Shown here: positions 1-31,237 of the stretch, piece by piece | Layout of the letters: each line of letters begins with the position of its first letter | Position numbering within the stretch: position 1 is the first letter of the stretch | Assembly: GCA_947623845.1 (NCBI GenBank) | Contig: CANQHM010000008.1 | Span: 1-31,237, forward strand | DNA length: 31,237 nt | DNA from: an uncultured Bacilli bacterium | GTDB taxonomy: Bacteria > Bacillota_I > Bacilli_A > RF39 > UBA660 | Direction: 5' to 3' | The notes under the pieces: generated by a model | Database searches by the model: none | Told to the model about the DNA's origin: nothing | What the model saw: only the letters and a program-made list of their open reading frames with translations | Position numbers and translations under genes: made by a program

Positions 1-66
1 CGCTTAGAAGGGAAAGACTATATAATGCAAGACGGAGATATTTGCTACTTCCGTTTCAATGTCTAA
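1..66 (+). CDS. ychF: Ribosome-binding ATPase YchF, C-terminal end (partial)
   Basis: The window opens inside a reading frame that encodes 21 residues and stops at TAA (64-66). The residues (RLEGKDYIMQDGD followed by CYFRFNV) match the very conserved end of YchF/OLA1-type P-loop ATPases, which close with a TGS domain ending in a DGD...FRFNV pattern. YchF binds ribosomes and hydrolyses ATP. Only the last part of the TGS domain is visible, so the G domain cannot be checked. The next gene starts 6 bases after the stop, which suggests co-transcription. Confidence 0.85.
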   Translation, partial: RLEGKDYIMQDGDICYFRFNV

Positions 67-72
67 TAAAAT

Positions 73-1263
73 ATGAAGAAAAATAGTGATAAATTTATAA
101 CAGTAGGTTTTTTTGTAGTTTTATTTGGAATATTTATTTTATATCCCGTTAATTTTTTCTTGCTTCATAAAGGGCTTATTGTTAATAATTTTACCAATTC
201 TTATAATCTTAAAGAAGAAAAGAGTATTGATGATAAAATCTATAATTTAAAAAATAAAGTTGAAACTTTAACAACTAATTATTTTCCTCTTGCTAATCAA
301 ATAAATATTTATTATCGAGGTTTAAAAAATAATACTAATCGATTTTTATATGATGTTACGGGGCATGATTTTACCTATTTAGGAACAAATAGTGATAAAG
401 AGTATATATATCAAAATATAGATAGTAATTATTATATTGTCCAAAATAATTTAAGTAAGAAAGTATTAGAAACGAGATTTAATGAACTTTTAAACTTATA
501 TAATAATATTGGGATGCTTAAAGATACTACTATATTTTTACCTAATAGATATGAATTTCAAAACTTACTAGATAGTAATATGGAAGTTCTAAATATGAGT
601 AGTTTTCTTGAGGAATTTAAAACTAAATTAAATCCAGAGATTAAACTATTAGAGTTAAACGCAGATGAAAACGAATATCAAGATTTATTTTATCATACCG
701 ATCATCATTGGAATGCTTATGGAGCAAAGAAAGGTTATGAAATGATTATGCCACTTTTAGATAAAACCCCTCTTAATTTAGAAGTTAAGACGATTGATGA
801 TATCGAGTACTATGGTAGTATTGCTAAAAGTAGTGGAAATATTAAGAATCATGATTATTTAACTTATCTTGATAATGATTCTTTATTAAAACCTGGAGAG
901 TTAGTTACTAATGAATTAGATACGCATTTTAAACCTTTAACGGTAACCAAAAGAAAAGAGATATTTTTTGATTACTATGTTTCTTTCTTTGATGGAATGT
1001 ATCCTTATGTTTATTATGATAATCCTAAGGGAGAAGAAAACTTACTGATTATTGGGGATTCTTATTCTTGGCAACTAGATTATATTTTAGCTAATAGTTT
1101 TAAAAAGACGATTACTTTAAATCCGCGATATATTGATGCAATAGATTATGAAAAGTTTTTAGAAGAAGAACAAATTGATAAAGTTTTAATTCTTATGGAA
1201 ACCCAAACGACACTTTTTGATCAATATAATTATGGGATTTTAGAAAAGTTAGGAGGTAAATAA
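73..1263 (+). CDS. SGNH/DHHW-type acetylation protein (AlgX/AlgJ-like), membrane anchored
   Basis: A 396-aa protein with one N-terminal membrane segment (about residues 9-31) and an extracytoplasmic body. It carries the two signatures of AlgX/AlgJ/DHHW proteins: TDHHW at 209-213 (catalytic Asp-His pair) and IIGDSYSW at 327-333 (nucleophilic Ser). Family members accept acetyl groups handed across the membrane by an MBOAT partner and place them on a surface polysaccharide. The partner follows directly: this gene's TAA overlaps the next ATG by one base (TAATG). No clear SD lies before the ATG, only 6 bases after ychF, so translation may be coupled to ychF. The acceptor polymer is unknown; a teichoic acid or capsule is inference. 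Confidence 0.75.
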   Translation: MKKNSDKFITVGFFVVLFGIFILYPVNFFLLHKGLIVNNFTNSYNLKEEKSIDDKIYNLKNKVETLTTNYFPLANQINIYYRGLKNNTNRFLYDVTGHDFTYLGTNSDKEYIYQNIDSNYYIVQNNLSKKVLETRFNELLNLYNNIGMLKDTTIFLPNRYEFQNLLDSNMEVLNMSSFLEEFKTKLNPEIKLLELNADENEYQDLFYHTDHHWNAYGAKKGYEMIMPLLDKTPLNLEVKTIDDIEYYGSIAKSSGNIKNHDYLTYLDNDSLLKPGELVTNELDTHFKPLTVTKRKEIFFDYYVSFFDGMYPYVYYDNPKGEENLLIIGDSYSWQLDYILANSFKKTITLNPRYIDAIDYEKFLEEEQIDKVLILMETQTTLFDQYNYGILEKLGGK

Positions 1264-2648
1264 TGGAATTTTCATCATTAATATTTTTATTCATCTTTTT
1301 ACCTTTATTCTTTCTAAGTTATTATGTCGTTAAGAAAAGAAATTTACGGAACTTGGTAATTCTTTTATTTAGTATTGCTTTTTATGCTTGGGGAGGAGAA
1401 ACTTTTCTATTCTTAGTTATTTTAAGTGTTATTGTAAATTATTATTTAGCAATTTTAATAAGTAAGGAAAAGCATAAAAAGTTTTATCTTATCTTAAGTA
1501 TTATCTTTGATTTAGGTATTTTAGGAGTATTTAAGTATACGGACTTCTTTATTAGTAGTACCAATAGTTTATTCCATACGAGTATTCCTTTGCAACATAT
1601 CGTTTTACCGATAGGGATTAGTTTTTATACTTTCCAAATCTTATCTTATGTTATTGATGTTTATACCGGGGATGTGAAGGTGCAAAAAAATATTTTGACT
1701 TTAGGTTGTTATATCTTAGCATTTCCCCAATTAATCGCTGGGCCGATAGTAAGATATAAAACAGTTGAAAAGGAATTAGAAACAAGAAAAGAAAATAAAG
1801 AAGATATAGCTTATGGTATAAGAAGATTTATTAAAGGACTTGGGAAAAAAGTTTTAATTGCGAATAATGTGGGTTTAATTGCGACGACGATATTTTCTTA
1901 TGAATCAGCAACTTATGGTTTAGTTGGGGCATGGCTTGGCATGATAGCTTATACACTTCAAATATATTATGATTTCTCGGGATATAGTGATATGGCGATA
2001 GGGATTGGGAGAATTTTAGGATTTAAATACTTAGAAAACTTTAACTTTCCTTATATTGCTAATTCGGTAACAGACTTTTGGAGAAGATGGCATATATCTT
2101 TAAGTAGTTTCTTTAGAGATTATGTGTATATTCCTTTAGGAGGAAATAGAGTTAAAAAAGGAAGATTTATCTTTAATATCTTAGTTGTTTGGGGATTAAC
2201 TGGCTTATGGCATGGAGCTTCTTGGAACTTTGTTTTATGGGGCTTATATTATGGGGTAATTTTATTAATCGAAAAATTATTCTTAACTAAGTATTTAGAA
2301 AAAATGCCGGCATTTTTAAGACACATCTATACCTTATTAATTGTAATTGTCGGGTGGGTATTCTTTAGAAGTGAAAGTATAAGTGAAATAGGGAATATCT
2401 TAAAATCCATGATAGGTTTAAATGGGTTAGGTAACCTAAGTTTATATGCGTATTCGGGACTTTTAACCGTTAATGCAATACTTGCAATAGTATTAGGTAT
2501 AATATTTGCCATGCCTTTAGAAAAACTAGATAAATTCTTAAATAAAAAACCATATTTAAAAGATAGTTTATTATTAATTATTTTAATTTTAGCCATTATG
2601 GAAATAGCGATTGGAACATATAATCCATTTATCTATTTTAGATTTTAG
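1263..2648 (+). CDS. MBOAT family O-acyltransferase (AlgI/DltB-like)
   Basis: A 461-aa polytopic membrane protein with about ten hydrophobic segments, a normal length for AlgI-type MBOAT enzymes. Two conserved MBOAT blocks are intact: DFWRRWHISLSSFFRDY at 271-287, with the family His at 277, and GLWHGASWNF at 314-323, with the presumed catalytic His at 317. These enzymes move acyl groups, usually acetyl, from the cytoplasm to an acceptor on the outer face. GGAGG sits just before the start, which overlaps the previous stop by one base, so the pair is clearly an acetylation module. DltB is a relative, but no dltA/C/D genes are here, so polysaccharide O-acetylation is more likely than D-alanylation. 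Confidence 0.85.
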   Translation: MEFSSLIFLFIFLPLFFLSYYVVKKRNLRNLVILLFSIAFYAWGGETFLFLVILSVIVNYYLAILISKEKHKKFYLILSIIFDLGILGVFKYTDFFISSTNSLFHTSIPLQHIVLPIGISFYTFQILSYVIDVYTGDVKVQKNILTLGCYILAFPQLIAGPIVRYKTVEKELETRKENKEDIAYGIRRFIKGLGKKVLIANNVGLIATTIFSYESATYGLVGAWLGMIAYTLQIYYDFSGYSDMAIGIGRILGFKYLENFNFPYIANSVTDFWRRWHISLSSFFRDYVYIPLGGNRVKKGRFIFNILVVWGLTGLWHGASWNFVLWGLYYGVILLIEKLFLTKYLEKMPAFLRHIYTLLIVIVGWVFFRSESISEIGNILKSMIGLNGLGNLSLYAYSGLLTVNAILAIVLGIIFAMPLEKLDKFLNKKPYLKDSLLLIILILAIMEIAIGTYNPFIYFRF

Positions 2649-2657
2649 AGGTTTAAT

Positions 2658-3611
2658 ATGAATGGTACGATAAGAAGCGCAATTATTAATGATATTTTAA
2701 ATGAAGAAACAATAAATACGATATGTTATAAATATAAGATAAGTAAACAAGAACTAAGTAATATATTGAAAACTTATTATTTAAAAGATTTTCATCTACA
2801 TAAAGAAGTTACTTATGATGGAGATTTATTCTTTACAGGAGAGGATCTTAGTTATTATACCTTACATGAAGTAGAGAACTTAAATAGCATTCGGTTAACA
2901 GCTTCTTCCGATTATCATCTAGGGAATATTGGAAGTGATATTTCTTATGCATATGTTATGGCGGATTATATGAAAAAGGAAAGTATTCATGTTGGTTTAA
3001 TATTAGGGGATTTAATTGATGGAGAACACATGAATATCAATGTTAGGAAAATGAGTTTAAAAGAACAGTTAGCTTATCTTTCTTATAATTTTCCTATGGA
3101 TCCTTATATAAATTACTTAGTATTATTAGGTAATCATGAAAGACATAGTTTAAAATATCATAATGAAGATATTGCGCCCCTTATCGCTCGCGATCGTGTG
3201 GATTTTGCGGTGATGGGTTATGGGTACCAAGTATTAAAAATTCAAAATGATTTTATCCATTTACAACATAAATTATGTGATAGTAGTTATAAAGGGGGAT
3301 TTCCCCAAGTTAATGCCAATAACTTTATGTTATTAGGACATAGTCATGAATTAAAAGTCGTTCCTCAAAAGTTTTTCAAATTATATATTTTACCAATGTG
3401 CGATTTATATCATGCGGATTATGCGTACTATCCCGGATTTTTAGATTTAATTTTAAAGATGAATCACCAAGGTAAAATAAATGAAGTTTTAGTAAAAGAA
3501 GTAATAGTTGTGGATAACAAACCATTTATTAACAATGAATTTAATATCGATATAATCCATCATACAACAGATTACCGAGAAAAGAGTAGAATACTCAAAA
3601 GAAAAATTTAA
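2658..3611 (+). CDS. Calcineurin-like metallophosphoesterase with N-terminal helix-turn-helix-like segment
   Basis: A 317-aa soluble protein. The metal-binding blocks of the family are present in order: SDYH (84-87), GDLIDG (117-122), GNHER (158-162), LQHK (202-205) and GHSHE (227-231), so a two-metal phosphoesterase active site is predicted. The first 40 residues (DILNEETINTICYKYKISK and onward) read like a small helix-turn-helix. Substrate is unknown; members cleave nucleic acids, cyclic nucleotides or dinucleotides. It starts 9 bases after the MBOAT stop, behind AGAGG, so it is probably the last gene of that operon. Its link to acetylation is not evident. Confidence 0.75.
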   Translation: MNGTIRSAIINDILNEETINTICYKYKISKQELSNILKTYYLKDFHLHKEVTYDGDLFFTGEDLSYYTLHEVENLNSIRLTASSDYHLGNIGSDISYAYVMADYMKKESIHVGLILGDLIDGEHMNINVRKMSLKEQLAYLSYNFPMDPYINYLVLLGNHERHSLKYHNEDIAPLIARDRVDFAVMGYGYQVLKIQNDFIHLQHKLCDSSYKGGFPQVNANNFMLLGHSHELKVVPQKFFKLYILPMCDLYHADYAYYPGFLDLILKMNHQGKINEVLVKEVIVVDNKPFINNEFNIDIIHHTTDYREKSRILKRKI

Positions 3612-3617
3612 AACATA

Positions 3618-3646
3618 TTTACTTTTAAAATATAATATGATAAGAT
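3618..3646 (+). promoter_or_regulatory. Promoter of the rpsF-ssb-rpsR operon
   Basis: A -35 element TTTACT (3618-3623) and a -10 element TAAGAT (3641-3646) are 17 bases apart, and TG one base before the -10 makes it an extended -10. Transcription would start near 3653, just before the structured rpsF leader. A TATAAT at 3631 is an alternative but lacks a matching -35. Confidence 0.5.
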
Positions 3647-3650
3647 ATAC

Positions 3651-3713
3651 CCGAGTAATTTAATTACTCCTTGCTTCATTATGAAGCCGTTTAGACCAAA
3701 AGGAGGTGTACGT
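3651..3713 (+). promoter_or_regulatory. Structured 5' leader of rpsF (candidate S6:S18 autoregulatory element)
   Basis: Two adjacent hairpins lie in the leader: GAGTAAT/ATTACTC with loop TTA (about 3654-3670), and GCTTCA/TGAAGC with loop TTA (about 3673-3687). CCG triplets stand next to each hairpin, before AGGAGGT at 3702-3708. Bacterial rpsF leaders often carry an element bound by the S6:S18 complex, with an unpaired CCG. The position and CCGs fit, but I could not compare with the family model, so the identification is tentative. Confidence 0.45.
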
Positions 3714-4004
3714 ATGAATAAGTATGAAATGATGTTTATCGTTAAAGCTACTATGGAAGCTGATGCTATTAAAAAGACAGCTGATAATATTAAGAAAATA
3801 GTAACTGATAACAAAGGAAAAGTTTCTGAAGTTAAAGAAATGGGTGAAAGAAAACTTGCTTATCCAATTAAAAATGAAATAAGTGGTTATTACTTTGTTA
3901 TGGAGTTAGAAGCATCTAAGGAAGCAGTTAAAGAAATAGATCGTAAAACTTCTATTGATGAAACTGTATTAAGACATATAATTATTAAATTAGATGAGGA
4001 GTAG
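3714..4004 (+). CDS. rpsF: 30S ribosomal protein S6
   Basis: A 96-aa protein, the usual S6 length, starting MNKYEMMFIVKA and containing MGERKLAYPIKNEISGYYF, typical of S6. S6 binds the central domain of 16S rRNA as a heterodimer with S18, encoded two genes on. The start is set at 3714 because AGGAGGT ends six bases before it; an in-frame ATG at 3681 lies inside the structured leader and would add eleven residues foreign to the family. Gene order rpsF-ssb-rpsR is the classic bacterial arrangement. Confidence 0.97.
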   Translation: MNKYEMMFIVKATMEADAIKKTADNIKKIVTDNKGKVSEVKEMGERKLAYPIKNEISGYYFVMELEASKEAVKEIDRKTSIDETVLRHIIIKLDEE

Positions 4005-4007
4005 AAT

Positions 4008-4472
4008 ATGAATAAAGTAATATTAGTAGGAAGATTAACTAAAGATCCAGAAATGAGAACGACTGCTAGTGGAGTAAATTCGACAACATTCACTTTAGCA
4101 GTAAATCGTAACTTTACGAATCAAAATGGGGAAAGAGAAGCTGACTTTTTAAACTGTGTTGCATGGAGAAAGTTAGCAGAAACTATATCTAAATTTTGTA
4201 CTAAAGGTAGTCAAGTAGCAGTTGAAGGAAGAATTCAAACTAGAAGTTATGATGCTCAAGATGGTAGTAAAAGATATGTTACGGAAATTATGGTTGATAA
4301 CATTGATTTCTTAGGTTCTCGTAGAGATAATGCTGGACAAGCTAGTTATGCACCTGCAAGTGATAATAATTTTATGGAAACACCAAATCTTGATACTACC
4401 GATTTAACTACTGATCCTTATGAAGCATTAGGAGAAGAAGTAGCATTAAGTGATGATGATCTTCCATTCTAA
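4008..4472 (+). CDS. ssb: Single-stranded DNA-binding protein
   Basis: A 154-aa protein with an N-terminal OB fold (about 1-105) starting MNKVILVGRLTKDPEMR, with DFLNCVAWRKLAE in the middle. An acidic linker leads to the conserved C-terminal tip DDDLPF, which binds replication and repair partners. It coats single-stranded DNA during replication and repair. It begins 3 bases after the rpsF stop, and the end of rpsF provides GAGGAG as its ribosome site, so expression is tied to the ribosomal protein genes on both sides. Confidence 0.97.
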   Translation: MNKVILVGRLTKDPEMRTTASGVNSTTFTLAVNRNFTNQNGEREADFLNCVAWRKLAETISKFCTKGSQVAVEGRIQTRSYDAQDGSKRYVTEIMVDNIDFLGSRRDNAGQASYAPASDNNFMETPNLDTTDLTTDPYEALGEEVALSDDDLPF

Positions 4473-4490
4473 AAAAGGAGGAGAAAGAAA

Positions 4491-4706
4491 ATGGCTGAAT
4501 TTTATCGTAAGAAGAAGAAAATATGCCAAATGTGTGCTGGTAAAAGTATAGATTATAAAGATGTTAATATTGTTTCTAAATATATAACTGATAAAGGAAA
4601 AATAATGAACCGTCGTATGACTGGGGCTTGTGCTAAACACCAAAGACATATTGCGGAACAAATTAAAATTGCACGTTTTATGGCATTATTACCATATGTT
4701 AAATAG
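4491..4706 (+). CDS. rpsR: 30S ribosomal protein S18
   Basis: A 71-aa protein with CQMC at 13-16, the NRRMTGACAKHQR block (about 41-53) and the closing IKIARFMALLPYV, all characteristic of S18. The CxxC plus C48 and H51 make this the zinc-binding form of S18. It pairs with S6 on the small subunit platform. A strong AAAGGAGGAG precedes the ATG, and a perfect intrinsic terminator follows immediately, closing the operon. Confidence 0.97.
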   Translation: MAEFYRKKKKICQMCAGKSIDYKDVNIVSKYITDKGKIMNRRMTGACAKHQRHIAEQIKIARFMALLPYVK

Positions 4707-4728
4707 TACTAGAAATAGTACTTTTTTT
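4705..4728 (+). terminator. Intrinsic terminator of the rpsF operon
   Basis: AGTACTA and TAGTACT form a perfect 7-bp stem closed by a GAAA tetraloop and followed by seven T. The stem begins inside the rpsR stop region. Confidence 0.85.
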
Positions 4729-4739
4729 CTGCCTTTCTA

Positions 4740-4770
4740 TTGACTTTTGCTGACGGGGGGGGGGTATAAT
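4740..4770 (+). promoter_or_regulatory. Promoter with a ten-G homopolymer in its spacer (candidate phase-variable switch)
   Basis: TTGACT (4740-4745) and a consensus TATAAT (4765-4770) are separated by 19 bases. The last ten spacer bases (4755-4764) are an uninterrupted run of G, extraordinary in this AT-rich window. Spacers of 17 bases are optimal, so gain or loss of G by slipped-strand mispairing would tune promoter strength. It lies just after the rpsR terminator and 26 bases before the GTG start of the next gene, so it probably drives only that gene. Confidence 0.65.
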
Positions 4771-4795
4771 CATTATAGGAGAAAGGAGGATAATT

Positions 4796-5833
4796 GTGAA
4801 AGAAAAACTTTTAGTATTTTATGCCAAAAATAAAAAAGTTGTATGGATAGTTGGTGTAGTTTTAGTATTGATTTTAGGATTTTCAATATTTGGAGGAGAA
4901 AAAGGAGATAAATGGGAAGACATAATCCTTAGTGAGAAAATACCTAAAACTAAAAAAGGAAAACTAGATATTACGACAAATGAAACTGATAATGCATTTA
5001 TTGGTGTTGAAGATGTAGATGATAAATATTATGCGGAATATAAAGATGAATGTGTTAAAATGGGATATACTATTGATGCTAAAGAAGATGGCGATGAATA
5101 TGAAGCATTTAATAAAGACGGATATAAATTAAGAGTATATATTATTTTTACAAAAATGTATATAGATTTAAATGCTCCAGAAAAATTAGGTTCAATAACA
5201 TGGCCAACTAGTGGCATAGGATTACTTTTACCAACACCTAAATCAACATTAGGAAGAGTTGAGAGTGATTCAAGTGATTATTTCCGTATTATATTAGGTG
5301 ATACTTCTAAAGATGAATATAATAATTATGTAAAATCTTGTGAAGATAAAGGATTTAATGTAGATTATGATAAACGTGACGATTACTATTCAGCAAAAAA
5401 CAGCGATGGTTATAGTATAGTTGTTAGTTATCTTGGTAATAACAATATTGAAGTTAAAATCGAATTAGATGATGATAATAGTAGCTCAGGAAGTAGTTCT
5501 GGGACCGTAACCGATACACCAAGTACTAATGAATCAAGTAATAGTGGATCAAGTGAAAATTTAGTAGATGGAATGCATAAAGAATTCAAAGATGCTATGG
5601 ATAGTTATGAAAAATTTATGGATGAATATGTAGCATTTATGAAGAAATATAAAAATTCTAATGGTACAGATCTTAGTTTATTAGGAGATTATGCTGATTA
5701 TGTAAGTAAGTATAGTGAGTTTGTTGAAAACTTTGATAAATGGGATAGTGAAGACTTAAATACTAAAGAAGCAGCTTATTATCTTGAAGTACAAAGTAGA
5801 GTTACTAAAAAGCTTTTAGAAGTAGCTAATTAA
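4796..5833 (+). CDS. Membrane-anchored surface protein with two repeated modules and a DUF6591-like C-terminus
   Basis: A 345-aa protein starting at GTG, with AGGAGG seven bases upstream. After a short basic N-terminus comes one membrane segment (about 15-32). Two related alpha/beta modules follow (about 40-125 and 136-227), each with an aspartate-rich (D/S)DxYxxY or DEYxxY helix, a short KGF/MGY turn and a strand ending in a DGY pattern. A Ser/Gly/Thr linker (about 229-257) leads to a charged helical end (about 258-345) that resembles DUF6591 proteins of Clostridia as I remember them. Function is unknown; the anchor, linker and acidic outer part suggest an exposed protein. The poly-G promoter suggests on/off expression, as is common for surface antigens. 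It stands alone between two terminators. Confidence 0.7.
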   Translation: MKEKLLVFYAKNKKVVWIVGVVLVLILGFSIFGGEKGDKWEDIILSEKIPKTKKGKLDITTNETDNAFIGVEDVDDKYYAEYKDECVKMGYTIDAKEDGDEYEAFNKDGYKLRVYIIFTKMYIDLNAPEKLGSITWPTSGIGLLLPTPKSTLGRVESDSSDYFRIILGDTSKDEYNNYVKSCEDKGFNVDYDKRDDYYSAKNSDGYSIVVSYLGNNNIEVKIELDDDNSSSGSSSGTVTDTPSTNESSNSGSSENLVDGMHKEFKDAMDSYEKFMDEYVAFMKKYKNSNGTDLSLLGDYADYVSKYSEFVENFDKWDSEDLNTKEAAYYLEVQSRVTKKLLEVAN

Positions 5834-5834
5834 T

Positions 5835-5860
5835 AAAAAAATCATTTTATGATTTTTTTA
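5835..5860 (+). terminator. Intrinsic terminator after the surface protein
   Basis: AAAAAATCAT and ATGATTTTTT pair around a TTT loop, with the T-run continuing to 5859. The flanking A and T runs make it potentially bidirectional. Confidence 0.7.
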
Positions 5861-5946
5861 TTATGTCAAAAAAGAATGTCAATAACTTTAAAAGAAGCAA
5901 ATAAATTTTAAAGATGTGGTAATATTAAAATAGAGGGAGTGTATAT

Positions 5947-6174
5947 ATGTTAGATCAATTAAAAGAATATTTAATAAGAACCATAGTAGCAGGAGCTAAT
6001 ACTTTATATGTAAATAATGTGCCACCAGAGTTAAGAAATTATGCTCATGTAGCAAGACTTGGTTTAAGTGATTTGATAAAGTTTTATGATGCTATTACCG
6101 AAAATACAACTAAGATATTAGGTGGCCTTGGAGCTGAGCAAAAAAAAGATAATAGTGAAACACCAAGAAGATAA
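5947..6174 (+). CDS. Small orphan protein, 75 aa
   Basis: A 75-aa reading frame with AGAGGGAG just upstream and an extended -10 (TGGTAATAT, 5917-5925) before that. The protein is mostly amphipathic helix with no signal peptide; a central stretch reads VPPELRNYAHVARLGLSDL and the end is charged (QKKDNSETPRR). I recognise no family. It stands alone and converges on the XRE gene on the other strand. An inverted repeat between them (about 6196-6232) overlaps the end of the XRE gene and may terminate both. The good ribosome site supports it being real. Confidence 0.6.
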   Translation: MLDQLKEYLIRTIVAGANTLYVNNVPPELRNYAHVARLGLSDLIKFYDAITENTTKILGGLGAEQKKDNSETPRR

Positions 6175-6210
6175 ATAATTTTAAAGTAATAAAAAGGGAG
6201 AATATAATTT

Positions 6211-6684
6211 TTATTTTATACTCTCACTTTTTTTATTTGCTATTTTTTTGTTATTAGTTCTACCTACTAAGTAATCCATAGAAACATTATAGATCTTACA
6301 TATCGAATAAATTGTAGTTGTACTAATTAGATTTTTACCTGTTTCATAGTGACTATAAGTAGTTTGAGATACAGCGCATTTATTAGTAAATGCAGTTTGA
6401 GTAAGATTTAAACTTTTTCTAAACTCTTTTAATCTTTTTCCTATTTCTTCTTTAGTTGTTTTAATTGGTCTTTCATAAATTGTGTTATATCTAGTTAATC
6501 CACAAACAAAATCAAGTGAATAATCATATAAACTACAAAACTTTAATAATTTATTAAAAGGGATGGTATCATTAGCTGTTTCCCATCCGGAAATAGTTGT
6601 TCTACTAATACCAAAGACAAAACCTAATTCGGCTTGAGTCATTTCTAATTCTTCTCTACACCATTTTAAGTTATTATTAAACAT
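6211..6684 (-). CDS. Tandem double XRE-type helix-turn-helix regulator
   Basis: A 157-aa protein made of two XRE/Cro-like DNA-binding domains. Domain 1 (about 7-60) holds MTQAELGFVFGISRTTISGWE; domain 2 (about 80-140) holds LTQTAFTNKCAVSQTTYSHYE. Both end in a conserved Y-x-x-S-x-D-(Y/F)-(L/V)-x-G-(R/L)-T block (SLDFVCGLT and SMDYLVGRT). Two complete domains in one chain could bind an operator as an internal dimer. It reads away from the lipoprotein genes that begin at 6875, and the 190-base gap between the starts contains an extended -10 promoter toward the lipoproteins, so it may repress that cluster or itself; this is inference. Confidence 0.8.
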   Translation of the reverse strand: MFNNNLKWCREELEMTQAELGFVFGISRTTISGWETANDTIPFNKLLKFCSLYDYSLDFVCGLTRYNTIYERPIKTTKEEIGKRLKEFRKSLNLTQTAFTNKCAVSQTTYSHYETGKNLISTTTIYSICKIYNVSMDYLVGRTNNKKIANKKSESIK

Positions 6685-6758
6685 ATTACTTCACCTATAC
6701 TAATTTTCCCATTTTATTAATTAATAACCTTAAAACGATGGAACATAGGTTAAAATAG

Positions 6759-6767
6759 TGCTATAAT
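6759..6767 (+). promoter_or_regulatory. Extended -10 promoter upstream of the lipoprotein cluster
   Basis: TG-C-TATAAT (6759-6767) is a perfect extended -10; no good -35 lies 17 bases upstream, as is usual for this class. It is the best candidate for transcription of the genes from 6875 onward. Confidence 0.55.
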
Positions 6768-6855
6768 TAAATTATGAGAGGAAGACAAAATGATGGTAAG
6801 GTGAAATGTAATTTACAATATAAAAAACAAATGATAAAATGTATGTATGAAAAAA

Positions 6856-6940
6856 GTTAAGGAGTGAGAAAAAAATGAAAAATAAAATACTAAGTTTATT
6901 ATTAATGGGAATTTTGGTTGTAGGTTTAACAGGATGTGGA
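6856..6940 (+). repeat. Ribosome-site plus lipoprotein-leader repeat, copy 1
   Basis: Eighty-five bases covering the ribosome site (GGAGTGAGAAAA), the ATG and codons up to the lipobox Cys. They match copy 2 (7351-7435) at all but about 7-9 positions. The similarity stops just after the Cys codon, and the mature proteins are unrelated. Confidence 0.7.
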
Positions 6941-7321
6941 ACTGGTAAGTCAGAAGAAAGTCAAGGAACAACGCAAGAAGAAACTCAAAAAGAAACTCAA
7001 GAAAAGCAAGAAGAAACAGAAAATAATACTATCATTGGATCTTGGAGTGGCGAATCTTCAAATAATCAATTTTGTACACTTACCTTTGAAAAAGATGAAA
7101 AATATAAGTCTGAATGTACAGGAGTTTTTAACAAAGTTTATGAATTTAGTGGTACTTATAAAATAAGTGGAAATATTGTAACTATTACAAGCGATGAAAC
7201 AGGTAAGGTAACAAAATATGAATATGAAATTAAAGAGGCAGAAGGATTACTTAAAAAGAGATTATCTTTAATTGGAATCGATACCTCCGTTTCTTATGAA
7301 GAATTTGATTATGAAGATTAA
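6875..7321 (+). CDS. Small lipoprotein with a lipocalin-like beta domain
   Basis: A 148-aa protein with a classic lipoprotein signal (MKNKILSLLLMGILVVGLTGCG, lipobox LTGC, Cys21). A low-complexity linker rich in Gln, Glu and Thr (about 25-50) carries the domain away from the membrane. The rest (about 52-140) is a set of predicted strands starting IIGSWSGESSNNQFCTLTF, the G-x-W opening seen in small lipocalin-like or DUF5640-type domains. Ligand unknown. GGAGTGAG precedes the ATG. It heads a cluster of three lipoproteins and one membrane protein on the same strand. Confidence 0.75.
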   Translation: MKNKILSLLLMGILVVGLTGCGTGKSEESQGTTQEETQKETQEKQEETENNTIIGSWSGESSNNQFCTLTFEKDEKYKSECTGVFNKVYEFSGTYKISGNIVTITSDETGKVTKYEYEIKEAEGLLKKRLSLIGIDTSVSYEEFDYED

Positions 7322-7350
7322 TTATTGAAAATAGTATTATGAATTGGAAA

Positions 7351-7435
7351 GTTAAAGAGTGAGAAAAAAATGAAAAGGAAAATATTAAGTTTATTATTAA
7401 TGGTAATTTTGGTTATAGGTTTAACAGGATGCGGT
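7351..7435 (+). repeat. Ribosome-site plus lipoprotein-leader repeat, copy 2
   Basis: The same unit as 6856-6940, of equal length, opening GTTAAAGAGTGAGAAAAAAA instead of GTTAAGGAGTGAGAAAAAAA. It encodes the signal peptide of the 413-aa lipoprotein. Confidence 0.7.
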
Positions 7436-8611
7436 ACTAAAGAGGGAAAAAATAATGGTGAAGATAATAAAAATCAATCTAACACTAACAAAGAGAGTAA
7501 CACTTTAGTTGGAAAAATATCTGAAAATAATTATGGTGATGCAATTAATTATAGTGCTAATGGTATTGATGATTGGAAAATATTTTATAATGATGGCGAA
7601 AATATATTTATTATTACAAGTAATTTAATACCAAATTCTATGGTAGTTGATGGTACAGGTATAGAGAGAAATGCTAAATATTTAGGAAGATATAATGTAA
7701 TATGGGATTGGGACAATCCTGAATTTAAAAAATATGCAGGGGTGTCATCCATTGATAAAAATTTGGCTAAAAAATATGAGTTAAGTTGGATAGAAAAATA
7801 CCCTAATGATACTGACCATAAAAATATGAAAGTAGTTGCTAGTTTATTTGATCAAAATAATTGGGCTTCTTTTGTTGATAATAATTATGCAGATTCTGCT
7901 ATAGGTAGTCCTACTCTTGAAATGTTTATAAATAGTTGGAATGCTAAACATCCTGATAGTAAAGTGTATTTTGGTATGGGAGATGAAAATGGGTATTCTG
8001 TTGGAAAAGAAGAAAATCCTACTGATAATGGAGTATATTCTGTAAAAGGTTTAAAAGAAGATAAACTATACAATATTGTTCCGGAAAAATTTGGTGATGA
8101 TGGTATGGGAATGATTTTAGCATCTCCTAATCAACGAGGAACTGATCGTGTTGGAGGTGCAACTGATACAAGTATTGGTTTAAGTGATCCTTTTGGAGAT
8201 TATAAGGGAGTAAGACCAATAGTATGCTTAAAAGCCAATGTAAATGCTACATATAAAAATGGGGTGTGGGAATTAGAAAGTGTTAAAGAAACAAATAATA
8301 ATTCAGAATCTAATGAACCCCCTACAAGTTTTAAATTAGGAAATGATACACTTAAGTATGGAAAATATAAAGGAGAGTCGGCAGCAACAGGAAAAACATT
8401 AATTTTAAATCCTGATAACACGGCAGTACTAGATGGAAAAACTTATAAATTTAGTGTTGAAAAATATAATTTTGCTCAAGATTCTTCAAGCGATAGTTAT
8501 AAAGATGCTATAGTTTTAAAAAATGATGATGGTTCTATTAATTCGGCTTTCTATTTCTTAAATGGTAAGTTACGTGATGATCCAATGGCTTATGTTTATG
8601 ATGGCGATTAA
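7370..8611 (+). CDS. Lipoprotein with a DUF6273-like domain and a C-terminal beta domain
   Basis: A 413-aa protein. The signal peptide ends at lipobox LTGC (Cys21), followed by an Asn/Lys/Ser linker. The central region (about 60-292) opens with DDWKIFYNDGENIFIIT and ends with GVRPIVCLKANV. A W-x-(I/V)-(F/L)-Y..DG start and a GVRP(I/V)V.L end are typical of DUF6273-like domains on Bacillota surface proteins (family from memory). A second domain (about 318-413) begins KLGNDTLKYGKYKGES and looks like a small beta barrel comparable with the preceding lipoprotein. No catalytic motif is visible. The gene follows 48 bases after the previous stop, and the next starts 13 bases after it, so they probably form one operon. 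Confidence 0.7.
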   Translation: MKRKILSLLLMVILVIGLTGCGTKEGKNNGEDNKNQSNTNKESNTLVGKISENNYGDAINYSANGIDDWKIFYNDGENIFIITSNLIPNSMVVDGTGIERNAKYLGRYNVIWDWDNPEFKKYAGVSSIDKNLAKKYELSWIEKYPNDTDHKNMKVVASLFDQNNWASFVDNNYADSAIGSPTLEMFINSWNAKHPDSKVYFGMGDENGYSVGKEENPTDNGVYSVKGLKEDKLYNIVPEKFGDDGMGMILASPNQRGTDRVGGATDTSIGLSDPFGDYKGVRPIVCLKANVNATYKNGVWELESVKETNNNSESNEPPTSFKLGNDTLKYGKYKGESAATGKTLILNPDNTAVLDGKTYKFSVEKYNFAQDSSSDSYKDAIVLKNDDGSINSAFYFLNGKLRDDPMAYVYDGD

Positions 8612-8624
8612 GGAGTGAGAAAAA

Positions 8625-9593
8625 ATGAAAAAATCAGTAAGTAAAAATTTTATTTATATTATTAGTTGTATAATTCTTTATAGTCTTATAGCTTGTATAA
8701 CATTCTTTTTTAAGATAAGCAATGATGAAACCCAAGCAATGTATCAAATAACAGGAATTGCTTTAGCTGTTAATTTCTTTTCAACACTTTATATTAGAAA
8801 TTATTTAATATATGTTTTTGATATTGATAGAGATGATGAGAGTACAGTAGATAAAGTTTTAAATTGTATTTATTCTATTATAGCAACATTAATAGTATAT
8901 CTAGTTATGCAATTAAAAAATGTAACAGGTGATATACCTATAATGTGTTCAATATTATATTTTATATTTAGTTTTGCTAGTATATGGATTGCCAGTAATA
9001 TAAATAATGGGTCAAAATTGTATGATTTGCTTTCTAGTAAAGAGAAAAAACTAAAATACTTTATAATACCTTTAATATTTGCTCTAATTTGGGCTATTCC
9101 TGTAATAGTAGTTGCCCTTGTTTTTTCACATCACTTAAAAGCAGGTGGAACTGATGATACTTCATTAGCTATTTTGATTTGTCCGTATATATATGCTTTT
9201 TTGATTAATTATCTTTTTTCAAAATTTAATATAATAAAATTAGCCAATGATATTGATAAATTTAATAACTCACCATCAGGAATAATATATTATGAATCAT
9301 TCTTTAACATTTTCTTTATTGTTGTTTTTGTTACAATGGTATTTGTTAGAGGTGTATATGGAAATGATAATGTTTCATCATCTAATATGTTATTAGCTAC
9401 AACATTTTTATTAGTTGCTATGGTATTTTATTTAATTAAAGAATTTAGTTTTGATGGATTTATTGGTAGTGGTAAAACTAAAAAACAAAAAAGAATTAGT
9501 GCAACAACAATTAACTATGGTTCACATTATTCAACAACAGAGTATACAGATGAAGATGGGAATAAAACAACAGTTGATCATTGGAAATTTTAA
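8625..9593 (+). CDS. Polytopic membrane protein of unknown function
   Basis: A 322-aa protein with about eight hydrophobic segments (first at 8-30, then near 41-65, 83-102, 109-131, 150-172, 185-203, 222-243 and 252-268). Its polar tail ends TEYTDEDGNKTTVDHWKF. I recognise no family and see no motif of a known transporter or enzyme. Its ribosome site, AAGGAGTGAGAAAAA, is the same as that of the two lipoproteins before it. It sits inside the lipoprotein cluster, so a shared envelope role is a reasonable inference. Confidence 0.65.
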   Translation: MKKSVSKNFIYIISCIILYSLIACITFFFKISNDETQAMYQITGIALAVNFFSTLYIRNYLIYVFDIDRDDESTVDKVLNCIYSIIATLIVYLVMQLKNVTGDIPIMCSILYFIFSFASIWIASNINNGSKLYDLLSSKEKKLKYFIIPLIFALIWAIPVIVVALVFSHHLKAGGTDDTSLAILICPYIYAFLINYLFSKFNIIKLANDIDKFNNSPSGIIYYESFFNIFFIVVFVTMVFVRGVYGNDNVSSSNMLLATTFLLVAMVFYLIKEFSFDGFIGSGKTKKQKRISATTINYGSHYSTTEYTDEDGNKTTVDHWKF

Positions 9594-9638
9594 AAACGAT
9601 TATTAAAGAAGTTTAGGAGATATTGAGAGGAAAAATTA

Positions 9639-9704
9639 ATGAAAAAGAAAATATTAAGTATATTATTAATGGTAATTTTGGTCGTAGGTTTAACAGGATG
9701 TGGT
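9639..9704 (+). repeat. Lipoprotein-leader repeat, copy 3
   Basis: The 66 bases from ATG to the lipobox Cys differ from copy 2 at about five positions and from copy 1 at about six. Unlike copies 1 and 2, the upstream ribosome site differs (GAGAGGAAAAA). Confidence 0.65.
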
Positions 9705-10100
9705 AAAAACAAGAATGAAAAAGGAAATGAACCTCAAAAACTTGCAGGAATATCAATGACAATTAAAGAAGGTAGTTTAACTAACAAAAGTGCAACAGTT
9801 ATTATTAAAGATACAAATGGTAAAGGAACTTATGTTTATGGAAAACCATTTAGAATAGATAAAAAAGAAAATGGTAAGTGGGTAACACTAAAAGAAATAA
9901 ATGATGATTGTGCATTTATTTTAAAGGCTTACTATGTCGATAATGATGGACTTTTAGAGCTTGATCAAGACTGGGAATGTATGTATGGCGAGTTAGAAAA
10001 AGGAACTTATAGATTAGTTAAATATACTTTTTTAAATAGTGATACACCAGTAACAGACGATGATCATAGATATTTTTCAGTAGAATTTACAATTAAATAA
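9639..10100 (+). CDS. Lipoprotein with a bacterial Ig-like domain
   Basis: A 153-aa protein with lipobox LTGC (Cys21). The mature part is one beta-sandwich-like domain: ISMTIKEGSLTNKSATVIIK, then YGKPFRIDKKENGKWVTL, then YGELEKGTYRLVKYTF and a closing YFSVEFTIK. This strand pattern (a Y-G..F/Y-x-(I/L)-(D/E)-K-K-x-N-G-K-W block and a G-x-(L/Y)-x-x-G-x-Y-R block) is typical of Ig-like domains of the Big_14 type. These are usually cell-surface modules without known catalysis. It is the last gene of the lipoprotein cluster and is followed by an intrinsic terminator. Confidence 0.75.
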   Translation: MKKKILSILLMVILVVGLTGCGKNKNEKGNEPQKLAGISMTIKEGSLTNKSATVIIKDTNGKGTYVYGKPFRIDKKENGKWVTLKEINDDCAFILKAYYVDNDGLLELDQDWECMYGELEKGTYRLVKYTFLNSDTPVTDDDHRYFSVEFTIK

Positions 10101-10111
10101 TATTATTGGTT

Positions 10112-10147
10112 AAAAAAACTATCAAACATTTACTTGATAGTTTTTTT
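10112..10147 (+). terminator. Intrinsic terminator of the lipoprotein cluster
   Basis: ACTATCAA and TTGATAGT pair perfectly around an eight-base loop and are followed by a run of seven T. Confidence 0.85.
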
Positions 10148-10149
10148 AT

Positions 10150-10175
10150 AAAAAAACCTGTAAATACAGGTTTTA
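10150..10175 (-). terminator. Intrinsic terminator of the tRNA-Gly gene
   Basis: On the minus strand AAAACCTGTA and TACAGGTTTT pair around a short loop and run into T residues. It stands 10 bases after the tRNA 3' end and back to back with the plus-strand terminator. Confidence 0.75.
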
Positions 10176-10185
10176 TATACAAATT

Positions 10186-10260
10186 TGGAGCAACTGAGGA
10201 GGATCGAACTCCCATCTCAACCTTGGCAAGGTCGCATACTAGCCATTGTACTACAGCTGC
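10186..10260 (-). tRNA. tRNA-Gly (anticodon GCC)
   Basis: On the minus strand the acceptor stem GCAGCTG pairs with CAGTTGC (one G-U), followed by discriminator U and an encoded CCA. The anticodon stem CGACC/GGTTG (one G-U) closes the loop TTGCCAA, giving anticodon GCC. The T arm GGGAG-TTCGATC-CTCCT has the usual TTC. Discriminator U and anticodon GCC are both normal for glycine. The gene has its own promoter and terminator. Confidence 0.93.
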
Positions 10261-10268
10261 ATAAACTT

Positions 10269-10297
10269 AATATAGCAAATAAATTAAATAATTTCAA
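10269..10297 (-). promoter_or_regulatory. Promoter of the tRNA-Gly gene
   Basis: On the minus strand TTGAAA (10292-10297) and TATATT (10269-10274) are spaced by exactly 17 bases; the -10 ends 8 bases before the mature 5' end of the tRNA. Confidence 0.65.
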
Positions 10298-10305
10298 GGA
10301 AAAAT

Positions 10306-10334
10306 TTGAAAATTTTTAATATTCATTGTATAAT
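10306..10334 (+). promoter_or_regulatory. Promoter of the LtaS-like gene
   Basis: TTGAAA (10306-10311) and TATAAT (10329-10334) with a 17-base spacer. It is divergent from the tRNA promoter and 22 bases before the ATG at 10357. Confidence 0.65.
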
Positions 10335-10356
10335 TATAAAATGAAAGGATGTAAAT

Positions 10357-12435
10357 ATGAAGAAAATAAGCAAATTTTTAAAAAACGGGAAAAGAAAAGT
10401 TATTAATTATCTCTCAACTAATCGGTTATTTTTGACTTATGTTATTTTTTCTATTGTAAGTACTATTTTAGTAAGACATTTTACCGTAGGAAATGCTTTT
10501 GATTATAATCCTTTACTTATTGATAGTGGAATTATTATTGTTATCGGGGCATTAGGTTATTTAATTAAACCTAAGAATCAATTTAAATATTATTTTTCGT
10601 GGTTAATCATCTTTACCATAATGTGTGTAGTTAATTCTGTATATTTTACATTCTATCAATCTTTTGCTTCATTTAGTTTATTAGCAACGGCTGGTCAGTT
10701 AGGAGAAGTATCTGATGCCTTATATGAACAATTACATTTAATCGATTTTATATATGTAATATTTCCTGTAGTTTTTTATCTATTACATCATTATCTTAAA
10801 AAAACAACTTATTATAATTTAGTTTCGAAAGTAGAAAAAAGTAAAAAAATGTGTGCTTCGACCCTTTTAGTAGGAGTTATAACCCTTGCTTGTAGTTTAG
10901 TAACGGTAACGGGAACTGATTATGGAAGACTTGCTAAACAATGGAATAGAGAGTTAGTTGTAGAAAGATTTGGAATGATTGTTTATCAAGGTAATGACTT
11001 ATGTCAAAGTCTTTCACCAAAAATTAATTCCTTATTTGGATATGATGAAGCAGCACGAAAGTTTAGAGAGTTCTTTGCAAATAATAATGATACCCATGCT
11101 AATAATAAATATACTAATATCTTTAAAGGGAAAAATATCGTATTCATCCATATGGAAAGTATGCAAAGTGTTTTATTAGATATGGAATTTAATGGGCAAA
11201 AAGTTTTACCAAATGTTACAAAATTAACGGAAGAGGGAATGTATTTTTCAAACTTCTATCCTGAAGTAAGTGTAGGTACTTCTAGTGATACAGAGTTTTC
11301 TCTATCATCTTCTTTACTACCAGCTTTATCTGGAACTGTGGCGGTTAATTATTATGACCGGGATTATGTAACAATTCAAAAATTATTTAATGAGATTGGT
11401 TATTATACATTTAGTATGCATGCTAATAAAGCGGATATGTGGAACCGAAATAATTTTCATAAGAGTTTTGGTTATGAAAAGTTCTATTCTATTACCGATT
11501 TTACGGATTATCCATTACCTAAAACTAAAGCAGAGAAAGAAAGTGATCCAGAGTGGGTAGGTTTAGGATTAAGTGATCATGAATTCTTTAAACAAGTAAT
11601 TCCTAAATTAGAAGCTATTGAACAAGATAATAAAAATTATTTAGGAACAATTATAACCTTATCTAATCATACACCATTTGATTCAGTAACTAAATATGAT
11701 GAATTTGATTTAAGTTATACGGGTTATCGAACCAATCCAGATACGGGTGAACAAGAATTAGTAACTGATGAATACTTAAATGGAAGAAAACTAGGTAACT
11801 ATATTAAGAGTGCCCATTATGCCGATAGATGTCTAGGAGAATTTATTGATTACATAAATAATAGTGAATATTTTAATGATACAATATTTGTTTTCTATGG
11901 GGATCATGATGCGAGATTAAATAGTAAAGAATATGATTATTATTATAATTATGATTTAACTACGGGCGTTAAAAAAGAAGAAGGCGATGAAGGTTACTAT
12001 AATTTCGATTATTTTGCGCAAGAAATAAATCGTAAAACGCCATTAATTATTTGGACTAAAAATAAAAGTCTTCGCAAAAAGATTGACACAGAAGTAACTG
12101 ATGTTATGGGTATGGTAGATGTTTTACCAACTATAGGTAATATGTTTGGAGTAGAAAACCCTTATGCTTTAGGACATGATATATTTGATATTAAAGAAAA
12201 TAATGTGGTAATCTTCCCTGATGGTGATTTTATAACTAATAAAGTATATTATGATTCTTCTTCATCTAGTTATCAAACTTTGTATCAAGGTGCTACTATT
12301 ACAGATGGATATATTGATGAATTAATTAAATATACGGAAGAAAGATTAGAAATAAGTAATTCAATTATTGTTTATGATTTAATTAAAAAAGAAGAGAATA
12401 GAGGGTTAATAGATGAAACTACAGTACAAAATTAG
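10357..12435 (+). CDS. LTA synthase family phosphoglycerol transferase (sulfatase fold)
   Basis: A 692-aa membrane enzyme. Several membrane segments fill the first 185 residues, then a large extracytoplasmic sulfatase-like domain begins near 255. Key elements are visible: metal ligand Glu267 in FIHMESMQ; the nucleophile region VGTSSDTEFS at 306-315 with Thr308; SNHTPF at 436-441; and FYGDHDARL at 513-521 with the metal-binding Asp516-His517. LtaS-type enzymes polymerise glycerol phosphate from phosphatidylglycerol on the outer face, building lipoteichoic acid; relatives transfer phosphoglycerol to other glycans, so the exact product is uncertain. The ribosome site is AAAGGATG. It overlaps the next gene by 23 bases. 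Confidence 0.85.
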   Translation: MKKISKFLKNGKRKVINYLSTNRLFLTYVIFSIVSTILVRHFTVGNAFDYNPLLIDSGIIIVIGALGYLIKPKNQFKYYFSWLIIFTIMCVVNSVYFTFYQSFASFSLLATAGQLGEVSDALYEQLHLIDFIYVIFPVVFYLLHHYLKKTTYYNLVSKVEKSKKMCASTLLVGVITLACSLVTVTGTDYGRLAKQWNRELVVERFGMIVYQGNDLCQSLSPKINSLFGYDEAARKFREFFANNNDTHANNKYTNIFKGKNIVFIHMESMQSVLLDMEFNGQKVLPNVTKLTEEGMYFSNFYPEVSVGTSSDTEFSLSSSLLPALSGTVAVNYYDRDYVTIQKLFNEIGYYTFSMHANKADMWNRNNFHKSFGYEKFYSITDFTDYPLPKTKAEKESDPEWVGLGLSDHEFFKQVIPKLEAIEQDNKNYLGTIITLSNHTPFDSVTKYDEFDLSYTGYRTNPDTGEQELVTDEYLNGRKLGNYIKSAHYADRCLGEFIDYINNSEYFNDTIFVFYGDHDARLNSKEYDYYYNYDLTTGVKKEEGDEGYYNFDYFAQEINRKTPLIIWTKNKSLRKKIDTEVTDVMGMVDVLPTIGNMFGVENPYALGHDIFDIKENNVVIFPDGDFITNKVYYDSSSSSYQTLYQGATITDGYIDELIKYTEERLEISNSIIVYDLIKKEENRGLIDETTVQN

Positions 12436-13057
12436 TTTAGTTGTTATAGCATCATTAATTATTATGGGAATTCTGTGGTATGTATCAGGAATGAATAGAA
12501 CGGGTTCTAAAGTAGTTAATAAAAGTGAAGTTCAAGAAGAGATAAAAGAGTTTGGATATAAGATTAATGATAATGAAAGTACTTATTATAAAAATACTTT
12601 TAAAGAATTAAAGAACTTATTAAGTAACCCAGATTATGATGATAATACATATCGGGATTTAGTGGCTAAATTATTTGTAATTGATTTATATTCTCTAGGT
12701 ACCAAGATTAATAAATATGAAGTAAGTAGTATCCAATATTTCCATCCTGATAAACAAACGATGCATCAAACGAAAGTTATTGATAATTTCTATAATATGA
12801 TTGAAGATAATAGTTATGGAAAAAGAAGTATGGAATTACCAATTGTAAGTGAAGTTACGATTGATGAAGTACTTGATACAACTTATAAACTAGGAGATGA
12901 AGAGATGCCTGCTAGTGAAGTAGATTTAACTATGGCTTATGAAAAAAATTTAGGATATGATACTTATGGCAAAGTAACTTTAGTTAAAGTGGAAAATAAA
13001 TGGTGGGTTGTAAGTTTTAAAGGTTTAAAAGAGAAGGAAGAAGTTAGTGGAGATTAA
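12413..13057 (+). CDS. Membrane-anchored protein coupled to the LtaS-like enzyme
   Basis: A 214-aa protein with one N-terminal membrane segment (about 6-24) and an extracytoplasmic domain. The domain starts with helical charged stretches (31-110) and ends in strands containing KVTLVKVENKWWVVSFKG, similar to the end of many small NTF2-like or DUF-type secreted domains. I do not recognise a family. The start lies 23 bases inside the upstream gene, behind AGAGGG, so translation is coupled and the two proteins probably work together. A terminator follows directly. Confidence 0.7.
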   Translation: MKLQYKISLVVIASLIIMGILWYVSGMNRTGSKVVNKSEVQEEIKEFGYKINDNESTYYKNTFKELKNLLSNPDYDDNTYRDLVAKLFVIDLYSLGTKINKYEVSSIQYFHPDKQTMHQTKVIDNFYNMIEDNSYGKRSMELPIVSEVTIDEVLDTTYKLGDEEMPASEVDLTMAYEKNLGYDTYGKVTLVKVENKWWVVSFKGLKEKEEVSGD

Positions 13058-13067
13058 CTTCTTTTTT
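13040..13067 (+). terminator. Intrinsic terminator of the LtaS-like operon
   Basis: GAAGTTA and TAACTTC form a perfect 7-bp stem with an eight-base loop, followed by six T. The stem overlaps the last codons and stop of the preceding gene. Confidence 0.8.
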
Positions 13068-13094
13068 GTGATATAATAGCAAGCGTGATGTTTT

Positions 13095-14012
13095 ATGAAA
13101 TTAGAAACTTATTTAAAATATTTAAAGAATGAAGAAAGACCTAAGTTTATAGAAAAGTATTTACAAGTTGCATCTTTATTACGTTTAAAAAGAATTGGGT
13201 ATTTTTGTGGAATGGATTATGCTTCGAAAGATATTTATGATTTTAGTGAATATGTTTCACGTTATCAACATTCTTTAAATACCGCTTTAATAACTTATAA
13301 TTTAACCGAAGATAAGATAATGACCATAGCAAGCTTATTTCATGATATAGCAACACCTTGTACGGCGCATGTTATAGATTATATGAATAAAGATTATTTA
13401 AATCAAGAAAGTACGGAAGAATATACAGGAAATATTTTAAGAAAAGATAAATATTTAAAAGAATGTTTAAAAGAAGATCAAATAAATATTGAAGATATTA
13501 TTAATTTTAAACAATTTAGTATTGTTGATAATCCCAGGCCTAAATTATGTGCGGATAGATTAGATGGAACTATACTTCCCGGTTTATTTTGGACGAAGAA
13601 TCTTACTTTAGAAGAGGTTTTAATGATTCTTAATAATTTAAGAGTATATACTAATGAAGATAATGAAGCTGAAATTGGTTTTGCTAGTGAAAGGATCGCA
13701 TCCAAAGTATTAGAAATAAATAAAAGTATCGATATTTATTGTCATTCTAATTATGATAATTATATGATGGATTTATTATCTAAGATAATTAAAAGAGCGA
13801 TAGATTTAGGACTTGTTACTTATGAAGATTTATATGTTTTAGATGAAGAAAGATTATTCTGTCTTTTAAATAGTAGTAAAGATTTAGAGTTACAAACTAA
13901 TTTATATAAATTTTATCATATTAAAAAAGAAGACATACCTAGTATTAGTTTACCACCTACGAAGAAAAGGGTGTTATGTCCGTTAGTTGATGGGAAAAGA
14001 ATAATAAATTAA
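13095..14012 (+). CDS. HD-domain phosphohydrolase
   Basis: A 305-aa soluble protein. The metal ligands of the HD superfamily can be traced: His59 in SRYQHSLN, the His83-Asp84 doublet in ASLFHDIATP and Asp156 in CADRLDGTILPG. HD proteins hydrolyse phosphomonoesters or nucleotides (for example dNTPs or (p)ppGpp). The ADRLDG block resembles dGTPase/YfbR-like and YedJ-like members, but no specificity can be assigned. An extended -10 (TGATATAAT, 13069-13077) overlaps the preceding terminator. No strong SD is seen; GTGATG just upstream is the only candidate. Confidence 0.75.
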   Translation: MKLETYLKYLKNEERPKFIEKYLQVASLLRLKRIGYFCGMDYASKDIYDFSEYVSRYQHSLNTALITYNLTEDKIMTIASLFHDIATPCTAHVIDYMNKDYLNQESTEEYTGNILRKDKYLKECLKEDQINIEDIINFKQFSIVDNPRPKLCADRLDGTILPGLFWTKNLTLEEVLMILNNLRVYTNEDNEAEIGFASERIASKVLEINKSIDIYCHSNYDNYMMDLLSKIIKRAIDLGLVTYEDLYVLDEERLFCLLNSSKDLELQTNLYKFYHIKKEDIPSISLPPTKKRVLCPLVDGKRIIN

Positions 14013-14062
14013 ATTGGAAAAAAGTTTTTAATCGTGTATAATAAATAAGGAGGGTAGAAAAT

Positions 14063-14758
14063 ATGATAATAAAAGATGAAGCTTATGAAAAATCTTTAAG
14101 AATGTTTGAAAATTTAAAAAAGTATATTGGAAAACCAGTAAAAGTTATTTATTATAATCAAGATCGAATTGAATATTATATAAGTATATTAGAAAAAGTA
14201 GATGATTTTAAATCTATAATGTTAAAAAATAATATTTATTTAGAATTCTTTGCTGATACAAAAATGATTTATGAAATATGTTTTGGTGGAGAAGTATTAT
14301 ATCGTAATCCTAATAAAGATAGATATTACTATGAAAAAAAAGAAAATGCTTTTGGTATAACACCAGGGTTAATGGAATTTTATAAAGATAATAAACGTTT
14401 TGCTTATCAAAATAAAGATCAAGAAAAATATGCAGTGCAACTTGAAGGGATTAATTTAGTTAAAGAAGATAAACAAAAAGAGTGGTTAGCGTTTATAGAA
14501 AATTATTATAATAGATTTAATGATAGTGTACTTATAACTACAGTTTTAAACTTATTAAAAAAAATACACAATAGAACATCTTATGAAGTAATATATAATA
14601 ATTTAATAAATGATAAAGAAGATTTATATGAAGGAGAACTTTTGATAGCATTAGATATTATTTCTTATTTTACAGAGGGTGGGAAGTTCTTAAAAGAATA
14701 TATTTTAAATAGATTGCAAAATAAAGGTTTAACTTTGACATTAAAAAATCAGTTCTAG
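14063..14758 (+). CDS. Uncharacterised 231-aa protein
   Basis: A soluble protein with a strong ribosome site (AAGGAGGG). After a helix, residues 18-75 read like a small Sm/SH3-like barrel: LKKYIGKPVKVIYYNQDRI, then ISILEKVDDFKSIMLKNN, then a strand ending MIYEICFGGEVLYR. The second half (about 100-231) is helical and charged with no motif I know. I cannot assign a function. It sits alone between its own ribosome site and a shared bidirectional terminator. Confidence 0.6.
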   Translation: MIIKDEAYEKSLRMFENLKKYIGKPVKVIYYNQDRIEYYISILEKVDDFKSIMLKNNIYLEFFADTKMIYEICFGGEVLYRNPNKDRYYYEKKENAFGITPGLMEFYKDNKRFAYQNKDQEKYAVQLEGINLVKEDKQKEWLAFIENYYNRFNDSVLITTVLNLLKKIHNRTSYEVIYNNLINDKEDLYEGELLIALDIISYFTEGGKFLKEYILNRLQNKGLTLTLKNQF

Positions 14759-14774
14759 GGAACTGACTTTTTTA
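14749..14774. terminator. Bidirectional intrinsic terminator between convergent genes
   Basis: TCAGTTC and GAACTGA form a perfect 7-bp stem around TAGG, with T-runs outward on both strands. It serves the gene ending at 14758 and the minus-strand gene ending at 14772. Confidence 0.8.
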
Positions 14775-15593
14775 AGCTTCATTCTTATTACCTGCAGCTT
14801 GAATAATGAAATTAAATATTTTAAAGTAAATCTCGATAATAGAGAAAGATAGAGCAAAAGCACTAAGCCATTCATATTTCTTTGGTAATTTACTTTGTAA
14901 ACTATGATTTATAACTTCAAAATCAACTAGTAAGAATAAAGTTGCAACAATAATACCAATAGCACCAGCAATACTAATTACGATACTATTATTAATAATA
15001 AAGTCGGCATATTCTTTAGTAGCAGGGATTAAAGTCATAACATATACTCCTAAAGCTAGTAATGCTCCAACAACAATTAGAGTAGCTAAACAAGAAAGAA
15101 ATTTCTTTTCTACTTTAACAATATGTGCTTGATATAAGAATAACATTACAAGAACAATAAGAATAGTAAGACCTAAAGCAATTAAACCAGGATAGACAAA
15201 TTCATAACCAAAAATATGGAATAAGAATGCTAAGCCATAACCTTGAGCTAAAGAATAAATAGAACCAAATAAGAAAGAACTTCTTACAAATTTAAATGAG
15301 ATAAATGTTCCTAATAAACCAATAAAGATACTACCAAAGGCAATAGCGGCTTCAATTAAATTTACTTCATATCCCTCAACTTGTTCTATGTAAGTAGTTG
15401 GAACCATACTACTAGTAGCAAAGAATATAGCAACACCAGCAATGGTTAGTAATAAGAAAAATATTACTTTTAAACTTATTCCTTTAGCAGTACAAGATGG
15501 TTCACCACTTTCTTCAACCTTATTAATTTTTGCAACCATAGGATTAGCTAAGAATAATCCAAATCTTCCTACTTTACTTTCTACAACTGCCAT
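14772..15593 (-). CDS. Bax inhibitor-1/YccA family membrane protein
   Basis: A 273-aa protein with seven hydrophobic segments spread through residues 46-262. The opening (VGRFGLFLANPMVAKINK) and the segment SIFIGLLGTFISFKF, followed by a SSFLFGSIYSLAQGYGLAFLF-like stretch, fit the YccA/BI-1-like (TMBIM) family of bacterial integral membrane proteins, some of which are pH-sensitive calcium leak channels. An acidic FEVINH segment before the last helices and a final aspartate-rich half fit too. AAAGGAG precedes the start. Physiological role here is unknown. Confidence 0.8.
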   Translation of the reverse strand: MAVVESKVGRFGLFLANPMVAKINKVEESGEPSCTAKGISLKVIFFLLLTIAGVAIFFATSSMVPTTYIEQVEGYEVNLIEAAIAFGSIFIGLLGTFISFKFVRSSFLFGSIYSLAQGYGLAFLFHIFGYEFVYPGLIALGLTILIVLVMLFLYQAHIVKVEKKFLSCLATLIVVGALLALGVYVMTLIPATKEYADFIINNSIVISIAGAIGIIVATLFLLVDFEVINHSLQSKLPKKYEWLSAFALSFSIIEIYFKIFNFIIQAAGNKNEA

Positions 15594-15646
15594 ATATAAC
15601 TCCTTTCATATTTTATTATAATATATTTAATAGGGTAGTTGCAATG

Positions 15647-16834
15647 TTAAAAATTTTTATTAACTAAAACTAATTTATTAATTCGATCTAAGTGATAACT
15701 GGTATCTAATTCTTCTTCTATTACTTTTAAAATACTTTTATTACCAGAAGCATTAATAACATAATGTTTATTATTTTTCATTCCTAAATATATTAAAACG
15801 TGACCTTCTTCATATAACAGATTAATTTCATGTCCTTTAAGAATATTTAATTTTTCTGTATTGGTTTTATCATTTAACGAAATAATTTTACCAACACTAG
15901 TATTTTGCGAAGAAGTATTTCTAGGGAAGATAAATCCGAAAGTTTTATAAACGTTAGATACATAACCGGAACAATCTATTCCAAAGTCTTTACCACCCCA
16001 ACTATAGGGTGTTCCTTCGTATTTAAAAGCTTCTAGGTAGATATTTTGTTTGGTATAAGGTAAGTAACCTAAATGAATGATATCTTTCTTTAAAATAAGA
16101 TTTTGCTTAACTAAATGGTTAGAGTTATCTTTGGTAGGTAGGATTACTTCATAACCATCTTCTACTTCCTTATTAAAAGGGAGTTTAACGCCCATATCTA
16201 AAATGGTATTTTCTAGTTCAATAAAAGCATCTGTAACTATTACAAAATTAGGGGTATTAGTAAAATAATCATAATCTTCATCATTAACTAAAACAAGATC
16301 TTCAACATTTATCCATCCTGCATAAGTTTTTGTTATCCCAAGAACGTATTTATTATCTTTACTATTATGGAGAATTAAAACCGGGGTATTTACAGAATTT
16401 TCAGTTTCTTGGTTATTATCAAAGTTAGTAGCATTCTTCTCTTTATAAAAAGATATATCCGTAGGAAAAGCTCTAAGATTCGTTCTTTTAACTATTAAAG
16501 CTTTTTGCACAGTTACAAAGTCTTTTATCGTTTCTATATTGCAATTACTTAAAATGCTATTCTTTTCTTCCGTAGTTATTAATTCATCCCCATCATATAT
16601 TGGGTAATCTGGCATAGGATAGTTATTAATAAACCCTATAATTTCCTCTTTAGTATAAGTATCTTTATTTAAATCATATAAATAAGTAGTTTTACTTTCT
16701 ATTTCCTCATTATATTTTGCAATTTCTTCTAAAGATAAAATAACATTATCAGGCATTATATCACTTTCCTTTATGTTACATCCTATGCAAGTAAGAAGAG
16801 TTATAAACAAAATTATTTTTTTCATAAGCATCAT
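15647..16834 (-). CDS. NlpC/P60 peptidoglycan hydrolase with SH3-like region, probable lipoprotein
   Basis: A 395-aa exported protein. The hydrophobic N-terminus (KKIILFITLLTCIGCN) has a weak lipobox, CIGC or LLTC, so lipid attachment is likely but not certain. An SH3-like region (about 105-180) has LRAFPTDISFY and YAGWINVEDL. The catalytic NlpC/P60 domain (about 265-395) carries YSWGGKDFGIDCSGYV with nucleophile Cys288, and GHVLIYLG with His345; His357 or Asn361 may be the third residue. Such enzymes cut gamma-D-Glu-diamino-acid bonds in peptidoglycan stems. The start is uncertain: three Met lie within four codons and no SD is visible, so the third Met (16825) may be used. Confidence 0.85.
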   Translation of the reverse strand: MMLMKKIILFITLLTCIGCNIKESDIMPDNVILSLEEIAKYNEEIESKTTYLYDLNKDTYTKEEIIGFINNYPMPDYPIYDGDELITTEEKNSILSNCNIETIKDFVTVQKALIVKRTNLRAFPTDISFYKEKNATNFDNNQETENSVNTPVLILHNSKDNKYVLGITKTYAGWINVEDLVLVNDEDYDYFTNTPNFVIVTDAFIELENTILDMGVKLPFNKEVEDGYEVILPTKDNSNHLVKQNLILKKDIIHLGYLPYTKQNIYLEAFKYEGTPYSWGGKDFGIDCSGYVSNVYKTFGFIFPRNTSSQNTSVGKIISLNDKTNTEKLNILKGHEINLLYEEGHVLIYLGMKNNKHYVINASGNKSILKVIEEELDTSYHLDRINKLVLVNKNF

Positions 16835-16888
16835 AAGTATTATAAATAATTAAAAGTAAAAATAAAGACGATTTATGTAAATAAGCTA

Positions 16889-16917
16889 TTGAACAAATGT
16901 TTTATATAAGATATAAT
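16889..16917 (+). promoter_or_regulatory. Promoter of the PolC-like gene
   Basis: TTGAAC (16889-16894) and TATAAT (16912-16917) with a 17-base spacer, 20 bases before the ATG at 16937. Confidence 0.65.
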
Positions 16918-16936
16918 TATATTAGGAAGTGATAAT

Positions 16937-17977
16937 ATGTATGATGAAATAAATATGGATGCTAAAAAGTATTTAATTCCTATAATTCATGAAAAATGTA
17001 TGGAAAAATATAAGGGAAAAGAAGAAATACTAGAAAGATGCTATGCCGAATTAAATTTATTATATAAAAATAATATGTTATTTATTATAGAGTATCTTTA
17101 TAAATATAAATTAAGCAATAAAGAAGTAAAGTATTATTTTAATGGCTCATTTAATAATTTACTCTTGTTATATCTTCTAGATTTAGGTAATGTAGATCCC
17201 CTAAAATATAATCTTTCTTATGAATTATTTGGGATAAAGACTTTAGAGATAGATATTGCTAATGGTATTTCTTTAGATTTTTTAAATTATTTAGAACATA
17301 AATGTGAAGATATAAAAATCGTTTTAAAAAAATATAAAAAAATTTATGATAAATATTTAGAAACTGATAATTATTATATTTTACCAACTAATGCTTTACC
17401 TGATGATATGGAATTAAGATTTAATGAAGATGGTTTATTAGAAACGTATGATACTAACTGTTTTTATGAAGATATGTACCTAACTATTCGGGTAAAAGAA
17501 AAATCTTTAATTTATGATTTTGAAAAAATAGGTATTGAAAATGCTATCGATAATACTTATGAGGGGAATTTACAAAAAATATTAAAACCTAAAAGTTTTG
17601 ATGATTATGTTAAGATTAAATGCCTTGCTCATAGTACGCATTGTTGGAAAGAAAATCAAGAATATTTAGTAAAAGATGGTAAACTTGATATTAAAAATAT
17701 TATATCTAATAGAGAAGATATTTATGATTATTTAGTAGAACATAAAATTCCTAAATACTATATTAAAGAAATAATTGATTTAGTTAGGAAGGGTAGTTTT
17801 AATAATCCTTTAGGTAATTTTTATAAAGAAATTTTACTTAAATATAATTGCTCCCAAGAGTTTATTGGTATTTTAGAAAAAATATTATATCTTACCAATC
17901 GGGGTGAGGGGATAAGTAAATGTTTATATTTTTTAGATAAAAGTAATTATTTATTAATGGATGAAAATGCGCAATAA
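16937..17977 (+). CDS. Degenerate PolC-like protein (shrunken DNA polymerase III alpha core)
   Basis: A 346-aa soluble protein with a good promoter and GGAAGTGAT ribosome site. Stretches align in order with the polymerase core of PolC: CYAELNLLYKNNMLFIIEYL (35-54) with the helix before the GSRGSVGSS block; GSFNNLLLLYLLDLGNVDP (70-88) with that block and its TEVNP end; LEIDIANG (103-110) with PDIDLNFSG; SLIYDFEKIG (190-199) with LLKLDILG; FDDYVKIKCLAHSTHCW (221-237) with FSELVQISGLSHGTDVW; and NREDIYDYL plus LVRKG with CRDDIM and VRKGKG. PolC references are from memory. The PHP and exonuclease parts, the zinc region and most of the fingers are absent, the triphosphate-binding GSRGS is lost, and the first catalytic Asp is Glu. 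An active polymerase is unlikely; clamp, DNA or partner binding is possible. Confidence 0.6.
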   Translation: MYDEINMDAKKYLIPIIHEKCMEKYKGKEEILERCYAELNLLYKNNMLFIIEYLYKYKLSNKEVKYYFNGSFNNLLLLYLLDLGNVDPLKYNLSYELFGIKTLEIDIANGISLDFLNYLEHKCEDIKIVLKKYKKIYDKYLETDNYYILPTNALPDDMELRFNEDGLLETYDTNCFYEDMYLTIRVKEKSLIYDFEKIGIENAIDNTYEGNLQKILKPKSFDDYVKIKCLAHSTHCWKENQEYLVKDGKLDIKNIISNREDIYDYLVEHKIPKYYIKEIIDLVRKGSFNNPLGNFYKEILLKYNCSQEFIGILEKILYLTNRGEGISKCLYFLDKSNYLLMDENAQ

Positions 17978-17991
17978 TTGCCAAAAAAATT

Positions 17992-18029
17992 AAAAATGCT
18001 CAGTATTTTTAAAAAACTGCGCATTTTTT
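17992..18029 (+). terminator. Intrinsic terminator after the PolC-like gene
   Basis: AAAAATGCtCAGT pairs with ACTGcGCATTTTT, with one internal mismatch, and ends in a run of T. The loop is A/T only. Confidence 0.7.
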
Positions 18030-18084
18030 GTTATATTAGTATAAATTTTTTTAAATAGGGTATATCTAATTATAGGTGATTATC

Positions 18085-18762
18085 ATGGAAATAGTAATAA
18101 GATCTCTTATAATGTTTATAACATTATTTATTGTGGTAAAAATACTTGGTCAAAAACAAATTAAAAATTTAACTTTATATGATTATATTCTAAGTATTAC
18201 TATTGGGTCGATTGCCGCGGATAGTATTATTAGTTTAGATATCCCTATTTATGATGGCTTAATTGCGATTGTGATCTTTGCAGGTATTGGGTATTTTGCT
18301 TCTTTCATCTCTTTACAAAGTCATTCGGTTGAAGAATTCATTGATGGGGAACCCATTGTTTTATTTGAAAATAATAACTTTAATTATGCTAATCTTGATA
18401 AAGCGAAAATGAGTGTGGCCAAAGTTTTAGAACACTGTCGTCTTAAAGGATGCTTTGATATTAATGAACTAGATTCTGCGGTTTTAGAACCATCCGGAGA
18501 TGTTTCTGTTCTTTTAAAAGGAAACTCCCAACCTTTAACTAGTAATGATGTTAAAAATAATATTCAAAAGAATAGTAAAAAGCAAACTTTAAATCATATT
18601 ATTGTTGTGGATGGCAATATTGATTCCGAAGAACTAAAGAAAGCGAAAAAGACGAAGACTTGGTTAAATAACTATTTAAAAAATAAACATCAAACATTAG
18701 AAAAAGTTTCTCTTTTAAGTATTGATAAAAATAACAAAGTAACCATTCTATCGAAAAATTAA
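18085..18762 (+). CDS. DUF421/YetF family membrane protein
   Basis: A 225-aa protein. Three membrane segments fill about residues 1-80, with the family signature KILGQKQIKNLTLYDYILSITIGSIAAD in the first two. The cytoplasmic part contains VEEFIDGEPIVLFENNNF and KVLEHCRLKGCFDINELDSAVLEPSGDVSVL, hallmarks of YetF/YrbG-like proteins. The role of the family is poorly known; it is often linked to stress or spores in Bacilli. The start is ATG 18085, placed five bases after AGGTGAT; an in-frame GTG at 18076 overlaps that SD and is less likely. A terminator follows directly. Confidence 0.88.
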   Translation: MEIVIRSLIMFITLFIVVKILGQKQIKNLTLYDYILSITIGSIAADSIISLDIPIYDGLIAIVIFAGIGYFASFISLQSHSVEEFIDGEPIVLFENNNFNYANLDKAKMSVAKVLEHCRLKGCFDINELDSAVLEPSGDVSVLLKGNSQPLTSNDVKNNIQKNSKKQTLNHIIVVDGNIDSEELKKAKKTKTWLNNYLKNKHQTLEKVSLLSIDKNNKVTILSKN

Positions 18763-18764
18763 AA

Positions 18765-18785
18765 CGACTTTAAGTCGCTTTTTTC
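18765..18785 (+). terminator. Intrinsic terminator of the DUF421 gene
   Basis: CGACT/AGTCG stem with a TTA loop, followed by C and six T. It lies 2 bases after the stop and touches the end of the convergent Sir2 gene. Confidence 0.75.
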
Positions 18786-19503
18786 AGTGTAATTTACTAA
18801 AGACATTGGTTAAGTCATCATGAATAACTAAGGAAGCTTTATAATCATAAGCGGTTTCCGTATTATTGATAATAACTAAGTATTTACCATTAAATAGACT
18901 TACTAAACTACTTGCAGTGCTAACCATTAGAGAAGTTCCGGCGACGATTAACATATCGGCTTTAGCAACTAGTTTTATTGCTTCTTCATAACAATCAGGT
19001 AAGGCTTCGCCATATAATACGACATCAGGTTTAATGACCCCGCCACAATCACACTTAGGTATTCCTTTTTTATTAAAAACATCTTCCGCTCCATAAACTT
19101 TATGGCATTTAAGGCAATGATTTTTATAAATACTTCCGTGTACTTCATAAACTTTTTTACTACCCGCTTTAGTATGTAAGCCATCAATATTTTGGGTAAT
19201 AATACCTTTAAGTTTTCCTTGATCTTCTAACTTTTTTAGATAAATGTGCGTAATATTTGGTTCGGCATCTAAGGAATTTAAATTATTACGATAATATTCA
19301 TAAAATTCTTCGGGGTAATTTAAAAACATATCAATACTTAACATATATTCCGGTGGAAACTTAGTTTTTTGATTATATAATCCGTCTTTACTTCGAAAAT
19401 CTTTAATGCCACTAGCTGTTGAAACCCCGGCACCACCTAAGAAAACAATATTTTGACAATTATCAATTAATTTTTGTAAATCTTCTACTTTATTCATAAT
19501 CAT
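18784..19503 (-). CDS. Sir2 family NAD-dependent protein deacylase
   Basis: A 239-aa sirtuin, normal bacterial length. NAD-binding GAGVSTASGIKDFR (24-37), TQNIDGLH (103-110) and catalytic His122 in VHGS are present. A zinc module has CLKC (130-133) and CDC (151-153), so the second pair is C-x-C rather than C-x-x-C. KPDVVLYGE and AGTSLMVS are also present. It removes acyl groups from lysines using NAD. It is the only gene here ending in TGA. Its ATG overlaps the stop of the upstream acetyltransferase by one base, so the two are coupled: a deacylase and an acetyltransferase in one operon. Confidence 0.93.
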   Translation of the reverse strand: MIMNKVEDLQKLIDNCQNIVFLGGAGVSTASGIKDFRSKDGLYNQKTKFPPEYMLSIDMFLNYPEEFYEYYRNNLNSLDAEPNITHIYLKKLEDQGKLKGIITQNIDGLHTKAGSKKVYEVHGSIYKNHCLKCHKVYGAEDVFNKKGIPKCDCGGVIKPDVVLYGEALPDCYEEAIKLVAKADMLIVAGTSLMVSTASSLVSLFNGKYLVIINNTETAYDYKASLVIHDDLTNVFSKLH

Positions 19504-19952
19504 TAAATTTCTAAAGACATAGTCTCTTTAGTAGTTTTAAATCCTTTCTTAGTATATAAGCTCTTTGCTTTATAGTTTGCACTACACACATTAACATCGA
19601 TTTTATTTATCTTATTATTTAAAACCCATACTTTAAATTGATCAATTAACTTTTCGGCTACACCATGTTTACGATAATCTTCTTCTACGTATAAAGCATC
19701 TAAACTTGCAATTCTTCCTGTTTCAACTTCATCACTTTCTACCATAAAGCCATATAAATACCCGATGATTTTATCATCTTCTTCAGCTACTAAAATTATT
19801 CTTTTATCATCATCAATATAATTTTCATACATATTAGTAACGACAAAGTCTTCGTTAATACCTGGATTATACTGTCTTTCATCTCTAATAAGTAAAGTTA
19901 AAAGAAAATTAAGTCTTTTTGCATCTTTATATTCGGCTTTTCTAATCGTCAT
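19503..19952 (-). CDS. GNAT family N-acetyltransferase
   Basis: A 149-aa acetyltransferase with the full GNAT fold: MTIRKAEYKDAKRLNFLLTL at the start, IGYLYGFMV (strand 4), LDALYVEEDYRKHGVAEKLI with the acetyl-CoA-binding R-K-H-G-V-A loop, and closing VCSANYKAKSLYTKKGFKTT, the typical A..A...Y.k.GF motif. Substrate unknown. It overlaps the upstream gene by 11 bases and the downstream sirtuin by one, so it belongs to a tight minus-strand operon. A link to reversible lysine acetylation is attractive but only inferred from position. Confidence 0.9.
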   Translation of the reverse strand: MTIRKAEYKDAKRLNFLLTLLIRDERQYNPGINEDFVVTNMYENYIDDDKRIILVAEEDDKIIGYLYGFMVESDEVETGRIASLDALYVEEDYRKHGVAEKLIDQFKVWVLNNKINKIDVNVCSANYKAKSLYTKKGFKTTKETMSLEI

Positions 19953-20280
19953 TTTTTATCTCTCCTTTATATGTAACATTTTTAAGCTCTTGAAATCCAA
20001 TCGTATAATAATTATTACCTAAAGCTTCAATGACTGGTAACTTCTTTTGAACAGGGGTCAAATCTTCAAAAATACACCCACTAACATTATGTCTTTTAGA
20101 AATACTTTTAAAAGATAAACACTTATCGCACTTCTTAACATCATAATATTTAGTAATATTTTGTTTAGTTTTAACTTTTAAAATACAATGCACAACATAA
20201 TTACACTTGTGTTTATCTTTAGATTTATCAACCCAAGTAGTTTCTTCATTAATAACTTTTCTTAAATGTAGATGACCCAT
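19942..20280 (-). CDS. Small cysteine-containing protein, 112 aa, unknown
   Basis: A 112-aa protein if started at ATG 20280, which follows AGAAGTGAT; an earlier ATG at 20328 would add a hydrophobic stretch without a ribosome site, so it is rejected. Residues of note are a histidine-containing start (MGHLHLRKV), KHKCNYVVHC near 24-33, and CDKC in YDVKKCDKC, which with the other Cys could bind a metal. No known family. It overlaps the GNAT gene by 11 bases, so it is the first gene of the GNAT-Sir2 operon. Confidence 0.7.
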   Translation of the reverse strand: MGHLHLRKVINEETTWVDKSKDKHKCNYVVHCILKVKTKQNITKYYDVKKCDKCLSFKSISKRHNVSGCIFEDLTPVQKKLPVIEALGNNYYTIGFQELKNVTYKGEIKNDD

Positions 20281-20343
20281 AATATCACTTCTAATAATTA
20301 ATTTAATATTAAAATAGATTATTGTCAATTAAAAAATAAGTAT

Positions 20344-20547
20344 CTAACTTATTTTAGTTTCATTATGTTTCTTGATTATTCTTCTTACGGTTGCGGGATA
20401 GGTATTAAAGTAGCGAGCGGTAGGTTTAATTCCTCTAGTTTTTGCCATTTCAATGATTTCTAATTGAATTTTTTCCTTTTCTTCTTTAGATTTATTCCTA
20501 TATAAATCACTATCACTAACATTATATAACCGAAATTCTGTTGACAT
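20344..20547 (-). CDS. Small helix-turn-helix protein, 67 aa
   Basis: A 67-aa basic protein with AAGAGGTGA upstream. The second half is a helix-turn-helix: EIIEMAKTRGIKPTARYFNT followed by YPATVRRIIKKHNE, the pattern of transposase- or resolvase-type domains (a 'G-x-x-x-x-A-R-x-(F/Y)-x-x-x-x-x-T-V-(R/Y)' array). A free-standing domain of this kind may be a small regulator or the leftover N-terminus of an IS transposase; no transposase catalytic part or inverted repeat is nearby. It is 64 bases upstream of the cysteine protein gene and could be its operon head. Confidence 0.6.
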   Translation of the reverse strand: MSTEFRLYNVSDSDLYRNKSKEEKEKIQLEIIEMAKTRGIKPTARYFNTYPATVRRIIKKHNETKIS

Positions 20548-20678
20548 TTTTTATTCACCTCTTACGAATTTTATCAAAAATTTTTTGAAAATTTCTACCT
20601 AGTTAAATATAGAGGAAATAAGAAGCGCAAAAAAAATTAAAATTATTGGTAGTGTTCATGATTTTTTGAATGCTATAA

Positions 20679-21395
20679 TTATTTTTGTTTAATTTTGCAT
20701 TTTAATAAAGTATATATGTTGAAAAATATTATGCTAATCGTGAGTCTAATTAATAAATCATTAATATCAAACAACCCAATTAATAAAAACCATTTAATAA
20801 GTTCTAATAATAAATTTATTACAAGCATTATTTTAAAGTATACTTTTTTGTTTTTTATAAATATTATTAAATAACTACTGATTATAAGGGATAAACAACT
20901 ATTTATAATTAAATTTTTAAAAAAGTTGCTTAAATTATTATAAATAATTCCAATATATAAATTACTAAAAGGTATTAAAGACAAATTGTTTGATAGTTGA
21001 AATATATAACTATTATCAAATGTGTGGTAGAATAATTTCAAATAAGTTAATGTAATAGATGCTAAAATAACTAAAAAAATTAAAGTAAATCCTATTAATC
21101 TATCTATTTTATATTCTTTATTTATTCTTACTAATGTATTTAATAGAATTTCAATATCATTTTTGTTTGTTGTTTCATCTTTATCTATGTATTTGCCATT
21201 TAGTAATTCTAATATAGATACACCTAAAGTTTCAGATAGTGGTTGCAAAAGAGAAATATCAGGTAATCCAATTCCACGTTCCCATTTAGAAACCGCTTTA
21301 TCAGTAACGTGTATTTTATCAGCTAGTTCTTTTTGAGTTAGATTATGTTCTTTTCTAAGTTTAATTATAAAATTTCCAACTATTTTAGGATCCAT
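20679..21395 (-). CDS. XRE regulator fused to a VanZ-like membrane domain
   Basis: A 238-aa protein. Residues 1-65 form an XRE domain with LTQKELADKIHVTDKAVSKWERG and LPDISLLQPLSETLGVSILELLNG. After a charged linker come four to five membrane segments (from about 98). Their order, with SLIPFSNLY at about 135-143, LLELIKWF near 200 and LFDINDLLI near 211, follows VanZ-like domains (IPF..., then E-L-I/L-Q, then FDI-D-D), though the usual Gln and the following Asn are missing. VanZ-like domains are linked to glycopeptide response and other envelope roles. It faces the gene at 21551 across an intergenic with a palindrome. Confidence 0.65.
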   Translation of the reverse strand: MDPKIVGNFIIKLRKEHNLTQKELADKIHVTDKAVSKWERGIGLPDISLLQPLSETLGVSILELLNGKYIDKDETTNKNDIEILLNTLVRINKEYKIDRLIGFTLIFLVILASITLTYLKLFYHTFDNSYIFQLSNNLSLIPFSNLYIGIIYNNLSNFFKNLIINSCLSLIISSYLIIFIKNKKVYFKIMLVINLLLELIKWFLLIGLFDINDLLIRLTISIIFFNIYTLLKCKIKQK

Positions 21396-21418
21396 ATATT
21401 CACTTCTTTTCTATTTAG

Positions 21419-21447
21419 ATTATAATTTTAAATATCAAAATTAGCAA
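21419..21447 (-). promoter_or_regulatory. Promoter of the XRE-VanZ-like gene
   Basis: On the minus strand TTGCTA (21442-21447) and TATAAT (21419-21424) are 17 bases apart, 24 bases before the start codon at 21395. AGAAGTGAA is the ribosome site. Confidence 0.6.
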
Positions 21448-21480
21448 CCGACGAAGCGTTTACATTTATTTTTATTTAAG

Positions 21481-21497
21481 GTCTACTAAGTGTAGAC
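21481..21497. promoter_or_regulatory. Palindromic operator-like site between the divergent XRE genes
   Basis: GTCTAC-TAAGT-GTAGAC is a perfect 6-bp inverted repeat with a 5-base centre, with partial extension (AAGG on the left, CCTT on the right). It stands just upstream of the rightward -10 and between the two divergent promoters, the expected place for an XRE operator. Confidence 0.6.
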
Positions 21498-21519
21498 AAC
21501 CTTTCCTTAATTTGTGTTG

Positions 21520-21525
21520 TATAAT
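21520..21525 (+). promoter_or_regulatory. -10 element of the rightward XRE gene
   Basis: TATAAT at 21520-21525, 25 bases before the start codon. No good -35 is 17 bases upstream; the palindrome occupies that region, consistent with regulation by occlusion. Confidence 0.5.
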
Positions 21526-21550
21526 TAGACTAATAAAGGAGAAGTATTTT

Positions 21551-22723
21551 ATGAATCAAGAAAAAATTGGAAAATTTATAGCCGAACAAAGGACAAAGAA
21601 AAATTTAACTCAACAAGAGTTAGCAAATAAGTTAAATGTTACAAATAAAGCGGTAAGTAAATGGGAAAATGGTAAATCTCTTCCTGATGTTGGACTTTTT
21701 GAAACTTTATGTAAAGAATTAGATATTTCTTTAAATGAATTATTAAGTGGTGAAAAAATTGAAAAAAGTAATAATAAAGATAAAGCTACAATGTCATATT
21801 TAAAGCATATTAAGAAAAAGAACAAATTAATTACAACAATTAGTCTTATTATACTATTTATCTCAATTATATTTATAGGATTACTTATTTATTTTTTTAA
21901 TAATTACAATAAAATAAAGATTTATAATTTGAGTGGAGAAAGTAGACATTTTATATATAGCGATAGTTTATTTATAAATACTAATCAAAAGTATTTCCTA
22001 ACATATGGAAAATTAGATAAAAAAAATCCCAATTTAGATTTATATATTACTAAAATATCATTAAGATGTGATGATGAAGAAATGATTAGTACACAATACA
22101 ATAATGGAAGTTGTATTGAAGAAAATAAGGGGTATAATGAAATATTTAATGATAAGGTTGTTAAAAATATTGATAATTGGGGAATAGTAATCACTTATAT
22201 AGAAGATGGTAAAGAAAAAGAAGAAACTATAGATTTACAAAACGAATTACAACTAACAAATAATAAGTTTATTAATCATTATTCAGATTCAATTAGTGAT
22301 GGCAAAAAAACTGATGATAGTCTTGTTACTGAAACTCAAAATGATTTAAAAGTTTTAGAAACATTTTTAAAGAAAAATAATTATACTGAAAATGAAGAAG
22401 ATAATTATATAAAGGCTACTAAAGATGGAGAATATTCTTCATTCTTAAATCCATATGATTATTATCTTATTAGTTTTTGTGATGGTGAATACATTATTCA
22501 AATAGATCCATTTCATCAAGTTTATCGTTTTGTAGAAAAGAATTTAGGTTATGTAGCTGGTTATGTAAGAAAAAATAATTCTCTTAACTGTTCTTATGGT
22601 GAATGTCCTCTAGATATGCAAGAAAAAATTAATAAGTATATAAATATGTTTGATAAAGAATTTAAAGAAATAATCCCATCTAAAGATAAATGGGCAAGTT
22701 TAGTAACTGATGATGAAAATTAA
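21551..22723 (+). CDS. XRE regulator with a membrane segment and an extracytoplasmic domain
   Basis: A 390-aa protein. Residues 1-65 form an XRE domain (LTQQELANKLNVTNKAVSKWEN and LPDVGLFETLCKELDISLNELL) that is very like that of its divergent neighbour. A single membrane segment (about 95-120) leads to an unknown outer domain of about 270 residues. It contains VLETFLKKNNYTENEEDNYI and a few Cys (four in total in that part) that may pair. The start is placed at 21551 because AAAGGAGAAG lies before it; an in-frame ATG at 21512 would add 13 residues and lies upstream of the promoter's -10. The design, DNA-binding inside and sensor outside, suggests a membrane-bound one-component regulator. Confidence 0.8.
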   Translation: MNQEKIGKFIAEQRTKKNLTQQELANKLNVTNKAVSKWENGKSLPDVGLFETLCKELDISLNELLSGEKIEKSNNKDKATMSYLKHIKKKNKLITTISLIILFISIIFIGLLIYFFNNYNKIKIYNLSGESRHFIYSDSLFINTNQKYFLTYGKLDKKNPNLDLYITKISLRCDDEEMISTQYNNGSCIEENKGYNEIFNDKVVKNIDNWGIVITYIEDGKEKEETIDLQNELQLTNNKFINHYSDSISDGKKTDDSLVTETQNDLKVLETFLKKNNYTENEEDNYIKATKDGEYSSFLNPYDYYLISFCDGEYIIQIDPFHQVYRFVEKNLGYVAGYVRKNNSLNCSYGECPLDMQEKINKYINMFDKEFKEIIPSKDKWASLVTDDEN

Positions 22724-22732
22724 TTTATAACT

Positions 22733-22897
22733 ATGGTTGAATTGGATGTTGCTGAACATGAAAGAAAAATATCATCAAAGACAGTGAATACAACTGTAAC
22801 TATGCCTGAGTGGTTAAAAAATTTAGCAGATACCAAAGGTCTAAATTTTTCCAAAGTATTACAAGATGGTTTGAAAAAGAAACTAAATTTATTGTAA
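22733..22897 (+). pseudogene. HicB-type antitoxin remnant (C-terminal part)
   Basis: A 54-residue reading frame, MVELDVAEHERK onward, with VNTTVTMPEWLKNLADTKG then LNFSKVLQDGLKKKLNLL. This is the C-terminal DNA-binding section of HicB-family antitoxins (pattern V-x-x-T-V-T-(I/M)-P-x-W-L-x-x-L-A followed by NFSqvLqeaLk..L). A full HicB is about 130-140 aa and has a preceding RNase H-like domain, absent here, and no hicA toxin is nearby. No SD precedes the ATG. The frame continues from the preceding XRE gene across a single TAA and three codons. Probably the debris of a lost toxin-antitoxin locus. Confidence 0.65.
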
Positions 22898-22909
22898 TTT
22901 TCTAAAATT

Positions 22910-22932
22910 GCCTCTTTAATAGAGGCTTTTTT
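22910..22932 (+). terminator. Intrinsic terminator after the HicB remnant
   Basis: GCCTCT and AGAGGC form a perfect stem with loop TTAAT, followed by six T. Confidence 0.85.
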
Positions 22933-23080
22933 ATATATTGTTATAAAGCGGTAGGTAGGTATTTCTAACTTTTTGTTCTTTTTGAGTTTATAGCAAAGAT
23001 AGTTAGTATAAATTACTCCAAAATTACTCCGAAGTATGAAAAATGATAGTAAAAAGCAATAACATAAAGAAAAAACTATT

Positions 23081-23101
23081 AAAAAAGCCCTAAAATAGGG
23101 A
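23081..23101 (-). terminator. Intrinsic terminator of ssrA
   Basis: On the minus strand CCCTA and TAGGG pair around a short loop and run into six T. It lies 15 bases downstream of the tmRNA 3' end. Confidence 0.75.
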
Positions 23102-23115
23102 CTTTGTAACAAAAT

Positions 23116-23474
23116 TGGTGGAGCAGGGGAGAATCGAACTCCCGTCCAAAATAGCAACTACTAAAAGTTCTACAAGTTTAGTTAAGATTTAAATTTCATT
23201 AAATTATGGCTTTAACATACCTTTAATTTAACTAAGTCTAAAAAGATTCACTTATAATTCTTAGACAAAACTATAAGTATAACTCATATCTATGAACCCC
23301 TAATCTATCCTATGAGTAAAAATAGAAGAGAAGTGCTCCCTATAACCTATTCTTAGGCAAAAGCAGGAGCGAAACTATAATTAGCTTCGTCATTTGATTT
23401 TACTTTGCATTTTAAGGTAATAGCTACCACTTGCCCTCTTAGCTTTACTAATCTGTCGAAACCTTATCTGCCCC
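23116..23474 (-). ncRNA. ssrA: Transfer-messenger RNA (tmRNA)
   Basis: A 359-base RNA on the minus strand. The 5' end GGGGCAG... with TTCGACAG, and the 3' end with T arm GGAG-TTCGATT-CTCC and encoded CCA, are classic. The acceptor stem GGGGCAG/CTGCTCC has the G3-U pair that AlaRS needs. The tag frame ends SFAPAFA-TAA (stop at 23353-23355); reading back gives KVKSNDEANYSFAPAFA. No GCA/GCC resume codon is in frame, so the resume codon is probably AAA or GTA (see findings). It rescues stalled ribosomes and marks their products for proteolysis. Reading frames called across this gene are artefacts. Confidence 0.95.
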
Positions 23475-23522
23475 AAAATATACCAAATTATTTCATTGGT
23501 AGTAAAATAATACCATAAATAT

Positions 23523-23551
23523 TTGACAAAAGCAATCATTTGTGATATTAT
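23523..23551 (+). promoter_or_regulatory. Strong promoter of the surface-protein operon
   Basis: TTGACA (23523-23528) and TATTAT (23546-23551) are 17 bases apart, and TG one base before the -10 adds an extended -10. It is the best promoter in the window and fires away from the divergent ssrA. Confidence 0.75.
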
Positions 23552-23563
23552 ATGCGGCATATA
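23549..23563. promoter_or_regulatory. Palindrome over the -10 and start site
   Basis: TATATGC-G-GCATATA is a perfect 7-bp inverted repeat around one base. It overlaps the promoter's -10 and the expected transcription start (about 23558), the position of a repressor operator. No regulator is known. Confidence 0.5.
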
Positions 23564-23590
23564 TTTGAAGAAACCCATAATTTCTTCAAA
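23564..23590 (+). promoter_or_regulatory. Perfect 10-bp hairpin in the 5' leader
   Basis: TTTGAAGAAA and TTTCTTCAAA pair perfectly around a 7-base loop (CCCATAA), directly after the palindrome and 10 bases before the AAGGGGGT ribosome site. No T-run follows, so it is not an ordinary terminator; it could affect mRNA stability or translation. Confidence 0.5.
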
Positions 23591-23607
23591 ATAAGGGGGT
23601 TATATTT

Positions 23608-25602
23608 ATGGAAAATGAAAACTATCATATTGATCCTTCATCTATTGAAGGATTTAAAGCGAGAAATGAAGAATTAGACAGAGGATTTAATGCCACTGCT
23701 TCAGAAAATGAACCAGTTTCAACTGCTTCTTTAAGAGAAGTAGGAACTGGTGGTCTTGGTTCTAAAAGACATTTAAAGGTTATTAGAAGGGGAGCACCAG
23801 TTCCACCTGTAATGCCTGAAGATGTTCCTGATTTTGATATGCCAGACGAACCACAAGACGAAGTAGAAGAACAATACGAAGCACCAGTAATCGATACTAA
23901 AGAATTTGCTGATAAAGCACGTGCTAGTATTGAAGAAAGCTATCCTGATGACGAAGAACAAGCGCAAGAACATGAAGAAAAAGTAACTTTAGGTAGTCAA
24001 TTACGTAATGCTTTTGCCGAATTAGTAAATAGATTTAAACGTCCTAGTGATGATGAAGAAGATGAAGAGGAAGAAGAACTTCGTGTTGAGGAAGTAGAAG
24101 AACTAGATAAAAAAGATAAACAAACACTAAAAAAAGCTTTAATTATTATTGGTTCTTTATCTTTAGCAGCTCTTGTATTCTTTATTGGTAAAAAACAAAT
24201 TGATAAAATGTTAGCTGAGTATAAGGATGCTAACTTAGATAATACGACAACTTCACAAACAGTCGAACCTGAAGTAACGCCGGTACCTACAGATGCACCA
24301 CAAATTGAAGAATCAGTGCAAGAACAACAAACTTTAGATCCTGATGTTATATCTAAAGAAATATATGATGAATTATTAAATAAAGAAACTGATAAAATTA
24401 GATTTAACTTACCAGATGGGGAAGAAACTATTAAAAATATGGTTTATACTTTAAATCCATCTTTAGGAAAAACGTCTAATATTGATATTGGTGATGCTTC
24501 AAGTATTTTAAATGAAATCGCGGAAAACAACTTAGTGTTTGGTTTAAATATTGATTTATCTAAATTCTTATATACTTATGATGAAGAAATGGTAAATTTA
24601 TTAAGTGATATTAATAAAAAGGCTTTAAGTCTTGGTAAAGAAAACTTAACTATTGATGTTGAAGCATTAGGATATCAAGGTATTTATACAGAGGAACAAA
24701 TCGCTAATATCGAAAGTGCCGGAGCTAATCCTAGTGATGATAAAGAGTTTATGAGTGCTTTAGAAAACATAACTTCAAAATACCCTGAAACTGATGTTAA
24801 TAACTTACCATTATATGTTTACTTAGATGCGATATATAATCAATGTTTTGAAGCTGAAAAAACTGTTAATTACTTAACACACTATGAAGATGGCGCTAAA
24901 AGAGATTTAGCCTTTAGAAAAAAAGAAGATGTGATCTTTAGTGATGAAATGTTAAATACCTTTGCTTCTCAAAGTGTACCAGTTGAAGATAAAGTAAGTG
25001 ATGAAGTAGTAGCAACTAATAATAATGAATACTACACTCTACTTACGCAATATGAATCTTTATATGGTATTAAATTTCAAAAAATAGATAGTAATGAAAC
25101 TATTAATCAATTAGGTAGATATGCTAATGCTAAAGAAGAAATGAATCCTAAAGAATTTTATGAAACATTAAAATCTATTGTGGAAACTTCTAAAGAAGCA
25201 GGAATTAATCCAAGATTAGATATCTTATTTGAAAATTCTAAATATGCTAACTTAATTGCAGGAGCTTATAATAGATTAGCTACTTTAAAAATCGATAGAG
25301 AATATTTTGATGATAAAGAAGTTGCTAAATACTATGCTGAAAGCTTACTAGATAATAATACTAGTATTGTAAACATCCAAGATCCGGAACAAATACCAGT
25401 ATTTATGGCGATGGTAGCATTATATGATGGATATGAAGATGAATTACATAGTTATGTTATAGATGGTAAAAATGGCGAATTTGATGTTAATGGTGAACCT
25501 TACTTCTCTTGTGCTATGGGTATTCGTGATGACTTATGGGCTAGAAGAGATAATATCATCTTAACATATGAAACTAACGAAACATTAAACAGAAGTAGAT
25601 AA
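23608..25602 (+). CDS. Large membrane protein with an acidic cytoplasmic N-terminus and extracellular domain
   Basis: A 664-aa protein. Residues 1-175 are cytoplasmic and very acidic, with proline-rich stretches (RRGAPVPPVMPEDVPDFDM) and an Asp/Glu block (148-160), and no signal peptide. One membrane segment (about 177-194) is followed by a Thr/Pro/Glu linker (about 210-245) and a helical domain of about 400 residues. No family recognised. The ribosome site is AAGGGGG before ATG 23608. It is co-transcribed with the Cys-repeat protein 25 bases on. The orientation, acidic inside and a big outer part, resembles scaffold or anchoring proteins rather than enzymes; this is inference. Confidence 0.75.
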   Translation: MENENYHIDPSSIEGFKARNEELDRGFNATASENEPVSTASLREVGTGGLGSKRHLKVIRRGAPVPPVMPEDVPDFDMPDEPQDEVEEQYEAPVIDTKEFADKARASIEESYPDDEEQAQEHEEKVTLGSQLRNAFAELVNRFKRPSDDEEDEEEEELRVEEVEELDKKDKQTLKKALIIIGSLSLAALVFFIGKKQIDKMLAEYKDANLDNTTTSQTVEPEVTPVPTDAPQIEESVQEQQTLDPDVISKEIYDELLNKETDKIRFNLPDGEETIKNMVYTLNPSLGKTSNIDIGDASSILNEIAENNLVFGLNIDLSKFLYTYDEEMVNLLSDINKKALSLGKENLTIDVEALGYQGIYTEEQIANIESAGANPSDDKEFMSALENITSKYPETDVNNLPLYVYLDAIYNQCFEAEKTVNYLTHYEDGAKRDLAFRKKEDVIFSDEMLNTFASQSVPVEDKVSDEVVATNNNEYYTLLTQYESLYGIKFQKIDSNETINQLGRYANAKEEMNPKEFYETLKSIVETSKEAGINPRLDILFENSKYANLIAGAYNRLATLKIDREYFDDKEVAKYYAESLLDNNTSIVNIQDPEQIPVFMAMVALYDGYEDELHSYVIDGKNGEFDVNGEPYFSCAMGIRDDLWARRDNIILTYETNETLNRSR

Positions 25603-25627
25603 ATAAATAATAAGGGAGGTTTTGATT

Positions 25628-27838
25628 ATGAATAATGGAACTTATAAGATTAATTGGTTTGGTATAATTACAAAACTTTTATTAGTAGCATTAGTAATTG
25701 GTATCTTATTCTATATAATTCCAAGAACTAATGATAAAGCTTTTAAAAACCAAGTATTTACCGATAACTTAAATAATATGAAAGTAGCAGCTAAAGATTA
25801 CTTTAAAGGGAATAAACTTCCTCCTAAGATAGGGGATACTAAAGTTATTACTCTAGATAAGATGGAAGAAAATAAGTTATTAGTACCATTTACTGATTAT
25901 GATGAAAAAGCTTGTGATGGTAGTAAGTCTTATGCCGAAGTAACTAAAAATAGTGAAACGGAATATTCTTTAAAAGTTAATTTAAGTTGTGATAATAAAG
26001 AAGAATATGTTCTAGATAGTATTGAATATGTAGCATTACCAGGTACAGAAGTTGAAACTCCAGTAATTGATAATACGGAAACTACTGTTCCAGATACTGA
26101 TTCTACAGATACATCAATAACTGATACTGATGATAATACTAATGGTAATGAAGTTATTGATGCTGATGAAATCGAAGGCGATAAAGATGGTAATATCTAT
26201 GAATTTGAACATCGTCGTTTAATAAAACAAGGTATTACGGAATATGTTTGTCCTGAAGGTTATGAAAGAGTAGGTAATAAATGTTATAAAACTACTTATG
26301 GGGACAAAATACCTGCTACGCCATTATATTTCGATGACTTAGAAACCGTTACAGATGCTGATGTTACAACGACAGGAAGTGTAGAAGTAACAGCAGATGC
26401 GATTAAAAAATATGAAGAAACTAAAACTTCTTGTCCTGAAGGTTATACTTTAAATAATAATACTTGTATCAAATATGTTGATGCAACAGTTGTTCCTGGA
26501 TCAACTACTTATAGTTGTGAAAACGGGGGAACATTAAGTGGTGATAAATGTATTATTACAATTAATGCTACGGCTCATAGTGGATCAACTACTTACAGTT
26601 GTCCAAATGGTGGTTCATTAAATGGAACTAATTGTGTTGTTACAGAGTCAGCTCCTGTGGTACCTGGTTCAACTTCTAGAAGTTGTCCAAATGGCGGTTA
26701 CCTAAATGGGACAACATGTGTTAAAACAACAAGTTATGGGGCTTCTGCTAGTGGCGGACAAACTAATTGTAGTTGTCCGAGTGGTGGATCATTAAGTGGT
26801 AGAACTTGTACAACGACAACTTCTACCGGAGCTTTAACCTCAGCAAGACAATGTTCTACTTCTTATAGTGGTTGGGGAAATCCTCAAGTAGTAACCTCTC
26901 CAACTCCATTAAGTACATATACGGCCGAAACTACGAAATTAGTAGCAGTCGACTCTTCTTGTCGTTTAGGTAAATGTACTTATACTTACTATAGATATAC
27001 AAGACAAAAATATCAAAACTGTACAGGTGGAACGCAATACTGTGCTAATGGTAGTGCACCATCAGGTGGTAGATGTTATAGTACTTCTAGTTATGCTGCT
27101 AGTTGTACTACTACACCAGTATCTTATAGTTGCCCAAGTGGTGGTTCATTAAGTGGTTCTACTTGTGTAAGAGATGACTCTTATAGAGCTACAGAATCTA
27201 CTAGTGGATCTACTTATGGTAACTGTCCATCAGGTTATAGTAAATCTAGTGATGGTAAAACATGTACTAAAACCTATAGTGCATCTAAATCTACCGGAGC
27301 TACAACTTATACTTGCCCAGATGGTTATACTAAAACTAGTGATGGAACTCATTGTAGTAAAACTTATAATGCTACTAAACATGAAGGAACAACAACTTAT
27401 ACTTGTCCAGAAGGATATACTAAAGATGGAACAACATGTTATAAAACTACTGATGTAGAAAAAGAAGATATTTATAGTTATAGTTGTCCAGAAGGATATA
27501 CGAAAATTGGTGATGGTGAAACTACAGTATGTAAGAAAACTGTCCAAGTGGATGGTAACTATTACTGTAAAGATAGTGAAGCTACTTTAGTAGATAATAA
27601 ATGTATTAAGAAAACTAAAGGAGCTCTTAAAGGATATGAATGTCCTAGTGGATATATCAAAGAAGGTACATCATGTATCAAGAAAGATGTCCATTGTGTT
27701 TATCCAACACCAAAAGTAATTGAAGAAGCTGAGTATGAATATACCTGGAGCTTAAAAAGCCATTTAGATGGCTGGGAAGCTACGGGAAATAAACGAGTTG
27801 CTTCAGAAGATACTTTAAATAATTTAGTTATTAAATAG
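25628..27838 (+). CDS. Pilin-like-start surface protein with about 14 cysteine repeats
   Basis: A 736-aa protein. The start is ATG 25628, seven bases after GGAGGT; an in-frame TTG at 25622 is rejected. After one membrane segment (about 11-31) comes a small domain (about 33-125: FTDNLNNMKVAAKDYF, then LPPKIGDTKVITLDKMEENK, then VNLSCDNKEEYVL) that resembles type IV pilin-like domains of Mollicutes relatives. A Thr/Asp linker (about 140-175) precedes about 14 repeats with the pattern C-P-x-G-(Y/G)-x-x-x-x-x-x-x-C-x-K-T, each about 25-30 residues, up to about residue 710. Two types alternate: C-P-x-G-Y-T-K and C-P-x-G-G-x-L-x-G. Each has two Cys, probably a disulfide. Function unknown; an extended adhesive or scaffolding stalk is likely. 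Confidence 0.8.
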   Translation: MNNGTYKINWFGIITKLLLVALVIGILFYIIPRTNDKAFKNQVFTDNLNNMKVAAKDYFKGNKLPPKIGDTKVITLDKMEENKLLVPFTDYDEKACDGSKSYAEVTKNSETEYSLKVNLSCDNKEEYVLDSIEYVALPGTEVETPVIDNTETTVPDTDSTDTSITDTDDNTNGNEVIDADEIEGDKDGNIYEFEHRRLIKQGITEYVCPEGYERVGNKCYKTTYGDKIPATPLYFDDLETVTDADVTTTGSVEVTADAIKKYEETKTSCPEGYTLNNNTCIKYVDATVVPGSTTYSCENGGTLSGDKCIITINATAHSGSTTYSCPNGGSLNGTNCVVTESAPVVPGSTSRSCPNGGYLNGTTCVKTTSYGASASGGQTNCSCPSGGSLSGRTCTTTTSTGALTSARQCSTSYSGWGNPQVVTSPTPLSTYTAETTKLVAVDSSCRLGKCTYTYYRYTRQKYQNCTGGTQYCANGSAPSGGRCYSTSSYAASCTTTPVSYSCPSGGSLSGSTCVRDDSYRATESTSGSTYGNCPSGYSKSSDGKTCTKTYSASKSTGATTYTCPDGYTKTSDGTHCSKTYNATKHEGTTTYTCPEGYTKDGTTCYKTTDVEKEDIYSYSCPEGYTKIGDGETTVCKKTVQVDGNYYCKDSEATLVDNKCIKKTKGALKGYECPSGYIKEGTSCIKKDVHCVYPTPKVIEEAEYEYTWSLKSHLDGWEATGNKRVASEDTLNNLVIK

Positions 27839-27858
27839 AGAAATACTCTCTATTTTTT
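27835..27858 (+). terminator. Intrinsic terminator of the surface-protein operon
   Basis: ATAGAGA and TCTCTAT form a perfect stem with loop AATAC followed by a T-run, starting at the preceding stop codon. Confidence 0.8.
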
Positions 27859-27859
27859 C

Positions 27860-27889
27860 TTGTAATCAATTAAGAAATTATTATATAAT
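27860..27889 (+). promoter_or_regulatory. Promoter of the HipA-like gene and its followers
   Basis: TTGTAA (27860-27865) and TATAAT (27884-27889) with an 18-base spacer, 19 bases before the ATG at 27909. It overlaps the end of the preceding terminator. Confidence 0.55.
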
Positions 27890-27908
27890 TAAAAAAAGAA
27901 GTGGTAGT

Positions 27909-29090
27909 ATGGATATAAAAGATTTTATTGATACAACTAAATATTACTTAAGAGAAGTAAAAAAGGGTAAAGAAAAAATAGGTAGTGTTAATATTAAATT
28001 ATTACAAGAACATAATGGGATTATACCTTGTTATCTTAATATTAATAATGAAAACTTATTAGGCAATATTATTTATAATGACGAAAAGTCTTTAAGTCTT
28101 TACTTAATCGCTGGGGAGATATATAATTTGTTTAATGTAAATGCCCCCTTAAATTATTATTTATATAATGATGAAGGGAAAAAAGCGGTCCTAAGTTTAA
28201 ATAATCAAAAAGAAAGAGAAACTGAAACTACTACAGAAGAAATACTTATGAACATTGTAAATGAAATAAAAAGAGGTATTATTACTATTCCTTTATATTT
28301 AAAAGATTATTTAAATATCTTAAAAAATAAAAAAGTTAAAAATGATGAAGAAATAGTTACGCTAATCGAAATAGGAGTGCAAACTATTGGAAAAAAGTAT
28401 AACTTACCAGAAAAAGATACACAAAAACTATTACAAAAATTTTTAGAATTAATTATTATTGATTATATAACTTTAAATACCAATCGTAATACGAATACTT
28501 ATGGCTTCTTAATTGATAAAATTAAAAATAAAGTAAATCTAACGGCTAATTATGTAAGAGCTAATATGATAGATAGTAATATGTATAACTTAAATGGGAT
28601 AAATATGGAATTTAGTAAAATATTACATGTCTTATTTAATAATTATTATGATTATATTAAAGCTTTAGTAATTAGTATTATTGATAATCGGAGTGTTTAT
28701 GAAAAATGTGTTGATTTAATTGTTGATGCTAATACGAGTGTTAATTATAATGAAGAAATAAAAGAAAAAATATCTAATCGCTTAGATGATTTATTACTAC
28801 TAGATAATGAAATAGATAAAAGAAATATTAGTAAAATAGATCTAGTCTTAACCAAAACCAATGTTAATTTAAAAATTGTTAATAAAACTAGTGAAATTAT
28901 GCTTAAATACCAAAACTATGAACCCGAAGTAATAGAACCCGAAGAATCGAAATTAATAATTAATTATGAAAAATCACCTAAAACTAAAAGTTATAGCATT
29001 CTTCATTTAATATGTATTGTTTTGGTAATTATCGTCATAATGGTATTAATATTTTTGATTTTAAAGAATATGTGGTACAATAATACTTAG
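27909..29090 (+). CDS. HipA-like kinase-fold protein, likely pseudokinase, with a C-terminal membrane anchor
   Basis: A 393-aa protein. Three features match HipA/PI-kinase-like proteins: AGEIYNLFNVNAPLNYYLY (68-86), like the 'E-(Y/I)-..L...G-(I/V)-x-x-(A/P)-.Y.(L/Y)' element; FLELIIIDYITLNTNRNTNTYGFLID (178-203), like the catalytic loop F-D-x-(L/I)-(I/T)-x-N-T-D-R-H-x-x-N-(F/Y)-G-F; and the following VNLTANYVR, like the metal-binding PxYDNG region. The catalytic Asp of NTDRH is Asn here (192), the following Asn is Thr (197) and the DNG is gone, so kinase activity is doubtful. A membrane segment (365-386) ends the chain, leaving the domain in the cytoplasm. Ribosome site AAGTGG. No toxin-antitoxin partner nearby. 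Confidence 0.5.
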   Translation: MDIKDFIDTTKYYLREVKKGKEKIGSVNIKLLQEHNGIIPCYLNINNENLLGNIIYNDEKSLSLYLIAGEIYNLFNVNAPLNYYLYNDEGKKAVLSLNNQKERETETTTEEILMNIVNEIKRGIITIPLYLKDYLNILKNKKVKNDEEIVTLIEIGVQTIGKKYNLPEKDTQKLLQKFLELIIIDYITLNTNRNTNTYGFLIDKIKNKVNLTANYVRANMIDSNMYNLNGINMEFSKILHVLFNNYYDYIKALVISIIDNRSVYEKCVDLIVDANTSVNYNEEIKEKISNRLDDLLLLDNEIDKRNISKIDLVLTKTNVNLKIVNKTSEIMLKYQNYEPEVIEPEESKLIINYEKSPKTKSYSILHLICIVLVIIVIMVLIFLILKNMWYNNT

Positions 29091-29101
29091 GAAGTGATTT
29101 T

Positions 29102-29542
29102 ATGGGAGCAGTATATAAACAAATAGAAGAATATTTAAGTAAGTATCATCATGGAATAACCTGGCATCGTTTAAAGAAACATAGTGAAATAGTAGAAAAA
29201 CATTTAAATCCTGATGAAATTGCTTTATATTCCTTTCCAGGTCAAAAAAATGATAATGTTTTAGATGTCTTTTCAACTTGTGTCGTATGTCTTACTAATA
29301 AAAGAATCTTAATCGGTCAAAAAAGAGTTGTATTTGGTTATTATTGCTATTCAATAACTCCAGATTTATATAATGATTTAACTATTTATAGTGGTATTAT
29401 GTTTGGAAAAGTTATTATTGATACTGTAAAAGAAGTTGTAACTTTAACGAATATTGATAAAAAAGCTTTACCCGAAATTGAAACGGAAATATCCCGAATA
29501 ATGATGGAAGCTAAAAAAGAGTATAAGAAAAATGAAGAGTAA
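29102..29542 (+). CDS. Bacterial PH-domain protein
   Basis: A 146-aa soluble protein. Residues 44-130 form a PH-like fold: IALYSFPGQKNDN, then STCVVCLTNKRILIGQKRVV (the V-x-L-T-N-(K/E)-R-(I/L)-L core of bacterial PH_9/YokE-like domains), then strands ending MFGKVIIDTVKEVVTLTNI. The end is a charged helix. Bacterial PH domains bind partners or membranes; role here unknown. Ribosome site GGAAGTGAT; 11 bases after the HipA-like gene. It overlaps the next start by 11 bases. Confidence 0.75.
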   Translation: MGAVYKQIEEYLSKYHHGITWHRLKKHSEIVEKHLNPDEIALYSFPGQKNDNVLDVFSTCVVCLTNKRILIGQKRVVFGYYCYSITPDLYNDLTIYSGIMFGKVIIDTVKEVVTLTNIDKKALPEIETEISRIMMEAKKEYKKNEE

Positions 29543-30644
29543 ATTTTTAAATAAAGAAAATAAAATCTTAATTCTTTTAGTTATTATAATCTTTATTATA
29601 ATTCTTTATAATGTTTTAAAAGTTCGTAGTTATACTAAAAAATATAAAACTAATAATTATAATGTTACGGAAGAATATGATAAAAAGAAACAAACATATA
29701 CATTTACTATTACCAAGGATGAATTAAAATATAGCTATAGTATTGAAAGTAAATATATACGAGGTAAAAAGAAAATAAAAGAAATATCTTCTTATTTTAA
29801 TACTGATTATAAATGTATTATACCCGATATTAAAAATTTAGATAGTATACCATTATGTATTCAAAATGATAATAATGAACTAATTGATTATCGTTTAACT
29901 GATATTGATTTTGGAATTAAAGAACAAGATACCAAAGTAAATTTAAAGAAAGATAATTTAACTATTGAAAATACTCTAGATAATTACTTAGTATGGAACT
30001 ATAAAAGCTTTTATAATATTAACAATAATAAAATAGAAGAAATAAAACTATTTAAAAAAGATATTTATGATATTCATCTTGCTACTATTTTAAATAATTA
30101 TTTAGTAATCCCTGATTATGATAGTGAGTATAACTTTAATACTTTCTATATCTATGATTTAGATAAGAAATCATTAAGTACTTGGGAAACAAAATATGAT
30201 ATATCATTTGATAGTTATATTGCAGGTAGTTATGATAAAAGTATCTACCTAGTAGATAAAAAGAATAAAATTGAATATGAAATAGTACCTCATAAAAAGA
30301 AGATAAGAATAGTTGGTAGTGAATCAAAAATGGGGACGATATATCAAAATAAATGGAAAAGTATTTCTCTAACTAAACTTACGAGTGAAGAAGTATATTT
30401 TCAAAATGACTTTATATATAAGTATACTTTAGATAAGAATAATCTTTATTTAGAAAATATTATTACGAAAGATAAGACTTTAGTAAGTAAAGATGTGGAT
30501 AAGTTACTAGTTACTAACAATAATTATGCTTATTACTTAAGAGATGATAATATATACGGTTATAAAATAAGTACGGGTGAAAAACTTATTATGTCTAACT
30601 TTGAATGGAATTTTAATAACGATAATATCTTGTTTATTTATTAA
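29532..30644 (+). CDS. Membrane-anchored protein of unknown function, 370 aa
   Basis: One N-terminal membrane segment (about 12-29), then an outer domain of about 340 residues rich in short strands and turns (YTFTITKDELKYSYSI; NYLVIPDYDSEYNFNTFYIYDL; NNNYAYYLRDDNIYGYKI). The recurring short strands of the form Y-x-Y-x-(L/I) with D-K/N turns suggest a beta-propeller-like repeat, which I cannot confirm. No enzyme motif is seen. The start lies inside the PH-domain gene (11-base overlap) without a clear SD, so its translation is coupled. Confidence 0.65.
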   Translation: MKSKFLNKENKILILLVIIIFIIILYNVLKVRSYTKKYKTNNYNVTEEYDKKKQTYTFTITKDELKYSYSIESKYIRGKKKIKEISSYFNTDYKCIIPDIKNLDSIPLCIQNDNNELIDYRLTDIDFGIKEQDTKVNLKKDNLTIENTLDNYLVWNYKSFYNINNNKIEEIKLFKKDIYDIHLATILNNYLVIPDYDSEYNFNTFYIYDLDKKSLSTWETKYDISFDSYIAGSYDKSIYLVDKKNKIEYEIVPHKKKIRIVGSESKMGTIYQNKWKSISLTKLTSEEVYFQNDFIYKYTLDKNNLYLENIITKDKTLVSKDVDKLLVTNNNYAYYLRDDNIYGYKISTGEKLIMSNFEWNFNNDNILFIY

Positions 30645-30686
30645 CACAAATTAAATAGTTTCATATTTTATACTAGGTGATAAATT

Positions 30687-31136
30687 GTGTTTGATAAATA
30701 TATAATTAAAAAAGGGGATACTTTGGACAATATTGCTAAAACTTATCATACCACGGTCGATAATTTATTGGATTTAAATAATGTAAGATCACTAAGTGAA
30801 TTAAGAGCAGGGAAAGAAATTGTGGTACCTAAAGAAAAAGAAATGTATTTTAATACTTATTTAATTGAAAAAGGGGATAACTTATATTCCATAGCGAGAC
30901 GTTATAATATTAATCCTAGTTTACTTGCCGCTTTAAATGGTTTAAATATGGATGATTATATCTATCCTAATGAACAAATCTTAATTCCTAAAGCAGGTTA
31001 TAGTTATTATATTACAGCGCCGGGGGATACATTAGATATCGTGGCGGAAGAATTTGGAGTTTCCAAAGATAAGTTAATGCAAGAAAATAAAACAATTTAC
31101 TTAATGGAAGGACAACTACTTGTTAATCGTAAATAA
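30687..31136 (+). CDS. Triple LysM-domain protein
   Basis: A 149-aa protein made almost only of three LysM modules: residues 3-48 (YIIKKGDTLDNIAKTYHTTV), 53-101 (YLIEKGDNLYSIARRYNINP) and 105-147 (YYITAPGDTLDIVAEEFGVS). LysM binds N-acetylglucosamine-containing polymers such as peptidoglycan. There is no signal peptide, so it may leave the cell by another route, act inside, or the start may be elsewhere; spore-related LysM proteins such as SafA also lack one. Start GTG 30687, five bases after AGGTGAT. A perfect terminator overlaps the stop. Confidence 0.85.
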   Translation: MFDKYIIKKGDTLDNIAKTYHTTVDNLLDLNNVRSLSELRAGKEIVVPKEKEMYFNTYLIEKGDNLYSIARRYNINPSLLAALNGLNMDDYIYPNEQILIPKAGYSYYITAPGDTLDIVAEEFGVSKDKLMQENKTIYLMEGQLLVNRK

Positions 31137-31150
31137 CAAGTAGTTTTTTT
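31115..31150 (+). terminator. Intrinsic terminator overlapping the LysM stop
   Basis: ACTACTTGTTA and TAACAAGTAGT pair perfectly over 11 bp around an 8-base loop, followed by seven T. The TAA stop of the LysM gene is the first part of the right arm. Confidence 0.88.
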
Positions 31151-31237
31151 ATTTTGGTAATTATGTTATTTATTTAAAGAATAACTTAAAAAAAACAATT
31201 TTTTTTAGTATCCCATGATAAAATTAGTCACCGAAAA

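What the first reader, a model, noticed from the sequence alone, without database searches (positions are those of the whole stretch)
16937..17977. Shrunken, probably inactive relative of replicative polymerase PolC
The 346-aa product aligns in collinear pieces with the PolC core: the helix before the triphosphate-binding block, the DxD-like strand (EID here), a third Asp strand, and the thumb/beta-binding region containing the S-x-x-(D/E)-x-V-x-I-x-x-L-(A/S)-H-(S/G)-T motif and VRKG. The large intervening segments, including most of the fingers, zinc part, PHP and exonuclease domains, are missing, and GSRGS is not recognisable. The gene has a clean promoter, ribosome site and terminator and an intact frame, so it is maintained rather than decaying. 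A dedicated PolC-derived accessory protein would be new to me.
Basis: partly seen in the sequence, partly recalled or inferred. Interest (0 to 1): 0.8.

Follow-up and report, generated by a model that had tools for sequence, protein, structure and literature searches.

The report
Mobile dead mini version of PolC
This gene makes a small, apparently catalytically dead copy of the core of PolC, the enzyme that copies the chromosome in many bacteria; it belongs to a rare, conserved and mobile family whose job is unknown but may be to interfere with or sense DNA copying.

The parts
16877..18030 (+). inserted unit (about 1.15 kb; ends uncertain by a few bases): promoter-like site, ORF and hairpin; absent from the matching place of the relative G839
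   Evidence: tblastn synteny and blastn/pairwise junctions; TTAT(A) overlap of 4-5 bases at the joint
16889..16917 (+). sigma-70-like promoter TTGAAC-17-TATAAT
   Evidence: 10 of 12 matches; such sites are not in excess over shuffles
16924..16929 (+). ribosome-binding-like AGGAAG, 7 bases before ATG
   Evidence: sequence
16937..17977 (+). mini-PolC, 346 aa
16970..17230 (+). palm, N-terminal part (res 12-98, PF07733)
   Evidence: 0.0013
17138..17164 (+). place of the GSRGS loop (res 68-76), here F-x-G-x-x-N-N
17240..17260 (+). strand at the place of the catalytic D-x-D (res 102-108, here E-I-D at 104-106)
17477..17503 (+). strand at the place of the third catalytic Asp (res 181-189), R185 here
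17573..17905 (+). fingers domain (res 213-323), best preserved part
17657..17671 (+). Q-x-x-L-[V/F] (res 241-245), Q and L invariant in A1; looks like a clamp-binding peptide but lies in a helix
   Evidence: motif recalled
17988..18032 (+). hairpin, probable terminator
   Evidence: z -2.96; not found by the pattern scan

Best explanation
The gene is a mobile accessory cassette that encodes a pseudo-polymerase: palm and fingers of a PolC-family protein without catalysis, proofreading, thumb, zinc element or C-terminal clamp-binding region, kept by selection as a binding module. Shown: homology, architecture, loss of the catalytic aspartates across the family, purifying selection, patchy distribution, an empty site, coexistence with full PolC in relatives, and recurrent neighbours at some loci. 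Inferred: it occupies a primer-template or a replisome partner without extending it, and so interferes with, or reports on, DNA replication. As the genes are rare, mobile and, in the sister family, in one known case plasmid-borne, I think the likeliest setting is conflict between genetic elements (host against phage or plasmid, or plasmid against plasmid), with the neighbours as effectors where they are present. In the window the protein stands alone and would act as a competitor or decoy.
For: Fold and sequence of the polymerase core; catalytic Asp lost in A1 and A2 while fingers residues stay (W 23 of 24 and 18 of 18; the Arg of the R-[ED]-D motif 22 of 24 and 18 of 18); dN below dS; rare; empty site; sister family on plasmid pCY186 in a replication gene block that also holds a dead DnaE-like core, DnaX, PolC and DnaB; short DnaB_C-like ATPase beside the mini at 4 of 11 A1 loci; soluble FtsH-like protease with intact motifs beside A2 minis at 3 loci; mini between AbiEi/AbiEii and PDC-S01 at L007.
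Against: No binding or phage data. No A1 or A2 relative in viral contigs. In the window there is no effector gene beside it. Of ten neighbours from seven A1 loci scanned with PADLOC, the strong hits are the three at L007 only, with one weak hit at L002. At 7 of 11 A1 loci there is no DnaB_C-like neighbour, and at L085, L101 and L102 no FtsH-like or MBL relative was seen (L101 starts 0.5 kb before the mini).
Confidence: 0.4

Rival explanations
1. Regulator of the host's own replication: the dead core binds PolC partners (DnaB, DnaX, clamp) or forks and tunes priming or fork speed, without any conflict role.
For: Host PolC always present in carrier genomes (11 of 11); pairing with short DnaB-like ATPases; purifying selection; Q-x-x-L-[F] pattern in A1.
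Against: Found in 4 of 288 and 1 of 146 genomes around G001 and missing from the closest syntenic relative seen; a general replication regulator should be less patchy.
Confidence: 0.27
2. Scaffold of a repair or mutagenesis complex, as the inactive Y-family protein ImuB is for DnaE2.
For: Dead polymerase paralogues as hubs are an established kind (ImuB, passages of PMC12926913). WYL-type regulators and an MBL hydrolase with an intact H-x-H-x-D-H motif occur with A2 and with longer PolC-like frames.
Against: No RecA-, PolY- or DnaE2-like neighbour among those annotated; the window's unit has no operon.
Confidence: 0.15
3. A small active polymerase or nucleotidyltransferase.
For: The window's protein keeps E104 and D106; A2 keeps one carboxylate (Glu 18 of 18) and much of the nucleotide pocket; a 728-aa PolC-like frame in G007 keeps all three Asp.
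Against: No Asp triad in A1 or A2, R/K at the third place in 22 of 25 A1; thumb missing.
Confidence: 0.06
4. A decaying, functionless remnant of PolC.
For: Catalytic residues and most domains are gone.
Against: Same architecture in A1 and A2, intact frames, dN below dS, confident folds, family-specific invariant residues.
Confidence: 0.03

Closest known systems
PolC, DNA polymerase III alpha of Gram-positive bacteria (NF001688; PDB 3f2b, 9qpc)
   Different: 346 aa against 1474 aa of 9qpc_A; no PHP, Exo, OB, zinc element, thumb, HhH or C-terminal clamp peptide; catalytic Asp not kept.
ImuB, inactive Y-family polymerase
   Same: A dead polymerase paralogue kept as a protein in its own right (ImuB: passages of PMC12926913).
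   Different: Different polymerase family and fold; no ImuA/DnaE2-type partner seen beside the mini genes.
IetA (AAA protein of the IetAS defence system; PADLOC model)
   Same: AAA part of the FtsH-like neighbour of A2 minis matches IetA at 5.1e-21.
   Different: The neighbour has its own M41 zinc-protease domain and is not present in the window.
Plasmid replication block of pCY186 (B. proteoclasticus B316)
   Same: Holds an A2 mini-PolC, annotated as hypothetical protein WP_013283140.
   Different: There it lies among Rep, DnaC-like, DnaB, PolC, DnaA/Hda, DnaX and FtsH-like genes; the window's gene is solitary and chromosomal in look.

Membership tests
PolC DNA polymerase (working enzyme) | PolC sequence profile over the curated cut-off | tested here: not met
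   60.2 bits against 873; partial match to the fingers region
PolC DNA polymerase (working enzyme) | C-family palm and fingers fold | tested here: met
PolC DNA polymerase (working enzyme) | three catalytic aspartates | tested here: not met
   E104, D106, R185 in the window; not kept in A1
PolC DNA polymerase (working enzyme) | PHP, exonuclease, OB, HhH domains | tested here: not met
   no Pfam match to them; protein covers PolC from about residue 820 to 1300 only
PolC DNA polymerase (working enzyme) | C-terminal clamp-binding peptide | tested here: not met
   protein ends after the fingers; an internal Q-x-x-L-[V/F] lies in a helix and is only a lead
C-family pseudo-polymerase (mini-PolC family A1 defined here) | full-length similarity, 320-365 aa, dead palm plus fingers | tested here: met
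ImuB-like polymerase hub | Y-family fold and ImuA/DnaE2 partners | tested here: not met
   C-family fold; no such neighbour in the window
anti-phage defence system | match to a known defence protein or steady location among defence genes | tested here: inconclusive
   P0001 has no PADLOC match; strong defence neighbours at 1 of the 7 A1 loci scanned
anti-phage defence system | protects cells from phage | not testable with these tools
   needs a plaque assay

The most novel reading that the evidence does not exclude
Gut Bacillota carry mobile systems built from dead, trimmed copies of their own replisome parts (PolC, on pCY186 also DnaE, and short DnaB-like ATPases) that mimic the replication fork as decoys or sensors and are wired to effectors: an FtsH-like protease, an MBL hydrolase and a WYL regulator. 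The window's gene is the minimal, solitary form of such a replisome mimic.
Probability: 0.3. Interest if true: 0.92.

Novelty: new variant of a known kind. Interest (0 to 1): 0.77.

Why it matters
Inactive polymerase paralogues are known in the Y family (ImuB), but I found none described in the C family. [quoted passage not shown] A conserved, mobile, dead PolC core with recurrent DnaB-like, protease and hydrolase neighbours would be a new kind of player in replication control or in conflict between genetic elements, and a member on a plasmid of a cultured strain makes it testable.

Tried and rejected
Own-genome search for PolC: no genome held. A single-protein scan of genome contigs found nothing; the alignment found 11 loci, nine of them in 'uncultured Bacilli' MAGs, one Lachnospiraceae and one fragment at a contig end. 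Viral contigs: no A1 or A2 relative. tblastn with the A2 protein: 19 plasmid records, of which one (pCY186) covers at least 80%; 18 records of the phage collection, of which one, an unannotated 7-kb faecal 'Bacteriophage sp.' record, covers at least 80% at 29% identity (not followed). Most of the rest cover the fingers part shared with full PolC. The joint-profile protein search brought no protein beyond the two earlier lists.

Independent origin of A1 and A2 is not excluded: the tree puts the 22 ordinary PolC rows and three mid-size ones on one side of a branch (95/95) and A1 and A2 on the other, but branches are long. Mosaicism: in 11 of the 25 A1 rows (55 pairs) identity jumps between N- and C-half, e.g. 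P0004/P0014 100, 100, 77, 57%; these are metagenome proteins, and the pairs printed for the 15 A1 genes that I hold as DNA show no jump of that size, so I do not build on it. A WYL identity of the regulator cl17 was hinted by PADLOC (5.3e-4) and not borne out by hhalign; dropped. The 480-aa pCY186 protein clustered with PolC relatives but is DnaE-like in the alignment (my reading of motifs).

Rows dropped before counts: A2 has 18 of the 21 hits (P0041, P0043, P0046 left out by length). One search used 24 of 25 A1 rows for motif columns (P0024 lacks its N-terminus), 25 for the strand columns, and 8 PolC. One search printed the 25 closest of 210 pairs. Synteny was looked at round 12 of the 46 genomes with an NlpC match (10 with longer flanks); one, G839, shows the window's gene order. 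Names and sizes of PolC domains and the clamp motif are recalled where no paper is cited.

Full report

Catalysis. The GSRGSVGSS loop of PolC (8 of 8) is F-x-G-x-x-N-N in A1 and mostly R-G-T-x-x-S-S in A2. D972 is Asp in 0 of 24 A1 and 3 of 18 A2. D974 is Asp in 7 of 24 A1 and Glu in 18 of 18 A2. In the other register (residues 104 and 106) no A1 member has Asp at both; P0001 and P0002 have Glu and Asp. The strand of the third Asp has R or K in 22 of 25 A1 and Asp in none. The numbering (D972, D974, H1185, F1276, H1280, Y1284 of E. faecium PolC) comes from passages of PMC12592400; placing it on my alignment by motif is my own step. A1 keeps H1185 (23 of 24) but not H1280 or Y1284 (0 of 24 each); A2 keeps H1280 in 16 of 18 and F1276 in 13 of 18, but H1185 in 9 and Tyr at 1284 in 2. 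Both are pseudo-polymerases by these marks; A2 might still bind a nucleotide (inference).

Selection and rarity. Among 21 mini genes held as DNA, dN is below dS in each of the 25 closest of 210 pairs, ratios about 0.14 to 0.6 (Nei-Gojobori). Full-length minis: 4 of 288 genomes of the order of G001, 1 of 146 of its nearer relatives, 3 of 299 of the family of G216, 4 of 145 relatives of G010, with two more partial matches (G194 at a contig end, G171 in a 170-aa frame). Full PolC is over the cut-off in 11 of 11 genomes holding a locus (in G009 it is a 562-aa frame at a contig end).

Mobility. Of 385 genomes searched with the window's NlpC/P60 protein, 46 had a match. Of the 12 whose flanks were looked at, G839 shows the window's order: NlpC (63%), YetF (85%), GNAT (70%), with no mini-PolC between NlpC and YetF. 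Its two A1 matches lie in a 1670-aa and a 971-aa frame, that is in full polymerases; it is a draft genome, so a mini in a gap is possible. Window DNA outside about 16877-18030 aligns to continuous DNA there, with a TTAT(A) overlap at the joint. The insert has 21.5% G+C against 25.8 and 25.2% in the 5-kb flanks. Gain in the window's lineage is likelier than exact loss, given the rarity (inference).

Neighbours. In the window no neighbour looks related to replication; NlpC/P60, BaxI, YetF, Sir2, GNAT and HTH genes lie around. At 4 of 11 A1 loci with flanks (L001-L009, L103, L104) a 212-215 aa DnaB_C-like ATPase lies next to the mini (L001, L002, L006, L104), with Walker A and B kept; at 5 of 11 an unknown protein (cl1, partly DUF4160-like) lies close by. 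In 11 A1 genomes six DnaB_C matches lie in frames under 320 aa: four beside a mini-PolC, one beside an 881-aa PolC-like frame (L107), one away from both (L108). Tandem minis occur in L001, L002 and L004. At L007 the mini lies between AbiEi/AbiEii (1.3e-57, 3.9e-82) and PDC-S01 (8.1e-136).

Sister family. In L082, L084 and pCY186 the order WYL - MBL - FtsH-like - mini recurs, with other genes between: PcfJ between FtsH-like and mini in L082; DnaX and a 480-aa DnaE-like core with lost active-site motifs before the FtsH-like gene on pCY186. The FtsH-like proteins keep Walker A and HEAGH. A WYL-cluster protein lies directly beside the mini of L102 (no Pfam hit of its own) and 2.5 kb away in L086. 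L085 and L101 show none of these (L101 begins 0.5 kb before the mini). pCY186 also carries McrBC-type genes about 13 kb from the mini.

Reading. Shown: an old, conserved, catalytically dead and mobile polymerase core. Inferred: binding without synthesis, because fingers and palm fold are kept while catalysis is lost; and a role in conflict between elements, because of rarity, mobility, the plasmid location of one A2 member and one defence-island location. The case for defence proper is weak: of ten neighbours from seven A1 loci scanned with PADLOC the strong hits are the three at L007, with one weak hit at L002, and P0001 itself has no match.

Literature. Of PMC12926913 I saw the abstract, section 14 and passages; of PMC3919608 passages; of PMC11348598 passages on phage PolC; of PMC12592400 passages. 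None of what I saw describes an inactive C-family paralogue. Searches for truncated or inactive PolC, pCY186, replisome decoys and the WYL/MBL/FtsH set listed no description of this family; three papers that mention pCY186 or B316 were seen as listings only. The library lacks most subscription papers.

Verdict. A well-supported new lineage of pseudo-polymerase with an unknown role.

Noticed in passing
L094:12125-13567 (pCY186, WP_013283142): A 480-aa 'hypothetical protein' is a DnaE-derived palm-fingers core with lost GSRGS-type and D-x-D motifs, two genes before the mini-PolC: dead cores of both replicative polymerases in one block.
   Followed up: partly
L107:86-6278, L088:3836-10002, L089:5680-10258: Recurrent set in three Bacilli MAGs: HTH-like regulator, KOW-motif protein, a 660-881 aa PolC-like frame, a DnaB_C-like ATPase (seen in L107 and L089) and an MBL hydrolase (seen in L107 and L088). 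The 660-aa form has lost its catalytic Asp, the 728-aa form keeps all three.
   Followed up: partly
window 18784-19503: The Sir2 gene is also missing from the relative G839, where YetF and GNAT lie 28 bases apart: a second accessory insertion beside the mini-PolC.
   Followed up: partly
L082:11480-12742, L084:7350-8612, L094:13573-14949: FtsH-like AAA plus M41 proteases of 420-458 aa, much shorter than the 600-800 aa frames of the usual FtsH in the same genomes, beside A2 minis.
   Followed up: partly
P0004, P0006-P0010, P0012-P0015, P0018 (A1 metagenome proteins): Mosaic N- and C-halves, e.g. P0010/P0012 49, 68, 99, 91% by quarter; reassortment or assembly chimaeras.
   Followed up: partly
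A1 residues 241-245 (window 17657-17671): Q241 and L244 are invariant in 25 of 25 A1 and 18 of 25 read Q-x-x-L-F, where PolC has A-x-x-L-I; it resembles a clamp-binding peptide but lies in a predicted helix.
   Followed up: partly
L007:8546-12304: AbiEi, AbiEii, mini-PolC and a PDC-S01 (AAA_14-DUF4143) gene in a row.
   Followed up: no
L082:11082-11351: An 89-aa frame that groups with mini-PolC, beside a PcfJ-like gene: perhaps a fragment of another mini.
   Followed up: no
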